A stretch of 64,000 nt of DNA, taken from positions 45,852 to 109,851 of the forward strand of contig NZ_FONY01000002.1 in NCBI RefSeq assembly GCF_900113045.1, given 5' to 3'. The notes under the pieces were generated by a model that saw only the letters and a program-made list of their open reading frames with translations, searched no databases and was not told the origin of the DNA. The position numbers were made by a program, and so were the translations under genes. The DNA comes from Thermoflexibacter ruber (GTDB taxonomy: Bacteria > Bacteroidota > Bacteroidia > Cytophagales > Thermoflexibacteraceae). Below, in pieces: positions 1 to 64,000 of this stretch (its first letter is position 1; each line of letters opens with the position of its first letter).

Positions 1-336
1 CGTTTTAAAAGACCTCGATTTGAAAGGTAATCACAGCAAAATAAATTCAAACACTTTCCTATTTGAAATTTTACTTGTGATACTATCTATCTTTTAAAAA
101 ACCAGTCGTATTAAAACATCGTTACGTAACCATACTATCCTACCTATGAGCATCACCCTATTGTATCCCTAATATTACAGAAAAATAAGGCTTTGCAGAA
201 GCATTTTCTATTTTAAAAAGCTCTCTCCTATTAAAATTTATCACATTTAGATTAAAAAAGTGTTAAATTATTTTACAACTTTCTTTAATTAAATTAGTTT
301 TCCCTTTTAAATCACTCTTACAAAAATTACTAATTT
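1..336. other. AT-rich upstream region of the susCD pair
   Basis: No open reading frame or RNA gene is visible here. The stretch is very AT-rich close to the start codon at 337 and presumably holds the susC promoter, but I found no convincing TTTG/TAnnTTTG pair. Confidence 0.4.
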
Positions 337-3318
337 ATGAAAAACAATTACTCAAATTACTTCAAAGTCTTGGGTGCATTGTGCTTACTGCTCCTCATTT
401 CTGGAGTGTCTTGGGCGCAGTACACCGTCAAGGGTACGGTGAGAGATGAGGCATCGAAAACTGCTCTTCCCGGCGTAAACATCATCGTGAAAGGCACCAA
501 TACTGGAGCTATTACCGATGCACTTGGTAACTTCCAAATAGCTATCAATAACAATGATAAGGCTACTTTGGTATTTACTTTTATTGGCTATCTTTCTCAA
601 AATGTGGAAGTTTCTCCCTCTAAAACCAATGTAGAAATTATATTGGTAGAAGATGTTACGAAGCTCGAGGAGGTGGTTGTAACCGGTTTGGCATCAGACA
701 TTAAGCGTAGTAATCTTGCCAATGCGGTTTCTACTGTTTCAGCCAAAGAACTCATCGGGACTACTCAAATCCAAACCGTAGATAATGCTCTTTACGGCAA
801 ACTCACAGGGGTAAACATCAATACCAATGGTGGTGCGCCTGGTGGCGGGGTTTCCGTGCAGTTAAGAGGGATTGCTTCTCTGGTAGGTGCTTCCCAACCG
901 CTTTACATAGTAGATGGGGTATATATCAACAACGCAACTAATCGAAGCGGTAGAGCTACAGTAACCCAAGCGGGTGCTTCTAACCAAGATGATGCCCCTA
1001 ACCGCTTGGCAGATATTAACCCTAATGATATAGAATCCATAGAAGTATTGAAAGGACCTTCTGCGGCGGCTATCTACGGTACGCGTGCCAATGCAGGGGT
1101 AATCATCATTACTACTAAAAGAGGAAAAGCAGGTAAGTCTAAAATATCATTTGAGCAGGACTTGGGCTTTGCCAGACCTCAAAGATTATTGGGAGTAGAT
1201 AATTGGAGCGAAGAGAAGATTAGAACCTTCTTCCCTGCTGCTCGTCAAGCCATAGAAATAGAACGCTTCCGCCAATCCGCAGGCAGGACTTATGACTACG
1301 AAAAATATTTCTACGACAACACAGCACTCTTGAGCAATACACGCTTGAACATCTCTGGCGGAAATGATAAGACTACTTTCTTTATCTCAGGTGCTTTGAC
1401 AGACGAAGACGGCATTATTCGTCGTACAGGCTTCAAACGCCGTTCTCTACGTGCCAATATAGACCACAAACTTACTGAGGGTATCAAATTGAATGTAAGT
1501 TCAAATTACATCAACTCAGAAACAGACAGAGGCTTTACTGGTAATCAAAACAATACAGGCGCAAGTATTGGTTATAACATCGCTTACGTTCCTAACTACT
1601 TCAATCTTTTCCCTAATGAAGCAGGCGTATATCCTATTAATCCTTATTTCTCAGAAAACCCTGTTGCAGTAACGGACAAAGGTATTAACAATTCTAAGGT
1701 ACATCGCTTCATACAATCATTCAACCTCACTGCTAACTTATTAAAAACAGATAATTCACTATTGAGATTTATCGCCCAAGGGGGATTAGACTTTACACAA
1801 AACTCTACTTTGGTCTATCTTCCCGAAGATTTGCAGTTCCAAGTAGGACAAGCTAATCCCGGCGATGCACTTGTAGGTAAAACCGAAAACTTAAATACCA
1901 ACCTCCAACTGGCACTTACCTACAACTTTAATGTAGGGCAAGTAAACTTCAACTCCCAAGTAGGTACAGTGCGACTAAACTTCCGAGAAAATAGCTTGCT
2001 CAACCGTTCTCGCGGTTTGGCACCTGGACAGAAAAATTTACGTCAAGGGACAGTACAGGAAATTATACAGGACTTCGGCGTTTTTGCTAAAGACGTAGGC
2101 GTTTTTGCACAACAAGAAGCCAACTGGAACGACAAAGTAATTGCTACAGTAGGGGTGCGATGGGACAAATCTACCTTGAATGGAAATGCGGATAAGTTCT
2201 ATGCTTTCCCTAAGGCTTCCTTAGCTGTCAATGTAGCCAACTTTGATTTTTGGAAATTTAAGAGCGTAGTCAATCAAGTAAAACCAAGAGTAGCGTATGG
2301 AGAAACCGCAGGTCTGCCTGATTTTGGTAGAACCTTCACTGCCTTGAATGCGGCAAACATTGGTGGCTTGCTTGGCTCTACCGTTTCTACAATAGCAGGG
2401 AATACTAATATCTTACCTGAAAGAGCTACAGAACTGGAGTTTGGCTTAGACTTAGGTTTATTTGACAATAGAGTAGTCATAGAAGCAACTTATTATGATA
2501 AGAAAACTAAGAATAATATTCAAAACTTGACGCTTTCGCCTTCTGTAGGTATCTCCAGCACTCCAAGTAATTTGGCTGAGCTTTCTAACAAAGGCTGGGA
2601 AGTGTCTTTAGGTGGTACACCCGTGCAAAAGGACAATATTCGTTGGTTTACTCGCTTGATGTATTGGAATAATAGATTGCTTACAAGTAGGCTGGGTATC
2701 CCTACTTATACCACAGGTGCTTTTGGTACAGCCTTAGGTACTTTCCTTATCCAAGAAGGAGTTTCCCCTAATACAATCGTTGGTACACCGCAAATTTCTC
2801 CTGGGGTATTTACTGTTTGGGGAAATAGTCAACCAGACTTCCAAATGTCTTGGTTCAACGAGGTCAATTTCTTAAAGAACTTCCAGTTTACTATGCTCTG
2901 GCACTTAAAGCAAGGTGGGGACAATATCAACTTAACTGCCTTTTTGACTGACTCTGGAGGTACTACCCCAGGTTGGTTTGGTGATGACAATGGAGACGGT
3001 ATTCCCAACGGTCGTCAGCGTCCACCTGCTCCTTACAACAATGCTGGTCGTTGGGTACAAGATGCTTCTTACCTGCGTCTGCGTGAGATAGCGTTGTACT
3101 ATACACTTCCTAAGAATGTTTTGTCTAACCTATTTAAAGATAAAGTAGATAGAATAAGAATAGGCGTATCAGGAAACAACATTTTTACAAGCACGAAGTA
3201 CTTTGGCTATGACCCAGAAACCTCTACTTTCGGGGCGCAGTCTATCGCTTCTGGAGTAGATATTGCTCCCTATCCAACTCAGCGTCGTATTTTTGGACAT
3301 TTAGTCATTGATTTCTAA
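337..3318 (+). CDS. SusC/RagA-family TonB-linked outer-membrane transporter
   Basis: This is the outer-membrane channel of a SusCD-type nutrient importer, powered by TonB. Residues 1-28 form a signal peptide ending SWAQ. A carboxypeptidase-regulatory-like beta-sandwich follows (about 30-105, GTVRDEASKTALPGVNI). A TonB-box-like LEEVVVTG sits at 110-117. The plug carries the SusC signature around NPNDIESIEVLKGPSAAAIYG, and a long beta-barrel ends in a terminal Phe. At 993 residues it is a normal SusC length. A SusD-like lipoprotein gene starts 45 bp downstream, so the two should form one lid-and-barrel complex. No glycan hydrolase lies nearby, so the substrate cannot be assigned and may be peptide- or cofactor-like rather than glycan. 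Confidence 0.95.
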   Translation: MKNNYSNYFKVLGALCLLLLISGVSWAQYTVKGTVRDEASKTALPGVNIIVKGTNTGAITDALGNFQIAINNNDKATLVFTFIGYLSQNVEVSPSKTNVEIILVEDVTKLEEVVVTGLASDIKRSNLANAVSTVSAKELIGTTQIQTVDNALYGKLTGVNINTNGGAPGGGVSVQLRGIASLVGASQPLYIVDGVYINNATNRSGRATVTQAGASNQDDAPNRLADINPNDIESIEVLKGPSAAAIYGTRANAGVIIITTKRGKAGKSKISFEQDLGFARPQRLLGVDNWSEEKIRTFFPAARQAIEIERFRQSAGRTYDYEKYFYDNTALLSNTRLNISGGNDKTTFFISGALTDEDGIIRRTGFKRRSLRANIDHKLTEGIKLNVSSNYINSETDRGFTGNQNNTGASIGYNIAYVPNYFNLFPNEAGVYPINPYFSENPVAVTDKGINNSKVHRFIQSFNLTANLLKTDNSLLRFIAQGGLDFTQNSTLVYLPEDLQFQVGQANPGDALVGKTENLNTNLQLALTYNFNVGQVNFNSQVGTVRLNFRENSLLNRSRGLAPGQKNLRQGTVQEIIQDFGVFAKDVGVFAQQEANWNDKVIATVGVRWDKSTLNGNADKFYAFPKASLAVNVANFDFWKFKSVVNQVKPRVAYGETAGLPDFGRTFTALNAANIGGLLGSTVSTIAGNTNILPERATELEFGLDLGLFDNRVVIEATYYDKKTKNNIQNLTLSPSVGISSTPSNLAELSNKGWEVSLGGTPVQKDNIRWFTRLMYWNNRLLTSRLGIPTYTTGAFGTALGTFLIQEGVSPNTIVGTPQISPGVFTVWGNSQPDFQMSWFNEVNFLKNFQFTMLWHLKQGGDNINLTAFLTDSGGTTPGWFGDDNGDGIPNGRQRPPAPYNNAGRWVQDASYLRLREIALYYTLPKNVLSNLFKDKVDRIRIGVSGNNIFTSTKYFGYDPETSTFGAQSIASGVDIAPYPTQRRIFGHLVIDF

Positions 3319-3363
3319 ACCTAAGATAGTTTTTCTTGAAAAGTTAAAATCACATATAACTAT

Positions 3364-4749
3364 ATGAAAAAGATATTTTTTAAATTATTTATGCTTCCTG
3401 CTCTTATCTATGTGATGAGCAGTTGTAGCTTTTTTAAATTGGAAAACGCCGTCGACCCTAACAACCCATCTTTGGGTAGCGTTTCCCAAAACGCAACACG
3501 CAATCAAATACAGTCTTTAGTTACAGGATTGGAGGCTCGTCATCGCGATTATCTATTCACTATCACTGCCGCTTTTGGAGCTTTTGGTCGTGAAATTTGG
3601 TATTTGAATGCCTCTGACCCTCGCTGGCAGACTGATTGGCTTGGGCAAGGTGGTAGAAAACCTGATGCCGCCTTCTTTGGCTTTGGGGCAACAGGTGGAG
3701 CGGCTTATGCTACCCCATATCAAACTATTAAGCAAGCGGAAGTACTAATTGCTTCTGCACAAAATACCTCAAGCATTAGCGAGCAGGAAAAAAATGCTAT
3801 TATAGGCTTTGCAAAGACCATACAAGGCTATCAGTTTATGATTGCGGCGAATGGTCAGTACCAAAATGGTATTCGTATAGACATAAAAGACGAGCAGAAT
3901 CCCGGTCCTTTTGTGTCTTATACAGAAGCACTTGCCCACATTCAAAGAGTATTGGACGAGGGTAATCAAGCCTTAGCTAATGCAGGCACAGGTAACTTCC
4001 CCTTCCGCTTAACCGCAGGTTTTACGGGTACAGGCTTTGGCACGATTGCCTCTTTGCGTCAGCTAAACCGTGCTATTGCAGCACGTTTGGCTGTCTATCG
4101 CCAAGATTGGGCAGGAGCATTGAACGCATTAAGAGAATCTTTCTTTACATTGACGGGAGATTTGGACTTGGGACCTGCACATACTTACGGTGCGCCCCCT
4201 GATGTATTCAATCCCTTGTTTTTTGTGTTAAATGCTGCCACTACTACTATGATTGTGGTGCATCCTTCTCTCATCACAGATGCGCTCCCGGGCGATTTAC
4301 GCGTACAAAATAAATTTTTCCGACGTAACGTCCCTGTGGTAGTAACTACCGACGGTATTCCTTTATCTGGGGAATTCCAAGATAGAAGATTCCCTTCTAA
4401 CACAAGTCCAGTAAAATTTATTAGAAATGAGGAATTGGTACTGATTTATGCAGAAGCAAGTGCGCAATCAGGAAATACTACAGAGGCTGTGAATGCTATC
4501 AATCGTATTCGCACCGCAGCGGGTTTGCCTGCTTATGCTGGAGCTACTACTCGCGATGCCCTGATTAATGAAATCCTTTTCCAACGTCGCTACTCTCTAT
4601 GGTGCGAGCCTTGGGGACACCGTTGGATAGATGCAAGACGCTACAACCGCTTAAATGAAATTCCTACTGCTTTGGATAGAGGTTCTGTATTTACTCAGTT
4701 GGAGCGACCCCAAGCAGAAGTGAATTGGGATTTGTTCAAAGGAAAATAA
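3364..4749 (+). CDS. SusD/RagB-family nutrient-binding lipoprotein
   Basis: Surface lipoprotein that forms the substrate-capturing lid of the SusC channel encoded just upstream. Residues 1-21 are a lipoprotein signal (MSSC lipobox, Cys about 21). The C-terminal half has the SusD pattern: FIRNEELVLIYAEASAQSG, AINRIRTAAGLPAY, and then the EILFQRRYSLWCEPWGHRWID region. At 461 residues it is within family range. It is co-directional with susC and ends at a bidirectional terminator, so the two genes look like a two-gene transcription unit. The ligand is unknown. Confidence 0.93.
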   Translation: MKKIFFKLFMLPALIYVMSSCSFFKLENAVDPNNPSLGSVSQNATRNQIQSLVTGLEARHRDYLFTITAAFGAFGREIWYLNASDPRWQTDWLGQGGRKPDAAFFGFGATGGAAYATPYQTIKQAEVLIASAQNTSSISEQEKNAIIGFAKTIQGYQFMIAANGQYQNGIRIDIKDEQNPGPFVSYTEALAHIQRVLDEGNQALANAGTGNFPFRLTAGFTGTGFGTIASLRQLNRAIAARLAVYRQDWAGALNALRESFFTLTGDLDLGPAHTYGAPPDVFNPLFFVLNAATTTMIVVHPSLITDALPGDLRVQNKFFRRNVPVVVTTDGIPLSGEFQDRRFPSNTSPVKFIRNEELVLIYAEASAQSGNTTEAVNAINRIRTAAGLPAYAGATTRDALINEILFQRRYSLWCEPWGHRWIDARRYNRLNEIPTALDRGSVFTQLERPQAEVNWDLFKGK

Positions 4750-4764
4750 AAATTGCTTGTGTTT

Positions 4765-4809
4765 AAAAAACTTATGAGGTGCTTATCCATTATACCTCAT
4801 AAGTTTTTT
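4765..4809. terminator. Bidirectional rho-independent terminator
   Basis: A 16-bp perfect inverted repeat (arms AAAAAACTTATGAGGT and its complement) around a 13-nt loop, with A-rich and T-rich flanks. It lies between the convergent susD and aldehyde dehydrogenase genes and can serve both. Confidence 0.85.
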
Positions 4810-4863
4810 ATTGTAAAAGTAGCATTGCAATAAATGAGATTTCGCCTCAAAGGGCTATTTTAT

Positions 4864-6297
4864 TTATAAAAACTTTTTAAATCTATCCACTAAATTTTTT
4901 ACCTTGTCAGTGTACGGAGGGTAAAACAATTTGAAACCTGTAAATCCTACTCTTTGCTTCAGTACAGCCCTTGCATTAGAAAACTCCAAGAACCCGAAAT
5001 GTCCATGCGATTTACCAATACCACTGTTATTTACTCCACCAAATGGCAAGTCGGGGTGTCCGATATGCAATAAACATTCATTGACGCAACCACCACCAGC
5101 CGTAGTTTGGCTCATAACCTGCTCTATCATATTTTTATTTTTGCTAAACACATACAAAGCCAAAGGTTTTTCCCCTCGGTTGACTAAATCAATAGCTTGC
5201 TCTACTTTTTGGTAAGTAAGCACAGGCAGTAAAGGACCGAAAATTTCTTCTTGCATGATTGCCATATCGGTTTTTACCTCAGTAAGCAAAGTAGGAGCTA
5301 TAAATCGGTCTTCTGCATTGACTTTTCCGCCTACAGCAATGGTTGCCCCTTTGAGCAACGCATCTTCCATGAGTTTTTGCAAGCGGGTAAAGTGTCGCTG
5401 ATTAACTACCCTACAGTAAGAATCTGATTTTTCAATACCTCTTTTATCTGCATTATATACCTTTTCTATTTGTTTTTCTATATGTTCTATGAGTGGTTGT
5501 TGTACTGATTCTTTGACAAGCAAATAGTCCGGAGCGATGCAAGTCTGTCCGTTATTGACAAATTTTCCCCAGACCAACTTCTCCGCAGTATCCTGTAAGT
5601 CAGCAGTTTCATCTATGAAAGCAGGCGATTTGCCTCCTAACTCCAAGGTAACAGAGGTCAGATGATTAGCGGCGGCACGCATGACTATTTTCCCAATAGC
5701 TGGGCTGCCTGTAAAGAAAATATGGTTAAAAGGCAAATCCAACAGTGCCATAGAAACGTTCACATCTCCCTCAAAGAGAGCCACTTCACTTTCATCAAAA
5801 GTTTCTTTTACCATTTTCCCCAAAGCCGCTGAGGTATGAGGCGTAAGCTCAGAGGGCTTTAAAATAGCCGTACAGCCCGCCGCAATAGCAGAAACTAAGG
5901 GGCTTAAGGTCAAAGAAACAGGGTAGTTCCAAGGCGAGATAATCAGAGAAACGCCTTTGGGTTCGTACTGTACGTAGGCTCTTGTGCCTAAGTAATGAAT
6001 AGGATTACTAACGCTTTGAGGACGCATCCACCTTTTTATTTGGCTAATAGCGTGCTTAATTTCTGACTGCAAAGGGACTATTTCTGTAAGTGTAGTTTCC
6101 GTCCTATTTTTTTTAAAGTCTTGGTAAAGTGCTTCTTGGAACTCGGCTTCGTACTTTTGAATAGCACTTAAAAGCAATTTTAGCTTGCTGATTCTTTCTG
6201 AAGCAGTGCTTGTACGGAGGCGAATAGCAGTTTGTTGTTGTGCTTGAAAAACGGCTTTTATCTTATCTACGTTATTTTCGGTTACGGTTGTTGTCAT
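4864..6297 (-). CDS. NAD(P)-dependent aldehyde dehydrogenase (class 3-like)
   Basis: Oxidises an aldehyde, probably a fatty or aromatic one, to the acid. Family residues are visible: SPWNYP with Asn124, ELGGKSPAF with the general base Glu219, and the nucleophile Cys253 in NNGQTC. The C-terminal LPFGGVNNSGIGKSHGHFGFLEFSN motif and a hydrophobic, basic tail (about 450-477) resemble the short class-3/fatty aldehyde dehydrogenases of about 450-480 residues that sit at membranes. It is monocistronic, convergent with susD and divergent from recQ. Its specificity cannot be read from sequence. Confidence 0.93.
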   Translation of the reverse strand: MTTTVTENNVDKIKAVFQAQQQTAIRLRTSTASERISKLKLLLSAIQKYEAEFQEALYQDFKKNRTETTLTEIVPLQSEIKHAISQIKRWMRPQSVSNPIHYLGTRAYVQYEPKGVSLIISPWNYPVSLTLSPLVSAIAAGCTAILKPSELTPHTSAALGKMVKETFDESEVALFEGDVNVSMALLDLPFNHIFFTGSPAIGKIVMRAAANHLTSVTLELGGKSPAFIDETADLQDTAEKLVWGKFVNNGQTCIAPDYLLVKESVQQPLIEHIEKQIEKVYNADKRGIEKSDSYCRVVNQRHFTRLQKLMEDALLKGATIAVGGKVNAEDRFIAPTLLTEVKTDMAIMQEEIFGPLLPVLTYQKVEQAIDLVNRGEKPLALYVFSKNKNMIEQVMSQTTAGGGCVNECLLHIGHPDLPFGGVNNSGIGKSHGHFGFLEFSNARAVLKQRVGFTGFKLFYPPYTDKVKNLVDRFKKFL

Positions 6298-6457
6298 GAC
6301 TTTATTAGTTTATTTATGCTTCTATACAAAAACTGAGAACAGTGGCTAAGTTAAGCAAGAGCAAGGAAAACCGCAAACTAAGTGTAAAGAAAATACATGT
6401 ACAACTGTAAATTCGTTGCTCAACTTTGTGTATTTTTGTATAGCTAAAAAATTAATC

Positions 6458-8605
6458 ATGCAAGCAGCATTACTTTCCCAAGCCAAAGAAGCACTTAAAA
6501 AGTATTTTGGATACGATACTTTCCGTCCTATGCAAGCAGAAATCGTACAAAGTGTTCTCTATCAAAGAGATACCTTAGTGCTTATGCCCACAGGTGGGGG
6601 AAAGTCTGTGTGTTTTCAGATTCCTGCGATGGTGATGGAAGGGCTTTGTGTAGTGATTTCCCCTTTGATTGCCTTGATGAAAGACCAAGTAGAGGGGCTA
6701 AAAGCCAATGGTATTCCTGCTTCTTTCCTAAATAGTACCCAAAATACACAGGAGCTGGCTATCACAGAAAATTTGGCGTACAGAGGAGAAATCAAACTGC
6801 TCTATGTTTCTCCTGAAAAACTCATGACTCCTGGTTTTATCAACTTTTTGAAAAAGCTAAAGATTAGCTTGTTTGCCATAGATGAGGCACATTGTGTTTC
6901 TACTTGGGGACATGACTTTCGTCCAGAGTACACGCAATTAGGGGCATTGAGGGAGTATTTTCCGCATATTCCTATCATCGCATTAACAGCTACTGCGGAC
7001 AAGCTTACCCGCAAGGATATTGTGCAGCTATTGAAACTCAATGAACCAGAGATTTTTATAGCCTCTTTTGACCGTCCTAATTTGAGTTTGACTGTGATGC
7101 CTGCTCAAAATCGCTTTGGACTAATTCAGCGTTTTTTGCGAAACCACCCACGCCAATCAGGGATTATTTACTGCCTTAGCCGCAAAGGAACTGAAGACTT
7201 AGCAGAAAAGCTACAAAATGAAGGCTTTAATGCTGCTTTTTATCACGCAGGCATGACGGCAGAGGAGCGCAACCTCACCCAAGAGGCTTTCATTAACGAC
7301 CAAACGCAGATTATCTGTGCTACGATAGCTTTTGGTATGGGCATAGACAAGTCTAATGTCAGGTGGGTAATTCACTACAACTTGCCCAAAAACTTAGAAA
7401 GTTATTACCAAGAAATAGGTAGGGCAGGACGAGATGGCTTGAAAAGCGATACCTTGCTGTTTTATAGCTATAGAGATGTGCTTACCTTGAGGGAGATGAT
7501 TACCTCCAATCAAAATCCTAATACAGAAGTACAGTTGATGAAATTGGAGCGTATGCAACAGTTTGCAGAGGCTCAGATTTGCCGAAGAAAGATTTTATTG
7601 AGTTACTTTAATGAAGATTTACTGCACAACTGTAATAACTGCGATGTCTGCCGCAACCCTCCTGCTTGGTTTGACGGAACGGTAGTGGCGCAAAAGGCTC
7701 TTTCTGCTGTAGCTCGTACCAATGAAAAAGTAGGTATGAGTATGCTCATAGACATTTTGAGAGGCTCGGCAAGGAAAGAAATCATAGAAAAAAACTACGA
7801 CCAAATCAAAACGTACGGAGCAGGCAAGGACATCAGCATAGCAGATTGGCAACAATACCTTTTGCAACTCTTGCAGTTAGGCTTGATAGAGGTAGCTTAT
7901 GACGAGGGAAATACACTAAAACTTACCGAAGCAAGCAAGCAAGTGCTGTTTGGAAATAGGAAGGTAAACTTAGTACAAATGTCTGTTATTTTGCAGAAAA
8001 ACCAAGAAAAGAAAGAAGAAGTCAAAGAAAAACCTGCTTCTCAAGTGCTAAAAGAGGAATTATTTGACCAACTTGTAGCACTTCGCAAGGAGATAGCTCT
8101 TGCAGAAGGCATACCGCCTTACTTGGTTTTTACAGATGCTACATTGACAGAGATAGCAGAGAAAAAACCTCTGATAGAGGCAGATATGAAAAATATCAGT
8201 GGGGTAGGGGAAAGGAAGTACAAACAATATGGCAGGAAGTTTTTAAAAGTAGTCTATGATTTTGCCTTAGAAAAAATAAAACAAGGGGAAAAGGTTACAG
8301 GAGGAACATATCTGCTTAGCTTTGATATGTGGCGGCAAGGAAAAAAGTTAGAAGAAATAGCTCAGGAAAGAAAACTATCTCCGATGACTATAGTTTCCCA
8401 CCTGACTTACCTGTACGAAAATGGGTATAAAATAGATATTTCTCAGTTTGTAAACTTAGAAGAAATCAGCAAAGTAAAAGAAGCCAATCTTGCTCTTGGG
8501 CAGGGCGAAAAGGTAAAAGAAATTTTTGAGTTTTTGAAAGAAGAAATCTCCATGAACAAAATTCGCTTTGCTTTGTCTTATTTGAAAAGGAATGAGAACA
8601 AATAA
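6458..8605 (+). CDS. recQ: ATP-dependent DNA helicase RecQ
   Basis: A 3'-5' DNA helicase for recombination and stalled-fork repair. Walker A is MPTGGGKSVC, the aromatic-adjacent box is AIDEAHCVSTWGHDFRPEY, and helicase motif VI is QEIGRAGRDG. The RecQ-C zinc cluster follows (CRRKILLSYF, then CNNCDVC). An RQC winged helix, an HRDC-like segment (about 540-610) and a C-terminal helix-turn-helix-like region complete 715 residues. I chose the ATG at 6458 rather than 6416 because the family begins close to the motif YFGYDTFRPMQ. A TATTTTTG element at 6431-6438 could be its -7 box. Confidence 0.95.
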   Translation: MQAALLSQAKEALKKYFGYDTFRPMQAEIVQSVLYQRDTLVLMPTGGGKSVCFQIPAMVMEGLCVVISPLIALMKDQVEGLKANGIPASFLNSTQNTQELAITENLAYRGEIKLLYVSPEKLMTPGFINFLKKLKISLFAIDEAHCVSTWGHDFRPEYTQLGALREYFPHIPIIALTATADKLTRKDIVQLLKLNEPEIFIASFDRPNLSLTVMPAQNRFGLIQRFLRNHPRQSGIIYCLSRKGTEDLAEKLQNEGFNAAFYHAGMTAEERNLTQEAFINDQTQIICATIAFGMGIDKSNVRWVIHYNLPKNLESYYQEIGRAGRDGLKSDTLLFYSYRDVLTLREMITSNQNPNTEVQLMKLERMQQFAEAQICRRKILLSYFNEDLLHNCNNCDVCRNPPAWFDGTVVAQKALSAVARTNEKVGMSMLIDILRGSARKEIIEKNYDQIKTYGAGKDISIADWQQYLLQLLQLGLIEVAYDEGNTLKLTEASKQVLFGNRKVNLVQMSVILQKNQEKKEEVKEKPASQVLKEELFDQLVALRKEIALAEGIPPYLVFTDATLTEIAEKKPLIEADMKNISGVGERKYKQYGRKFLKVVYDFALEKIKQGEKVTGGTYLLSFDMWRQGKKLEEIAQERKLSPMTIVSHLTYLYENGYKIDISQFVNLEEISKVKEANLALGQGEKVKEIFEFLKEEISMNKIRFALSYLKRNENK

Positions 8606-8646
8606 AAGCATAAATTGCCTAATTATGAACAACTTAAATATTTTTT

Positions 8647-9297
8647 ATGGAATATTTGCGATTAAGTCCTGCTCCTTGGCAATTACAGGGAAATGGTTAT
8701 ATCTTCCTTTACCGATTCACTAAAAATTTTGTAAAAAGTAATGCCTTTCTTTCTGAGGATTATTTCAAGAAATATTGGGGTTTAGTGGGAAGTGTCATGC
8801 TGGTAGATTACCACAGGTCTAATGTAGGAGCATACCAAGAATTACTTTTTATTCCCTCTATGTTTGACTTTTCTGGGAAAAAAGCCTTCCATATTTCTAA
8901 GATTTACGTTTCTACGACGCAGAGCGTTTACAATGGCATAGAAAATTGGGGCATACCCAAAGAATTGGCTGATTTTGAAATAAATACATTAGATAAACAC
9001 ACAAAAAATGTAAAAGCCTCTTTGCAAGGTAATACATTTTTTCAGATACAAGTCAAAAGTTTTGGATTTGCCTTTCCGATAACTACTTCTCTTTTCCCTT
9101 TTACTTTTTACCAAGATTTAAGAGGTAAAACCCTCATCACCAAGCCCAGAGGAAATGGCTGGGGAAGACTGTGCCGCATAGAGCAAATCAAAGTAGATAG
9201 CCTCTTTTTTCCAGACATTGCTCTTTTTAATCCTCTTTTAGTCATAGAAGTCAGGGACTTCCAGTTAGAATTCCCTGTTGCTCAAGTGTTGTCATAA
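8647..9297 (+). CDS. Acetoacetate decarboxylase-family protein
   Basis: The sequence resembles the acetoacetate decarboxylase (ADC) superfamily: LRLSPAPWQLQGNGYIFLYRF at the N-terminus, VMLVDYHRSNVGAYQELLFIP, and ENWGIPKELADFEI, the segment around the family active site. At 216 residues it is somewhat shorter than classical ADC. An equivalent of the catalytic Lys of true ADC is not obvious, although K lies in the GIPKELA segment. Members of this branch are mostly uncharacterised, so decarboxylase activity is not assured. It starts 41 bp after recQ and overlaps the convergent next gene by 16 bp. Confidence 0.72.
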   Translation: MEYLRLSPAPWQLQGNGYIFLYRFTKNFVKSNAFLSEDYFKKYWGLVGSVMLVDYHRSNVGAYQELLFIPSMFDFSGKKAFHISKIYVSTTQSVYNGIENWGIPKELADFEINTLDKHTKNVKASLQGNTFFQIQVKSFGFAFPITTSLFPFTFYQDLRGKTLITKPRGNGWGRLCRIEQIKVDSLFFPDIALFNPLLVIEVRDFQLEFPVAQVLS

Positions 9298-9743
9298 GTC
9301 ATCTCAAAAGGAGGAAGTTCTTTCAAAAGTTCACTCCCCCCTTTTTCGTAGTCGATTTTGTAGTAGAGATGATGAAGTCCATTGGTAATGGCTAAGTACT
9401 TGGATTTGAGGACATAGTTATACATAAGAGCCTGATTGACTGCTTGCTGAGTAAGCATAACAGAACTTGCTTTACATTCTATCAGCAAAAAAGGACTTCC
9501 CTGCCTGTCATATACGATGACATCGCTTCTTTTTTGCAAGTTGTTGTAATGCAGCCCGCTCTCGACATTGATGAGGGATTTAGGATACTCGTTAGCAATA
9601 AGATAATGCACAAAATGTTGCCTTACCCACTCCTCTGGAGTAAGCATGATATATTTTTTTCTGATGACATCAAAGATAAAAGTCTTACTATCTTTGACTT
9701 GCGTCTGAAACTTTACTTCGGGTAAGGATAACTTTGTTAGCAT
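9282..9743 (-). CDS. Stand-alone HSDR_N-type restriction endonuclease-like domain protein
   Basis: At 153 residues this matches the N-terminal nuclease-fold domain of type I restriction R subunits, in the single-domain form common in Bacteroidota. The PD-(D/E)xK core is visible as RSDVIVYD followed by PFLLIECKASS (about residues 73-94). The LTPEEWVRQHFVHYLI helix precedes it. No helicase, methylase or specificity subunit is nearby, so this is not a restriction system. Its function is unknown; nucleic-acid cleavage is possible. Confidence 0.8.
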   Translation of the reverse strand: MLTKLSLPEVKFQTQVKDSKTFIFDVIRKKYIMLTPEEWVRQHFVHYLIANEYPKSLINVESGLHYNNLQKRSDVIVYDRQGSPFLLIECKASSVMLTQQAVNQALMYNYVLKSKYLAITNGLHHLYYKIDYEKGGSELLKELPPFEMTYDNT

Positions 9744-9777
9744 AAGTATCTACTTTTCCATGCTTTTTTATTCCTGC

Positions 9778-10944
9778 TTAGTCTATAATAGGAGAACGCT
9801 TAAAAGGTCTGCTTTCATCAAATAGTTTTCTGTAAGTAATATGCTTGCGATGTATCTTGCCCCCTACATGTTCTGCCACCCGCATCATTTTAGGGTTAAA
9901 GTCCCCTATCCACTTCATATCCATAATTTTATACTTGTAATTAGGAACGTGAGCTACCTTTGCATAGCTTTTTACTATCGCCATTTCTACTCCCTTGCCT
10001 TGATGCTCAGGTACTACACCAAAAGCCACCCCAATAATTCTGGTAAAACCTTTGACGTAACGCACCCACAAATATTTGAGTTTGCCAAGCAAATCTGTTT
10101 TTCCATTCATGTATCGCAAAGCTTGGTTCATATCCAAAATTTGGACGTAGAAAGCAACAGGTTCACCTTTATAATAAGCAAAATACACTATGGTTTCGTC
10201 TAAAACGGGCTTCATTTGCTTAATGATATTGGTTGCTTGCTCCTTAGACATCTCTTTTACTCCTGCATGCTTTACCCACGCTTTGTTGTAAATTGTCCTA
10301 AAATCTTCTGCATATTTAGCTAAATATTTCATTTGCAGATGTTCGAAAGTATAATTTTTATCTGCAAAAATTTTATTTGCTCTATGTTCTACCAAAGGAA
10401 TAACAGGTTCGTGGATAATGCGGCGATAAGTATATTGGTTAAAATAAGGTTGAAAGCCGTATGCCTCGAAAAAGTCTTTGTAATAGGGAAAATGGTAATT
10501 CATGCCATAATTAGGTTCATCAAATCCTTCCACTAATAAGCCCCACCAGTTGTCCCTTTCTCCAAAGTTAATCGGACCGTCCATGGCTTCCATGCCTTGA
10601 GCTTGTAACCACTGCTTGCATGTATCAAAAAGCAGAAAAGCGGCGGATTGGTCTTGAATACACTCAAAAAAGCCCATGCCGCCTGTTGGCTGTTCATTAT
10701 CTTTCATCACCGTTTTTTCATTGACAAATGCCGCTACCCTCCCAATGGTATCTCCTTGAGAATTTTGCAAAATCCACCTGATAGCTTTGCCGTGTTGGAA
10801 GTATTTATTTTTTTTAGGGTCAAAAACTTTTTCTATATCGCTATCCAAAGGGCGAATCCAATGAGGGTCATTTTTGTATAGGCGTACAGGAAGTAATAAA
10901 AATTCTTGTTGATGTGCCTTATTGCTAACTTCTATGATATTCAT
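9778..10944 (-). CDS. GNAT-fold acetyltransferase-like protein
   Basis: A 388-residue soluble protein of a family common in Bacteroidota and usually annotated as N-acetyltransferase or hypothetical. Features: YKNDPHWIRPLDSDIEKVFDP near the N-terminus, a GRVAAFVNE beta strand, the conserved GPINFGERDNWWGLLVEGFD block (about 125-145), and a C-terminal GNAT-like acetyl-CoA loop GVVPEHQGKGVEMAIV (about 312-327). The substrate is unknown. It stands alone, 34 bp upstream of the HSDR_N gene on the same strand, so the two may be cotranscribed. Confidence 0.75.
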   Translation of the reverse strand: MNIIEVSNKAHQQEFLLLPVRLYKNDPHWIRPLDSDIEKVFDPKKNKYFQHGKAIRWILQNSQGDTIGRVAAFVNEKTVMKDNEQPTGGMGFFECIQDQSAAFLLFDTCKQWLQAQGMEAMDGPINFGERDNWWGLLVEGFDEPNYGMNYHFPYYKDFFEAYGFQPYFNQYTYRRIIHEPVIPLVEHRANKIFADKNYTFEHLQMKYLAKYAEDFRTIYNKAWVKHAGVKEMSKEQATNIIKQMKPVLDETIVYFAYYKGEPVAFYVQILDMNQALRYMNGKTDLLGKLKYLWVRYVKGFTRIIGVAFGVVPEHQGKGVEMAIVKSYAKVAHVPNYKYKIMDMKWIGDFNPKMMRVAEHVGGKIHRKHITYRKLFDESRPFKRSPIID

Positions 10945-11026
10945 GGGAAAATTTAGAAAGTCTATGTTAAAGACTCCAAAGGTAAGCGATTTTGTAGAAA
11001 ATCACAAAATAGCAATAGAAGTATAT

Positions 11027-14000
11027 CTAAAGCCTTACACCTAAGAGCGTAACATCATCTCTCTGAATAACTCCTTGTCCTTGCAAGTATCGGTCAAACT
11101 CTTCTCCAAATATTTTTTTCTGCTGGCTCATGTGCAGGTGATGGTATTTTTGGATTAATTCTTTTACCTTTTGGCTACCAAAGCGATTGCCTTCTGCATC
11201 GTTTTGGTCTATAAGACCGTCAGTAAAAATATAGACGCTGTCGCCCATAGATAGCTTTACTTTGAACTCTGCAAACTCACGATATTCTTCTTTTTGCCTT
11301 CCCCCTACAGATTTTAATGTTCCTCTAATTTCGTTGAACTCTCCATTTTTAACATAGTAAACAGGCAGTTTTGCGCCTGCAAAGGTCATCAATGCCTCTC
11401 CTTCTTTCAGATTGTTGTTGGCAGTAGAGGTAAACTCAAACATACAAAGTGCGATGTCCATACCGTCTGTATTTTTTGCATCTGCTTGGTTAAGGGCAAT
11501 ACGAATATTTTTATGAAGATGCTCTAAAATTTTTGCTGGCGAGTAAATTTTTTGCACACTTACTATCTCATTGAGAAAAGTAATACCAAGCATACTCATA
11601 AACGCACCAGGCACCCCGTGTCCTGTGCAATCCACTACTGCCCAATAAATGCGCTCACGGTCATCAGATTGTTTGTACCAATAGAAATCTCCTGAAACAA
11701 TATCTCTTGGCTTAAAGAAAGCAAAATATTCGTGCCAAGCCTCGTTAATTGACTCATTGGAAGGCAGGGCGGCTTGCTGAATAGTTAGTCCGTAGCGGAT
11801 ACTGTCTGTGATATTTTCATTTTTCTCCTGTATGATTTTGTAGGCATTCGTATTTTCCAACGCAATAGAAATATAAGAAGCTAAAGTTTGCAAAAGGGTT
11901 ACATGGTGGTCATCGTACGCATTTTTCTCAAAACTTTGTACAGTGATAACCCCTAACGGTTTATTTTCAAAAAGCAAGGGTAGATAAATGACCGATTGAG
12001 GGTATTTTTCTCCACGAATCTTAGGCTCAGTAATATAGTTTTGATATTGCTTGAATAAATCATTGATAATAATAGGTTCTCGTCTTTCCAAGCACTGCAC
12101 AGATAAAAAGTCTTTTTCTGACATTTCAAAAAAATGCTCTGAACTCTTATTATTTTCTATATAATTTTTAAACTCAATGCGTTGCATACGTGGATTATAG
12201 ACACCTATTCCAAATCCTTCTGCTTTCATCATTTCATTAATACTTACGTAAAGCGTACTTACTAATTCATTAAGGTTAAGGAGAGCCGTTACTTTCTGAC
12301 CAATTTTACTGACTATCTTAATGTCATCGTAGGACTCTTGCAGTTTTTGTTTCTGCTCCTCAATATGTCTATTCTGGGCTTCCATTTCCTCTTTTTGCGC
12401 ACTTATTTCTATGGTTCTTTGTGTAACCATGTCTTCCAGTTCTCTGCTTCGTGCCTTTACCGCATTGAGCCTCCAAGCGTACAAGCCAACCGTTGCTAAA
12501 ATAATAAATAGACTTGCGACAAAATAAAAGCTATTAGTCTGATAAAATTGAGGCTTAACCGTTATGTTCACTATATCCCCTGTTTTATTCCAAACGCCAT
12601 CTGCATTTGCCGCTATCACCTCAAATTGATACTTGCCCGGCGGAAGGCTTGTATAAACGGCTTGTCGTATATTTCCTGCCTCAATCCAGTCATTGTCATA
12701 GTTTTTTAGGCGATAACGAAATTTTATTTTTTCAGGAGAAGAAAAACTCAAGGCTGTATATTCAAAAGTAATACGTTGTTGATTGGGCATGATGACTACG
12801 GGGAAGCGGGGAGAAACTTCATTGTTATCAATAGTTACTTTAAATATATCTATAGGAGGGGGCAGTGCATTCATTTTTATTTTCAAAGGGTCAAGCACCG
12901 CTAAACCACCTAAAGTCGGAAACCACAAACGACCGTCGGAGGACTTCAAAGACTTCGCTGTACCCGTACATTCTTGATTATTCATGCCGTCATACTTGCC
13001 ATAATATTCATAATCAGTAATTTTAGATTTGGTAGTAGCAAAGTCTAACAGGTGTTGTTTCTTAATTTTCAAAATTCCACGATAAGTAGGAATCCAAAAA
13101 GTGCCTATATCATCTTCCAAAATATCAATCGGGGAGTCCTCTGGGAATCCGTCTTTAGTAGTAAAAGAAATAATTTTATCTTTGATAATTAGGCTTAATC
13201 CGCCGCCGGTAGTTACCCAATAGCGATTTTCTCCATCTATATAGACATTAAAAATAGTATTACTTGATAAACCGTTTTTGGTAGTGATAAGAGTTGCTTT
13301 TTCGTCCGGGGAAATAACCATCAAACCTGATTCATTCGTACCAATGACCATATTGCCCTCTTGGTCTTCGGTGATGGACATAATGAAATTAGACCGAAGA
13401 ATATTTAACTTATTGTAGATTTTGCTTTCCCCAGTCGGCGATAGTTTAAGCAAACCTCCTACTTTCATTCCTATCCATACATTACCTTTCTTATCTTCGT
13501 AAACTACTCTTACCTGCTTGTCAGGAAGGAGATTTGCCTCTGTATGTAATGTTTCTTGTCCACTTTGGGCATCAATTTTAAGTAAACCTATATACGTACT
13601 TACCCAAATATTTCCCTGCTTATCTTTATACAAGTGCCTGATTCTCTCAGACTTTAAGCTATTTTTAGTCGGGAAATTTAAGACTTTGTTCTCTGCAATC
13701 AAATGAATTACGCCCACATCTGTCCCCACTAAATACTGTCCTTCTTTGTATTCGCAAACGCTACTAATCGGCTGGGAACTCAAACCGTCTCTGACTGTGT
13801 AATTGGTGAACTTGCCGTCTTGTAAGCGGCAAAGCCCTCCACGATATGTCGCAATCCACAAATTACCCTCTTTATCAAAAATCAAATCTGTGATTTCTTT
13901 GTAAGGCAAGCCATTATCCTCTGAAAGCACTTGTATCTCCCAAGTATTATCTTCCTTAGGCTTCAGACGATAAAGCCCTCTGGTTGTTCCCAGCCAAAGG

Positions 14001-14887
14001 CAATCATATTTATCTATCAGAATTTTATTGATAGTCAGGTCTTTCAATGATGCAAGGCTATAAAACTGTTTGCCATCGTGCCAGCTCAGACCTTTGGCAG
14101 TACCTATCCAAAGCCTATTTTTGCGGTCTATAGTCAGGTGATTAATTTCATTGTCTGCTAAGCCATTTTTAGTAGTAAAATTGTCAAAAGTTTCATCAGC
14201 AAAACGCACTAAACCCTTGCCCTCTGTACCAAACCAAATAGTTCCTTGACTATCCTGAACAATAGTTTTTACGGAAACATCTCTAAGTGGCTCAATAGCA
14301 TTATAGGTTTTGAAGTCCCCACCCTCAAAGGAAAATACTCCCTCACTTCGCGTGCCGACCCAAAGCCTATTGGTATTGTCTTTGAAAATTTTTTCTATTG
14401 GGTAATTAAAGATAGTTTTAGTTTGCAAGATTCGGAAGCTATCTTTTTCATGAAGTACCAAACCACCTCCCGATGTTCCTATCCATAGTTTGCCGTCAGC
14501 AGTTTCATAAAAATCTGAAATAGAATTGGTTAGTAAAGCAGCTGTATTACGTCTATTAAAAACAGTGAAATACGTACCATCAAACCGCACTAAACCGTTA
14601 TACCCTGCCGCCCAAATATAGCCGTCTTGAGTTTGAATAAGTTTATTGAGCGTATTGGAGGGCAAGCCATTTTCGGTAGTCCAATTATGGAGAAGGTATT
14701 GAGTAAGGGACTTTTGTGGCTCTAAGGATTGAGCCAAAATAGTGGACTGTTGTACTAAAATACTAAATCCAAAAAAACAAGCAAGGCAAACAAAGTAACG
14801 CCCCAACCGCAAAATAAACCCTTGCTTTGAAAGTAGTGAATGTATAAAAAAACCAATCAGAACAATGTAAAGACTGGTAAGCATCAT
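11027..14887 (-). CDS. Two-component propeller / Y_Y_Y / GAF / SpoIIE-type PP2C phosphatase
   Basis: A membrane-spanning signalling protein of about 1286 residues. Order: N-terminal hydrophobic signal/anchor; about 14 propeller repeats of the IWIGT/LWIGT type spanning roughly residues 60-690, a periplasmic sensor; a Y_Y_Y domain (FRYRLKNYDNDWIEAG to SLPPGKYQFEVIAAN); one membrane helix (FYFVASLFIILATVGLYAW); a coiled coil; a GAF domain; and a C-terminal SpoIIE phosphatase (FKPRDIVSGDFYW, VVDCTGHGVPGAFMSMLG, FTDGLIDQ). It replaces the usual histidine kinase output with serine/threonine phosphatase output, as in partner-switching control. The longest frame begins with TTG at 14911; the ATG at 14887 is preferred. 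It stands alone. Confidence 0.9.
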   Translation of the reverse strand: MMLTSLYIVLIGFFIHSLLSKQGFILRLGRYFVCLACFFGFSILVQQSTILAQSLEPQKSLTQYLLHNWTTENGLPSNTLNKLIQTQDGYIWAAGYNGLVRFDGTYFTVFNRRNTAALLTNSISDFYETADGKLWIGTSGGGLVLHEKDSFRILQTKTIFNYPIEKIFKDNTNRLWVGTRSEGVFSFEGGDFKTYNAIEPLRDVSVKTIVQDSQGTIWFGTEGKGLVRFADETFDNFTTKNGLADNEINHLTIDRKNRLWIGTAKGLSWHDGKQFYSLASLKDLTINKILIDKYDCLWLGTTRGLYRLKPKEDNTWEIQVLSEDNGLPYKEITDLIFDKEGNLWIATYRGGLCRLQDGKFTNYTVRDGLSSQPISSVCEYKEGQYLVGTDVGVIHLIAENKVLNFPTKNSLKSERIRHLYKDKQGNIWVSTYIGLLKIDAQSGQETLHTEANLLPDKQVRVVYEDKKGNVWIGMKVGGLLKLSPTGESKIYNKLNILRSNFIMSITEDQEGNMVIGTNESGLMVISPDEKATLITTKNGLSSNTIFNVYIDGENRYWVTTGGGLSLIIKDKIISFTTKDGFPEDSPIDILEDDIGTFWIPTYRGILKIKKQHLLDFATTKSKITDYEYYGKYDGMNNQECTGTAKSLKSSDGRLWFPTLGGLAVLDPLKIKMNALPPPIDIFKVTIDNNEVSPRFPVVIMPNQQRITFEYTALSFSSPEKIKFRYRLKNYDNDWIEAGNIRQAVYTSLPPGKYQFEVIAANADGVWNKTGDIVNITVKPQFYQTNSFYFVASLFIILATVGLYAWRLNAVKARSRELEDMVTQRTIEISAQKEEMEAQNRHIEEQKQKLQESYDDIKIVSKIGQKVTALLNLNELVSTLYVSINEMMKAEGFGIGVYNPRMQRIEFKNYIENNKSSEHFFEMSEKDFLSVQCLERREPIIINDLFKQYQNYITEPKIRGEKYPQSVIYLPLLFENKPLGVITVQSFEKNAYDDHHVTLLQTLASYISIALENTNAYKIIQEKNENITDSIRYGLTIQQAALPSNESINEAWHEYFAFFKPRDIVSGDFYWYKQSDDRERIYWAVVDCTGHGVPGAFMSMLGITFLNEIVSVQKIYSPAKILEHLHKNIRIALNQADAKNTDGMDIALCMFEFTSTANNNLKEGEALMTFAGAKLPVYYVKNGEFNEIRGTLKSVGGRQKEEYREFAEFKVKLSMGDSVYIFTDGLIDQNDAEGNRFGSQKVKELIQKYHHLHMSQQKKIFGEEFDRYLQGQGVIQRDDVTLLGVRL

Positions 14888-15148
14888 TTTGTCAATGTAA
14901 AAACTTTTCAAAATATTGAAATAAGGAATAAAAACCTTACATAAGTAAATGGTGGTAAATTTGAGGGTAATTCTTAATTTGAATTACAAGTTTACGATTT
15001 TTCTACTAAGACTTTGCCTATTTCCTCTACAAATATTACTTAAAATGTAAAAGTTGTTAAAAAAAAGCAAAAATTTCTTTTTATAGTCCAATAAAGGTAC
15101 GTATTTATCTAATGAAAAACAAATTTGCTACGGGGAATAGCAGGGAAA

Positions 15149-15180
15149 TTTGTTTTTTAATTTGATGTTATCTAATTTTG
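15149..15180 (+). promoter_or_regulatory. Bacteroidota-type promoter for the TPP riboswitch transcript
   Basis: TTTG at 15149-15152, a 20-nt spacer, and TAATTTTG at 15173-15180 match the phylum consensus TTTG-N19/20-TAnnTTTG. It lies about 40 bp upstream of the riboswitch. Confidence 0.7.
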
Positions 15181-15221
15181 TACCAAGTTTTACGTAAAAC
15201 CAATCCATTGCCTATTGGCAA

Positions 15222-15300
15222 AACTGGGGTGCTACCCATAATGGGAGGCTGAGATTATACCCATAGAACCTGATGCGGATAATGCCGCCGTAGGAACATC
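15222..15300 (+). promoter_or_regulatory. TPP (thiamine pyrophosphate) riboswitch
   Basis: The conserved THI-box core is directly readable: GGGGTGCTACCC, then GGCTGAGATTATACCC, GAACCTGATGCGGATAATG, and a closing TAGGAAC. CTGAGA, ACCTGAT and GGATAATGCC are the TPP-binding signatures. It precedes a TonB-dependent receptor gene, implying that this receptor imports thiamine or a precursor when TPP is low. The expression platform is unclear because repeats occupy the next 400 bp. Confidence 0.93.
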
Positions 15301-15451
15301 ATAATTATAAATGATGAATTAGCAAATTATGAATTTAATACATTCATAATTTATAATTCTTAATTCGTAATTAATTCTCTCGCCCTTCCATCATTGTAAA
15401 TAGCCCAATAGTTTATTTATCAATTATTTAACTATTCACATTATTATTACA

Positions 15452-18094
15452 ATGATGACAAAATCTTTTAATCACAATTCTAAAAAGGAATACGAGTTGC
15501 TAACTCGTATAACCACTGACTTAGAAAGTTGGAATCCAAATAATAGTTTCTCCATGAGAAATGACAGCTTTGTAGGAAAAGAAAGCGATGTATTAGCTTT
15601 GCGAGTGAAAACACACGCAAAGGCGAAGAAAACGCATAGAAACAGGAAGAATAAAAGTGTATTAAGTTCCGTTAGGAACGACCGCTTTGTAGAAAAAAAA
15701 GGGATTACAAAGATTTCATGCCTAATGGCATTATTTTTTCTTTTCTTTACCTTCTCTGCCTATGCACAATTTAGTATTTCGGGAAAAGTAATTTCAGAGG
15801 AAGATAAACAAAGTATGCCCGCTGTAAATATCCTCATCAAAGGAACAAGTAAAGGCACGGTAACAGATGCAGAAGGAAAGTACAAGTTAGAAGTTGCCAA
15901 AGGAGAATATACCTTAGTATTTTCTCATGTAGGTTTCAAGCATCAAGAAAAGATAGTAAAAGTCATAGAGAAGGATATTTTTTTAGAGGTAAAAATGCAA
16001 GTAGATACACACATAGACCAGTTTGGCTCTGCGTATGTCTATGGCACGCGCTATTACCCAATTACTAATCAAGTCATAGAAAAACAAGAACTGCAAAAAC
16101 AAAATTTGGGTCAAGACCTGCCTATTTTGCTCAATTTTACGCCATCCATAGTTACAACGTCTGATGCAGGGGCAGGCGTGGGCTATACAGGCATGAGAAT
16201 CAGAGGAAGCGACCCTACGCGCATCAATGTTACTATCAACGGAATTCCACTCAACGATTCGGAATCTCAAGGTGTTTTTTGGGTGAATATGCCCGATTTT
16301 GCCAGCAGTGTCAGCAGTTTGCAGATTCAGCGAGGCGTAGGGACTTCTACCAATGGAGGCAGTGCTTTCGGGGCAAGCGTAAATATTTCTACCGATGCAC
16401 CCTCTACGGAAGCGAGTGCAGAGATGAATAATGCTTATGGTTCTTTCAATACTTGGAAGCACAACGGCATTTTTAATACAGGCAAAATTGGAAACTTCCG
16501 AATGATGGGACGTTTGTCCAAAATCACCTCTGATGGATTCATTGACAGGGCTTTTTCTGATTTGAAATCTTTTTATCTTTCAGGGGTTTACGATTTGAAT
16601 AAGGGGAGTATTACTGCCAATGTATTCTCTGGGCAGGAACGTACCTACCAAGCATGGAACGGTGTGCCAGAGGAAATTTTGCGACAAGGCAATCGCACTT
16701 ACAACGAACTTACCTACGAGAACGAAATAGACAACTATCAGCAAGACCACTACCAACTTATTTATAATCAGGATATTGGTAGCCGTTGGAAACTCAATAC
16801 CGCTTTGCACTACACCAAAGGCAGAGGCTACTTTGAGCAGTACAGAGAAGATGAAAAACTAAACAGATATGGTTTAGATGAGGTGAAAATTGGTTCTGAA
16901 ACTATTAAAAATACAGATTTGATTCGCCGCCGTTGGTTAGATAACGATTTTTACGGTTGGACATATTTCTTGAACTATAAGAGCGAAAAATCCTTATTGG
17001 GAAGTCCTGTATTAGATTTCCAAGCTGGTGGAGCATGGAACAAGTACGAAGGCAAGCATTTTGGCGAGGTAATTTGGGCAAGATTTGCTAGCAATGGAAA
17101 CATCAGGCATCGCTACTATGACAACGATGCTACCAAAACCGATTTCAACACCTTTGCCAAAGCTAATTATCAATTTGTGGAAAACTTATTTGGCTTTGTA
17201 GATTTGCAAGTAAGGACGATTAGTTATTCTTTCTTAGGCTTTGATAATGAGCAAAGGAATGTTACTCAGACGGCTAATTTTACTTTCTTTAATCCTAAGT
17301 TTGGTGCGAGATACCTACTTGATAATCACGAATTTTACGCTTCTTACTCTGTGGGGAATAGAGAACCCAATCGCGATGACTTTACCCAATCTACCCCACA
17401 AAGCCGTCCTAAGCACGAAACCTTACAAAACTTAGAAGTGGGATACAGTGCCGCTTTCTCAAAGTTCTCATTTACAGCTAACTATTATTACATGAACTAC
17501 AAAAATCAGCTGGTGCTGACGGGGCAAATCAATGACGTAGGGGCGTATATTCGCAGTAACATAGATAAAAGTTACCGCATGGGCATAGAATTGGTAGGGG
17601 GCTGGCAGATAGCAGACAAAGTAAAATGGGAAGCGAATATGACTTTGAGCCGTAATAAAATCCAAAACTTCAATGAGTTTTTGGATAATTACGATACAGG
17701 CGAGCAGGAAAAAATTGCTTACTCAAATACAGACATTGCCTTTTCTCCTTCGGTGATTGCTGGTTCAAGTCTGAATATCAACCTGTTCAGAGATTTTAAT
17801 GTGGCAATTTTGAGCAAGTATGTAGGCAGACAATATTTGGACAATACGCAGAATGAAAGCAGGAAGCTAAATCCTTATTTTACTAACGATATTCGCTTGT
17901 CTTACAATTTTGATATGCCAAAATTTGCTAAAAATGTAGGGATAGCTGTCTTACTGAATAATATTTTTAATACTTTGTATGAGTCCAATGGCTATACCTT
18001 TGGCTACATCTATGAGAATCAAACTATTCGCCAGAATTATTATTATCCCCAAGCAGGGTTTAACTTCTTGATGCAGTTGAGTTTGAGATTCTGA
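15452..18094 (+). CDS. TonB-dependent outer-membrane receptor, probable thiamine (precursor) transporter
   Basis: After a hydrophobic signal segment (about residues 88-108, CLMALFFLFFTFSAYAQ) come a carboxypeptidase-regulatory-like domain (FSISGKVISEEDKQSMPAVNI), a plug (GMRIRGSDPTRINVTINGIPLNDSESQGVFWVN) and a barrel ending in Phe. Its position behind a TPP riboswitch points to thiamine-related uptake. The first 90 residues look wrong for an exported protein: they are basic and encoded by dispersed repeat sequence. Either translation starts at the in-frame ATG at 15725, giving a very short n-region, or repeats inserted just after the original start codons and kept the frame. The receptor domain is certain; the start is not. 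Confidence 0.88.
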   Translation: MMTKSFNHNSKKEYELLTRITTDLESWNPNNSFSMRNDSFVGKESDVLALRVKTHAKAKKTHRNRKNKSVLSSVRNDRFVEKKGITKISCLMALFFLFFTFSAYAQFSISGKVISEEDKQSMPAVNILIKGTSKGTVTDAEGKYKLEVAKGEYTLVFSHVGFKHQEKIVKVIEKDIFLEVKMQVDTHIDQFGSAYVYGTRYYPITNQVIEKQELQKQNLGQDLPILLNFTPSIVTTSDAGAGVGYTGMRIRGSDPTRINVTINGIPLNDSESQGVFWVNMPDFASSVSSLQIQRGVGTSTNGGSAFGASVNISTDAPSTEASAEMNNAYGSFNTWKHNGIFNTGKIGNFRMMGRLSKITSDGFIDRAFSDLKSFYLSGVYDLNKGSITANVFSGQERTYQAWNGVPEEILRQGNRTYNELTYENEIDNYQQDHYQLIYNQDIGSRWKLNTALHYTKGRGYFEQYREDEKLNRYGLDEVKIGSETIKNTDLIRRRWLDNDFYGWTYFLNYKSEKSLLGSPVLDFQAGGAWNKYEGKHFGEVIWARFASNGNIRHRYYDNDATKTDFNTFAKANYQFVENLFGFVDLQVRTISYSFLGFDNEQRNVTQTANFTFFNPKFGARYLLDNHEFYASYSVGNREPNRDDFTQSTPQSRPKHETLQNLEVGYSAAFSKFSFTANYYYMNYKNQLVLTGQINDVGAYIRSNIDKSYRMGIELVGGWQIADKVKWEANMTLSRNKIQNFNEFLDNYDTGEQEKIAYSNTDIAFSPSVIAGSSLNINLFRDFNVAILSKYVGRQYLDNTQNESRKLNPYFTNDIRLSYNFDMPKFAKNVGIAVLLNNIFNTLYESNGYTFGYIYENQTIRQNYYYPQAGFNFLMQLSLRF
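15484..15702. repeat. Nest of dispersed repeat relics inside the receptor reading frame
   Basis: Several unrelated repeat-like pieces follow one another: ACGAGTTGCTAACTCGT (an inverted repeat, 15491-15507), TGACTTAGAAAGTTGG, ATGACAGCTTTGTAGG (about 15560), ACACACGCAAAGGCG (about 15611), and GTTCCGTTAGGAACGACCGC ending in TTTGTAG (15666-15692). The last and the ATGACAGCTTTGTAGG piece recur around 35.5 kb. The tract is translated in frame as a basic leader. Confidence 0.6.
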
Positions 18095-18105
18095 TAAGTT
18101 ACAGT

Positions 18106-18144
18106 AATAGGGTATCAGACTTTTATCAGTTTAGATACCCTATT
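18106..18144. terminator. Inverted repeat, possible terminator after the receptor gene
   Basis: Arms AATAGGGTATC and GATACCCTATT (11 bp, perfect) around a 17-nt loop, starting 12 bp past the stop codon. There is no clear T-tract on the plus strand, so efficiency as a rho-independent terminator is doubtful. Confidence 0.5.
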
Positions 18145-18233
18145 CTCCAGCCTCATACGTTAAAGATTCATAAAAGCATTTTTTATTCAAATATTCCTGT
18201 AAATTTGTTTTTCACACTATTATTTTAAGTCCG

Positions 18234-19139
18234 ATGCCCATTGATTTAAGCAAAGTCAAAGAATACAGCAATATAGAAATGCTTGCTAAGCAAATGGTGG
18301 AAGGTTTCATCACGGGTTTGCATAAGTCCCCTTATCATGGCTTTTCTGTGGAGTTTGCGGAACATCGCCTCTACAATACAGGCGAAAGCACTCGTCATAT
18401 AGATTGGAAAGTGTATGCCAAAACTGACCGCCTCTATACCAAACGCTACGAGGAGGAAACCAACCTAAGATGTCAGATTCTTATAGACAACTCATCTTCT
18501 ATGTATTATCCTGAAAAAACGTATGGCAAAATTCGCTTCAGTATCATGGCGGCAGCTTGCCTTGCTTATATGCTTCAAAAACAAAGAGATGCAGTAGGAA
18601 TCTCGACTTTTTCCGAAGAGATAGAATGGCAGTCGCCTGTCAAATCTACTCCTTCGCATATCCATAATCTCTTTGTCAAACTCCAACAACTGTTTGAGCA
18701 AGTACCTCAATACAAAAAAACCTCTGCCGCTCAGGTAATTCATCAAATTGCTGATAAAATTCATAAGCGTTCTTTGGTAATTATTTTTAGTGATATGCTG
18801 GAGAATACTTCACAACAAGAAGAATTATTTTCTGCTTTGCAGCACCTCAAACACAATCAGCACGAAGTACTGCTTTTCCATGTCGTAGATGAAAAAACAG
18901 AACTCAACTTTGAGTTTGCTGAGCGACCTTACGAATTTATAGACTTAGAAACCAATGAAAAGGTAAAAATCCACCCTAACCAAATCAAAGAATATTACAA
19001 AGAAAACATTGTCAATAAATTCCAACGCCTTAAACTCAGGTGTGGTCAGTACAAAATAGACTTCATAGAGGCAGACATCGGTAAAAGTATAGACCAAATT
19101 CTTTTGCCTTACTTAATCAAAAGACAAAAAATGAAGTAA
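18234..19139 (+). CDS. DUF58 domain protein (von Willebrand-like)
   Basis: A 301-residue soluble protein of the DUF58 family. The signature HRLYNTGESTRHIDWKVYAKT (about residues 43-63) is followed by a MIDAS-like start QILIDNSSSMYY (about 81-92) of a vWA-type fold. Such proteins normally pair with a MoxR AAA+ ATPase and membrane vWA proteins; no such partner is next to it here. The role is probably chaperone-like or cell-envelope related, by family only. Confidence 0.88.
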   Translation: MPIDLSKVKEYSNIEMLAKQMVEGFITGLHKSPYHGFSVEFAEHRLYNTGESTRHIDWKVYAKTDRLYTKRYEEETNLRCQILIDNSSSMYYPEKTYGKIRFSIMAAACLAYMLQKQRDAVGISTFSEEIEWQSPVKSTPSHIHNLFVKLQQLFEQVPQYKKTSAAQVIHQIADKIHKRSLVIIFSDMLENTSQQEELFSALQHLKHNQHEVLLFHVVDEKTELNFEFAERPYEFIDLETNEKVKIHPNQIKEYYKENIVNKFQRLKLRCGQYKIDFIEADIGKSIDQILLPYLIKRQKMK

Positions 19140-19162
19140 GATTAATGCATCATTTTTTATAC

Positions 19163-20449
19163 TTATTTTGGCAATCCAACATATTCAGTAGCAGGAAGTA
19201 CCTGCCCACTTACCTCCCCAAAACCTACTCTGATATGGTCTTTTTGGGCATAGCCACGCATAATGACCGTATCGTAATCATGGAGAAATTTGCGTTCTGT
19301 TCCGTCAGGCATAGGAATAGGGTTTGCGCCTCGCCAAGTAAGCTCGAGCATAGAACCGAAACTTTCTTTTTCCTTACCACTAATCGTCCCAGAAGCACAT
19401 ATATCCCCAACGTTTACATTGCAACCATTGACGGTATGGTGGGCTAACTGTTGGCACATATTCCAATACAAGTATCTAAAATTGGACTGACAGACTATTT
19501 TTTCTTGGCTATTTTGAGCTTGGATAGCTACTTCTAAGTGAATATCATAGTTTTTTTGTCCTTCAAACTTCAAATACGGCAGTACCTCGGGGCTTTGCTT
19601 GGGAGATTCAATCCTAAACGGCTCTAATGTCTCTAAGGGAACAATCCAAGGGGAGATAGAAGAAGCAAAGTTTTTACCCAAAAAAGGACCCAGAGGTACG
19701 TATTCCCAAGATTGAATATCGCGAGCAGACCAATCGTTAAAAAGTACCAAACCAAAAATATAATCCTCTGCTTCTGAGGTGCTTATTCTTTGCCCTAATG
19801 GAGTAGATTTTCCGATAATAAAAGCCATTTCCAACTCAAAATCAAGCATTTGAGAGGGTTTAAACAAAGGCATATTTTGGTCAGCAGGTTTTATCTGCCC
19901 CCAAGGGCGATGAAAAGCCGTACCAGAAACTACAATCGAGGATGCTCTTCCATGATAACCTACGGGCAGATGTTTCCAGTTAGGCAAAAGGGCATTAGCA
20001 GGGTCGCGAAACATTTTTCCTACATTGGTAGCGTGTTCTTCACTGGAGTAAAAATCTGTGTAATCTCCTATTCGCACAGGCAAGTGCATAGTAGCCTCTT
20101 TTGTAGGTATTAGTATTTTATCTGCTTGATTTTTAAGTTCTTCATTACCCAATAGCAATAATTCTGTAATCCTTGCCCTAAGTTGTTGGTGGATATGTTT
20201 CCCTAAACTGATATAATCATTAAGTGCCTCTTTTTCAAAAACTTGTATATCAAAAGCAAGGGTATCAAGCAAACCTGCATAAGCCAATGCGCTCAAATCA
20301 ATGACGTAATCTCCTATTCTTATGCCAGCCCTTTTTTGAGGGTTGTCAGAAGAACCAAAAATGCCATAAGGCAGGTTATATATACTAAAATCAGTATCAT
20401 TAGGAATTTCTAACCAAGTTTTAAGCGGTTTTTCTTGTAAATTTGGCAT
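19163..20449 (-). CDS. fahA: Fumarylacetoacetase
   Basis: Catalyses the last step of tyrosine/homogentisate breakdown, splitting 4-fumarylacetoacetate into fumarate and acetoacetate. At 428 residues it has the eukaryote-like full-length layout: N-terminal SH3-like part (IYNLPYGIFGSSD), then DFYSSEEHATNVGKMFRDP with the catalytic Asp/His region, VGYHGRASSIVVSG, DFELEMAFIIGK and FNDWSARDIQSWEYVPLGPFLGKNFASSISPWIV. It is monocistronic and convergent with the DUF58 gene; other tyrosine-pathway genes are not in the window. Confidence 0.96.
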   Translation of the reverse strand: MPNLQEKPLKTWLEIPNDTDFSIYNLPYGIFGSSDNPQKRAGIRIGDYVIDLSALAYAGLLDTLAFDIQVFEKEALNDYISLGKHIHQQLRARITELLLLGNEELKNQADKILIPTKEATMHLPVRIGDYTDFYSSEEHATNVGKMFRDPANALLPNWKHLPVGYHGRASSIVVSGTAFHRPWGQIKPADQNMPLFKPSQMLDFELEMAFIIGKSTPLGQRISTSEAEDYIFGLVLFNDWSARDIQSWEYVPLGPFLGKNFASSISPWIVPLETLEPFRIESPKQSPEVLPYLKFEGQKNYDIHLEVAIQAQNSQEKIVCQSNFRYLYWNMCQQLAHHTVNGCNVNVGDICASGTISGKEKESFGSMLELTWRGANPIPMPDGTERKFLHDYDTVIMRGYAQKDHIRVGFGEVSGQVLPATEYVGLPK

Positions 20450-20795
20450 ACAAAACGAAGTTTATTGGTTTATATTCACCTCTGACAAGTTTCGTAAATC
20501 TGTCAGAAGTAAAAAATTGATAATAATACTTTTTCACTCAAATAAATTCACAAACTAATTTTGTTTGGGTATAAATAAATACACCTGCAAAAATGCTATT
20601 TTTTTGGGAAAAACTAATGTTAAAGCAATCGCGATAGAGAAAGTAAACTTGTCGGTTTGCAAAAAATGACCGAGCAAGCCTTCTATATTTAAAACCTGTA
20701 GTATATTTTTGTGAGAATGTGTATTTTTACAAAATTACTCCATACAATTTCATACCTAACTTTACAACTAATTAAACTTAAATCAAAATTAGCTT
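20450..20795. other. Intergenic region with a short inverted repeat
   Basis: Between the divergent fumarylacetoacetase and small acidic protein genes. It contains TCTGACA (20481-20487) and TGTCAGA (20501-20507), a small hairpin whose arms resemble a commonly dispersed CTGACAG element. A TATTTTTG box near 20704-20711 could be a -7 element for the downstream gene, but no matching TTTG was found at the right distance. Confidence 0.35.
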
Positions 20796-20963
20796 ATGGA
20801 AAAACAAATGAATAACTCAGAGGAAAAGCAAAATCCTCTGCTCTTTCTCACAGAGGATAATAGCAATAGTGAGATACAAGATGCCAAAATGAACTCGATA
20901 GAAGATGAGGAAGGAGATATTTATGACAACTATGATGCGTATGATGCTGAGGAAGAGAAGTAA
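20796..20963 (+). CDS. Small acidic protein, unknown function
   Basis: A 55-residue frame beginning MEKQMNNSEEKQNPLLFLTE and ending in a strongly acidic, Tyr/Asp-rich tail (EDEEGDIYDNYDAYDAEEEK). There are no membrane segments or Cys. It has its own upstream space and is followed by a separate promoter for the next gene, suggesting an independent unit. I recognise no family. The biased composition argues for a real protein, but conservation is untested. Confidence 0.5.
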   Translation: MEKQMNNSEEKQNPLLFLTEDNSNSEIQDAKMNSIEDEEGDIYDNYDAYDAEEEK

Positions 20964-20996
20964 AATGATAAAGTAAGCTAATTGAGTTAAATAAAG

Positions 20997-21027
20997 TTTA
21001 GCAAAAAAAATTTTTTGTTTAACTTTG
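20997..21027 (+). promoter_or_regulatory. Promoter of the methionine aminopeptidase gene
   Basis: TTTA at 20997-21000, a 19-nt spacer, and TAACTTTG at 21020-21027. The -7 box matches TAnnTTTG exactly and the -33 box matches three of four positions. Confidence 0.55.
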
Positions 21028-21076
21028 CAGTTTAAATTATTTTTAAGCAGAAGACTCAGCGAGTCAAATAAAATAT

Positions 21077-21910
21077 ATGAGATTTGACAAAAAATTACCT
21101 ATCATCTACAAGACAGCAAAAGAGATAGAAGCAATCAGGGAAAGTGCATTGTTGGTTTCCAAAACCTTAGGCTTGATAGCAAGTGAGATAAGACCGGGAA
21201 TTACTACGGAGTACTTAGATAAGTTAGCAGAAGAATTTATCAGAGATAATCACGGCATACCCGCCTTCAAAGGACATCCGAGTGGGTCTGATGCACCTCC
21301 TTTCCCCGGAACCCTCTGCCTGTCAGTGAATAGTGAGATAGTACACGGGATTCCAAGCAAGAGAGAACTCAGAGATGGTGATGTGCTTTCAGTAGATTGC
21401 GGAGTTATTAAAAATGATTTTTATGGTGACCATGCTTATACTTTTCCTGTTGGGGAGGTGAAACCTGAGGTGATGAAACTACTCAAAGTTACCAAAGAAT
21501 GTTTGTACTTAGGTATAGAGCAAATGCAAGTAGGAAAAAGAGTGGGTGATATTAGCTATGCTATCCAACAACACGCTGAGAAAAATGGCTTTACCATCGT
21601 AAGAGAGTTAGTAGGGCATGGGGTAGGGAAGATGCTTCACGAAGGTCCTGAGGTACCTAATTTTGGGAAGCGAGGAACGGGTCCCGTCTTACAGAATGGA
21701 GTAGTGTTAGCAATAGAGCCTATGATAAACTTAGGGAAGAAAGATGTCAAGCAACTGGCTGACGGCTGGACAATAGTAGCGGCTGACGGTAAGCCATCAG
21801 CTCATTTTGAGCATGACATCGCTATCATCAACGGGAAGGCACAGATACTTTCTACCTTTGATTATATAGATGCCGCTTTAGAGAAAAATAGGAATGCTGT
21901 GGCGATTTAA
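21077..21910 (+). CDS. map: Type I methionine aminopeptidase
   Basis: Removes the initiator Met from nascent proteins. The metal-binding pita-bread signatures are present: HGIPSKRELRDGDVLSVDCG (first Asp), FYGDHAYTF (second Asp), VGHGVGKMLHEGPEVPNFG (His) and the Glu ligands in VVLAIEPMIN and HFEHDIAI. At 277 residues it is slightly longer than E. coli Map at the C-terminus. It stands alone rather than in the ribosomal-protein operon, suggesting a second or relocated copy. Confidence 0.93.
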   Translation: MRFDKKLPIIYKTAKEIEAIRESALLVSKTLGLIASEIRPGITTEYLDKLAEEFIRDNHGIPAFKGHPSGSDAPPFPGTLCLSVNSEIVHGIPSKRELRDGDVLSVDCGVIKNDFYGDHAYTFPVGEVKPEVMKLLKVTKECLYLGIEQMQVGKRVGDISYAIQQHAEKNGFTIVRELVGHGVGKMLHEGPEVPNFGKRGTGPVLQNGVVLAIEPMINLGKKDVKQLADGWTIVAADGKPSAHFEHDIAIINGKAQILSTFDYIDAALEKNRNAVAI

Positions 21911-21937
21911 AAGCAGATAAACGATACGCAGAACTTT

Positions 21938-22852
21938 TTACATACTCATAGTAGATTCTCTACGGCGCATTTTACCTGCGGGGATACCAAACATCATCTT
22001 GAAACGGCGACAAAAATAAGCAGTATCTTTATAACCTACTTCATTGCCTATTGCTCTGATGCTTTTCTTGGTGGTGCGCAGAAGATTTACTGCTGCTTCC
22101 ATGCGTTGATATTCTATGTAGTCTTGGGGATTGATGCCTGTCATCATCTTAAAGTATTGACCTACATAGTCTTCTGATACGTTGGCAACATTTGCCAATA
22201 CTTTATTAGATAGGTCATCACTAAGATTTTCTTTGATAAAAGAGAAAATATCTATTAGGCGTGGGTCTTTGAAATAGGTGCTATTGGTCGCCAATTTCTC
22301 AACAAACAACTGATTTTTGAGAATATACCTAATGATTTCTATAACGATTTGGTCGGTATAAATCGCCACTACGCGATTCTTGCCCGCATATTCATGATGA
22401 GTTTCTTCTACAATGTCTTTGACTAAATTGGCTAATTTATGGTATCTAATAATGAATGGAGGTACGTCCAAAGAGGTAAAAAGACTAACAGAATCAAAAA
22501 CTTTTGCATCAAAAGTGATATAAGAAAAATAATCTGCACTGTTATTTTCTGCTTTTTTCCTAAGATATTTTTCTCTACTTGTGATAAAGTCCTCATTGCT
22601 AATAGTATGCACCGTAGGGCTATTGCTTCCATAGGTAACAGACACCATCTTCCCTGCGGGAAGAAATAAAAGCTCTCCCTCATTGACTTTTTCATTCTCA
22701 GCCCCAAATGCCATTGTCCCTTTGTTGAGTAAGATTAAGGTATTTTCTACATCATAAGCATTAGCCACTTTTACTGGGTGTACAATTTCTAATTCCTTTG
22801 CTTTGATGAACCTAACACTAAGAGATTCAATAACCCTGTTGTAGTCCTCCAT
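21938..22852 (-). CDS. AraC-family transcriptional regulator
   Basis: A 304-residue regulator. The N-terminal half looks like a cupin-type sensing domain (NTLILLNKGTMAFGAENEKVNEGELLFLPAGKMV). The C-terminal AraC double helix-turn-helix covers about 205-298 (ANVSEDYVGQYFKMMTGINP, then AIGNEVGYKDTAYFCRRFK). The effector and targets are unknown; the gene is isolated. Confidence 0.9.
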   Translation of the reverse strand: MEDYNRVIESLSVRFIKAKELEIVHPVKVANAYDVENTLILLNKGTMAFGAENEKVNEGELLFLPAGKMVSVTYGSNSPTVHTISNEDFITSREKYLRKKAENNSADYFSYITFDAKVFDSVSLFTSLDVPPFIIRYHKLANLVKDIVEETHHEYAGKNRVVAIYTDQIVIEIIRYILKNQLFVEKLATNSTYFKDPRLIDIFSFIKENLSDDLSNKVLANVANVSEDYVGQYFKMMTGINPQDYIEYQRMEAAVNLLRTTKKSIRAIGNEVGYKDTAYFCRRFKMMFGIPAGKMRRRESTMSM

Positions 22853-23060
22853 GATTTTTAAGCATTATTTTAAGAATTAATAGATTTGGTATGTAAGGGT
22901 ATTTATTATTTTTCTAAGTTTTTGTATAACAAATCTAATAGAATAATACTTAATATTCAAAAATTAAATCTAAAAATTATTCAAAAATTTTTTGCAATTG
23001 AAAATAGCACATTTCAAAGATTATAAAACCAGCTTAGAGGACATAAAGAAAAGTAAATGA

Positions 23061-23609
23061 TTACCTTCCAATAATAATCTCTTGTGTTTCAACAATATTA
23101 CTTTTATTCAAAGCCCTATCTACTACCTGCACGTCAAACTTAACAGTATCATTTCGAGAAATGCTGGGCGTGTAAGCATTGCTAAAAACATAAAAAAATA
23201 CAAAGCTATACTTTAAAGTCCCCTCAATGGCAGATTTTCTTGAACCATTTAATCTTGGATAGCGACCATTTAGAGTAAATGATGGCTCAACAAACCTCAC
23301 AGGTACATAGCTTCCTCTTACTTTTTTATAAATATTCAGGAAATAATTATTATAAAACTGATTGGGTTGCCCACTTACGAGGCGTTGGAAAGGAGGCATC
23401 GTATCAGTAGAGGAAAGCCCCATGTCCCCGTCCCCGTCTTGGTAGGCAATCGTAATAATGACCGAGTCAGAGCCATTATTGATAGGCACATTTCTAATAG
23501 ACTCAAATGCAATCGCTGGTGTATCAGCATAATTAGGCTCTTTGAAACAAGCTGTCGCCAAAAGGCTTAGAAAACAAAGTAAAATAATTATTTTTGTGGT
23601 ATTCATCAT
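23061..23609 (-). CDS. Putative lipoprotein, unknown function
   Basis: A 182-residue protein with a lipoprotein signal (LLATAC, Cys about 21). The body is beta-rich and includes YQDGDGDMGLSSTDTMPP, an acidic Dx-rich loop that may bind calcium. The C-terminus DVQVVDRALNKSNIVETQ looks like an Ig-type strand. Similar small lipoproteins are frequent in Cytophagales genomes without known role. A second ATG lies at 23606. Confidence 0.75.
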   Translation of the reverse strand: MMNTTKIIILLCFLSLLATACFKEPNYADTPAIAFESIRNVPINNGSDSVIITIAYQDGDGDMGLSSTDTMPPFQRLVSGQPNQFYNNYFLNIYKKVRGSYVPVRFVEPSFTLNGRYPRLNGSRKSAIEGTLKYSFVFFYVFSNAYTPSISRNDTVKFDVQVVDRALNKSNIVETQEIIIGR

Positions 23610-23701
23610 TACTGAAAGTTAAATTTATTTAAGCTATTGCCCAAGGCAATCCCTATTTAATTTTACTGAATGTATATTCAAAAAAAGAAATAATAGTCAA
23701 A

Positions 23702-24736
23702 GTGAAACTTGGAACAGAAATAAATACAACGCAATTTACGAAAAATTTTAAAAATGCACTCTTCAGAATTACACCTTCCAATTTTGAACAGTATGCACTC
23801 CAAGCATTTTATTTCCAAGCTACCTATAATTCCGTCTATCGTGCTTACCTCGCCGCTTTATCTATTGACAAAAATCAGGTAAAAAAGTTATCAGAAATTC
23901 CTTTTTTACCGATAGATTTTTTCAAAACGCACCAAGTCCTCAGTCATCATGCTCCCGTAGAAACTATTTTTGAGAGCAGTGGTATTACTGGAATGCAAAA
24001 TAGTAAGCATTACCTCTTAGACGGCAATTTTTACCAAAACGTTGCGAGAACTATTTTTGAAGCTAATTATGGAAAATTAGCTGATTATCAGTTTTTTGCT
24101 TTATTACCCTCTTATATAGAGCGGGCTAATTCTTCTTTGGTTTACATGGTAAAAAGTTTTATAGAAAGCAGTAAAAAAGCAAATGAGCAAGGAGAAAACT
24201 TCTCTGGTTTTTATTTAAAACATACACAAGAAATGATAGACTGTCTAAGAAAATTACAAGAAAAAAAACAAAAAGCTATCTTGATTGGTGTAACTTTTGC
24301 GTTATTAGATTTTGCAGAGCATTATTCTATGGACTTATCTCATGTAGTTATCATGGAAACAGGAGGAATGAAGGGAAGAAGAAAAGAAATGATTAGGGAG
24401 GAGGTGCATCAGATACTCAAAGAGGCATTCAATGTTAAACAAATTCATTCAGAGTATGGCATGACGGAGTTACTTTCGCAGGCTTATGCTATAAAGGATG
24501 GGATTTTCCGATGTCCTCCTTTTATGAAAGTACTTTTGCGTGATGTGAATGACCCTTTTGAGGTAGGAGGACATGTGAAAAATGGGGGAATCAATGTGAT
24601 AGACTTAGCAAATATAGATTCTTGTGCTTTTATAGAAACAAAAGATTTGGGAACTTTGATAGACCATGAACATTTTAAAGTGTTAGGGCGTTATGACAAT
24701 GCAGACGTAAGAGGGTGCAATTTGATGATAGTTTGA
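23702..24736 (+). CDS. LuxE-like acyl-protein synthetase / adenylating enzyme
   Basis: A 344-residue member of the LuxE family within the ANL adenylating superfamily. Superfamily motifs are visible: phosphate loop FESSGITGMQ (about 90-99), SEYGMTELLSQAY in the A5 position, and GRYDNADVRG in the A8 position. LuxE activates fatty acids as acyl-adenylate and acyl-enzyme for the lux reductase, but no LuxC, LuxD or luciferase gene is present. A stand-alone role in acyl transfer or a surface/O-antigen pathway is likelier. Translation starts at GTG. Confidence 0.82.
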   Translation: MKLGTEINTTQFTKNFKNALFRITPSNFEQYALQAFYFQATYNSVYRAYLAALSIDKNQVKKLSEIPFLPIDFFKTHQVLSHHAPVETIFESSGITGMQNSKHYLLDGNFYQNVARTIFEANYGKLADYQFFALLPSYIERANSSLVYMVKSFIESSKKANEQGENFSGFYLKHTQEMIDCLRKLQEKKQKAILIGVTFALLDFAEHYSMDLSHVVIMETGGMKGRRKEMIREEVHQILKEAFNVKQIHSEYGMTELLSQAYAIKDGIFRCPPFMKVLLRDVNDPFEVGGHVKNGGINVIDLANIDSCAFIETKDLGTLIDHEHFKVLGRYDNADVRGCNLMIV

Positions 24737-24837
24737 AAAGCTCGTCGTTTTTAGTTTCTGGTCTTTACAATAACAATCCAAACATTTAATATCTAACATC
24801 TAAATATCATTACATAACTCATAACTCATTATTTCTC

Positions 24838-24966
24838 ATGAAAAATAGAATTTTAGTAGCTATTGCTGCACTTTGTTTATTAGGAGCAACTTCTTGTGCC
24901 TATAAAACTTGCCCAACTTACTCAAAGGTTTCAAAACCCACAACAAGCAAGATAGTAAAGGTATAA
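24838..24966 (+). CDS. Very small lipoprotein
   Basis: A 42-residue frame with a clean lipoprotein signal: MKNRILVAIAALCLLGATSC, lipobox GATSC, Cys20. The mature part is only 22 residues, with an extra Cys at 24 and four Lys. A terminator follows 8 bp after the stop, so the unit looks complete. Such tiny lipoproteins are common in Bacteroidota and unassigned. Confidence 0.6.
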   Translation: MKNRILVAIAALCLLGATSCAYKTCPTYSKVSKPTTSKIVKV

Positions 24967-24973
24967 TTTTCAC

Positions 24974-25008
24974 AAAGCCCACTCAAAAGATTGTAGTGGG
25001 CTTTTCTA
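24974..25008 (+). terminator. Rho-independent terminator
   Basis: Arms AAAGCCCACT and AGTGGGCTTT (10 bp, perfect) followed by TTCT, just past the 42-residue lipoprotein gene. Confidence 0.8.
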
Positions 25009-25087
25009 TCTAAAGATTCCTGCCCTGTTCCAATTTGTAAAACCAAGCAAGAAAAATCAAACCAACTACCTATATTTGACTAATGTA

Positions 25088-25807
25088 ATGATGAACTGTA
25101 AAAATTGTAATAGCGAGGTAGCCCAGAACTTTTGCCCTAATTGTGGGCAAGCGGCAAATCCTGCGAGAATCGATGGACTCTACATCTTGAGTGAAATCGG
25201 GAAAGTATTTCAGTTGGAAAAAGGTATTTTTTACACCATTCGCGAACTTATTATGCGTCCTGGTCGCAGTATTAGGGATTTTCTTGCAGGAAACAGAGAT
25301 AAACTCATCAAGCCACTCACTTTTGTTATTGTTACATCTGTTATTTATTCATTATTCAATCGTCTCACCCACTTTGAGGATAAGTATATAGCAGATATGG
25401 GATTAGAACAGACGGAAGCGGTATCGGTTATGAGATTTATACAAGGAAACTATGAATATGCAAATATATTAGCAGGCTTTTTTATAGCATTCTGGAACAA
25501 GCTGTTGTTCAGAAAGTATCAGTTCAATTTTTTTGAAATTTTGATACTCTGTTGTTATGTAGTCGGTATGTTTATGTTGATTTATTTTGTTTTTGCTGTC
25601 CTTCAAGTATTAATGAAGTTTAATTTTATAGAAGTTGCAACGGTAATAGGTGCATTTTATAGCACTTGGGCTATGGGACAGTTTTTCGATGGCAAAAGGA
25701 TAGTAAATTATGTAAAAGCATTTTTTGCCTATATTTTGGGCTTTATTGCTTTCATAGTAGCAGCATCAATCGTTGGAGTAATTATTTTTATCCTTTTCAA
25801 ACCTTAA
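25088..25807 (+). CDS. DUF3667-type zinc-ribbon membrane protein
   Basis: A 239-residue protein starting with a zinc ribbon (CKNCNSEVAQNFCPNCGQ). The family-typical segment TIRELIMRPGRSIRDFLAGNRDKLIKPL follows (about 50-78). The rest is membrane-embedded, with about four hydrophobic helices. Function is unknown. The longest frame starts with TTG at 25076; I prefer the ATG at 25088 because the zinc ribbon begins immediately after it. Confidence 0.85.
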   Translation: MMNCKNCNSEVAQNFCPNCGQAANPARIDGLYILSEIGKVFQLEKGIFYTIRELIMRPGRSIRDFLAGNRDKLIKPLTFVIVTSVIYSLFNRLTHFEDKYIADMGLEQTEAVSVMRFIQGNYEYANILAGFFIAFWNKLLFRKYQFNFFEILILCCYVVGMFMLIYFVFAVLQVLMKFNFIEVATVIGAFYSTWAMGQFFDGKRIVNYVKAFFAYILGFIAFIVAASIVGVIIFILFKP

Positions 25808-25997
25808 AGCAAGGGAAAAATAAATCACTATCTTCTTGCTTTGTTGGCGTTAAAGGCAATGAGCAACACTAATTAGAATGTTATGCAAGCAAAATACTGA
25901 CGTCAGGAAGGTGATTTGACAGGAAAGATGAAGCACTAATTTGATAAGTACAGGAGATGAAGTTTTTATTGACGGCAACAAAAAAATTAAAAAATGT

Positions 25998-26028
25998 TTT
26001 GGAAATAAAAATCAGTATCGTATCTTTG
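25998..26028 (+). promoter_or_regulatory. tRNA-Gln promoter
   Basis: TTTG at 25998-26001, a 19-nt spacer, and TATCTTTG at 26021-26028: an exact match to the Bacteroidota housekeeping consensus, 25 bp before the mature tRNA. Confidence 0.85.
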
Positions 26029-26053
26029 CACCGCAATTCAATGAAATAAAAAC

Positions 26054-26126
26054 TGTTCCATGGTGTAATTGGCAACACGTCTGATTTTGGTTCAGAAGAG
26101 TTCTGGTTCGACCCCAGATGGAACAA
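26054..26126 (+). tRNA. tRNA-Gln (TTG anticodon)
   Basis: Acceptor arms TGTTCCA and TGGAACA, anticodon stem TCTGA/TCAGA with loop TTTTGGT giving anticodon TTG, and T-loop GGTTCGACCCC. It is 73 nt with discriminator A; CCA is not encoded. Confidence 0.93.
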
Positions 26127-26137
26127 CTAAAAGCATC

Positions 26138-26166
26138 AATCCTGAACGTAGTTTCAGGATTCTTTA
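26138..26166 (+). terminator. Hairpin after tRNA-Gln, likely terminator
   Basis: Arms AATCCTGAA and TTCAGGATT (9 bp) with a 6-nt loop followed by CTTTATTTA. It sits between the tRNA and the prs start codon 19 bp further on, so it may instead set the level of prs readthrough. Confidence 0.65.
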
Positions 26167-26184
26167 TTTATAAACCATAGCATC

Positions 26185-27108
26185 ATGTCATCAGTAAGGT
26201 TGTATGCAGGCTCGGCAACTGCAGAACTTGGGGAAAAAATAGCTCATTCTTACGGAAAGCCATTAGGTTCAGTCGAATTGAATAGGTTTAGCGATGGAGA
26301 AATTTCTGTTGCTTTTACCGAATCTATTAGAGGGGAACACGTTTTTCTGATTCAATCTACCTGTCCTCCCGCTGACAATCTTATGGAACTGATGTTGATG
26401 ATAGATGCAGCAAAAAGGGCTTCTGCCGAATACGTGAATGTAGTGATTCCTTATTTTGGTTATGCACGCCAAGACCGCAAAGACCGTCCAAGAGTGAGTA
26501 TTGCCGCTAAGTTGGTAGCAAATATTATCTCTGCGGCGGGAGCAAGCAGGGTAATTACTTGCGACTTGCACGCAGGACAAATTCAAGGCTTTTTTGATAT
26601 TCCTGTCGACCACTTGAATGGCATTACTATTTTTGCTCCATACATCAAGCAACTCAAAATTACACCTACTTTTGCCGCCCCTGATGTAGGTGGGGTAAGC
26701 AGGGCAAGAATGTATGCGAGCTATTTTAATGCGGATTTGGTAATATGCGACAAGCACAGGAAAAGAGCTAATGAGGTGGCTTCTATGCAGGTAATTGGAG
26801 ATGTAGAAGGAGCAGATGTCATCTTAGTAGATGATATGATAGATACTGCAGGAACGATTTGCAGGGCAGCTGACATCTTGAAAGAAAAAGGTGCAAAAAG
26901 CGTAAGGGCAATTTGCACTCATGCGATTCTCTCTGGTAATGCGATAAACAATATTGCTAATTCTGCATTAGAAGAAGTAGCTGTTACGGATACTATTCCC
27001 CCCAAAGGCGATTTTGAGAAAATCAAAGTACTTTCAGTAGCAGATATGTTCGCAAGGGCTATCAGGAAAATCAATGACCAAGAATCTATTAGCACTTTGT
27101 TTATATAA
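26185..27108 (+). CDS. prs: Ribose-phosphate pyrophosphokinase
   Basis: Makes PRPP from ribose 5-phosphate and ATP for purine, pyrimidine, histidine and tryptophan synthesis. Signatures: FSDGEISVAFTESIRGEHVFLIQS, IPYFGYARQDRKDRPR, and the PRPP loop VILVDDMIDTAGT. At 307 residues it is typical. It starts soon after tRNA-Gln with no clear promoter of its own, and rplY follows 99 bp later. Confidence 0.96.
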   Translation: MSSVRLYAGSATAELGEKIAHSYGKPLGSVELNRFSDGEISVAFTESIRGEHVFLIQSTCPPADNLMELMLMIDAAKRASAEYVNVVIPYFGYARQDRKDRPRVSIAAKLVANIISAAGASRVITCDLHAGQIQGFFDIPVDHLNGITIFAPYIKQLKITPTFAAPDVGGVSRARMYASYFNADLVICDKHRKRANEVASMQVIGDVEGADVILVDDMIDTAGTICRAADILKEKGAKSVRAICTHAILSGNAINNIANSALEEVAVTDTIPPKGDFEKIKVLSVADMFARAIRKINDQESISTLFI

Positions 27109-27207
27109 GGCTAAATAAAGATAATTGATGACTGAGGAGTTGTTTTTAAATAATTTTGAGGCATCAAGTTTTCAATTTTCTTTTTTACAATTAATATTTT
27201 TATTCAA

Positions 27208-27777
27208 ATGGAAAAATTAGAGATTATAGGGTATAAAAGAGCAAATCTCGGAAAAGCAAACGCAAGAGAATTGCGTAAGGAGGCGATGGTGCCTGCGGTA
27301 GTTTATGGTGGCAAACAACACATACACTGTGTTATCCCCATGATTATGTTTAAAAAATTGGTTTATACGCCAGAAGTATATGAGGTAGAGCTGAACATTG
27401 AGGGAGATATTTATAGATGTATCTTGCAAGACATCCAGTTCCACCCAGTCAATGAGATTATATTACACGCTGACTTTTTGGAATTAGATGAGAATAAGCC
27501 TGTAAAGTTGGAAGTGCCTTTGCGTTTGGTAGGTTCTGCTCCCGGCGTGCAAAAAGGGGGTAAACTTTTCCAAAAAATAGAAAGAGTAAAAGTAAAAGCC
27601 TTGCCAAAGAACTTACCTTCTCAAGTAACGGTAGATGTTTCTGGCTTAGACTTAGGCAAATCTGTAAGAATTTCTGATGCTAAGGCAGAGGGTTTTGAAA
27701 TATTGACTAACCCTGCGGTAACAGTCGCTACGGTAACTGTTCCAAGAGAACTCAAAGGAAAAACTAACGAGGCATAG
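27208..27777 (+). CDS. rplY: 50S ribosomal protein L25 (CTC type)
   Basis: Binds 5S rRNA in the large subunit. The N-terminal L25 domain (about 1-90; GKANARELRKEAMVPAVVYG) is followed by the CTC C-terminal domain (about 95-185; KPVKLEVPLRLVGSAPGVQKGGKL), giving 189 residues as in Bacteroidota. The prs-rplY order is widespread. Confidence 0.95.
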   Translation: MEKLEIIGYKRANLGKANARELRKEAMVPAVVYGGKQHIHCVIPMIMFKKLVYTPEVYEVELNIEGDIYRCILQDIQFHPVNEIILHADFLELDENKPVKLEVPLRLVGSAPGVQKGGKLFQKIERVKVKALPKNLPSQVTVDVSGLDLGKSVRISDAKAEGFEILTNPAVTVATVTVPRELKGKTNEA

Positions 27778-27812
27778 TTTGTCCGTTAGATATTTCCAAA
27801 GTGCTAAACTTG

Positions 27813-27850
27813 AAAGTCCTAAACTTGGAAAAAGTTTAGGACTTTTTTGA
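27813..27850 (+). terminator. Rho-independent terminator after rplY
   Basis: Arms AAAGTCCTAAACT and AGTTTAGGACTTT (13 bp) followed by a T-run. It closes the prs-rplY unit. Confidence 0.85.
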
Positions 27851-27858
27851 TAAAATAG

Positions 27859-27896
27859 TGCCTGACTTAGAAAGTCAGACCTACATCTAATGCAGT
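27859..27896. repeat. Short dispersed-repeat relic
   Basis: TGCCTGACTTAGAAAGTCAG forms a small inverted repeat (CTGACTT/AAGTCAG). It shares the word TGACTTAGAAAGT with the repeat nest at 15.5 kb. It lies between the terminator and the 3' end of trpD. Confidence 0.4.
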
Positions 27897-27897
27897 T

Positions 27898-28887
27898 TCA
27901 GTTCTCTATCAACTTCAAAAACACTTTCTTTGCCTCTCCTCCAAACAAAGCCTCCTCCGCTTTTTCTTTTGCTTCTTCCATAGTTAGTTTGGGTTGTGCA
28001 GTTTTCAAAGCAATAGTTGCATTGGCAATTACTACCTCGTTTTGTGCGTTTGACCCCTCGCCGCTTAAGACTTTTTCCACAATTTTTGCTGCTTCCTCTA
28101 CGGTTTCTCCTCCATACAAGTCCTTAGGGGTATATTGGTGCATCGCCAAATCTCTGGGGTGTAAAATTCTTTCTCCCTCATTCCCAATTACTTTAAAATT
28201 CCCTGTCAGCGAAATCTCATCATAGCCATCTAAGGAGTGAACAATCGCATAGTTTTTATTCAATCCCTGATACAAATAACCGTACAAACGAGCCAATTCT
28301 AAGCTAAAAACGCCCACAAACTGATTATTGGGATTGGCAGGATTGACCATAGGTCCCAGCATATTGAAAAAGGTTTTTACACCTAATTCCTTGCGAACAG
28401 GGGCTACGTTCTTCATAGCAGGGTGGAACAGAGGAGCGTGGAGAAAGCAAATATTACAAGTTTCTAACTTTCTGATTAGAAAATCTTTATCATTGGTAAA
28501 ATTGTATCCAAAATACTGTAAGACATTAGAAGAACCTGAAACTGAGGATACACCATAGTTTCCATGCTTGACGACCATCTGCCCTGCCCCTGCGACTACA
28601 AAACTTGTTATCGTACTGATATTGAAGGAATCTTTGGCATCGCCGCCTGTCCCGCAAACATCAATCGTATTATAAGCACTCACATCGAGGGGAATACACA
28701 ACTCCATCATCGCCTCGCGGAAGCCACTGAGTTCCTCCACCGTTACGCTACGCATCAGGAAAACAGTGATAAAAGAGGCTACTTGACTGTTGTTGTACTT
28801 TCCCTGAGCCAAGTTCATCAGCACTTCTTTGGAAATCTCCTTACTCAGCGTCTTGTATTCAAAAAGGTGATTTAAAATTTCTTTCAT
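27898..28887 (-). CDS. trpD: Anthranilate phosphoribosyltransferase
   Basis: Transfers phosphoribose from PRPP to anthranilate, the second step of tryptophan synthesis. Signatures: DVCGTGGDAKDSFNISTI (PRPP-binding glycine-rich loop), VKHGNYGVSSVSGSSNVL, NMLGPMVNPANPN and SLDGYDEISLTG. At 329 residues it is typical. It begins 4 bp after trpG, so the two are cotranscribed. Confidence 0.96.
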   Translation of the reverse strand: MKEILNHLFEYKTLSKEISKEVLMNLAQGKYNNSQVASFITVFLMRSVTVEELSGFREAMMELCIPLDVSAYNTIDVCGTGGDAKDSFNISTITSFVVAGAGQMVVKHGNYGVSSVSGSSNVLQYFGYNFTNDKDFLIRKLETCNICFLHAPLFHPAMKNVAPVRKELGVKTFFNMLGPMVNPANPNNQFVGVFSLELARLYGYLYQGLNKNYAIVHSLDGYDEISLTGNFKVIGNEGERILHPRDLAMHQYTPKDLYGGETVEEAAKIVEKVLSGEGSNAQNEVVIANATIALKTAQPKLTMEEAKEKAEEALFGGEAKKVFLKLIEN

Positions 28888-28891
28888 GTTG

Positions 28892-29458
28892 TTAGTTGTT
28901 TAACCAGTTGTAAATCATTTGTTTGCCATATTCTGTAATATAAGATTCTGGGTGAAACTGTACCCCTCTGACATCGTATTCTCTATGCCTTAGTGCCATG
29001 ATGTTGCCATACTCATCTACTGCTGTAATTTGCAGACAATCAGGCAAATCATACGTATTGACTATCCAAGAGTGATAGCGGCAAGTAGCAATTTTTTCAG
29101 GAATATTTTGGAATAACTTTTCTTCTTTGTCCAAAATGCTGGTTTTGGTAGCTACTCCATGAAATACATCGCTGAGGTTGGTCAGGCTTCCCCCAAAAGC
29201 CTCTCCAATCGCTTGGTGTCCTAAACAAACTCCTAAAATACTTTTGCTTGGGCTGTATTTTTTTAATAAATCAGGCATAATACCTGCTTCCTCTGGTACG
29301 CCCGGACCGGGAGAAAGCAGGATTTTGTCATAGCCACCTACTTCCTCAAGACTAATCTTATCATTTCTGACTACCTCAGGCGAATGTCCTAACTCTTTGA
29401 GCAAGTGTACCAAATTATAAGTAAAAGAATCGTAATTGTCTAATACTAAGATTTTCAT
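28892..29458 (-). CDS. trpG: Anthranilate synthase glutamine amidotransferase subunit
   Basis: Supplies ammonia from glutamine to anthranilate synthase. It is a class I amidotransferase of 188 residues: LLSPGPGVPEEAG (oxyanion strand), GVCLGHQAIGEAFGG with the nucleophilic Cys, and VQFHPES with the catalytic His. Related PabA is nearly indistinguishable by sequence. The immediate trpD neighbour and the Trp-codon leader upstream favour TrpG. TrpE is not adjacent. Confidence 0.93.
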   Translation of the reverse strand: MKILVLDNYDSFTYNLVHLLKELGHSPEVVRNDKISLEEVGGYDKILLSPGPGVPEEAGIMPDLLKKYSPSKSILGVCLGHQAIGEAFGGSLTNLSDVFHGVATKTSILDKEEKLFQNIPEKIATCRYHSWIVNTYDLPDCLQITAVDEYGNIMALRHREYDVRGVQFHPESYITEYGKQMIYNWLNN

Positions 29459-29473
29459 ATAGTTATATAATTT

Positions 29474-29524
29474 ATTTTAAAACAAAAAACGGCTTGCTGT
29501 TTCGCATGAACAGCAAGCCGTTTT
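29474..29524 (-). terminator. Attenuator terminator of the trpGD operon
   Basis: Read on the minus strand, arms AAAACGGCTTGCTGTT and AACAGCAAGCCGTTTT (16 bp, perfect) enclose a 7-nt loop and run into TTGTTTT. It lies 28-66 nt upstream of the trpG start, inside the leader, so it must be bypassed for trpGD to be expressed. Confidence 0.88.
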
Positions 29525-29571
29525 AAAAGTATCTATTCTGATAACCTTATCCAATGGCTAACCACTCATGC
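29504..29571 (-). promoter_or_regulatory. Antiterminator pairing of the trp attenuator
   Basis: Minus-strand segment GCATGAGTGGTTAGCC (29571-29556, inside the leader ORF) pairs with GGCTTGCTGTTCATGC (29519-29504) at 15 of 16 positions, four or more as G-U. The second segment is the terminator's 5' arm plus loop, so the two structures exclude each other. A weaker upstream partner for the first segment, GGCGAAACAACT, contains the region just after the first Trp codon and could form the protecting 1:2 hairpin. Confidence 0.75.
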
Positions 29572-29627
29572 AAGCGATGCTCACACCAAAAGTTGTTTCG
29601 CCAAGTAGATAAGATTTGATGGGTCAT
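29547..29627 (-). CDS. trpL: Trp-codon leader peptide of trpGD
   Basis: A 26-residue frame: MTHQILSTWRNNFWCEHRLH then EWLAIG. Three Trp codons sit at positions 9, 14 and 22, about ten times the normal frequency. It ends 22 nt before the terminator hairpin. A ribosome stalled at codon 9 or 14 would cover the upstream pairing segment and free the antiterminator. This is classical ribosome-mediated attenuation; the peptide itself probably has no other role. The ATG is preceded by an A/G-rich stretch. Confidence 0.72.
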   Translation of the reverse strand: MTHQILSTWRNNFWCEHRLHEWLAIG

Positions 29628-29693
29628 TTCTCTTAATTTTTTTCCCCAAAAAAAGCAAGTTTTTATGATTAGAACAAATTTTAAGAGAAAAAT

Positions 29694-31088
29694 TTATTCT
29701 ATGCCTCTTCCCGCTGCCCAGAGCAACTCAGCCTTTGCTTTGGCATATTTAAACTGTAACTCTATGAATTTGAGTTCTGCACTTAGAAAAGCGGTTTCCC
29801 GCGTATTGACTAAGAACAAAGAACTTTCCCCCAAAGTAAACCTTTCCTGTTCACCTGTGAGCAAAATTCGGTTGTTATTAACCATGCTTTCTTGGATTTT
29901 AAGCAAGTTTTCAAGATTTTTTAGCTCATTGTAAATCGCATTAATTTCGTTAAAAATTTCCCTATTGACCTGATTCCGTTCAAATTGGGTCTGTTGCAAT
30001 TTAATGTTGGTCTGTTGTAATTTGGCTCTTTCTTTTCTCAACAACAAGGGAAAGTAAAAGTCAATGCCGTACTTATAATTGTTTCGGAAAAAAGCCCCTT
30101 GATTACTTTCATCAAACCATGGACTCTGCCCTAAAAAATTGTAATTCAGGTTTACCACAGGCTTAAGCATTTCTATTGCTAACCTTCGCCCTACAGCTAA
30201 CTGCTTGATTTTGAAGTTAAGTTTTACTATTTCAGGGTGATTTTGGCGGGCAAAAGCCAAGAGTTCTTCTAAGCTCATTTTTATATCTACCTCGTTGAGG
30301 TTAGTGGTAGGCACGACATCGGGCTGCAATTCTATAGGGTTGCTCTGAGCGTCCCAAAGGTGATTGGACAAAATAAGGCGAGCATTAGTCAGTATTACTT
30401 CTGATTCCCTAAGAGCTACCTCCCTTTGTTGCACAATAATTTTTGCCTCTACAGAGTCTATGCCAGCCAAATCTCCCTGAATAATTCTGTCCACTACCGC
30501 CTCATAGCGTACTCTTGCCAATTCATACCCATTTTGATTGATTCGTAATTGGTGATAAGCCAAAAACCAAAACCAATAATCTTTGGTAGCTTGCAGAATC
30601 ACCTTGTTGATGGTTTTGATTCTATCTGCTTCGGCAATTTCTTTGAAATACTGGGCTTCGCGGAGTGCAGCTCGTCTTTGGTCAAAGAGCATTCCTTGCA
30701 AAATAGGTATGCTGATGCCTGCATACGCCAAACCAGAGGAAGGTACGGTACTTGAAGGATTAAGATAAACACCGCTATTTCGCTCAAAACCAGCCTTAAA
30801 GTCCACTCCTAACCACGTAGGAATTTTTACTTCGGACTGCCAAGTGTTGAAGTATTGGGTATTTTTAAATTCTTTTGCTTCGAGAGTAGAATATAATTTG
30901 GGGTCAAAGTTTCCACGTGCCAAACGGATTTCTTGGCGACCAAACTCTGAAAGTAGATTTGCCTGCCTTACAATAGGATGCCCTATCAGCAGTTGGTCAT
31001 AAAAGGCACTAATGGTAAATATTTTATCTTGACTATAAACGGGATAATAGGTAATACAAAAAAATATGAATACTATTAACTTCTTCAT
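29694..31088 (-). CDS. TolC-family outer-membrane efflux protein
   Basis: A 464-residue protein with a signal peptide ending near YSQ (about 20) and long helical OEP repeats: REAQYFKEIAEADRIKTINKVILQATKDYWFWF, RYEAVVDRIIQGDLAGIDSVEAKIIVQQREVALRESE, and the second-repeat equivalent near the C-terminus. It should form a trimeric outer-membrane/periplasmic tunnel. No inner-membrane pump or adaptor gene is adjacent, so the exporter it serves is unknown. The trp leader begins downstream on the same strand. Confidence 0.9.
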   Translation of the reverse strand: MKKLIVFIFFCITYYPVYSQDKIFTISAFYDQLLIGHPIVRQANLLSEFGRQEIRLARGNFDPKLYSTLEAKEFKNTQYFNTWQSEVKIPTWLGVDFKAGFERNSGVYLNPSSTVPSSGLAYAGISIPILQGMLFDQRRAALREAQYFKEIAEADRIKTINKVILQATKDYWFWFLAYHQLRINQNGYELARVRYEAVVDRIIQGDLAGIDSVEAKIIVQQREVALRESEVILTNARLILSNHLWDAQSNPIELQPDVVPTTNLNEVDIKMSLEELLAFARQNHPEIVKLNFKIKQLAVGRRLAIEMLKPVVNLNYNFLGQSPWFDESNQGAFFRNNYKYGIDFYFPLLLRKERAKLQQTNIKLQQTQFERNQVNREIFNEINAIYNELKNLENLLKIQESMVNNNRILLTGEQERFTLGESSLFLVNTRETAFLSAELKFIELQFKYAKAKAELLWAAGRGIE

Positions 31089-31466
31089 TTACAGATTTTT
31101 TATATAAAAAAAAATAGTTTTAAGTGGATTTTGCTTTGCAACAGCGTTTATTTGCTTACAAAATTATAAAACCATAAAGATAAAATATTGTTTAAACGCA
31201 AAGATTACTTCTTAGGTAGATGGGACACTGCCAATATCATACAAAAAATGTTCTTACTTTTTTCTTCATTTCCCTCCACCTTTCTTAACTTTATTACGTC
31301 AATGATACTAAAAAGTTCTTTGGAAATACGGCTATACATGAAAAGAATCCCCTGAATCTATCGCTTGCGCCTCGCAACCGCCTCACAGATTATGAGCAAA
31401 AAAATTCTCCCTTCATCATAGCCTAACTCACTCATTATTAACTCACAATTCATAACTAAAAAACGG
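31089..31466. other. Intergenic region holding a 34-bp copy of a downstream gene end
   Basis: Between divergent tolC-like and lipoprotein genes. The only notable element is the 34-bp sequence at 31186-31219, identical to 33953-33986. The rest is AT-rich and includes simple ACTCA/TAACTCA-rich text just before 31467. Confidence 0.5.
31186..31219. repeat. 34-bp direct repeat, copy 1
   Basis: Begins TATTGTTTAAACGCAAAG and ends CTTAGGTAG. It is identical to 33953-33986, where it spans the stop codon and last codons of the mini L7/L12-like gene. Here no gene body is attached, so it looks like a gene-end remnant or one end of a duplication. Confidence 0.8.
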
Positions 31467-32024
31467 ATGAAAAAATTAAAAATGTACGCTACCTCAGTAC
31501 GGGTACTGACAGCGATTTGCCTGTTGCTTCTTTCTGGCTTCGGCTGTGAGAAGGACTCCGAACCCTTCCCTGTGGACTTTGAGTATAGGCTACTTAACTC
31601 TAAAGGGGAAGTAACGACTACCTTCAAACAAGGGGAAGATATTACCTTTAGCTTTGTGATTATCAATAGAGACCCTACACTTAATGCACTTTACAATTTC
31701 AAGCCAGAAATTCTGCATAATGGCTTTTGCAAAGTTTATAAAATAGTAGAAGGAAAAGAATCATATATTGGTATGGCAGCTTGTTTAGAAGAGGCTTCTG
31801 TTACACTGGAGGGCGGATATCCCATAGGCGCAGTTAGATACCCTTATGAAATAAAGTATAATTGGCTTTATGCAGGTGATTATTGTGAGAATCCTAACAA
31901 AAGTCTTCCCAAGGGGCAATACAGAACAGGCTTTACTCAAACCTTCTATGAATCGAGAGGTAAACGCATGGTAGATTCCAAACACACAACTAAGACTTTT
32001 GAAATTTACTTTGAAGTAAAATAG
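31467..32024 (+). CDS. Putative lipoprotein, unknown function
   Basis: A 185-residue protein with a lipoprotein signal (LLLSGFGCEKDSE, Cys about 27). The mature part is an Ig-like beta domain: FKQGEDITFSFVIINRDP and PKGQYRTGFTQTF, reminiscent of intracellular proteinase inhibitor-like domains. It contains four further Cys. It ends 23 bp before the protease pseudogene and may be its partner or inhibitor; this is only a context-based guess. Confidence 0.72.
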   Translation: MKKLKMYATSVRVLTAICLLLLSGFGCEKDSEPFPVDFEYRLLNSKGEVTTTFKQGEDITFSFVIINRDPTLNALYNFKPEILHNGFCKVYKIVEGKESYIGMAACLEEASVTLEGGYPIGAVRYPYEIKYNWLYAGDYCENPNKSLPKGQYRTGFTQTFYESRGKRMVDSKHTTKTFEIYFEVK

Positions 32025-32047
32025 TTAAAATCAATCATCTAAATTTT

Positions 32048-33799
32048 ATGAAAAAGCTATTTATTTTCTCATTTATCTTACTTCTTGCTCACGGGCTATG
32101 TGCGCAAATAACAACAAAAAGGATTAAAAATCAGCAATTAAGTCAAAGAAAAATAACTGATAATCAGTTATTTACCCCCCCCACACAAATTGATTTAAAA
32201 AAAGAAATCAATCTCAATAAACTGCTCCAAGAAGACAAAGCAGATGGAGAGAAAGGCAGCCCCCCACGCTTTGGGGTCGCTTTTGAAACAGACTTAGGTC
32301 TTTCCAATGGCAGATGGACAGAAACCCTTAATGGCAGAGTTTGGCAATTACAAATCACTTCTAAAAAAGCCTATTCTCTCAACCTCCAGTTTGACCAATT
32401 CAAATTAGCAGAAGGTGCAGAGCTATTTATCTACAATGCAGAGAAAAGTATGGAAATAGGTCCTATTACTGCTCGTGAAAATAACAAAGCAGGTGTATTT
32501 GCTACGGATTTGATTCAAGGAGAAAGTATCATCTTAGAACTCTACGAACCCTTAGAAATCAAAGAAGCAAGCATATTACATATTAATAAGGTGATTCACG
32601 CTTACAAAGATATGTTTCAAGCCATGAGCGGGGGGTTTGGTCAGTCCAGTTCTTGTAATGTCAATATTAATTGCCCCGCGGGTAATAATTGGCAACAAGA
32701 ATCGAATGCAGTAGCTATGCTTTTATTAGCTAATGGCGATAGATTCTGCTCAGGTGCATTAGTAAATAATGCAACTAATAACTGCCAAAACTTTGTTCCT
32801 AACCTATTAACTGCATTTCATTGTTTAGATAATAATGTCGATAATGTTTTGCAACAATGAGCAAGACCAAACCTTAAATTTTGTTTTCCGATTTAGATAT
32901 AGAAGTCCCTCGTGCAATGGTGGAGATGGGACAAATTTTGTTTCTTTCACAGGGGCTAATTTTATAGCAGCTTCTAATCCTACAGATTTTGCGCTCTTAC
33001 AACTTACTCAATCCCCCGAAGGCAGTACAGGCATTACCTACGCAGGTTGGTCGCGTAACAATCAGCCTACACCTAACTCGGCAGGTATTCACCACCCAAG
33101 AGGAGATGTCATGAAAATTTCTATTGATAATAATCCTGCCCAGATAGTTAATTGGCTTAATTCTATTAATACACATTGGAGAGTACAATTTGACCAAGGT
33201 ACTGTAGAACCAAGTTCCTCTGGTTCTCCATTATTTGATAACAATAGAAGAATTGTTGGGCAATTACATGGAGACCAAAATAATCGAGGAGATTGTGGAA
33301 CTTCACCCCTTCCTATGGCAGTATGCAGCTTATCCAACCTACCGCCACAGGACTTTCCTGCGGGACTTCTCAGAACATCATCTGTCGCAATACCACCCAG
33401 ATTCGCTCCACAGGCGACGCAGGAGGTACCGTCTTGGTCAGAGTCCGCAACTGCTTAGGCTGGAGTGGGTGGAAACAGATACCAGTCTCTGCCGTCAATT
33501 GTTACGACATCTTTCCCTGTGGGCGAGTTGGGCAGTTCAGTATAGTAGCTAAGAAAAAAGACGACCAAACCAACTTGCTAACAGAGGCACTGGGGGAAAG
33601 GCTTGACTTTGAAGCAAAACTCTACGACCTCAATGGCAATGTAGTCAAAGAAGGCAAAAGCAAAGGCAAGCACCGTATAGACTGGGATACTTCAGACCTC
33701 AAAGAGGGACAGTATATTCTTCGCACTGAATTTAATGGCAAGGTCAGTAGCCAACACGTACTGGTAAACTCAGTTTGCTGTGGTGGAGGGGGATGCTAA
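32048..33799 (+). pseudogene. Frameshifted secreted trypsin-like serine protease with T9SS sorting domain
   Basis: Three overlapping frames together make one protein. The first (to 32860) has a signal peptide, a prodomain-like region and the protease start with FCSGALVNN and LTAFHCLD (catalytic His). The second (from about 32840 to 33340) continues with TDFALLQL (Asp) and SSSGSPLFDNNRRIVGQLHG (Ser). The third (to 33799) carries an Ig-like segment and the C-terminal sorting domain (AKLYDLNGNVVKEGKS, LKEGQYILRTEFNGKVSSQHVLV). Two compensating frame changes separate the catalytic His from Asp and Ser. It resembles lysyl endopeptidases of gliding bacteria. It could be a decayed gene or carry two sequencing errors. 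Confidence 0.78.
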
Positions 33800-33825
33800 G
33801 GTATTTATCTAAATTATTACCGTAT

Positions 33826-33896
33826 TTATGGAACACGGATTTTTGTATAGTTCATCAGCGAACATCTATCTAATCTGTAAAATCCGTGTTCCATAA
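33826..33896. repeat. 18-bp perfect inverted repeat
   Basis: Arms TTATGGAACACGGATTTT (33826-33843) and its exact complement (33879-33896) with a 35-nt loop. It sits after the protease pseudogene. The words AATCCGTGTTCC resemble widely dispersed bacterial repeats, so this is more likely a repeat element than a simple terminator. Confidence 0.65.
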
Positions 33897-33952
33897 TTAT
33901 CGCCTAAGGAAGTAATCTATTTGCCCTATTGGTTATAAATAAGTAAGGTCTT

Positions 33953-33986
33953 TATTGTTTAAACGCAAAGATTACTTCTTAGGTAG
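33953..33986. repeat. 34-bp direct repeat, copy 2
   Basis: Identical to 31186-31219. Here it overlaps the 3' end of the minus-strand mini L7/L12-like gene. A nearly matching inverted piece (CCTAAGGAAGTAATCT) lies at 33903-33918, so a hairpin with the gene end is possible. Confidence 0.8.
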
Positions 33987-34124
33987 GTTTTTTTCTATTT
34001 CATCTACCATATCTTTAGCTTCTTTTAGCCCGTATTTTCTTGTGTCGCAAAGCAATTTTACTGCGGCAATTTTTTGATTTTTAGATAGTAAACTTACTAC
34101 CTTGTCATAGATTTCCTTATCCAT
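33972..34124 (-). CDS. Mini protein resembling the L7/L12 C-terminal domain
   Basis: A 50-residue protein, MDKEIYDKVVSLLSKNQKIA onward. It matches the pattern of the ribosomal L7/L12 C-terminal domain, K-I-x-A-V-K-x-x-x-x-x-x-x-G-L-K-E-A-K-x-M-V-D (here KIAAVKLLCDTRKYGLKEAKDMVD). Stand-alone proteins of this type occur in several bacteria and are not ribosomal L7/L12. A TTG upstream would extend it to 62 residues; the ATG at 34124 is preferred. Confidence 0.75.
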   Translation of the reverse strand: MDKEIYDKVVSLLSKNQKIAAVKLLCDTRKYGLKEAKDMVDEIEKNLPKK

Positions 34125-34287
34125 AAAAGTTTGATTAAAATGAATGACTAAATAATGCAAATCGTTACATCTACAAACTTTATGCTCAGGTTTGCAAATG
34201 CCTCGATAAGTCCTTACCTTTGAAACAAAATTAGAAAATATTAATCATTTGCATTGACCTTATTTGATAAATAAAAATCAATATCAC

Positions 34288-35409
34288 ATGAAAAAATACA
34301 TTACTATTTTGGTAATCAATATGATTATCTTAGGCTTTGTTATTTTATCTTCCTCTACCAGTAGAAACACTTTGACTCAGAAATCAGCAAATCATCAACA
34401 AAGCGATACAGACTCCTTACGATACAAAGAAGAAAAACACCTGAGAAATCTACGACAACTCACTTTTGGTGGAGATAATGCAGAAGCCTATTTTAGTTTT
34501 GACAATCAAAAAATAGTATTCCAGTCTAATTACAAAATGTGGGGCTTGGAGTGCGACCAGATTTTTTATTTTGACCTAAAAGATGGGGACATGAGAAATA
34601 AGAAACCACAAATGATTAGTACCTCTAAGGGGCGTACTACTTGTTCTTATTTTCTTCCTGACAATCAGTCTATTATTTATGCTTCTACCCATAAAGGAGG
34701 AGATGCCTGCCCCCCTGTACCTAATAGAAATACAGGCAAATACCTTTGGGCTATTCATGATGATTACGATATTTTTGTGGCAGATTTGAATGGCAAAATT
34801 AAGAAGCAACTCACTAAAACTAAGGGCTATGATGCAGAAGCTACCGTTTCTCCCAAAGGAGATAAAATTGTGTTTACTTCCACGCGTTCAGGGGATTTGG
34901 AACTTTGGGTAATGAATATAGATGGCTCTAAACCTAAGCAAATTACCAAAGATTTAGGCTATGACGGAGGTGCGTTCTTCTCACCTGATGGTTCTAAGAT
35001 AGTATTTCGTGCCTCTCGCCCCAAAACGCCAGAAGAAATCAAAGAATACAAAGACTTGCTCAAAGATGGTTTAGTCCAACCGACCAACATGGAAATTTTT
35101 GTTTGTAATGCTGATGGCTCTGATTTGAGGCAGGTTACTAACTTAGGCAAAGCTAATTGGGCACCCTTCTTTACTCCTGATGGCAAAAAAATTCTTTTTA
35201 GTTCCAATCATGCCTCTAAGCGCGGCTTCCAGTTTAATATTTACATGATTAACTTGGACGGTACAGGTTTAGAACAGATAACTTATGACGGTGTTTTTGA
35301 TTCTTTCCCTATGTTTTCCTATGATGGCAAAAAACTGATTTTCAGTTCTAATAGAAATAATAATGGCACAAGGGACACGAATTTGTTTATTGCGGACTGG
35401 GTGGATTAA
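34288..35409 (+). CDS. TolB-like PD40 beta-propeller protein, exported
   Basis: A 373-residue protein with an N-terminal membrane/signal segment (ITILVINMIILGFVILSSS). PD40/WD40-like blades follow: YFSFDNQKIVFQSN, TVSPKGDKIVFTSTRSGDLELWVMNIDGS, FFSPDGSKIVFRASR, FFTPDGKKILFSSNH and MFSYDGKKLIFSSNRN. It is probably periplasmic or surface-bound, acting in protein-protein interaction. There are no Tol-Pal genes nearby, so it is not the canonical TolB. The ATG at 34288 is chosen because the signal begins there. Confidence 0.85.
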   Translation: MKKYITILVINMIILGFVILSSSTSRNTLTQKSANHQQSDTDSLRYKEEKHLRNLRQLTFGGDNAEAYFSFDNQKIVFQSNYKMWGLECDQIFYFDLKDGDMRNKKPQMISTSKGRTTCSYFLPDNQSIIYASTHKGGDACPPVPNRNTGKYLWAIHDDYDIFVADLNGKIKKQLTKTKGYDAEATVSPKGDKIVFTSTRSGDLELWVMNIDGSKPKQITKDLGYDGGAFFSPDGSKIVFRASRPKTPEEIKEYKDLLKDGLVQPTNMEIFVCNADGSDLRQVTNLGKANWAPFFTPDGKKILFSSNHASKRGFQFNIYMINLDGTGLEQITYDGVFDSFPMFSYDGKKLIFSSNRNNNGTRDTNLFIADWVD

Positions 35410-35471
35410 GAAGTACTTGTAAAACAACTCATTCTCACAAGTAATTCAACTTTTTGTGCATTCTTTTAATT

Positions 35472-35634
35472 CTGTAGGAATGACCGCTTTGTAGTAAATC
35501 ATAAGAAATAATCATCAAAGTCCTGTTAGGTACGTAACTAATTGATTATTAATTTTATGTATCGTCCCTAACGGGACTTGGACAAACCTATTTGACTGCT
35601 ATTCACTACAAAGCTGTCGTGCCTACGGCACTGA
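35472..35634. repeat. Dispersed palindromic repeat cluster
   Basis: Copies of a short element on both strands: TGTAGGAATGACCGCTTTGTAG (35475-35496), GTCCTGTTAGGTACG (about 35520), the palindrome GTCCCTAACGGGAC (35565-35578), and CACTACAAAGCTGTCGTGCC with TACGGCAC (35604-35631, minus orientation). The shared consensus is about GTnCCGTTAGGnACGACnGC followed by TTTGTAG, the same as at 15.67 kb. No protein is encoded in this 246-bp gap. Confidence 0.65.
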
Positions 35635-35727
35635 ATCAAAAAACGTTTTAATTAGTTGAATTACTTATGTAGTTTCGTGAAAATCATAAAAGCAACAAAT
35701 TTTCAAATCTCAAAAACAAACTTCAAA

Positions 35728-36627
35728 ATGAAAAAACTTTTATTTTTACTGCTCATCAGTCTGAGTACGGCTTGCCAAAACAATCCAAAAACTATGGAAG
35801 TACCTAACGAAAGTTTTGATATACAAGGACATAGAGGGTGTAGGGGACTGCTACCCGAGAATACTATTCCTGCTTTCCTCAAAGCTATAGACATAGGCGT
35901 AAATACCTTAGAATTAGACGTAGTGGTGAGCAAAGACAAGCAGTTAGTAGTTTCGCATGAGCCTTATCTTTCGCCGACTATCTGCAAAGGATTGGAAGGC
36001 GAGGACTTTGACAACGAGAAAAAGTACAACCTCTATCAGATGACTTATGAAGAAATCAGCCGTTGCGATTGTGGAAGCAAGGGAAATCCACGCTTTCCCG
36101 AACAAGAAAAGATGAAAGTAAGTAAGCCTTTGCTGGCTGAGGTCATAGATACAGTAGAAAAATATTTGAAAGACAAGAACCTATCTCCTGTAAAGTACAA
36201 CATAGAAACCAAATCTCAACCTGAAACAGACAACATCGCTCACCCTGCCCCCGCTGAGTTTGCCAATTTACTCTATGAATTGGTAAAGCAGAAAGGAATG
36301 TTAGAAAGAACTACTATCCAATCTTTTGATATACGCACTTTGCAAGAAGTCAAGAAAGTTGATGAAAAAATCTCCCTGGCTTTATTGGTAGCAGAGAAGC
36401 CTTATTTTGAGCAAAATATCAAAGAGTTAGGTTTTAAACCTGCAATTTATAGCCCTTATTACATTTTGGTAACGGATACTTTGGTGGATTACTGTCGCAA
36501 GGAGCAGATTAAACTTATTCCTTGGACGATTAATGACTACGAAACCATGCTCAAACTCAAAAAACAAGGCGTAGATGGCATCATTACCGATTATCCTGAC
36601 AGAGCAATGAAGTTATTGGAAAAGTAG
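35728..36627 (+). CDS. Glycerophosphodiester phosphodiesterase, lipoprotein
   Basis: Hydrolyses glycerophosphodiesters to glycerol 3-phosphate and alcohol, probably at the periplasmic face. The lipoprotein signal is LLISLSTAC (Cys 14). The GDPD motif is IQGHRGCRGLLPENTIPAFLKAIDIGVNTLELDVVVSKD with the catalytic His and metal-binding Glu/Asp. VSHEP holds the second His, and the C-terminal block is IPWTINDYETMLKLKKQGVDGIITDYPD. It has 300 residues. The longer frame from 35656 adds no plausible signal, so the ATG at 35728 is used. Confidence 0.93.
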   Translation: MKKLLFLLLISLSTACQNNPKTMEVPNESFDIQGHRGCRGLLPENTIPAFLKAIDIGVNTLELDVVVSKDKQLVVSHEPYLSPTICKGLEGEDFDNEKKYNLYQMTYEEISRCDCGSKGNPRFPEQEKMKVSKPLLAEVIDTVEKYLKDKNLSPVKYNIETKSQPETDNIAHPAPAEFANLLYELVKQKGMLERTTIQSFDIRTLQEVKKVDEKISLALLVAEKPYFEQNIKELGFKPAIYSPYYILVTDTLVDYCRKEQIKLIPWTINDYETMLKLKKQGVDGIITDYPDRAMKLLEK

Positions 36628-36756
36628 AAGTTTGAAAAGTTAAAAATTCTTGCTCAGCCCGCTGATTTTATATTACTTTCTAAAAATTAGCTAATTTTGT
36701 TTACTCACACGGCATAGAGTTCGATATTGTGAGTAAACATTATACTTTTATCCATT

Positions 36757-37944
36757 ATGCTCAAACCATATTCTTGCGTCCGTTTGTTAAAATATGTACT
36801 ATCTTTCCTTGCAGTGATAGTACTATTTGCCTCTTGTTCTAAAAATAACGAAGAGTTACCTGCTCCTCAATATTTTATCAGTGCTACTCCTCTTGGAGAA
36901 GTAAGTAAAGCCAATGTAGATAGACGTTTAGGCAGTAATCCATTAGTTAGTTCGCTTACTAAATATTCTTTTAAGGCTTATAGAATTATTTATAAAACTA
37001 AAGACTTGGATAACAAGGAAATACAAGCCTCTGGAGCAGTGCTAATCCCTGTTACTTCTGATAAGTTAGCGATTGCCAGCTATCAGCACGGAACGATTAG
37101 GAGCGATAGCGAAGCTCCCTCTAACTTTGCAGAAAATAGCGAAGCAGGTCTATTGGGTTCACTCATCGCTTCCATTGGCTATGTAGTTTCTATGCCTGAT
37201 TACTTAGGCTATGGAGTTTCTAAGCAAATCCCGCACCCCTACGAGCATAGAAAATCTTTGGCTACGGCCTCGATAGATATGCTCAGAGCCGTCAAAGAGT
37301 TTTGTAGGATTGAAAGAGTAAACCTCAATGATAGACTTTTCTTGACAGGCTACTCCGAAGGGGGCTTCGCTACGATGTCTATGCAAAAAATGATGGAAGA
37401 GGAGTTTCCTACGGAGTTCAAAATTACAGCAAGTGTTATGGGAGCGGGGGCTTACAACAAAACTGCTTTTTCCAGATATGTGGCAGCACAAAACTCCAAC
37501 CTCACTTTCATCAACTATTACGTTTGGGTTTTGCAGACTTACAACAACATTTACAAGCTCAATCGCCCTTTAAGTGCTTTTTTTACCGAGCCTAATGCAA
37601 CCAATATCCAACAAAAAGGCGTATTTACAGACATAGACTTAAACCCGCAACGCTTATTTACTTCAAACTTTCGCAATGGTATCATCAATAGCACAGATGC
37701 AGAGTTTCTCAATGTACTCAAAGACAATGATGTATTTGATTGGAAACCGCAAACCCCTATGCTATTGGTGCATGGGAGAGATGATGATTTTGTGATTCCG
37801 CTTAACTCTCAAACGGCTTACGATGCAATGCGAGCAAGAGGTGCAAGCAATGTAGAGTTGGCATTGGTGGACGGCGACCACTACTCGGCAGTCCCTAACT
37901 ATGCTTTGCAAGTATATAGTTTCTTTTTTAGATTCAATAATTAA
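36757..37944 (+). CDS. Secreted alpha/beta hydrolase (lipase/esterase-like), lipoprotein
   Basis: A 395-residue protein with a lipoprotein signal (VIVLFASC, Cys about 27). The alpha/beta-hydrolase nucleophile elbow is GYSEGGFAT (Ser about 203), the acid lies in LLVHGRDDDFVIP, and the catalytic His in VDGDHYS. The overall layout (YKTKDLDNKEIQASGAVLIP, MPDYLGYGVS) resembles the secretory lipase-like family. The substrate is unknown. The App1-like gene starts 5 bp after its stop codon, so both are probably one operon, perhaps for lipid turnover with the nearby GDPD. Confidence 0.88.
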   Translation: MLKPYSCVRLLKYVLSFLAVIVLFASCSKNNEELPAPQYFISATPLGEVSKANVDRRLGSNPLVSSLTKYSFKAYRIIYKTKDLDNKEIQASGAVLIPVTSDKLAIASYQHGTIRSDSEAPSNFAENSEAGLLGSLIASIGYVVSMPDYLGYGVSKQIPHPYEHRKSLATASIDMLRAVKEFCRIERVNLNDRLFLTGYSEGGFATMSMQKMMEEEFPTEFKITASVMGAGAYNKTAFSRYVAAQNSNLTFINYYVWVLQTYNNIYKLNRPLSAFFTEPNATNIQQKGVFTDIDLNPQRLFTSNFRNGIINSTDAEFLNVLKDNDVFDWKPQTPMLLVHGRDDDFVIPLNSQTAYDAMRARGASNVELALVDGDHYSAVPNYALQVYSFFFRFNN

Positions 37945-37949
37945 ATGCA

Positions 37950-39107
37950 ATGGATTGGAAATCAGTATTTAAAAAAATAGCCGTCAATGCAGAGGAACAT
38001 TTTGATAAGTTGAAAACTGAACTCCGAGAACGCTTAGGCGGCTATGATGAGATTATGATTTTGCCCTATTACGGTTGTAGCAATGGGAAAGCTATTTACC
38101 TGAAAGGCAGAGTATTAGAAGATAGAAATATCAAAGAGGCACAGGGTAATGATTCTATTTGGGATAATTTAGTAGCTTCTTATAAGCGAATGAATAGCAA
38201 TGAGTTGCCTAATGTAAAGATAAAAGCAGTTTTCAAAGATACTGAAATAGAACTGATTACTGATGAGGAAGGATACTTTACCTTAGACATGGAATTGGAA
38301 AAGCCTTTTACTCCTAATCAAATTTGGGAGGAGATTCATTTGGAACTTGTAGAGGTAAGAGGGAAGAAACAAGATAAAGTAGAAGTAGTAGGCAAAATAT
38401 TAGTACCGCCTGCTACTGCCCAATTTGGCATTATTTCCGACATAGACGATACCATTTTACAAACCAAAGCTACAGAACTTACTAAGGTTATCCAACTAAC
38501 TTTCATGCGAAATGCTCAAACGCGCTTGCCTTTCAAAGGAGTGTCCGCTTTTTACAAAGCCTTGCAAAAAGGTAAAGAGGAACGTAGTTATAATCCTATT
38601 TTTTACGTATCGAGTAGCCCTTGGAACTTATTTGATTTCTTAAAAGATTTTTGCGAGGTAAGGCATATTCCCAAAGGAGTATTTTTCTTACGAGATTTAG
38701 GGCTTTCCAAAGACCAATTTTTGCAGTCCTCGCATGGCGACCATAAATTGGCACAAATCCAACGAATCATGGCTCTTTTCCCCAATTTGAAGTTTATCCT
38801 CATCGGCGACAGCGGACAGCACGACCCCGAAATTTACTTAGAAGCAATCCAAACTTATCCTGAGCGGGTTTTATCAGTTTATATAAGAGATGTTTCCGCA
38901 GAGAAAAGAGATGCAGAAATAGCCCAAATTGCAGAAAAAGCACAGGCTTTGGGAGTAGAAATGATATTTGCACAAGACACCTTAGCCGCAGGAAATCATG
39001 CAGTCCAAAAGGGATTCATCAATGAAAAAGCCCTTGATGCTATTCAGCAAGACCATGATTATCAGGAATATTCCGAGTTTGATTTTCCTATTTTTGATAA
39101 GCTATAA
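37950..39107 (+). CDS. App1-type phosphatidate phosphatase-like protein (DUF2183)
   Basis: A 385-residue cytosolic protein. The catalytic DxDxT-type motif is ISDIDDTILQTKA (about 165-177), and the C-terminal part has the haloacid-dehalogenase-like IGDSGQHDPEIYLEA. FYVSSSPWNLFDFLKDF is a family block. In yeast, App1 dephosphorylates phosphatidate; the bacterial role is inferred. It is coupled to the upstream hydrolase and overlaps the convergent small membrane protein by 6 bp. Confidence 0.88.
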   Translation: MDWKSVFKKIAVNAEEHFDKLKTELRERLGGYDEIMILPYYGCSNGKAIYLKGRVLEDRNIKEAQGNDSIWDNLVASYKRMNSNELPNVKIKAVFKDTEIELITDEEGYFTLDMELEKPFTPNQIWEEIHLELVEVRGKKQDKVEVVGKILVPPATAQFGIISDIDDTILQTKATELTKVIQLTFMRNAQTRLPFKGVSAFYKALQKGKEERSYNPIFYVSSSPWNLFDFLKDFCEVRHIPKGVFFLRDLGLSKDQFLQSSHGDHKLAQIQRIMALFPNLKFILIGDSGQHDPEIYLEAIQTYPERVLSVYIRDVSAEKRDAEIAQIAEKAQALGVEMIFAQDTLAAGNHAVQKGFINEKALDAIQQDHDYQEYSEFDFPIFDKL

Positions 39108-39374
39108 GTTACGATACTTTTTTAGATTTTTAATCATTTTGCTATATATCCTAATTTGCTTCTCACTGCTTCTCATTTCTTTGTTTTGGCGAAAAAGAAT
39201 GAAAGAGGCAAAGATAACAGCTAAAACGATGACCATAGACCAGTAGAAAATAGCAAATTCAAAAGACAAGGAAAAGTCTAATACAAGCGGTAGAAGTGCT
39301 ATGACTATCACAACAGAAAGACCACTAAGCAAATAGATTTCATGTATAGATAAAAAGTTAAACTTTGATTTCAT
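39102..39374 (-). CDS. Small membrane protein, unknown
   Basis: A 90-residue protein with two hydrophobic helices (YLLSGLSVVIVIALLPLVL and FAIFYWSMVIVLAVIFASFIL) and a basic C-terminal tail (KQIRIYSKMIKNLKKYRNL). I recognise no family. It overlaps the 3' end of the App1-like gene by 6 bp, tail to tail. The typical two-helix layout argues that it is real, but support is limited. Confidence 0.55.
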   Translation of the reverse strand: MKSKFNFLSIHEIYLLSGLSVVIVIALLPLVLDFSLSFEFAIFYWSMVIVLAVIFASFILFRQNKEMRSSEKQIRIYSKMIKNLKKYRNL

Positions 39375-39674
39375 AATGATAAAAAATTAATTTGACGATG
39401 AATAAAAAAGCAGTTTAAGTTTCAAGCAAAAGTATTCAATCTATATGCCAAAATATTAAGTACTTAGTTATCAATATATTGACAATCATTATGTTTCAAT
39501 TATAGCTAATCTATGTTCGCATTTTAACATATTACTGTGCATTATCGGACAGATGTAATAAAAAAGAATTTTTTTAAAGTTAATTGAAAATAATACGTAA
39601 ATCTTAATAAAGAACAGATAACAACTGTTAGGCATTAAAATTGACCTAAAACCTAAAAATCATATACAGAACTT
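39375..39674. other. AT-rich intergenic region
   Basis: A 300-bp gap between divergent genes. I see no RNA gene, repeat or convincing promoter pair; it should hold promoters for both flanking genes. Confidence 0.35.
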
Positions 39675-41543
39675 ATGAAACGCTTTATAATATTTACCAT
39701 TGCATTTTTATTATTGTTTATCAATCAGTTATTTTCACAAGGTAACTTTACCCCTTGCTTCAAAACAGATATTACCAAAGGGTGCGCCCCGCTGAGAATC
39801 AGACCTAACGACTGCTCTGGAGCGGCTGCTTCTTTGATTTTTTATGACTACGGCGATGGCAGAGGACCTGTCCCTGACAAAGAGGTTACTTATAGCAGAG
39901 CTGGCAGGTATGCAATTACTCAATACATCAACACAGGCGGTAGTGGGGGTATGAAAACTGACGGTCAGTATTTTATAGAAGTAACTAACCCTGCTAATCC
40001 TGCTTTTGACATACAATTTTGCTCTAATTTTGTAGTCAATGTTACTGTAAGCAGTAAAGACTTCGAGGATTATTTTATTGATTTTGGCAATGGGCAAAAT
40101 AAAACAGTAAAAGGTGGGGAAACCGCCTCTGTCAAATACAGTAGTAGCTCTCCTGTCAGAATAACTGTCTATGGCAACGCTACTACAGCAAATGCAAGTT
40201 GTGGTAGCACCCAAAAAATGATTACACCTTTGGAAAGACAGCCCAAAGGCATTCTTAGGCAAGTGAGAGTGCTAAGCGATGACAGAGTAGAAGTAAGTTT
40301 TACTCTCAATAGTCTTACCACCAATTATCGTCTGTTGCAAAACTCGTTGGTAAGTGGCGACAATAAAAGAATTGATTTGAGAAGCGGAAGTAGCTCTATC
40401 GTGAGTCCAGATAGAGTTTCTAATTTTGATTTTTATAGATATAGAATCTTAGCCCTCGACCAGTGCGGGGGAGAGGAGGAGTTTGCTTCTGAAGCAGTGA
40501 GTACGTTACTGCTGAGTGTGAATACTTCTATAGGCAGAAACTCTTTGGCTTGGAACAGGTTAAATGATTTTGGCTTTGTCAATTACATCGTTTACAGAGA
40601 TGATAAACCGATTAGAACTATTACCAATCCTAATACCACTACTTTTATCGACACTGATGTCAAGTGTGGGCAGGAATACTGCTATAGGATAGAGTGTACG
40701 GCTAATGGAGGTACGACCAAATCTATCTCAGCAACCAAGTGTATAGTTGCCTCGAGGGAATCCAACCCCCGAGCCGTAGCCCAATTTGTAGCAAATGTTG
40801 TCAATGAAAATATTGAAATTCGCTGGCAAGTGCCTACAGACAGTAAGCCACAATCTACTTTTTTATTGAGAACAGACGAGCAGGGGAACTCTACGAGGAT
40901 ACAAGTGCCTAATACGCCTCCTTTTGTAGATGTTTCCGCAGATTTGCTCAACAAGGATTATTGCTATAAACTTTTTTATGTAGATGAGTGTGGCAATACT
41001 TCCCCAGAAAGTAGCATCGCCTGCCCTATTCGCTTGGTACTGACTGAGGAGGATAACGAGGTAGTGCTGAACTGGGTAGCTACAGGAGTGAGTAGCTTAG
41101 CAGTAGAAAAGTTAGACCTCAACAACAATCCTTATCGGGTTATTCCTAATAATAGCGGTACTTTGATAGAAGCAAAGATAAACTTGGACAGGCAATTTAC
41201 TCGCTATAGGATTCGTGGAGTAGTGAATGGCATATTGGTTTATTCTAACATAGTTTCTATCAGAGTAAAAGCCCAACTTATTTATCCTAATGCTTTTAGC
41301 CCCAATAATGACGGTTTGAATGATACTTTTAGCGTAAAAGGCAACTTTATTAATGAGTTTCGCTTGCAAATATTCAATCGTTGGGGAACTTTGGTCTATG
41401 AAAGCACAGACCTCAATGCAAGTTGGGACGGCAGGTTCAATGGTGAACTTGTCCCTGAAGGTGCGTACATTTTGACTATAGAAGGCAAGGACGATATAGG
41501 GAAAAAGATAAGCGAAAGGACGATTTTGACGATAGTGAAGTAA
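39675..41543 (+). CDS. Secreted protein with PKD-like region and gliding-type (CHU_C) C-terminal sorting domain
   Basis: A 622-residue secreted protein: signal peptide ending FSQ (about 22), PKD-like N-terminal part (FKTDITKGCAPLRIRPNDCSG, FIDFGNGQNKTVKGGETASVKY), and fibronectin-III-like repeats. The C-terminal type B type IX secretion signal is YPNAFSPNNDGLNDTFSVKG, IFNRWGTLVYES and VPEGAYILTIEGKD. Such proteins are exported by T9SS and displayed on the surface or released, usually as adhesins. The SprF/PorP partner often found downstream is absent. Confidence 0.9.
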   Translation: MKRFIIFTIAFLLLFINQLFSQGNFTPCFKTDITKGCAPLRIRPNDCSGAAASLIFYDYGDGRGPVPDKEVTYSRAGRYAITQYINTGGSGGMKTDGQYFIEVTNPANPAFDIQFCSNFVVNVTVSSKDFEDYFIDFGNGQNKTVKGGETASVKYSSSSPVRITVYGNATTANASCGSTQKMITPLERQPKGILRQVRVLSDDRVEVSFTLNSLTTNYRLLQNSLVSGDNKRIDLRSGSSSIVSPDRVSNFDFYRYRILALDQCGGEEEFASEAVSTLLLSVNTSIGRNSLAWNRLNDFGFVNYIVYRDDKPIRTITNPNTTTFIDTDVKCGQEYCYRIECTANGGTTKSISATKCIVASRESNPRAVAQFVANVVNENIEIRWQVPTDSKPQSTFLLRTDEQGNSTRIQVPNTPPFVDVSADLLNKDYCYKLFYVDECGNTSPESSIACPIRLVLTEEDNEVVLNWVATGVSSLAVEKLDLNNNPYRVIPNNSGTLIEAKINLDRQFTRYRIRGVVNGILVYSNIVSIRVKAQLIYPNAFSPNNDGLNDTFSVKGNFINEFRLQIFNRWGTLVYESTDLNASWDGRFNGELVPEGAYILTIEGKDDIGKKISERTILTIVK

Positions 41544-41563
41544 AAAATGGTATGTACTTTTGC

Positions 41564-42076
41564 TCAATCATTCACTTTTACATACTCGCTTTCTTCTGCA
41601 TAAAAAAAGCTCAAATGCTGATATTTTTTGATGAAGGCTTGTAAATCGGTAGGACTACTAAACTGTTCTCTGATGTATTGTGAAAGAGGCAAAAGTTTAA
41701 GTTTATCTTTTTGAATATCAACTTTATATAGAAAATAATTATCTGAAACAGTCAGATTAAAGCTGTCTTTTACCATTTTGATATTGAGAAAAACGGAATT
41801 TTCTACCATAGAAATATGCCCCTTAAACTTTTTTTGCTCTAAGGCGCGGTCTTGCTTGCGATAGGTATTTTCTGTAATCAGGTAAGTGAAATCATCAAAT
41901 TTCCTGATGTCATAGTTATTGGGTTCTTCTGTATGACCTGCTTCTTTCCATACCCCTATTAGATTTTTGTTTATAGGCACTTTGGGACTATCGATGGGGA
42001 TAGCAGACTCATAAGGGCAAGCCACACATAAAAAACTGATAATGAATAAACATGAATAAATAACTCTTTTTTTCAT
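41564..42076 (-). CDS. Putative lipoprotein, unknown
   Basis: A 170-residue protein with a lipoprotein signal MKKRVIYSCLFIISFLCVAC (Cys 20). The body reads as a lipocalin-like small beta-barrel: NLIGVWKEAG, FDDFTYLITENTYRKQDRALEQKKFKGHIS. I recognise no specific family. The ATG at 42076 is preferred over the longer frame from 42106 because the signal begins there. The next gene upstream on the same strand ends 40 bp away. Confidence 0.7.
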   Translation of the reverse strand: MKKRVIYSCLFIISFLCVACPYESAIPIDSPKVPINKNLIGVWKEAGHTEEPNNYDIRKFDDFTYLITENTYRKQDRALEQKKFKGHISMVENSVFLNIKMVKDSFNLTVSDNYFLYKVDIQKDKLKLLPLSQYIREQFSSPTDLQAFIKKYQHLSFFYAEESEYVKVND

Positions 42077-42116
42077 CTCAAACGATAAACTAAAAGCCAG
42101 AAACACTCAACTATAC

Positions 42117-43571
42117 CTACGTTCCCATTTCTTTCATTGCGGCGGCAAGAGTTTGCTGGGCATTTTGATTACTTGGCTGATTCATAATGACTTGATTGCA
42201 AAGTTTAACAACCTTGCCCATGTCTATCAGTGCCTCTTGTCGTTTTCCTATCGCCTTCAGTGCCAAGCCTCTATTCCAAAGATAAGAATAATTATCAGGG
42301 CTGATTTCCAATGCTTTGCTATAATTTTCTATGGCTTCGGCATGATTGCCCAATCTATCTTGTGCTAAGCCAAGCGTATTGTAGGCTTTGGCATTACTTG
42401 TATCATATCGCAAACTTTGTGCAGCAAATTGGGCTTGCTCGTGGAATTTTCCTTGCCTCCACTTCACAATCGCTATGTTTAGATATGCTTTTGCATTATC
42501 GGGTTGTATTTGAATGGCTTGTAAGAAAAATTGCACTGCCTCCTCTAATCTACCTTGTTGGTATGCAAACTCGCCTTGCTGAATGATGCTTTCTGCCTCA
42601 GGATTGAATGTAGTCGTTGTTGTTTCTGCTACAGAGGAAGTATCCTTTGTATTAGTATCTTTTTGACTTTCTGTAAAATCTGAATTTTCTACGTATTCAT
42701 TCCTCTCTGCTTGCTGATATTCCACTTCTTGAACGCTTGCGCTATCCTTCTGATTTTCTGTCATATCATTTGAAGTCTCTGCTCCCTGCTCCTCATTTTC
42801 CTCATCATTAGCTTCTTGGTAGCTCTCCTCCACGTGGGTAGGCTCGTAAGTTGTAACCATGCCCAATCCCCTACTTGTATAAACAGGTTTTTCCGCTTGG
42901 CTTTCCTCTTCCTCTATTTCCTCTACTTTAGTTTTTTCTTTGATAAACTCCTGCTGTACTTCTGCCTTGTATTCATCTATTTGTGCAGAGTGGTGCATGA
43001 GAGCCAAGGCATTCATGTCATCGCCATCTTCGCCTGCTTTGAGTGCTTGCAAATACACATCTTCGGAAAGATAATGCTTTAATCCAAAATTGTCATTAAT
43101 CAAACCCTCAGCCATTGTATAGGGAATTACCTCAGTTACCAGCGTAAGCACGGAAGTCATCAAGCTAAATTCTTGCTCAAATGCTTTTATAATTTCTTGA
43201 TTGTCTTTGATTACCAAAATATTTTCTAAGGCTTTGCTTTCAGAAAAATACGTCCAATCGTAAGAACCATTGAGCAAGACAGCATGGTCAATGATACAAA
43301 ACTTATGATGTATAGGAGCGGTTTTATCGGAAAAGTACAATTTTGCTCCTATACTAATCAGTTCATTCAAAGGCAGTCCCTCGATTCTTTTGTTCAGGTA
43401 ATCATCTAATAAAATCAACTGAACATCAAGCCCCTGTTTAGTTTTTTCTAATAATTTATCAAAAATCTGCCTATTACTAAACCAACAAACTGCTATTTGA
43501 ATACTTTTTTGAGCATTTTGCAGTTCTCTGACGATGACATCTTGTATATTTTTAAAAAATACCTGTTCCAT
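42117..43571 (-). CDS. Single-HKD phospholipase D-like domain fused to TPR repeats
   Basis: A 484-residue protein. The N-terminal about 150 residues are a PLD-like nuclease/phosphodiesterase fold with one HKD motif, HHKFCIID (H-x-K-x4-D) followed by GSYDWTYFSES. An acidic Glu/Gln/Ser/Thr-rich linker of about 130 residues follows. At least three TPR units close it: GEFAYQQGRLEEAVQFFLQAIQIQPDN, AYNTLGLAQDRLGNHAEAIENYSKALEISPDN, and LWNRGLALKAIGKRQEALIDM. With one HKD it would need to dimerise. There is no signal peptide. The ATG at 43571 begins 11 bp past the upstream receptor gene. Confidence 0.85.
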   Translation of the reverse strand: MEQVFFKNIQDVIVRELQNAQKSIQIAVCWFSNRQIFDKLLEKTKQGLDVQLILLDDYLNKRIEGLPLNELISIGAKLYFSDKTAPIHHKFCIIDHAVLLNGSYDWTYFSESKALENILVIKDNQEIIKAFEQEFSLMTSVLTLVTEVIPYTMAEGLINDNFGLKHYLSEDVYLQALKAGEDGDDMNALALMHHSAQIDEYKAEVQQEFIKEKTKVEEIEEEESQAEKPVYTSRGLGMVTTYEPTHVEESYQEANDEENEEQGAETSNDMTENQKDSASVQEVEYQQAERNEYVENSDFTESQKDTNTKDTSSVAETTTTTFNPEAESIIQQGEFAYQQGRLEEAVQFFLQAIQIQPDNAKAYLNIAIVKWRQGKFHEQAQFAAQSLRYDTSNAKAYNTLGLAQDRLGNHAEAIENYSKALEISPDNYSYLWNRGLALKAIGKRQEALIDMGKVVKLCNQVIMNQPSNQNAQQTLAAAMKEMGT

Positions 43572-43581
43572 ACATTTTATT

Positions 43582-45912
43582 TTACTCCAATGCCCAATTA
43601 ATGCCAATATTGATTCTTCTTGGGTCCTGCGGAGTAGCTGGGAAGCCATCTTCTGCACCCAAGAATACGTGATAATATTTGAGATTGAGCAAGTTATTAA
43701 TTTTAGTATAAATATAAAATTTACCTATATTTCTTTTTTCATATAGCTTCAAACGGGCAAATAAATTCACCACAGTAAAAGGCTGATTGGTAAAAAAGTT
43801 ATCGCTGTTATTAGGATTTATTAGACGCGAATTGGAGGCGGTACGGAAAATAAGACGTGGAGAAATAGAAAAGCGTGGATTAGAAATATCTAAACTTGCT
43901 TTGGCAGTATGCTTAGCAGTGTAAAGAAGTGGCTGATTATCTATATTGCCGTCTATGTATGAATAAGCTAATAAAGCATTGATGGTCAAGAAGTCAAATT
44001 TTTGTAAGTAGTTGATTTTAAAAGTTCCTCCATAGATTTCTGATTGCCCTCTGTTTACATTAGTTTCCAATCTACTTACAGGTACAGGGGCTGGGGTAGT
44101 TTGCGGATTTGCTTCTGCCAAGCCTATCAAATTTTCTACCCTTGTATAAAATCCATTTGCTCCCAAAGCCAACTGAGGGGTGAGCAAATAACTCAAACTA
44201 CTCTCAAGAGTGCGTAGTTTCTCTGGTTTCAAATCTGGATTGGCTGTACGGAAATAGCTGGCAATGCGTTCTCCTTCTGTATCGTTAAGAAAGCGGACTG
44301 CAAAAGAAGCAGACTGAGCGAAAGTTTTTTCAGGAGAGGGTGCTAAGAAGGCTTCGCCGTATAGTAGCTTATAAACCAATTTTTTATTAGTAGAAGACAT
44401 CACTAAGCCCAATCTTGGGTTGATGCTCCCGCCGAATCTTGTATTGTAGTCGTAGCGAGAGCCAAGCGTGAGTTCTATCCACTTAGCAGGGGAAAGTTGC
44501 ATCTGTAAGTATCCCCCGTAGTTTCTGTACTCTACATTAAAAACTCTCTGCTCTACAAAAGCATTGCGAATTAGCGAGTCTTCTGCTGTTCCCTTGCCCG
44601 TAGCCGCTACGTAGTAAAGCTGTTGGAGAGAAGCAGGCAGTCTGGTGTCAAAAGGCTTATATACAGGTGCTATTTTAGGGATAGCAGATAAGTTTTCTGC
44701 GGTAAATCCTGTAATTAAAGAAACTTTTTTGGAGAAATCATAACTAAACTGCTCCTCGATTTTGGAACTCGAAGCCAAAGAGTAAATATAGCCTCGCTGC
44801 CAAGTAGTCGCCGAGCCTGCAAAGTGGCTTTGGTTGCCAATTTCAAAGGCACTTTTCGAGATAGTACTTTGCACGTTCCACTTGCGATTGATAGACGTGT
44901 AGTTGTGCTTGGCATAAAAAACCTCTTGGCTCATTTCTATCAGTGCTTGGGGGTCGCGCACCGCAAATTCTGGTCGCAAGCCATGCGCCGCGCTATGGCT
45001 CTCCCAATGCCTGACATAGCTTACTGTAAAATCCGCATAGTTCAAAGTTCCATTAACAAAATAAGATTTGGTCGGCATATCAAAGCCGTTGGAGAGCGGG
45101 CTGCCAAAAAAGTACGGTTCTGCCAAAGACTGAAAGTTATCTAATGTGTTGATTAATTTAATAAAGGGAGAATTAATCACTTGATTGGAGGTGCGAAGGT
45201 TATTATTATACCATGCAAATTCGTCTTTATAGATGTTTTGATAATCAGGTTCTGCAGATTGATGAAAATTCCCTGAAAACATCACATTTAATTTATCAAA
45301 CTTTTTCCCTAATTGTAGCGAAGTATCTAAAGTACGAAATTGCCCATAGTTTACGTTTGCATTTACGCCACGCAAGGGATTACCTTCCTGACCATGTGTA
45401 GTAATAATGTTGATGATGCCACTGAAGGCATCGACTCCGTAAAGGGCAGAAGCAGGACCCAAAATTACCTCTACCCGTAAGGCGTTAGTCAGGGCAAAAT
45501 TAGCCCCAAGCGTATAGGCATCGCCCGTAGCAGGAGTAATTCTGATTCCATTCAATAAAATCAAAAACTTTTCGTTACCTGTAATACCTCTGATAGTGGC
45601 AAAGTTTCTGTCCTCCGGGTTAGAATTTCTTTGAATTTCTATTTCAGGCACATCCTCGAGTAACTCTACTAAATTGCTATATCCTCTGGCTAAAATTTGC
45701 TCTTTGGTGAAAACATACGCCATAGCAGGAGCGTCAGAAACGCTTTGTTTCTTTTTAGAAGCGGAAACAATGCCTACGTTCAGTAAATCTTCCAAAGAAA
45801 TATTGAACAGTTCCTTTGCGCCTATGTCAGGTTTTCTTTGAGCAAAGAGTATTTGAGAAGTGCATAATAACCCGATGGCAAAAAATAGGATATTTTTTTT
45901 GGACAAAAACAT
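43582..45912 (-). CDS. TonB-dependent outer-membrane receptor
   Basis: A 776-residue receptor with a signal peptide ending LFAQ (about 24) and then a STN-free start typical of a Bacteroidota receptor family (ISLEDLLNVGIVSASKKKQSVSDAPA). The plug has TIRGITGNEKFLILLNGIRI and VEVILGPASALYGVDAFSGIINIIT, followed by a 22-strand-type barrel. It lacks the N-terminal carboxypeptidase-like domain of SusC. The ligand is unknown. The PLD-TPR gene follows at a gap of 10 bp, so they share a transcript. A TACTTTTG box (45950-45957, minus) could be its -7 element. Confidence 0.92.
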   Translation of the reverse strand: MFLSKKNILFFAIGLLCTSQILFAQRKPDIGAKELFNISLEDLLNVGIVSASKKKQSVSDAPAMAYVFTKEQILARGYSNLVELLEDVPEIEIQRNSNPEDRNFATIRGITGNEKFLILLNGIRITPATGDAYTLGANFALTNALRVEVILGPASALYGVDAFSGIINIITTHGQEGNPLRGVNANVNYGQFRTLDTSLQLGKKFDKLNVMFSGNFHQSAEPDYQNIYKDEFAWYNNNLRTSNQVINSPFIKLINTLDNFQSLAEPYFFGSPLSNGFDMPTKSYFVNGTLNYADFTVSYVRHWESHSAAHGLRPEFAVRDPQALIEMSQEVFYAKHNYTSINRKWNVQSTISKSAFEIGNQSHFAGSATTWQRGYIYSLASSSKIEEQFSYDFSKKVSLITGFTAENLSAIPKIAPVYKPFDTRLPASLQQLYYVAATGKGTAEDSLIRNAFVEQRVFNVEYRNYGGYLQMQLSPAKWIELTLGSRYDYNTRFGGSINPRLGLVMSSTNKKLVYKLLYGEAFLAPSPEKTFAQSASFAVRFLNDTEGERIASYFRTANPDLKPEKLRTLESSLSYLLTPQLALGANGFYTRVENLIGLAEANPQTTPAPVPVSRLETNVNRGQSEIYGGTFKINYLQKFDFLTINALLAYSYIDGNIDNQPLLYTAKHTAKASLDISNPRFSISPRLIFRTASNSRLINPNNSDNFFTNQPFTVVNLFARLKLYEKRNIGKFYIYTKINNLLNLKYYHVFLGAEDGFPATPQDPRRINIGINWALE

Positions 45913-46044
45913 GATTTTATAAGAGTATTAAAAGAATTTTCTGCTTATGCAAAAGTAATAAATATTTTTTTGTAACATTAAGGTAACAATTTACGTAAAA
46001 ACCCTTAAATTTAGTTATTCATTTCATATAATCTGCAAATTCCC

Positions 46045-46188
46045 ATGAAAGACAACAAAAAGAAAAAATCCTTAGACGATTTGAAAGAAAAAGACATCAA
46101 AAAACTAACTCCAGAGGAACAGAAGAAATTAAAAGGAGGTGAAGATGAAGAAGGCTCTAACGGTGGAATGCCTATTAGATTCCCATAG
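46045..46188 (+). CDS. Double-glycine-leader peptide, candidate RiPP/bacteriocin precursor
   Basis: A 47-residue frame with a charged leader of 32 residues ending LTPEEQKKLKGG. That matches the double-glycine leader pattern L-(S/T)-x-E-E-Q-K-x-(L/I)-K-G-G of peptide natural-product precursors in Bacteroidota. The predicted core is 15 residues, EDEEGSNGGMPIRFP, with no Cys and a single Ser. No maturase or peptidase-containing transporter is nearby, so processing would need distant enzymes. It has its own terminator. It could also be a small cytosolic protein. Confidence 0.6.
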   Translation: MKDNKKKKSLDDLKEKDIKKLTPEEQKKLKGGEDEEGSNGGMPIRFP

Positions 46189-46213
46189 TTTTGATGTTTG
46201 CCTAAATTCAAAG

Positions 46214-46252
46214 AAAGACATATCAGTTTTTATAACTTGTATGTCTTTTTTT
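46214..46252 (+). terminator. Rho-independent terminator after the GG-leader peptide gene
   Basis: Arms AAAGACATA and TATGTCTTT (9 bp) with a 17-nt loop and a long T-run. The end of the T-run merges with TATATTTG (46253-46260), a likely -7 box for the next gene. Confidence 0.75.
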
Positions 46253-46279
46253 TATATTTGGGCTTTATGATGAAGTCCT

Positions 46280-46960
46280 ATGAGAAAACACATTCCTAAT
46301 CTGCTTACTTGTGGCAATCTTCTTTGTGGGTTTTTAGGCATCACTTTTTGTTTTGAGTGGTCTTTAGCTTGGGCAGCGAATTGCATACTTATTGCCGTAG
46401 TTTTTGATTTTTTTGATGGCTTTGCGGCACGCTCCTTAAAAGTTTCCAGCCCGATTGGGAAGGAGTTGGATTCTTTGGCTGATGTGGTCAGTTTTGGCGT
46501 ACTTCCCGCCCTAATTCTCTATAAATTAGTTCAAAATCAAGGGAGTGCATTTTTTTATTTTGCTGTTTTTATAGCTATATTTTCTGCTTTACGTTTAGCT
46601 AAGTTTAATGTTGATACTCGCCAAAGCGATGCTTTCATAGGGGTTCCAACCCCCGCTAATGCGCTTTTAATTGCTTCCTTTCCACTGATTTATACTTACC
46701 ACCCCCAATTCAAAGATGTTGTTACTAATCTTTATTTACTATATGCTATCATGCTTATTATGCCCTTGCTTTTGGTGGCAGAGTTGCCTCTGATAGCCCT
46801 CAAGTTTAAAACCTATGATTTTGCCAAGAATAAAATAAAGTATATTTTAGTAATTTCATCTGTTATTCTATTGATTTTCTTACAGTTTGCGGCAATTCCT
46901 TTAATTATTGTTTTGTATGTGCTGCTATCTATACTTAATAATTTGATTAGCAAGGGTTAA
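46280..46960 (+). CDS. pssA: CDP-diacylglycerol-serine O-phosphatidyltransferase
   Basis: Makes phosphatidylserine, the precursor of phosphatidylethanolamine. An integral membrane protein of 226 residues with about six helices. The CDP-alcohol phosphotransferase motif D-G-x2-A-R-x8-G-x3-D-x3-D is present: DFFDGFAARSLKVSSPIGKELDSLADVVSFG (about 49-79). The start MRKHIPNLLTCGNLLCGFLG is typical. A TATATTTG box lies 20 bp upstream. Confidence 0.94.
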   Translation: MRKHIPNLLTCGNLLCGFLGITFCFEWSLAWAANCILIAVVFDFFDGFAARSLKVSSPIGKELDSLADVVSFGVLPALILYKLVQNQGSAFFYFAVFIAIFSALRLAKFNVDTRQSDAFIGVPTPANALLIASFPLIYTYHPQFKDVVTNLYLLYAIMLIMPLLLVAELPLIALKFKTYDFAKNKIKYILVISSVILLIFLQFAAIPLIIVLYVLLSILNNLISKG

Positions 46961-47018
46961 AAGATATACTTCATTATTGCTACAAATTTTCATAGAGTAT
47001 CCTTACTACCACCCATAC

Positions 47019-47267
47019 TCACTCCCTGTTCAGCTCCATGCTAATATTAGCACAAAGCTTGTCCAAATCGTCAAATGGAGCTACTACCATATTTTTCCAA
47101 AGCAATTTATAGCGTAAAATGCCTTCAATCTCTACCGTAAAATCTCCTTCAACATCTATTTTATTTCCATACTCCCGCAAAACTTCTATTTGATAATATT
47201 TCAGAACAAACAAAAGTAGCTCTTTGGGGTCGTATTGCTTCAATTTTTCTTTTGCATCTTTATCCAT
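47019..47267 (-). CDS. Small soluble protein at the end of the hydrogenase cluster
   Basis: An 82-residue protein starting MDKDAKEKLKQYDPKELLLF, with no membrane segment and one Cys. I recognise no family. It begins 8 bp inside the nickel permease gene, so it is translationally coupled to it and is the last gene of the co-directional hydrogenase run. A longer frame exists to 47294, but it would overlap the permease much more. Confidence 0.65.
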   Translation of the reverse strand: MDKDAKEKLKQYDPKELLLFVLKYYQIEVLREYGNKIDVEGDFTVEIEGILRYKLLWKNMVVAPFDDLDKLCANISMELNRE

Positions 47268-47883
47268 AAATATTTTCATAAATAACAAAGCCACCTAAGA
47301 CAATACACAAGGTTGCAGAAATAAAAATTAGGACTGTTTGAATTAACTCACTGTTTGTAAATCGTTTAGAAAAAGGAAAGCTAAAAAAGCCAGCTGCGAC
47401 TAACATTCCAACTATAGAGCCAATGCCAAAAATTAGTAGATACAAAATACTACTAAACGTATCTTTAATTTCAGTCATTACTAATAAAACCATAGCACCA
47501 CTACCTGCTAAACCGTGTATGATACCAATACTGTATGCTAAATGATGGTTTTTATCTTCGCTTGTTAAGTGAACATGGTTATTTCTATACTTGAAAAATT
47601 TGAAAAGCCTGTAAATACCCAAGATAACCAGCATTAATCCTACGCCAGCTTCTAAATACGAAAATACTTGCTGAGGTACTACTATTTTACCAACCAAAAT
47701 AAGCAAGCCAATCAATAGGATAGTAGAAGTATGCCCTAAACCCCAGAAAATACCGTCTTTGACTGCCAGTAAAGTATTGCGCCGCTTTGAAACAATGCTA
47801 CTAACGGCTACTAAGTGGTCTGCTTCAAAAGCGTGTTGAAAGCCAACTACTACAGCGAAAAGTAAAGGAATAGATGTTTCCAT
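47260..47883 (-). CDS. Nickel/cobalt permease (NicO/UreH-like)
   Basis: A 207-residue membrane protein with about six helices. The first helix carries HAFEADHLVAVSS, the H-x4-D-H metal signature of nickel/cobalt transporters. A second helix has GLGHTSTILLIG and a central one YSIGIIHGLAGSGAMVLLV. It should bring nickel through the inner membrane for the [NiFe] hydrogenase made by this cluster. It is shorter than classical NiCoT (about 330 residues) and closer to the UreH/HupE-size permeases. Confidence 0.82.
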   Translation of the reverse strand: METSIPLLFAVVVGFQHAFEADHLVAVSSIVSKRRNTLLAVKDGIFWGLGHTSTILLIGLLILVGKIVVPQQVFSYLEAGVGLMLVILGIYRLFKFFKYRNNHVHLTSEDKNHHLAYSIGIIHGLAGSGAMVLLVMTEIKDTFSSILYLLIFGIGSIVGMLVAAGFFSFPFSKRFTNSELIQTVLIFISATLCIVLGGFVIYENIYG

Positions 47884-47936
47884 TTTCTTGTGAATTTATA
47901 AATACTGAATATGAAAAGTAAGATATAAAGAAAATA

Positions 47937-49013
47937 TTAAAGTAAGTCCATAAGCATAATTCTGTGATTTCCTGTGTCTGCAATAGCCAACAAATTGTTT
48001 TCCACAGAAATAGAAAAAGCCCAGTAAAGCGTATTTTCAGTAGTTAAAATAGTTTCTAAATTTTCACTTCCTGTTTCAAAACCCTTTTGCCCTATAAGCC
48101 TGTCCGCTGTGGCATTATTTTCTTTGGGTAAATTCTCAAACCACAATACACGACTATTTCCTGTATCTGCTACAAAAATTCCATTTTTATAAAAACAAGT
48201 ATCATAGCACCAATTCAAGGTATTAGCCTTAGGAAAGAAACCAAATTGATTTTGTCCATTCTGAGAAAAATCCGATTGCCCAATAATTGTATTAGCAGGT
48301 TTGCAGAAAGCCTCCTGCCAACTGTCCCACAGTAAGACTCGATAGGATTGTGTATCTGTAATTGCTAATTGCCCGCTCTGGCTGACTTTGACCGAATACG
48401 CCCAAGCTGCATTTTGAGGGTCGTAATCTCGCTCTGTAAAACTCCGTTGTCCGATAACCTTGTCCGCAGGAGCAAAAGATTGAGTAGGAATCTCATTGAA
48501 ATACAATACTCTACGATTACCTGTGTCAGCTATCCAAAGTGATTTGCCATCAGAGCAAACACCATAACACCAATACAAACTTTGAGCAGTTGGAGGTGTA
48601 TTGATACCTTTGACATTAGGTTGGTTACTCTCAAAATTGGGTTGCCCTAAGACTACGTCTGCGGATTGCCCATTTTTCATAGGTAACTCATTCCAAATCA
48701 ATACTCTATGATTCCATGCGTCGGCTACTATCAATCTCTGCCCATCTGACCAAATTGCTGAGGGATACTGCAAAGTGCTTGCAGAAACTTCTCCGTTTGC
48801 ATTGCGTCCAGTATCTGTTTGTGCTGCTTGCCCTAAAACTACATCAGGAGCTTGGAATACAGAAGTTGGCAATTTTTTCCAAATAAACACTCGGTTTTGC
48901 CCTGTATCTGCCACAAAAAGCATCTTATTTTTTATAAAAACGCCTCTTGGTGCAAGAAAAGTATTATTTTCTGCTCCCTTGAATAGTCTTTGCTGAGAAA
49001 AGGGCATTTGCAT
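47937..49013 (-). CDS. NHL-repeat beta-propeller protein
   Basis: A 358-residue protein of six NHL-like blades: repeated IADTGNxRVLxF/W cores (ADTGQNRVFIWKKLP, ADAWNHRVLIWNELP, ADTGNRRVLYFNEIP, TDTQSYRVLLWDS, ADTGNSRVLWFENLP, ADTGNHRIMLMDLL), each separated by a DVVLGQ/DRLIGQ strand. There is no signal peptide, so it is cytosolic. Its place between the hyp genes and the nickel permease suggests a role with the hydrogenase, probably as a docking or assembly platform. A terminator-like hairpin separates it from the gene upstream. Confidence 0.85.
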   Translation of the reverse strand: MQMPFSQQRLFKGAENNTFLAPRGVFIKNKMLFVADTGQNRVFIWKKLPTSVFQAPDVVLGQAAQTDTGRNANGEVSASTLQYPSAIWSDGQRLIVADAWNHRVLIWNELPMKNGQSADVVLGQPNFESNQPNVKGINTPPTAQSLYWCYGVCSDGKSLWIADTGNRRVLYFNEIPTQSFAPADKVIGQRSFTERDYDPQNAAWAYSVKVSQSGQLAITDTQSYRVLLWDSWQEAFCKPANTIIGQSDFSQNGQNQFGFFPKANTLNWCYDTCFYKNGIFVADTGNSRVLWFENLPKENNATADRLIGQKGFETGSENLETILTTENTLYWAFSISVENNLLAIADTGNHRIMLMDLL

Positions 49014-49040
49014 AACTCAAAGCTAAAAAGATAGTCAAGA

Positions 49041-49075
49041 AAAAGCATAGATGATATATACTCCACCTATGCTTT
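49041..49075 (-). terminator. Intra-cluster rho-independent terminator
   Basis: On the minus strand: AAAGCATAG, 16-nt loop, CTATGCTTT followed by TTCTTG. It lies between the DUF2911 and NHL genes, and so splits the long hydrogenase run or sets lower expression for its last three genes. Confidence 0.7.
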
Positions 49076-49090
49076 GATATTTTCACATAA

Positions 49091-49783
49091 TTACATGATA
49101 ACTTTAAAAGGCATACTCACTTTGATTTTCTCCCAACTCATGCTGATAGCTCCTTCAGTGTCAGATTTTTTGTCTATGGTGTAAGTAAGTCTTTGTACTT
49201 CTTTTTTTAATGTTTCAGGTTTTACTTTTATTCTCATTACATCTTCCTTTTCGCTGTAATCATCTGCTAAGTGCTGATTAGGTCTTGTATTGAGAATTAG
49301 TGTCCATTCTGTTGCACTGGGAATGGTAAAAAAACCATAAGTACCTGCATTAATTTTCTGTTCATTAATCATGACATCTTTATCAAACGTAACAGCGGTA
49401 GCTGTATGCGCTCCTGTAACCCATACTTGGTCATACCCTACTAAACCATTCCAAATAGCACGACCTTTTACTCCCGGCGAGCCATAGTTAATCACTACAT
49501 TCAGGCTACCTACTGTACCTTTTGCCTCGCGTCTTGCACTTGTTTTGAGCGTATCTTTGGGAATAAGTCCTTGGTTTACGCTATCAGCATAAGCACTGTA
49601 TTTTAACTCACGTTGATTTTTTTCATCATTTTCAGTTTTGACTTGATGCTGAGCATGTGGGTCAGCTACTACTGAATCTTTTTTTACTTCGCTTTCAGTA
49701 TTTGTGGTTTGATTGCTGTTACAAGAAGAAACTATCAATACAACAGCAAAAGTGAAAATAGTTACTAAAATGTTGTTTTTCAT
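49091..49783 (-). CDS. DUF2911 lipoprotein
   Basis: A 230-residue protein with a lipoprotein signal (VLIVSSC, Cys about 21) and a DUF2911 domain: SLNVVINYGSPGVKGRAIWNGLVGYDQVWVTGAHTATAVTFDKDV and NAGTYGFFTIPSATEWTLILN. DUF2911 proteins are frequent in Bacteroidota and uncharacterised. It is co-directional with the hydrogenase genes, 46 bp downstream of the NTF2-like gene. Confidence 0.85.
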   Translation of the reverse strand: MKNNILVTIFTFAVVLIVSSCNSNQTTNTESEVKKDSVVADPHAQHQVKTENDEKNQRELKYSAYADSVNQGLIPKDTLKTSARREAKGTVGSLNVVINYGSPGVKGRAIWNGLVGYDQVWVTGAHTATAVTFDKDVMINEQKINAGTYGFFTIPSATEWTLILNTRPNQHLADDYSEKEDVMRIKVKPETLKKEVQRLTYTIDKKSDTEGAISMSWEKIKVSMPFKVIM

Positions 49784-49829
49784 GATATTAAAATTGATTG
49801 ATTGTAAGAGTATTTATAAATTATTATAG

Positions 49830-50273
49830 TTATAAACGAGTGGTTTGCCAAGAAACTACCTGCCAATTACCTTTTCTTTTGTGATATACACAAGTAAACA
49901 AAGTTCTGACTTTGGTAATTGTATCATCAGTGGCAATAGACTCAAACTCCAAAACACCATTGGTAATGGCTATTTCTCCGTAGATACGTGCCTCAGACTG
50001 CTCTACAGACATGGTTTTATATCTTGTTTTTCCTTCTGCAATAGCTTGGATATAAGTAGTTTTACTATCTCGTTTCCCGCTTGAGTGTATCCAAACGACT
50101 TCCTCTGCAAGCATCTGCTCGAGTTTTTTTGTGTCTGCGGTAAGAGTAGCTTTGACTCTTGCTTTTTCAAAAACTAATACTTCTTCTTTTATCTTGTCTT
50201 GAGCAAAAGTTTGATTGAAAGAAAACAAAATAGTAAAAAAATTAATCAGTATGAATAGGCTTAGCTTTTCCAT
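49830..50273 (-). CDS. Secreted NTF2-like (DUF4440) protein
   Basis: A 147-residue protein with a signal peptide ending QTFAQ (about 25). An NTF2/SnoaL-like fold follows (KIKEEVLVFEKARVKATLTADTKKLEQMLAEEVVWIHSSG to TCVYHKRKGNWQVVSWQTTRL). Such domains bind small ligands or act as small enzymes. It follows hypE at a 26-bp gap. The signal starts at the ATG at 50273, which is preferred over 50306. Confidence 0.8.
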   Translation of the reverse strand: MEKLSLFILINFFTILFSFNQTFAQDKIKEEVLVFEKARVKATLTADTKKLEQMLAEEVVWIHSSGKRDSKTTYIQAIAEGKTRYKTMSVEQSEARIYGEIAITNGVLEFESIATDDTITKVRTLFTCVYHKRKGNWQVVSWQTTRL

Positions 50274-50299
50274 AGAAAAATAGATTAAGTTGTTCATTT

Positions 50300-51355
50300 T
50301 TAACAAATTCGCGGTAACTGCTCTCCAACAGGCATATTTACGACCCTTTTGCCTCCAATACTACTTTGTAGAATTACCTGCTTAGGATGCGCATCAACTA
50401 TTTTGCCTATAATTTGAGCATTTTTTCCCTCCGGCAAAGTTCGCAATAGCTGAACGTAATCTTCCGCAATTTCACTATTGACAATACTCAAAAATATACC
50501 TTCATTGGCTACATAAAGTGGGTCAAGCCCTAAAATTTCACAAGCACCCTCGACTTGTTCGTCAATAGGAATATTTTTTTGAAAGAGGTCTATGCCTAAG
50601 TGAGTATCTCGGGCAATTTCGTTCAATACCGCTGCCACACCCCCACGAGTAGGGTCTTTGAGTAGGTGAACATCGTTTCCAAATTTTTCTATCAGAGTCA
50701 AAACTGCACTATTCAATGCCTGTGTATCACTTTGAATATCAGTATCAAATTGCAAACCTTCCCTAACGGACATAATAGCGATGCCATGAGTAGCTACATT
50801 GCCGCTAATCACAAGGCTATCTTCCGCATTTACATTTTTAAGGCTAATATTTGCCTGAGGGTGAACTGTACCTATGCCTGACGTATTGATAAAAATTTTG
50901 TCCCCTTTGCCTTTTTCTACTACCTTAGTATCCCCTGTAACTACGCATACGCCTGCTTTTTCACAGGCAAATTTGATAGAAACCAAGACTTCCCAAAACT
51001 CTTGCATGCTTAGACCTTCTTCTAAAATAAAGCTCAGGGAGAGATAACGGGGAATCGCTCCACACATTGCCAAATCGTTTACTGTTCCGTTCACAGCCAA
51101 TTCACCAATATTGCTATTAGGGAAAAAAATAGGGGAAATTACAAAACTGTCTGTACTAAAAGCCGTTTTACCCTGCAAGTTGATAAATGCACCGTCATGA
51201 CGCTCATCAAGCAGGTCATTTTTGAGTAAATCAAATACGCCACTTGCTAACAGTTTATTAGTAAGCAAGCCACCGCTTCCATGCCCGAGCGTAATCATCT
51301 CAAAATCTACTTTTGGCATTGGGCATTGAAGTTGCATTTGTAGTTTATTATTCAT
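50300..51355 (-). CDS. hypE: Hydrogenase maturation protein HypE
   Basis: Dehydrates the carbamoyl group received from HypF to a thiocyanate on its C-terminal Cys, the source of the cyanide ligands of the NiFe site. The C-terminus PRIC carries that Cys. N-terminal blocks include ITLGHGSGGLLTNKLL and AFSTDSFVISPIFFPNSNIGELAVNGTVNDLAMCGA, the PurM-like ATP-binding fold. With the ATG at 51355 it has 351 residues and its start overlaps the hypD stop as TAATG, so translation is coupled. Confidence 0.96.
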   Translation of the reverse strand: MNNKLQMQLQCPMPKVDFEMITLGHGSGGLLTNKLLASGVFDLLKNDLLDERHDGAFINLQGKTAFSTDSFVISPIFFPNSNIGELAVNGTVNDLAMCGAIPRYLSLSFILEEGLSMQEFWEVLVSIKFACEKAGVCVVTGDTKVVEKGKGDKIFINTSGIGTVHPQANISLKNVNAEDSLVISGNVATHGIAIMSVREGLQFDTDIQSDTQALNSAVLTLIEKFGNDVHLLKDPTRGGVAAVLNEIARDTHLGIDLFQKNIPIDEQVEGACEILGLDPLYVANEGIFLSIVNSEIAEDYVQLLRTLPEGKNAQIIGKIVDAHPKQVILQSSIGGKRVVNMPVGEQLPRIC

Positions 51356-52449
51356 TAGTTGTTTGCTATTTGCGAAAAATGATAATAAGCCGCACAAGCC
51401 CCCTCCGAAGACACCATAGGCGCGCCCAAAGGTGAAGTAGGGGTACATTTCTTTCCAAATTGAGAACATTCATAAGGCTTCTTTATACCTTTCAGCACTA
51501 AACCTGCGATGCACTCTTTACTTTCCTCTACTTTATCTATTTTTACATCAAACTTGATATTTGCATCAAAATCGGCAAACTCAGGTCGCAACTCATAACC
51601 ACTATTGGGAATAACTCCAATACCTCTCCATTCTCTATCACATATCTTGAAAACAGTTTCTATTACTTTGCGAGCCTCAGGATTGCCTTCTGGCTTTACT
51701 ACTCGTCCGTATTGATTTTCTACCTCTGCTTTACCTTCTTCTAATTGCCTGATAGTCATGTAAATCCCTTGTACTAAGTCTACAGGTTCAAATCCTGTAA
51801 CTATCATTGGGATATGGTATTTTTTGGAAATAGGGTAATAGTCATCTATGCCCATAATCGTGCAGACATGCCCTGCTGCCAAAAAGCCTTGAATCGCAGT
51901 AGCATCATCATTCATTACAGCCTCAATCGCAGGAGGAACCAATACGTGTGAGGTGAGAATGGAGTAGTTTTTCAGTCCTTCTCTTTGGGCATGAATAACA
52001 GAAAGAGCATTGGCAGGGGCGGTCGTTTCAAAACCTACAGCAAAAAAAACGATTTCTTTTTGAGGATTTTCCTTTGCTAATTTGACCGCCTCCAAAGGAG
52101 AATATAGAATACGAACATCTGCTCCACTTGCCTTCGCTTCTAAAAGGCTTTTCTTAGAACCCGGTACGCGTAACATATCTCCAAAAGAGCAAAGAATCAC
52201 TCCTTTTTCTTCTGCGAGATACACTGCCTTGTCTATTAAGTGTAAAGGGGTAACGCATACAGGACAGCCAGGGCCGTGAACCATTTGCACGTTTTCAGGC
52301 AGCAAATTGAGTAAACCGTTTTTAACTAAACTATGCGTCTGCCCACCGCAAACTTCCATGATAGTCCATTTTTGAGTAGCAATTTTTGCAATTTTGTCTA
52401 AGTACTGCACTACTACTTCAGGATTTCTGTATTCTGAAAGATATTTCAT
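51355..52449 (-). CDS. hypD: Hydrogenase maturation protein HypD
   Basis: The scaffold on which Fe(CN)2CO is built together with HypC. At 364 residues it has the family Cys motifs: EVCGGQTHSLVKNG, VHGPGCPVCVTP (redox-active pair) and the C-terminal FGKKCTPTSPLGAPMVSSEGACAAYY for the [4Fe-4S] cluster. It is followed by hypE with a TAATG overlap and preceded by hypC at a 103-bp gap. Confidence 0.96.
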   Translation of the reverse strand: MKYLSEYRNPEVVVQYLDKIAKIATQKWTIMEVCGGQTHSLVKNGLLNLLPENVQMVHGPGCPVCVTPLHLIDKAVYLAEEKGVILCSFGDMLRVPGSKKSLLEAKASGADVRILYSPLEAVKLAKENPQKEIVFFAVGFETTAPANALSVIHAQREGLKNYSILTSHVLVPPAIEAVMNDDATAIQGFLAAGHVCTIMGIDDYYPISKKYHIPMIVTGFEPVDLVQGIYMTIRQLEEGKAEVENQYGRVVKPEGNPEARKVIETVFKICDREWRGIGVIPNSGYELRPEFADFDANIKFDVKIDKVEESKECIAGLVLKGIKKPYECSQFGKKCTPTSPLGAPMVSSEGACAAYYHFSQIANN

Positions 52450-52552
52450 CTCATATCGTTTTAGATATCTGTTTTATATTGTTTGACATTCAAAATTCGC
52501 CACCTGACCTCGAGGTTTTGGGGTTACTGTTCAAATGTTCGCTACTCATTAT

Positions 52553-52810
52553 TTAACCTTTTGAAGGCATGAGTTCCTCTAATTCTCCGATTCCTTCCAA
52601 ATACTCGAAGGTCTTTTTGGCTTCCTGCTCATCTACTATGCTAATAGCAACTCCTACATGAACAAGTACATAATCACCTACTTGTGCCTTTGGCACCATT
52701 TCAAGGCTTGCCTCTTTGGTAATACCACCAAAAAGTACCTTTGCCATACGAACTATGCCATTATATTGGCTTTCTATGGAGATTATTTTTCCAGGGATAG
52801 CTAAACACAT
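52553..52810 (-). CDS. hypC: Hydrogenase maturation chaperone HypC
   Basis: An 85-residue chaperone starting MCLAIPGKI; the N-terminal Cys2 carries the Fe(CN)2CO unit between HypD and the large subunit. The core VLFGGITKEASLEMVPKAQVGDYVLVHVGVAI matches the HypC/HupF family. It is 12 bp downstream of hypF. Confidence 0.95.
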   Translation of the reverse strand: MCLAIPGKIISIESQYNGIVRMAKVLFGGITKEASLEMVPKAQVGDYVLVHVGVAISIVDEQEAKKTFEYLEGIGELEELMPSKG

Positions 52811-52822
52811 GTTTTTATCAAT

Positions 52823-55084
52823 TTAAATGAATGAACTTAGTATAATCTGTCCAAAAGCAATATTCTCATCATTAGGCGAAAGTTGCTTGTGAAAATACAA
52901 ATCAAAATCTTGTAAATACTTTTTAATGAGCATAACTAACAAGGCATTTTGGAAAACACCACCGCTAAAAGCTATTTTTTTGATATTTAGTTGTTGGCTT
53001 ATTTTTTTTATTTGATGAACAAGCAAGTAGTGAAATTTCAAGGCAATAAACCCAATATCTTTTTTTGCCTGCCAATCTTGTACTATTTCCTGCAAAATAG
53101 CCTCAAGGGGCAGATTTAAACTTTCTAATATGCTTAGTTCAAAGATACTGATTTTTTTGTAATAACGAAAGGCAACATTTTCTATAAGCATTGCTGCTTC
53201 ACCTTCGTAGCTTGCTTTGTCTAAAATACCTAATAGAGAAGCAGTTGCATCAAATAACCTCCCTATACTTGAGGTTTGAACTTTAGGCTTACTTATCAAG
53301 TTTTGATATACTTGCCATTCTGTTTTTGTAAATTTTGTTTCTAAGACTTGTTTAATGTTTTCTATATTTCCAAAACTGCAAAGAGCTGATATTCTCGGCT
53401 CTTTTGGCATTTTATCCCTTGCAATCATTGGGAAATAAGGAAAATGACTAACACGGTGAAAACATTGATTGTCAAATACGAAAAATTCTCCGCCCCATAT
53501 ATTTCCATCTTCGCCTAATCCTGTACCGTCCCAAATGATACCTAAAATAGCCTCATTTTCAGGTGAGGCAATGAGGTTGTTTTCTGCTAAAACTGCTGCA
53601 AAATGAGCAAGGTGATGTTGAACTTCCTTAATTTCAATACCTTCATTCTCCGCTAATTCTTTCCCAAATTGAGTAGAAAAATAATCAGGGTGCTTGTCAA
53701 TGATAATTTTTTCTGGCTTTGTTTTAAAAAGTTTCAAAAAATGGGTCAAAACTAATTTGTAATTCTCTTGTGTTTCGTAGCTTTCCAAATCGCCCAAGTA
53801 TTGGCTTATATACACATTTTTTTGGTGGGCAAGTGCAAAACTGCTTTTCATCATTGCCCCCATAGCTAAGATAGTTTGCTCGCTCACTTTTAAGTCTTTT
53901 TGGATAAAAGTAGGGGCAAGCCCTCGCGCTCTCCTAAGTATAATTGGTTGATTATCAAAGTAGTTAAAAGAAGCTACACTGTCATCTTGTGGGACACAAA
54001 TAGAGCGGTTGTGAGTAAGTATGTAGTCCGCTACTGTACTCAAATCTGTGATTGCCTTGTCATCTTCAAAAATGATAGGTGAGTTACTCAAATTTCCACT
54101 TGTGGCAATTATTGCCTGCTCAAAATCAGCTAATAGCAAAGAAAAAAGTGGACTATGAGGTAACATTACTCCTAAAAAACTTAGGTGCGGTGCAATCGCT
54201 TGTTTGGCAATACCTGATTCCATTTTATCTTTTGTTTCTAAAAGAACAATAGGAGATTCAGGACTTTGCAAAAATTTCAAACCCTCTGAGTGAAGAATTA
54301 CATCTTTTTCTAAGATTTCCACGCTTGGATACATAAGTGCAAAAGGCTTGCATGGACGTTTTTTCCTTTTCCTTAGTTGGTTGATGGTGTCTGCATTAGT
54401 AGCATCACAAGTAAGTAAATACCCCCCGAGATTTTTAATAGCCACTATTTTGCCTTCCTTCCAAAATTCTACTACTTTTTGAAGAATATTTTCAAAAATA
54501 TAAGTGTCGGAATGAGCTTCGTAGAGCTTCATATCTACTCCACATAAAGCACAGGAATTGGTCTGGGAGAAGTAGCGGCGGTCTAAAGGATTATTATATT
54601 CTAATTGACAATCAGTACATTGGATAAAATTTTTCATGCTTGTATTTTCTCTGTCATATGGCAAAGCCTCTATGATAGAATATCGTACCCCGCAATTCGT
54701 ACATGTAGTAAACGGATAAGCATACCGTCTGTCTTTTTTATTGTGAATTTCACGCCTACACTCTGCACACATCGCCACATCAGGCGTAAGTAAAAGGTTG
54801 GGTTGGGTATTCTTATCGCTTTCCCTAATTTCAAAATTTTGGAAATTTTTTTCATGGACTTCCTTGTAAGAACTTCTCGTAATTTTTGCTAACACAGGTT
54901 TTTGCCAAAGGATATTGTGGTAAAAAGATTCAATTTCCTCTGGTGTACCGCTTACTTCTGCATGAACTCCGTCGTTCCCATTACTTACCCAACCCTTTAA
55001 ATTCTTTTGTACGGCTAAACGGTAAATAAAAGGGCGAAATCCTACTCCTTGTACTTGCCCTGATATGTGAATATGCACTGTCAT
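52823..55084 (-). CDS. hypF: Carbamoyltransferase HypF
   Basis: Makes carbamoyl-AMP from carbamoyl phosphate and passes the carbamoyl group to HypE. At 753 residues it has the full architecture: acylphosphatase domain (HIHISGQVQGVGFRPFIYRLA, 1-90), paired zinc fingers (MCAECRREIH, FTTCTNCGVRYS, CTDCQLEY, CALCG; about 105-185), a YrdC-like domain (KNLGGYLLTCDATNADTINQLRKRKKRPCKPFALM) and the Kae1-like carbamoyltransferase (VQHHLAHFAAVLAEN, FSGGVFQNALL). It is 2 bp from hypB. Confidence 0.96.
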   Translation of the reverse strand: MTVHIHISGQVQGVGFRPFIYRLAVQKNLKGWVSNGNDGVHAEVSGTPEEIESFYHNILWQKPVLAKITRSSYKEVHEKNFQNFEIRESDKNTQPNLLLTPDVAMCAECRREIHNKKDRRYAYPFTTCTNCGVRYSIIEALPYDRENTSMKNFIQCTDCQLEYNNPLDRRYFSQTNSCALCGVDMKLYEAHSDTYIFENILQKVVEFWKEGKIVAIKNLGGYLLTCDATNADTINQLRKRKKRPCKPFALMYPSVEILEKDVILHSEGLKFLQSPESPIVLLETKDKMESGIAKQAIAPHLSFLGVMLPHSPLFSLLLADFEQAIIATSGNLSNSPIIFEDDKAITDLSTVADYILTHNRSICVPQDDSVASFNYFDNQPIILRRARGLAPTFIQKDLKVSEQTILAMGAMMKSSFALAHQKNVYISQYLGDLESYETQENYKLVLTHFLKLFKTKPEKIIIDKHPDYFSTQFGKELAENEGIEIKEVQHHLAHFAAVLAENNLIASPENEAILGIIWDGTGLGEDGNIWGGEFFVFDNQCFHRVSHFPYFPMIARDKMPKEPRISALCSFGNIENIKQVLETKFTKTEWQVYQNLISKPKVQTSSIGRLFDATASLLGILDKASYEGEAAMLIENVAFRYYKKISIFELSILESLNLPLEAILQEIVQDWQAKKDIGFIALKFHYLLVHQIKKISQQLNIKKIAFSGGVFQNALLVMLIKKYLQDFDLYFHKQLSPNDENIAFGQIILSSFI

Positions 55085-55086
55085 TT

Positions 55087-55815
55087 TTAGCTAACTACCA
55101 ATTCTTTTTCTTGTGTTGTTTCCTTTTTCTCCTTTACCTTCTCTAAAAGCCAATTGCACCACTCGTCAAGTCCCTGCCCTGAGGTGCTGGAAACCGTCAG
55201 ATATTCAATCGTAGGGTTTATCTCACGGGCATCTTTGACAACTGCTTCCACAGAGAACGGAAGATAAGGCAACAAATCAGCCTTAGAAACCAACATTAGT
55301 TCGCTGGTGAGGAACATTCTGGGATACTTTTTGGGTTTGTCATCTCCCTCAGTGGTGGCAATGAGTGTAACTCTATAATCTTCTCCCAAGTCAAAAGAAG
55401 CAGGGCAAACCAAATTTCCTACATTTTCAATAATGAGCATATCGGTATTGTCCAAATTTAGCTTTTGCATTGCTTGCCAAATCATCTGTGCCTCTAAATG
55501 ACAAATTCCTCCTGTAACGATTTGTAGAGCATCAATTCCTGCTTGGCGGATGCGGGCAGCATCTCTTTCTGTTTCGAGGTCGCCTACCAATACTTTAATG
55601 TTTAATTTGTCTTTTAGCCTTTTGGCTGTTTCTTGCAAAAGCGTGGTTTTCCCACTTCCTGCTGAGGATACAATATTGATTAAGAGTATATTACGTTTTC
55701 TTACTTCTTGGCGAATAGCATCTGCTACGAAGTCATTGGCTTGCAATAGGTGCATGGTCGTATTGTCGCACTGGACAGAGCCACGCATATTTTTAGACGT
55801 TCTGACGATTTGCAT
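55087..55815 (-). CDS. hypB: Nickel-insertion GTPase HypB
   Basis: GTPase that delivers nickel with HypA. The P-loop is SSAGSGKTTLLQ (about 50-61). VLVGDLETERDAARI, LIIENVGNLVCPASFDLGED and VSKADLLPYLPF are the family switch and specificity blocks. At 242 residues it lacks a His-rich N-terminal nickel-storage stretch, so nickel supply would rely more on HypA and the permease in this cluster. It is followed by hypF at 2 bp. Confidence 0.95.
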   Translation of the reverse strand: MQIVRTSKNMRGSVQCDNTTMHLLQANDFVADAIRQEVRKRNILLINIVSSAGSGKTTLLQETAKRLKDKLNIKVLVGDLETERDAARIRQAGIDALQIVTGGICHLEAQMIWQAMQKLNLDNTDMLIIENVGNLVCPASFDLGEDYRVTLIATTEGDDKPKKYPRMFLTSELMLVSKADLLPYLPFSVEAVVKDAREINPTIEYLTVSSTSGQGLDEWCNWLLEKVKEKKETTQEKELVVS

Positions 55816-55831
55816 AGTATTAAGATGAAAT

Positions 55832-56677
55832 CTAATTTTTTTCTATTTGAATTTTATTGACAAAATAGTTATAACACAGTGTAACGCCAATCGCTACTAA
55901 GCAAGCTGTTATTCCAAGTAAAACATTAAAATAAACAGGCACTACCAAGGAAAGGCGAATAATAATAGTAATGAAAATAAATGCAGAGTAACGAAATATA
56001 TCTTGAAAACGGGTAGTGTATCGCACCGCAATCAAAACTACTAAAATATCTGCATAAATCATAATTGTATAAAAAGTATTGAAAGACTGATTGAAAACGC
56101 CAAGCCTATACCAATGATAAAGGTCTAAAATGCCTATGATGATAAAAACCAAAAGCAATCCTAAGGCAATGATTTTGCGGTAGTTCACAAATCGCAATTG
56201 TTCTTCTTGACTTGCGGTAACAGGTTTGTGCCTTTGGATACTGTAATAATATGCCAAAAGAAGGAAAACAGCTAATGCGCCACACCCATCAGAAAGCATT
56301 TTTAGGATTTGCTCTATGCTTTTCTCCCAAACAAGTGGAACTTCTATCTCACCAAACTCTTTGAAAGAGGCTCTCAGTAAAATAAGACTTAAAATTTCTA
56401 TTTGTTTTCCTAAGGCATTGGCAACAGATTGAGGCAGGATAAAGACCAAGCCCACTATCTCGAAAAGCAATAGAATGGAAAAAGGTACACTGATGATAGA
56501 GTGATAGTTAAAGTGTGTATGAATAAGACTGAATTTTTCTAAGACTACCAAAAAAATCATGCACAGAAAAGTAAGCACCAAACTGTTGCTAATCCACACC
56601 ACTGTTCGCAAACTTTCCCAGCGATGTTCCAATAAGTCGAAGATATAAATCAATAGTTTAGTAAGACGCTTTAGCAT
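55832..56677 (-). CDS. Unrecognised multi-pass membrane protein inserted between hypA and hypB
   Basis: A 281-residue protein with about seven to eight hydrophobic helices and a charged N-terminus (LLIYIFDLLEHRWESLRTVVWISNSLVLTFLCMIFLVV). It has several His (positions about 18, 53, 55 and 58, and in LYHWYRL), not arranged as obvious heme pairs. I recognise no family. It is tightly packed, 5 bp after hypA and 16 bp before hypB, so it must be expressed with the maturation genes. Candidate roles are a membrane anchor, quinone link or a metal or ion channel; none is supported by a motif. Confidence 0.78.
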   Translation of the reverse strand: MLKRLTKLLIYIFDLLEHRWESLRTVVWISNSLVLTFLCMIFLVVLEKFSLIHTHFNYHSIISVPFSILLLFEIVGLVFILPQSVANALGKQIEILSLILLRASFKEFGEIEVPLVWEKSIEQILKMLSDGCGALAVFLLLAYYYSIQRHKPVTASQEEQLRFVNYRKIIALGLLLVFIIIGILDLYHWYRLGVFNQSFNTFYTIMIYADILVVLIAVRYTTRFQDIFRYSAFIFITIIIRLSLVVPVYFNVLLGITACLVAIGVTLCYNYFVNKIQIEKN

Positions 56678-56682
56678 GGGTA

Positions 56683-57027
56683 TCAGTTGAAATGTACTCG
56701 CTCTATGAGCAGTTCTGTTCCTTGTACTACATTGTTATTCGGTTTTCCACAAACGGTACATACAAAATTGTATTCCTTGATTTCACTTGTTTGGTCGCAA
56801 GTAGTGCAATGAACCAAAATTGGTACTAACAAAATATTCAATTTTGTATTTTGGAACTTGCCTTCTGCACTTACTACTGCCTCAAAAGCAGACTGCATAA
56901 GCATAGGTTCTACATTGGAAAGTAGCCCTACTTTTAGGTCAATGGCATTGATTTTTTCCAACTCCTCAAAAGAGAAATTACTCTCTAAAGTGCGAAAAAT
57001 ATTACGAACCAAAGATATTTCGTGCAT
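56683..57027 (-). CDS. hypA: Nickel-binding metallochaperone HypA
   Basis: Delivers nickel to the hydrogenase large subunit with HypB. It begins MHEISLV, the N-terminal nickel-binding motif with His2, and has a zinc site made of two CxxC pairs (HCTTCDQ and VCTVCGKP). Length is 114 residues. It starts the hypA to hypE stretch, 13 bp after the TPR gene. Confidence 0.95.
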   Translation of the reverse strand: MHEISLVRNIFRTLESNFSFEELEKINAIDLKVGLLSNVEPMLMQSAFEAVVSAEGKFQNTKLNILLVPILVHCTTCDQTSEIKEYNFVCTVCGKPNNNVVQGTELLIERVHFN

Positions 57028-57040
57028 TTTTATTTGTATT

Positions 57041-58573
57041 TTATTTAAGTAAATGTAACACTACTTTTTTTTCTAATCTCTTTAAATCTTCTAAGTGCCT
57101 GTTTGCTTCTGCTATTAGTTTTTCATCACTAACTAAATTCTTGATTTCCATAGCCTTTTCAAGCATTTCCTCATAACGTTCTTGGTAGAAAGTATCGTTT
57201 TCGTTCCCCACTAGCCAGCTTGCTTCTAAGAAATTAATCAAAGTCAAAGCACGCTCAAAGGGAAAATCTTGAGCAGTGCGAATGTCTAATGCTTCTTTGT
57301 ATAAGTCTAAGGCTTTCTGATAGTTATCACCTTTTTTCATTTGTGGATAGTGAGTTATTGCGTTGGCGTAGTTGTTGCAAATTGTTGCATACTGATAAGG
57401 GTATGCCTCTTTGGTATAAAAAGCCAAAGCCTCTTTAAAAGATGAGGAAGAAAGTGCCGCCCACACGCTTCTTTTTTTGTCTTCATCAGGCATTTCTGCG
57501 TACAAAATGCCTAATTGATGATGAATCTCCGCAAAAGTTTCAGGGGCTTGCTCTTTGGTAAAAGTTCGTAAAGCCTCCTGAAATGCCTCTAATGCTGGTC
57601 TGTAAAACTGAGGGTTGCCATTTTTTGACCACGAATAAAGTAAAGTTCCTTTTCGCATGTATGCTTCCCCTACCAACTCAGTAAGGTCTTCTGATTCCAA
57701 ATACTTGATTGCTTTGCTGATATATCCTAAGGATTCTGAAAAGCTATTGTCTATATTAGCAATAAAAGAAGCATCTATAAGTAAGATGCCTGCCTCTGCC
57801 CAAATTTGGTTTTTCTCATAAAATTGTAAACATTCCCAAAGTAGTTTTTTCAATTCGGTAACTAATTCAACTTGATAAGGTACAGCTAATTTACTCATCA
57901 ACGCTTTTACTAAATCAAACTGTAAAGATGCTTTGACATCTTCTCTATTAGTTATTTGCAAAGCTTCTTTAAGCATTTTTTCTGCTTCTGTAGCTTGCCC
58001 TATATCTAATAGAAAATTTGCAAAATGCTTAGTTGTGAATAATTTATATTCGTGAGAAGTTGCTCGTTCTATGGCTTGCAAGTATGACTGCTTGATGATT
58101 GGAATGTTGTGCTTTTCAAAATAGGCATAGTTATAGGCAATAGCAAGATTGTGTAAATAGCGATATTGGTCAAAGTCAGAGATAATTTTTTGGTTTTTAA
58201 TTATTTCAAAATCAATAGGATAGCTATTCAAAATACGAATCATAGTATCCCACTCTGTAAGCAAGGAATTTCCTTCTAAGTAGTTCCAAGCTTTCTCAAG
58301 ATTTCCCAGAAGTCCGAAAATAGTTCCTAAAAACACCTCCTTTGAAAGAGGGAGTGGATTGGGGAAAAGGTAAGGTGGCATTTGGTTGTACCAGTCCAAA
58401 GCAATTTGAAATTGCCTTCCATTCACAATGAGTTGAGGCTTTTTTCGAGCAATTAGGGTGTGTATTTGTTCATTATCTACAATTACCTCTACTAACTCAC
58501 TTAGTCGGTCTTCTATATTAATTAATTGATTTACAGTAGCTAAGTCGTTAATTTGGGTTAATACTAAAAGCAT
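57041..58573 (-). CDS. TPR-repeat protein of the hydrogenase cluster
   Basis: About 510 residues, all helical, with TPR-like repeats in the middle and C-terminal half (SYLQAIERATSHEYKLFTTKHFANFLLDIGQATEAEKMLKEALQITN; NPQFYRPALEAFQEALRTFTKEQAPETFAEIHHQLGILYAEMP; YQKALDLYKEALDIRTAQDFP). There is no signal peptide. The family is unrecognised; similar TPR proteins sit in other uptake-hydrogenase operons as assembly or docking factors, to my knowledge. The start is uncertain: the ATGs at 58573 and 58603 both overlap the upstream gene. Confidence 0.82.
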   Translation of the reverse strand: MLLVLTQINDLATVNQLINIEDRLSELVEVIVDNEQIHTLIARKKPQLIVNGRQFQIALDWYNQMPPYLFPNPLPLSKEVFLGTIFGLLGNLEKAWNYLEGNSLLTEWDTMIRILNSYPIDFEIIKNQKIISDFDQYRYLHNLAIAYNYAYFEKHNIPIIKQSYLQAIERATSHEYKLFTTKHFANFLLDIGQATEAEKMLKEALQITNREDVKASLQFDLVKALMSKLAVPYQVELVTELKKLLWECLQFYEKNQIWAEAGILLIDASFIANIDNSFSESLGYISKAIKYLESEDLTELVGEAYMRKGTLLYSWSKNGNPQFYRPALEAFQEALRTFTKEQAPETFAEIHHQLGILYAEMPDEDKKRSVWAALSSSSFKEALAFYTKEAYPYQYATICNNYANAITHYPQMKKGDNYQKALDLYKEALDIRTAQDFPFERALTLINFLEASWLVGNENDTFYQERYEEMLEKAMEIKNLVSDEKLIAEANRHLEDLKRLEKKVVLHLLK

Positions 58574-58853
58574 TTTCCTTTGTTTTTTGAGTTCCTCTTG
58601 CATCTTTTTGCATACCACGTTTGAAAAGCTCAGCATATATAAGTGCCTTATTTTCAGAGTCATAGTGGTCTATAAATCTACATATAAGCTGTATTGGATT
58701 TTCTATCCATACATAGAGCATACACAAATGCCATCTCCCCTTTTCTAAAGAAAGACGGTATCGCACCTCACTGTCTTTAAGCCACTTGCCATTTTTGATG
58801 AAGTTCAAGTCACAAGCTAAACCTCTTTGTTCTTGTGAAAATAAAAAGTTCAT
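58548..58853 (-). CDS. Small hydrogenase-cluster protein, unknown (101 aa)
   Basis: A 101-residue soluble protein starting MNFLFSQEQRGLACDLNFIK. It has three Cys and several Trp, and ends in a basic, polar tail. I recognise no family. It is 19 bp after the 125-residue gene and overlaps the TPR gene start by 26 bp or more, so its expression is bound to the hydrogenase operon. A longer frame to 58934 would overlap the upstream gene; the ATG at 58853 is preferred. Confidence 0.7.
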   Translation of the reverse strand: MNFLFSQEQRGLACDLNFIKNGKWLKDSEVRYRLSLEKGRWHLCMLYVWIENPIQLICRFIDHYDSENKALIYAELFKRGMQKDARGTQKTKENAFSINPN

Positions 58854-58872
58854 AATTTTATTTGTCTTTTCT

Positions 58873-59250
58873 CTAAAACTGAACCACAAGCATTTGTTTT
58901 TTCTCACGAATTTCATACTCCAAAGTCCTGTCAATATCTGCTAAATCATTATCAATCAATATCTCGTGCAAGGCTACACTCTTGCAATTATTTTGAGGTA
59001 AATCCTTTAACATCTGCTGCGCTGGGTCATGTAACTTTCTAAAAACCTCATCTGTATTAGGTACGATAAACAATCGTTTTATATCTGATTTGAAAGACAC
59101 GAAGACATGATGTACATTACTAAAGAGAATTTCTGTAATCTCATTGGCAATAACAAGATGACTATTTTTTAAGAAGACCTTTCCTAAGTCTTTTTCTTGC
59201 TGCTTTTGTTCTACTAACTTATCGAGGTACTTATTGGGTGGAATAAACAT
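58873..59250 (-). CDS. Small hydrogenase-cluster protein, unknown (125 aa)
   Basis: A 125-residue soluble protein starting MFIPPNKYLDKLVEQKQQEK, with a mixed alpha/beta core (IANEITEILFSNVHHVFVSFKSDIKRLFIVPNTDEVFRKLH) and a strand-rich end (EKKQMLVVQF). I recognise no family. It lies 17 bp after the endopeptidase gene. The predicted compact fold and tight spacing make an accessory role for the hydrogenase likely. Confidence 0.72.
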   Translation of the reverse strand: MFIPPNKYLDKLVEQKQQEKDLGKVFLKNSHLVIANEITEILFSNVHHVFVSFKSDIKRLFIVPNTDEVFRKLHDPAQQMLKDLPQNNCKSVALHEILIDNDLADIDRTLEYEIREKKQMLVVQF

Positions 59251-59267
59251 AAACAATGATGAATTAA

Positions 59268-59747
59268 TTATACATTAGGCATCATGTAAACTTCTTTTTC
59301 TATCAAATCCACTACTCTATCTCCTGCTCTTTTTACCTCCTCGCTTAACAGTACTTCTAACTTTGTATTGTCTATAGCTATCAAATATACCTGAATGTCA
59401 GAGGGATAGTCTTCGCCTAATATTTTCTTGGCATACGAAAGACCTTGATTCCATTTCAAACTATGCAAGAAAACTAAAGGATTGTCTTCTATTGCATCGT
59501 CTATTTCGTTAGCAGGCAGTTTAAACAGCGTGCCAACAGACTCACCGGAGTTAATGACTGAATCTACAATAATAATACGCTCATGCCCTTTCAGTTGGAA
59601 TAATACCTCAAAGGCAGAAGTACCCATATCAAGCAGTGTAATCGCCTCATTTTTTGTAATTTTCTTTTTTAATTTCTCTATGACATATATCCCAACAGCA
59701 TCATCGCTGCGAACTGGATTGCCAAAGCCCATGATTGCAGTCTTCAT
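59268..59747 (-). CDS. hupD: Hydrogenase maturation endopeptidase
   Basis: Clips the C-terminal tail of the large subunit after nickel insertion. At 159 residues it has the M52 signatures GFGNPVRSDDAVG (Asp nickel-sensing site), ERIIIVDSVINSG (second metal-binding Asp) and HSLKWNQGLSYAK (His). It lies between the large subunit and two unknown small genes, separated from the former by a hairpin. Confidence 0.94.
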   Translation of the reverse strand: MKTAIMGFGNPVRSDDAVGIYVIEKLKKKITKNEAITLLDMGTSAFEVLFQLKGHERIIIVDSVINSGESVGTLFKLPANEIDDAIEDNPLVFLHSLKWNQGLSYAKKILGEDYPSDIQVYLIAIDNTKLEVLLSEEVKRAGDRVVDLIEKEVYMMPNV

Positions 59748-59769
59748 TTGTGGAAGTTAAATCAAATGA

Positions 59770-59800
59770 AACCTGTCAGTTGTTTGAAGTCTGACAGGTT
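59770..59800. repeat. Inverted repeat between hupL and its endopeptidase gene
   Basis: Arms AACCTGTCAG and CTGACAGGTT (10 bp) with an 11-nt loop in the 83-bp gap. Its arms resemble the commonly dispersed CTGACAGG element. On the transcript it could protect the 3' end of the structural gene messages or partly terminate. Confidence 0.6.
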
Positions 59801-59830
59801 TGAAAATTGAGAGTCGGTTCTGTCCCAGTG

Positions 59831-61426
59831 TTACAATTTAAAACTTTTAAGTTTTTCTCCATTCTTACCATTATGAGCGTGAACCGTACATACCAAACAA
59901 GAATCAAAAGAGCGAGCCACGATACCTACTTCTACAGGGTCATGTGGGTCTTCGATTTCTATACCTGTCAATGCAGCCTCTATCGGTCCGGGATTGCCCT
60001 GCTCGTCATTAGGTCCTACGTTCCAAGTAGTAGGAGCGATGACTTGATAGTTTTTAATTACTCCACCTTCTATTTCAATCCAGTGTGCCAATGCGCCACG
60101 TGCTGCTTCAGTTGCGCCAAAACCTTGCCCATCAATTTCTTGTGGTTTGATATAAAACTCTGCATCTAAGTCAATCTGAGTAAGCCACTGATTGATAAAC
60201 TCATATAGTCTTGGAGCTTCGTGCATACGACCCAATACGCGTGTAAATACGCTCGGTCCTAATTTTTGGATAATATCTCCAAATAGAGGGTCTTGGATTT
60301 GGTGCGACTTGTTTGCAGGATTGGCATTCATTACTACGCGTGCTAAGGGTCCTGCTTCTGCGGAGTAGCCCATATAACGAGGTGCTTTTGCCCAACTATA
60401 TTTGCCGTCAAACTTAGTTTCCATGAGGTTTTGCGAAGGAAGTGGCGTTGGCATAGGCTCGTCCCAAGGGTGGGAAGCAGGCACGTCAGCATACCAAGAG
60501 TGCTTTACATGTTCCATGACTTGTTTATGGTCAAATACATGATAGTTTTTACCATCAAAAAAGCCACTGGAAGAGATGAGTGCCTCATTTCTTCCTTCAA
60601 TAGTAGGACGGTTGTATTTGTCTTTGTGCAAATAAGTCCCATAAGCCAAGAACTTGCCTACCCCTTGCCCAAACTTGTCTAAACCGAATTGTAAACCTGC
60701 ACGAATAAACAAGCCTAAATCACTATTGCGTTGAGATTCATTTTCTTCTACCCATGCCATCATATCGTCCCATGATTTGATTTGTAAATAGCGTTCTATG
60801 GAACAGCCAAGCCATACTTTCTCCAACCAGTCGTTTCTAAATTGATTCATAATGGCATGAGCGCGTGTAATATCCTTCAGCGTAGGTGCGCACATTACTC
60901 CTCCGGGTATCATATAGCTGGAATGAGGCCACTGACCGCCAAAGAGAGCATATACCTCTACTGGTCTGCCACTTGCGACTACACCTGTTTGGAAGGAAGT
61001 ACCTACATAGGCAGAAAAACGTTTGGCAACCTCTTGGTAGAGAGGCTTATTAGCAAATTTTTTATTTGCCATATCCGTAGCAAAAATCGCATAAAACCAT
61101 CGTGGAATACTTTGTATGGTTTCTGTTGCCTGCCCTATTGCTCTCAGTAAGAGTGCATTAGGAGGCAGTTGTGTTTTCCATGCTGTATCCAATGCAGAAG
61201 AAGCACAATATAAATGAGAGCCACCACAAATGCCACAAATGCGTGGGGTAACAATCAAACCTGATTGAGGGTCTTTACCCTGCATGATTTTCTCAAAGCC
61301 CCGAAACATCGCTGCCTGAGTATGAGCACGTGTAACTACACCATTTTCTATATATACTTTTACGTCTAAGTCACCTTCTACGCGACCTACAGGCGATATA
61401 TTGAGTTCCTTAACCATTGCTGCCAT
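59831..61426 (-). CDS. hupL: [NiFe] hydrogenase large subunit, group 2a-like
   Basis: The catalytic subunit holding the NiFe centre. N-terminal ligand motif RICGIC is at 62-67 and the C-terminal ligand motif D508-S-C510-L-V-C513-T-V-H516, so D-S-C replaces the usual D-P-C. The 15-residue tail after H516 is the site of endopeptidase processing. INTERNAL blocks such as GRVEGDLDV are typical. Group 2a cyanobacterial-type HupL has the same D-S-C-L-V-C-T-V-H-A-H end, to my knowledge. There is no Tat signal, so the enzyme is cytosolic. It starts 26 bp after the small subunit gene. Confidence 0.96.
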   Translation of the reverse strand: MAAMVKELNISPVGRVEGDLDVKVYIENGVVTRAHTQAAMFRGFEKIMQGKDPQSGLIVTPRICGICGGSHLYCASSALDTAWKTQLPPNALLLRAIGQATETIQSIPRWFYAIFATDMANKKFANKPLYQEVAKRFSAYVGTSFQTGVVASGRPVEVYALFGGQWPHSSYMIPGGVMCAPTLKDITRAHAIMNQFRNDWLEKVWLGCSIERYLQIKSWDDMMAWVEENESQRNSDLGLFIRAGLQFGLDKFGQGVGKFLAYGTYLHKDKYNRPTIEGRNEALISSSGFFDGKNYHVFDHKQVMEHVKHSWYADVPASHPWDEPMPTPLPSQNLMETKFDGKYSWAKAPRYMGYSAEAGPLARVVMNANPANKSHQIQDPLFGDIIQKLGPSVFTRVLGRMHEAPRLYEFINQWLTQIDLDAEFYIKPQEIDGQGFGATEAARGALAHWIEIEGGVIKNYQVIAPTTWNVGPNDEQGNPGPIEAALTGIEIEDPHDPVEVGIVARSFDSCLVCTVHAHNGKNGEKLKSFKL

Positions 61427-61452
61427 AGAGATTAATATTTTTTGTAAATTAA

Positions 61453-62412
61453 TTATTTAGAAGTTTCTTTGAGTGCCTTGTTGGTAGGAAGGATTTTTTC
61501 CCAGCCTGCACGAATGTAGTATTTTAGCCTACCCTCACCTGTAGGAACGTCTTGAGGTAGGAAGCCTAAGTATTTCAAGGACTTAAATACACTTCCCTTG
61601 ACCAAATCATGATGTGGGAAACCTGGCTCGGTACAACCTAAGCAGGGATGATTGACCCTTGTTTTACTGGACTGGCGATTCCAAAGAATGCGATTGCAAC
61701 TTGCACGTGTCATAGGACCTCTACAACCTACTTCGTAGAACAAGCAGCCACCACGCTTACCAAAGTGTCCATCTATTTTTTGAGCAAAATTATTGACATT
61801 AGGGCAGCCAGTTTGTACAAAGTCAGTGAAGAAAGTCTTAGGGCGGTGGTATTCATCTATTAAAACGTCTTTTATTCTGCCTGTAGAGATAGCTACCAAA
61901 ATTTGGGTAATCCAATCAGGATGGGCAGGACAACCGGGAATATTGATAACAGGCAAACCTCCTTTAGATTTATAGTTTGCTCCTAAGAAACCACCTAATT
62001 TTTGCTTATGAAACTGCATACCTGTTGATTCACTTGGGTTGGGTGGCACGGCGGGAATCCCTCCCCAAGTGGCACAGTCCCCTATTGCTACCGTGTAAGC
62101 TGCAACTGCCGCCAGTTCTTTTACCCAGTCTTTCATAGGTCGGTCGCAAAAGTAATTCATAGTGCCTGTGTTGTTAGGTCCTTGTACGATAGAACCCTCA
62201 AAAACAAAAATATCTAATTGTTTTTTACCTTTAATCAGGTCGTTCATCAGGTCAGTAACCTGTTCTCCAATTTCTAAACCAACTGAAGGATGCCAAAGAA
62301 TATTTACTCCAAAATCTGTAACTAATTCTATTACAGTAGGCTCTTCAGCATTTAGGAAAGACATGGTATTACCACTACATGCTCCCCCTTGTAACCAGAG
62401 GACATTTGCCAT
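61453..62412 (-). CDS. hupS: [NiFe] hydrogenase small subunit, group 2a-like
   Basis: The electron-transfer subunit with three Fe-S clusters. It starts MANVLWLQGGACSGNTMSFL with no Tat signal. The proximal-cluster motif is Cys12-S-G-Asn15 where most families have a C-x-x-C. Later Cys ligands lie in IGDCATWGG, NIPGCPAHPDW, TGCPNVN, GGCLFYEVGC and HPCLGCTEPGFP. This start is very close to that of cyanobacterial HupS. Replacement of a Cys by Asn fits a three-iron or non-Cys-ligated proximal cluster. It is the first gene of the cluster. Length is 319 residues. Confidence 0.95.
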   Translation of the reverse strand: MANVLWLQGGACSGNTMSFLNAEEPTVIELVTDFGVNILWHPSVGLEIGEQVTDLMNDLIKGKKQLDIFVFEGSIVQGPNNTGTMNYFCDRPMKDWVKELAAVAAYTVAIGDCATWGGIPAVPPNPSESTGMQFHKQKLGGFLGANYKSKGGLPVINIPGCPAHPDWITQILVAISTGRIKDVLIDEYHRPKTFFTDFVQTGCPNVNNFAQKIDGHFGKRGGCLFYEVGCRGPMTRASCNRILWNRQSSKTRVNHPCLGCTEPGFPHHDLVKGSVFKSLKYLGFLPQDVPTGEGRLKYYIRAGWEKILPTNKALKETSK

Positions 62413-62832
62413 ATTTACTATGTTTTAGTATTTATTAAGTCAAAAAGACTATGGAATATAATGTACTTCTACTTTCGATGTGGAAAGCAAAATAGATTCA
62501 GATAGGATATTGCTATTTAATTAAATAAGTTAAGATGAGCAAATAAACTTGCTAAAAAAAATTAAATATTAGTCAATTTATATTAATTCTAAATAATTGG
62601 AAATTAGATAATTAATTTGTCTAAAATTTTGCTCTTTTTATAGATGAAAAGTTCGACAAAATAAATTTAATAAAACAAGTATGATTTCTATGAAGATAAG
62701 CTAAAAAATGTGATTTAATAAATATAATAAGCTCACCTGCTCTTAGAAAGATAAAAACTTTCAACTGCTTTATATCTAATCTAATAGGATAACACACGAA
62801 AATAGATAAGTAATGCCTCCTCCGCAAAAAAT
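62413..62832. other. Upstream region of the hydrogenase cluster
   Basis: A 420-bp very AT-rich gap between hupS and cutC, both on the minus strand. I found no perfect TAnnTTTG box for the minus strand. The palindrome AGCAAATAAACTTGCT (62538-62553; AGCAA-N6-TTGCT) lies about 130 bp upstream of hupS and may be a regulator site. An antisense-like 68-codon frame here looks spurious. Confidence 0.45.
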
Positions 62833-63567
62833 TTACAATAGTATTCCTTTCATTTTTCTTATTTTTTCTGCATCTGCAAAACTGTTGACAAACTCAGGAA
62901 TCCGCAGCTCACCACCCATAAATACTTGATTTTGCTGGTATTGCATATTGCTGCTTACTTTTTTCCTCGCTGAGGAATGAAATTCGGTGATACCTGTCAA
63001 GCGATGAATTTTAGCAATATTGCGCTCTGTTACTCCACCTCCAGCCATGATGATAATACGTTGATTGGCTTTTTTTACCAAATCTGCCAACAAATCAGTT
63101 CCCTCAAAGGCAGAACGTTCCTGTCCCGAAGTCAAAATCCGACTTGCTCCTAAGCCAATGATGTCCTCTAAGGCTTGGAAAGGTTCTATAGCCATATCAA
63201 AAGCACGATGGAAAGTTACTGGTAGAGGGTGGCAATGTTCCATTATGATAGACATTCGCTCTTGGTCTATGGTGCCGTCAGCTTTCAATATGCCCACTAC
63301 TATACCGTCTGCTCCTAAGTTTTTAGCCACTTTTATATCCTGTTTGATAATTTCAAACTCCAAGTCAGAATATAAAAAATCGCCACCTCTGGGACGAATC
63401 AGTACAAAAAGCCCAATTTGAATATGTTTACGACAAAGGGCAATACTCCCTGCGCTGGGGGTAGTTCCTCCCTCAAAGAGATTATTGCAAAGTTCTACAC
63501 GGTCTGCTCCCCCTTTTTCTGCTTCTATGGCAGAGTGGACGGAGTCTATACAAATTTCAAGTGTCAT
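62833..63567 (-). CDS. cutC: CutC-family copper homeostasis protein
   Basis: A 244-residue TIM-barrel protein. Signatures: MTLEICIDSVHSAIEAEKGGADRVELCNNLFEGGTTPS, VLIRPRGGDFLYSDLEFEI, VVGILKADGTID and VTFHRAFDMAIEPFQALEDI. The family was named for copper tolerance, but its chemical role is unsettled. It begins inside the end of the upstream sensor gene (11-bp overlap). Confidence 0.94.
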   Translation of the reverse strand: MTLEICIDSVHSAIEAEKGGADRVELCNNLFEGGTTPSAGSIALCRKHIQIGLFVLIRPRGGDFLYSDLEFEIIKQDIKVAKNLGADGIVVGILKADGTIDQERMSIIMEHCHPLPVTFHRAFDMAIEPFQALEDIIGLGASRILTSGQERSAFEGTDLLADLVKKANQRIIIMAGGGVTERNIAKIHRLTGITEFHSSARKKVSSNMQYQQNQVFMGGELRIPEFVNSFADAEKIRKMKGILL

Positions 63568-64000
63568 GTGTATTTCTTTTTGCGTAGGTTTTCTGAACTA
63601 CTTCTTTAATGACTTTATCTAATTTTTCTGCACTTTCTTGCAAATATTTAATAATTTGTACATTCTCTTCACTACTTGGGTTTTCTTTATCAAAGAGTTG
63701 GACAAGACCTAAGATAGTTGCTAAGGGTGCGCGAACTACATGAGAATTGAGCCAGGCAATCTCGGCGAGTTTTTTTTGATTAATTGATTTTTCCAATTCT
63801 CGTTTTTTGCGGGTATATAAAATGCCTATGATTAGCAGAGTAGTAAGCATCACAAAAATGATGCTTACAAAGATTAACTGATTGTTTTTATAAGCTATTT
63901 GTAATTCCTTTTGCTTTTGCTGTTGATGCAATTTATCTATCATGCTTTGCTTTTGTTGTATCTCAAAATTCGTTTGTAGTTCTTGTATCATTTTTTCTTT
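63557..64000 (-). CDS. Sensor protein with terminal HisKA (partial at window end)
   Basis: Only the C-terminal about 147 residues are in the window and the frame stays open to the edge. A coiled coil (IQQKQSMIDKLHQQQKQKEL) leads into one membrane helix (LIFVSIIFVMLTTLLIIGILY) and then a HisKA dimerisation helix with the H-box LNSHVVRAPLATILGLVQLF. The frame ends without an HATPase domain, so it is not an autonomous kinase. The missing N-terminus is probably a helical repeat domain, as in TPR-containing family members. Confidence 0.8.
   Translation of the reverse strand, partial: KEKMIQELQTNFEIQQKQSMIDKLHQQQKQKELQIAYKNNQLIFVSIIFVMLTTLLIIGILYTRKKRELEKSINQKKLAEIAWLNSHVVRAPLATILGLVQLFDKENPSSEENVQIIKYLQESAEKLDKVIKEVVQKTYAKRNTHDT

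Follow-up and report, generated by a model that had tools for sequence, protein, structure and literature searches.

The E. coli trp attenuator consists of a short leader with Trp codons and three pairings of the transcript, 1:2, 2:3, and 3:4. The available part of PMC11802643 describes this mechanism and, citing Neshat et al. 2014, the aroR-aroF leader of Corynebacterium glutamicum, which carries Phe-Tyr-Phe codons and belongs to a DAHP synthase gene. In Bacteroidota, the described counterpart is Bacteroid-trp (RF01692), entered in Rfam as 'Bacteroidete tryptophan peptide leader RNA'. It is marked 'y' for both RNA and cis-regulation in the accessible part of Weinberg et al. 2010 (PMC2864571), and in Flavobacterium psychrophilum, according to the accessible text of PMC6414381, it precedes the trp operon and resembles the leader of E. 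coli. Within the open-licence literature on Bacteroidota (subscription papers were mostly outside our scope), attenuation is predicted in the form of Bacteroid-trp, and a measurement was not found.

The window analyzed here is a stretch of 64,000 nucleotides from Thermoflexibacter ruber (G000 in our genome sample). The trpG-trpD locus in this window carries the following features.

29627-29547, minus strand: leader peptide open reading frame, 26 codons, Trp at codons 9, 14, and 22, stop codon TAA at 29549-29547
29616-29543, minus strand: leader hairpin (strands 1:2), -29.5 kcal/mol when the leader is folded alone, also present in the whole fold
29571-29556, minus strand: antiterminator strand (segment 2), pairing at 15 of 16 positions with 29519-29504 and containing Trp codon 22
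29519-29504, minus strand: 5' arm and loop of the terminator (segment 3), the partner of the antiterminator strand, found as exact GGCTTGCTGTTC in all seven trpG leaders
29524-29486, minus strand: intrinsic terminator hairpin (3:4), 16 pairs and a 7-nt loop, -23.8 kcal/mol
29485-29479, minus strand: T-rich tail of the terminator, read from the sequence
29458-28892, minus strand: trpG, glutamine amidotransferase subunit of anthranilate synthase (PF00117, with support from relatives)
28887-27898, minus strand: trpD, anthranilate phosphoribosyltransferase (PF00591/PF02885)

Beyond trpD, the neighboring genes encode a ribosomal L25-type protein and a ribose-phosphate pyrophosphokinase and have the opposite orientation, and upstream of the leader a gene for an outer-membrane efflux (tolC-like) protein ends at 29694 on the minus strand. 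Elsewhere in the window, at 32048-33799 on the plus strand, three open reading frames overlap in changing frames and, by eye, resemble parts of a single secreted protease of the trypsin-like type; the gene may be broken, or the sequence may contain errors.

The leader peptide, MTHQILSTWRNNFWCEHRLHEWLAIG, has 26 residues with W9, W14, and W22, one Phe, and no Tyr; a trpL-type attenuator has at least two Trp codons in a short leader, and here they make up 3 of 26 codons. Among the 581 ATG-initiated reading frames of 10-40 codons on both strands of the window, the trpG leader is the only one with at least three Trp codons. When the sequence separating trpG from the upstream gene was shuffled, such a frame appeared in 19 of 5000 sequences.

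Folding of the 181-nt region on the minus strand gave -55.6 kcal/mol (z = -6.2), and none of 200 shuffled sequences folded as low. The leader hairpin pairs the early leader codons with the surroundings of the stop codon and encloses the antiterminator strand. The alternative duplex between 29571-29556 and 29519-29504, which includes several G-U pairs, has an energy of -20.5 to -20.7 kcal/mol, matched by 4 of 1000 shuffled leaders. The intrinsic terminator stands, as in trpL-type attenuators, between the leader and the first gene. A sequence-only reading of this DNA had already described the 26-codon frame with its three Trp codons, the 16-bp terminator with a T-run before trpG, the 15-of-16 antiterminator pairing, and an operon of trpG and trpD only, and all of these hold: coordinates and codons check, the stem has 16 pairs and a T-rich tail, the pairing is confirmed, and trpD is followed by genes in the opposite direction. 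Absent from that reading were the strong leader hairpin around the antiterminator strand and the location of W22 within the same strand.

The hairpin could instead be a mere terminator of the tolC-like gene, with the Trp-containing frame there by chance and the trpGD promoter located further downstream. The tolC-like gene lies on the same strand, the hairpin is a strong intrinsic terminator, and a sigma-70-like consensus match is present at 29442-29414, inside trpG. However, the hairpin sits about 170 nt past the tolC-like gene but only about 28 nt before trpG, the Trp-containing frame and the antiterminator recur in six relatives, and a frame with three Trp codons is as rare in shuffled gaps as stated above. 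We therefore regard this explanation as very improbable.

How a translating ribosome would affect these structures was modelled by folding the transcript with the covered stretch removed, the ribosome being taken, as an approximation, to cover 12 nt counted from the first base of the A-site codon. When the 3' arm of the terminator was absent, a ribosome placed at W9 or W14 of the window leader left the antiterminator as the modelled fold (-27.0 and -24.9 kcal/mol, respectively), whereas no antiterminator formed when it occupied the stop codon (-2.7 kcal/mol) or W22 (-5.6 kcal/mol). Applied to all seven trpG leaders, the same treatment produced the antiterminator in 7/7 for stalls at the first Trp codons and in 0/7 for a ribosome on the stop codon. 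In these modelled folds the antiterminator is thus freed by stalls at Trp codons and masked at the stop codon, the behavior of a trpL-type attenuator. When the complete sequence was folded, six of the seven sequences gave the terminator as the lowest-energy structure of their stalled states, so antitermination must rest on the order of synthesis, that is, on a kinetic choice. Such a choice is a property of classical attenuators. A stall at W22 cannot antiterminate because W22 sits inside the antiterminator, and the contrast between the modelled stalls at W9/W14 and at W22 makes W9 and W14 the likely sensors of the window leader. According to the models, a stall at W22 should terminate, and this codon, if anything, would oppose antitermination.

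Taken as a ribosome-mediated transcription attenuator of the E. coli type, a reading to which we assign a probability of about 90%, the element would work as follows. When Trp-tRNA is ample, the ribosome would reach the leader stop codon and mask the antiterminator strand, allowing the terminator hairpin to form and transcription to end ahead of trpG. When Trp-tRNA is scarce, the ribosome would stall at W9 or W14 and open the leader hairpin; the freed 29571-29556 segment would then pair with the 5' arm of the terminator, and the polymerase would continue into trpGD. trpGD is thus very probably expressed only under Trp scarcity. From these structures we infer all three of leader translation, ribosome-polymerase coupling, and a response to tryptophan. 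Leader-peptide attenuation requires the ribosome and the polymerase to be in step, and the trpGD attenuator bears on whether they are coupled in Bacteroidota. The earlier identification as a Trp attenuator is supported by the reading frame, the pairings, the relatives, and the modelled stall positions, making this locus a well-supported and testable case of leader-peptide attenuation in the phylum.

We then compared the locus among 13 genomes of the GTDB family. A Trp leader, an antiterminator, and a GGCTTGCTGTT hairpin were found directly 5' of trpG in 7 of the 13, three in the genus of the window and four in a second genus. The order of the parts is identical in all seven, and each leader has two or three Trp codons at the stall position, with the start codon and the Trp codons kept (MIKTTSYDNWLSWHPKLAV, MIKTNSYNLAWLWWQTKFSC, and MKSQGAIYFNCWFWHMGRPCEQ are examples). 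The best duplex between leader and terminator arm was matched by 1 to 24 of 1000 shuffles, depending on the sequence. The antiterminator overlaps the leader stop codon in the second genus, while in the window leader the frame continues past the antiterminator; Phe and Tyr codons also lie close to the Trp codons in the second genus. Before trpG of G039 (L017), the hairpin is kept with a poor T-run, and its strength as a terminator is doubtful.

A leader directly 5' of trpG was missing in the other 6 of 13 family genomes. G095 has an F/Y/W leader, MKNALSFGFYWFWHTAGPRERMSY, one gene upstream of trpG, with a DJ-1/PfpI gene in between; a covariance model built from the seven trpG leaders (R1, from alignment A2) matches it with E 7e-4. 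In G054 and G148, where trpE stands before trpG, a short frame with WW and a hairpin with a T-run lie 5' of trpE, with RF01692 E values of 0.041 and 0.0055, respectively. No leader was recognized 5' of trpG or trpE in G068, G109, and G136; G109 has a frame with two Trp codons before trpG and no visible hairpin with a T-run.

Conservation of the Trp codons in relatives, on which the sequence-only reading had staked its case, was therefore found in seven leaders of two genera. Its remark that the Trp codons are spaced rather than tandem is correct for codons 9, 14, and 22, but the spacing is no oddity, since WFW, W..W, and W.WW are usual in this group of trpG leaders, whereas WWW is common in other trpE leaders of the phylum. 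The covariation that it had also looked to is borne out only weakly. Pairing is kept beyond controls in which the alignment was slid: 26 of 29 pairs between G081 and G039 (controls 10-14) and 21 of 27 between G157 and G123 (controls 11-12), with small margins for the window leader against G157 (14 of 23 aligned pairs, controls 6-12) and against G023 (13 of 21, controls 7-9). Double changes that keep a pair, however, are few (0-3 per comparison), with equal or higher numbers in the slid controls. Covariation was retained only in part as proof of the leader hairpin. The MAFFT alignments A1 and A2, which seem by eye to misplace the window antiterminator relative to the other sequences, were left out of the pair counts; A2 nevertheless served to build R1.

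Attenuation might instead depend on a trans-acting factor (a TRAP-like protein, a T-box, or a small-molecule riboswitch) in place of the leader ribosome. The terminator/antiterminator logic would be equal, and in B. subtilis TRAP acts on trpG, which counts in its favor. However, neither in the window slice nor at the seven loci did any Rfam family reach its gathering score, and the leader has kept its start codon and Trp codons, leaving this as the least probable of the explanations considered.

Besides the trpG leaders, R1 matched a second place in the genome of the window, at G000:C50:81333-81473 on the minus strand (L200:5334-5474, minus; E 2.5e-12), about 85 nt 5' of a gene for a DAHP synthase with a chorismate mutase domain (PF00793, PF01817). 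R1 found counterparts of this copy in G157:C15 and G123:C112, also before DAHP synthase. The C50 leader reads MNLMNNTYFSFYYFWYDKIV, of which ..YFSFYYFWY.. is kept in G157 and G123, and the duplexes between leader and arm at the three DAHP synthase loci were matched by 0, 0, and 2 of 1000 shuffles. Judging from its codons, the C50 leader seems suited to reading other aromatic amino acids. The DAHP synthase protein was found in 163 of 194 genomes; among the loci listed, 30 were examined, and the shared switch was present at three, all in the genus of the window, and not found at 27. Two of these 27 loci, L250 (8 aromatic residues of 24) and L268 (12 of 35), have an aromatic-rich short frame with no strong terminator. 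An exact search for GGCTTGCTGTTCA in G000 returned three occurrences, in the C50 copy, at trpGD, and at C55:135287; the last was rejected as a third attenuator, as no leader frame lies alongside.

These sister leaders bear on whether the window leader senses general slow translation or several aromatic amino acids, beyond tryptophan alone. The F/Y/W-rich leaders before DAHP synthase, the one in G095 located one gene before trpG, and the Phe and Tyr codons of the second genus all speak for such broader sensing. The window leader itself, with its three Trp codons, single Phe, and lack of Tyr, and the two or three Trp codons at the stall position in 7/7 trpG leaders speak against it, and we consider broader sensing unlikely.

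The trp genes themselves are scattered in these genomes. trpE is on a separate contig from trpG in all seven leader-bearing genomes; trpG stands apart from trpD in two of the three species of the window's genus (G157 and G123), and trpG, trpD, and trpC adjoin in the second genus. The trpE leader of G157 is MKQHHTFGKLAWWHSSKLL, and that of G123 has a single Trp. In G000, rho (named by eye) and a terminator lie upstream of trpE, no Trp leader was seen there, and the same control at this trpE is not supported. With two Trp codons, one, and none seen at L131, L132, and L003 (G157, G123, and G000), the trpE leaders form an apparent decay series in one genus. Attenuation control stays with trpG after the operon split, and the sister copy has different sensor codons. 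We tentatively propose, at somewhat less than even odds, that the trpGD element is one of a few duplicated attenuators that spread during the breakup of an ancestral trpE-G-D operon. The switch would have been kept and the leader codons rewritten, so that the copy at trpGD (and one at trpE in a relative) would read Trp and the copy at DAHP synthase/chorismate mutase would read Phe, Tyr, and Trp. If this is true, one genus would control its aromatic pathway through re-aimed copies of a single RNA switch.

Further leaders occur elsewhere in the order. Three genomes of one genus in another family (G024, G040, and G110) have a Trp attenuator followed by a tRNA-Trp(CCA) gene:

L207:2707-2920 (G024): attenuator with the tRNA-Trp(CCA) gene within about 10 nt, trpE next
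L208:4912-5125 (G040), minus strand: attenuator with the tRNA-Trp(CCA) gene within about 10 nt, trpE next
L280, 1501-1750 (G110), minus strand: attenuator with the tRNA-Trp(CCA) gene shortly after

A second tRNA-Trp, 74% identical, is located elsewhere in each of these genomes. By this arrangement, the tRNA whose charging is sensed would be placed under its own switch. Four genomes from a single family of the order (L230, L232, L233, and L234) carry, before hisG (PF01634), leaders in which 2-5 His codons stand in a row, together with a GGCTTGCC-type hairpin. Leaders with NYWCWHI and NYWHWHI precede a gene for a pyridoxal-phosphate enzyme (PF00291, trpB by eye) at L220 and L221; here too, a separated piece of the trp operon would have a Trp leader to itself.

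The relation to Bacteroid-trp was assessed with Rfam. Only sub-threshold matches were obtained, with no RF01692 match at E <= 5 in the window slice or at E <= 10 at the seven trpG loci; the best relevant rows are sub-threshold leader families such as Thr_leader, at 34.1 bits against the 55 needed (L166). RF00513 (E. coli Trp_leader) had no match in the slice or at the seven loci. A whole-genome search with RF01692 at E <= 1 left the window element unmatched and gave two rows in G000, one with E 0.34 and no clear attenuator and one with E 0.40 at the DAHP synthase copy. The window element is below the Bacteroid-trp gathering cut-off, and it does have a Trp leader and a terminator 5' of Trp biosynthesis genes in Bacteroidota, the phylum to which the nearest named TrpG relatives also assign the window's order.

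R1 matches overlap 16 of the 19 places in the order with an RF01692 E <= 0.05 (compared by eye), and all 10 R1 places tested with TrpE (L207-L216) lie just 5' of a trpE-like gene. R1 is unspecific, with a match at E <= 1 in 94 of 194 genomes, many of them plain terminators. Of 20 further R1 places, 11 lack a recognized leader and nine have one, before trpB-like genes (two), hisG (four), trpE (two), and PfpI-trpG (one). Named loci (L042-L121, the best 80 of a longer list, assigned to Bacteroidota by their titles) have trpE upstream of trpG in 76 of these 80. Where at least 250 nt were available upstream of trpE (72 loci), 60 have a short frame with WW or WxW before the gene, compared with 0/72 on the reverse strand and 2-6/72 in five rounds of shuffling. 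RF01692 was over its cut-off in 4 of 20 submitted loci with such a leader, so the coverage of these leaders by the Rfam family seems incomplete. The overlap of R1 with RF01692 and the R1 places next to trpE, together with the failed RF01692 score, indicate that the window element is a diverged form of a known kind of attenuator; it probably works like Bacteroid-trp and is probably akin to it.

In comparison with the known systems, the model built from the window's group matches the same places before trpE as Bacteroid-trp, whereas the elements matched by RF01692 precede trpE and mostly have WWW, and the window element precedes trpG and has spaced Trp codons. With E. coli trpL (RF00513), it shares a leader with Trp codons, the 1:2 hairpin, the 2:3 antiterminator, and the 3:4 terminator, but its Trp codons are not in tandem, the third of them is inside the antiterminator, and it heads trpGD, whereas trpL heads the whole operon. 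The second copy in G000 resembles C. glutamicum aroR-aroF, as far as the latter is described in the available part of its source, in being an aromatic-codon leader on a DAHP synthase gene; it differs in belonging to another phylum and in sharing its switch sequence with trpGD. What distinguishes the window element is therefore its position at the trpG-trpD part of a split operon, its spaced Trp codons, and a sister copy that appears suited to other aromatic amino acids.
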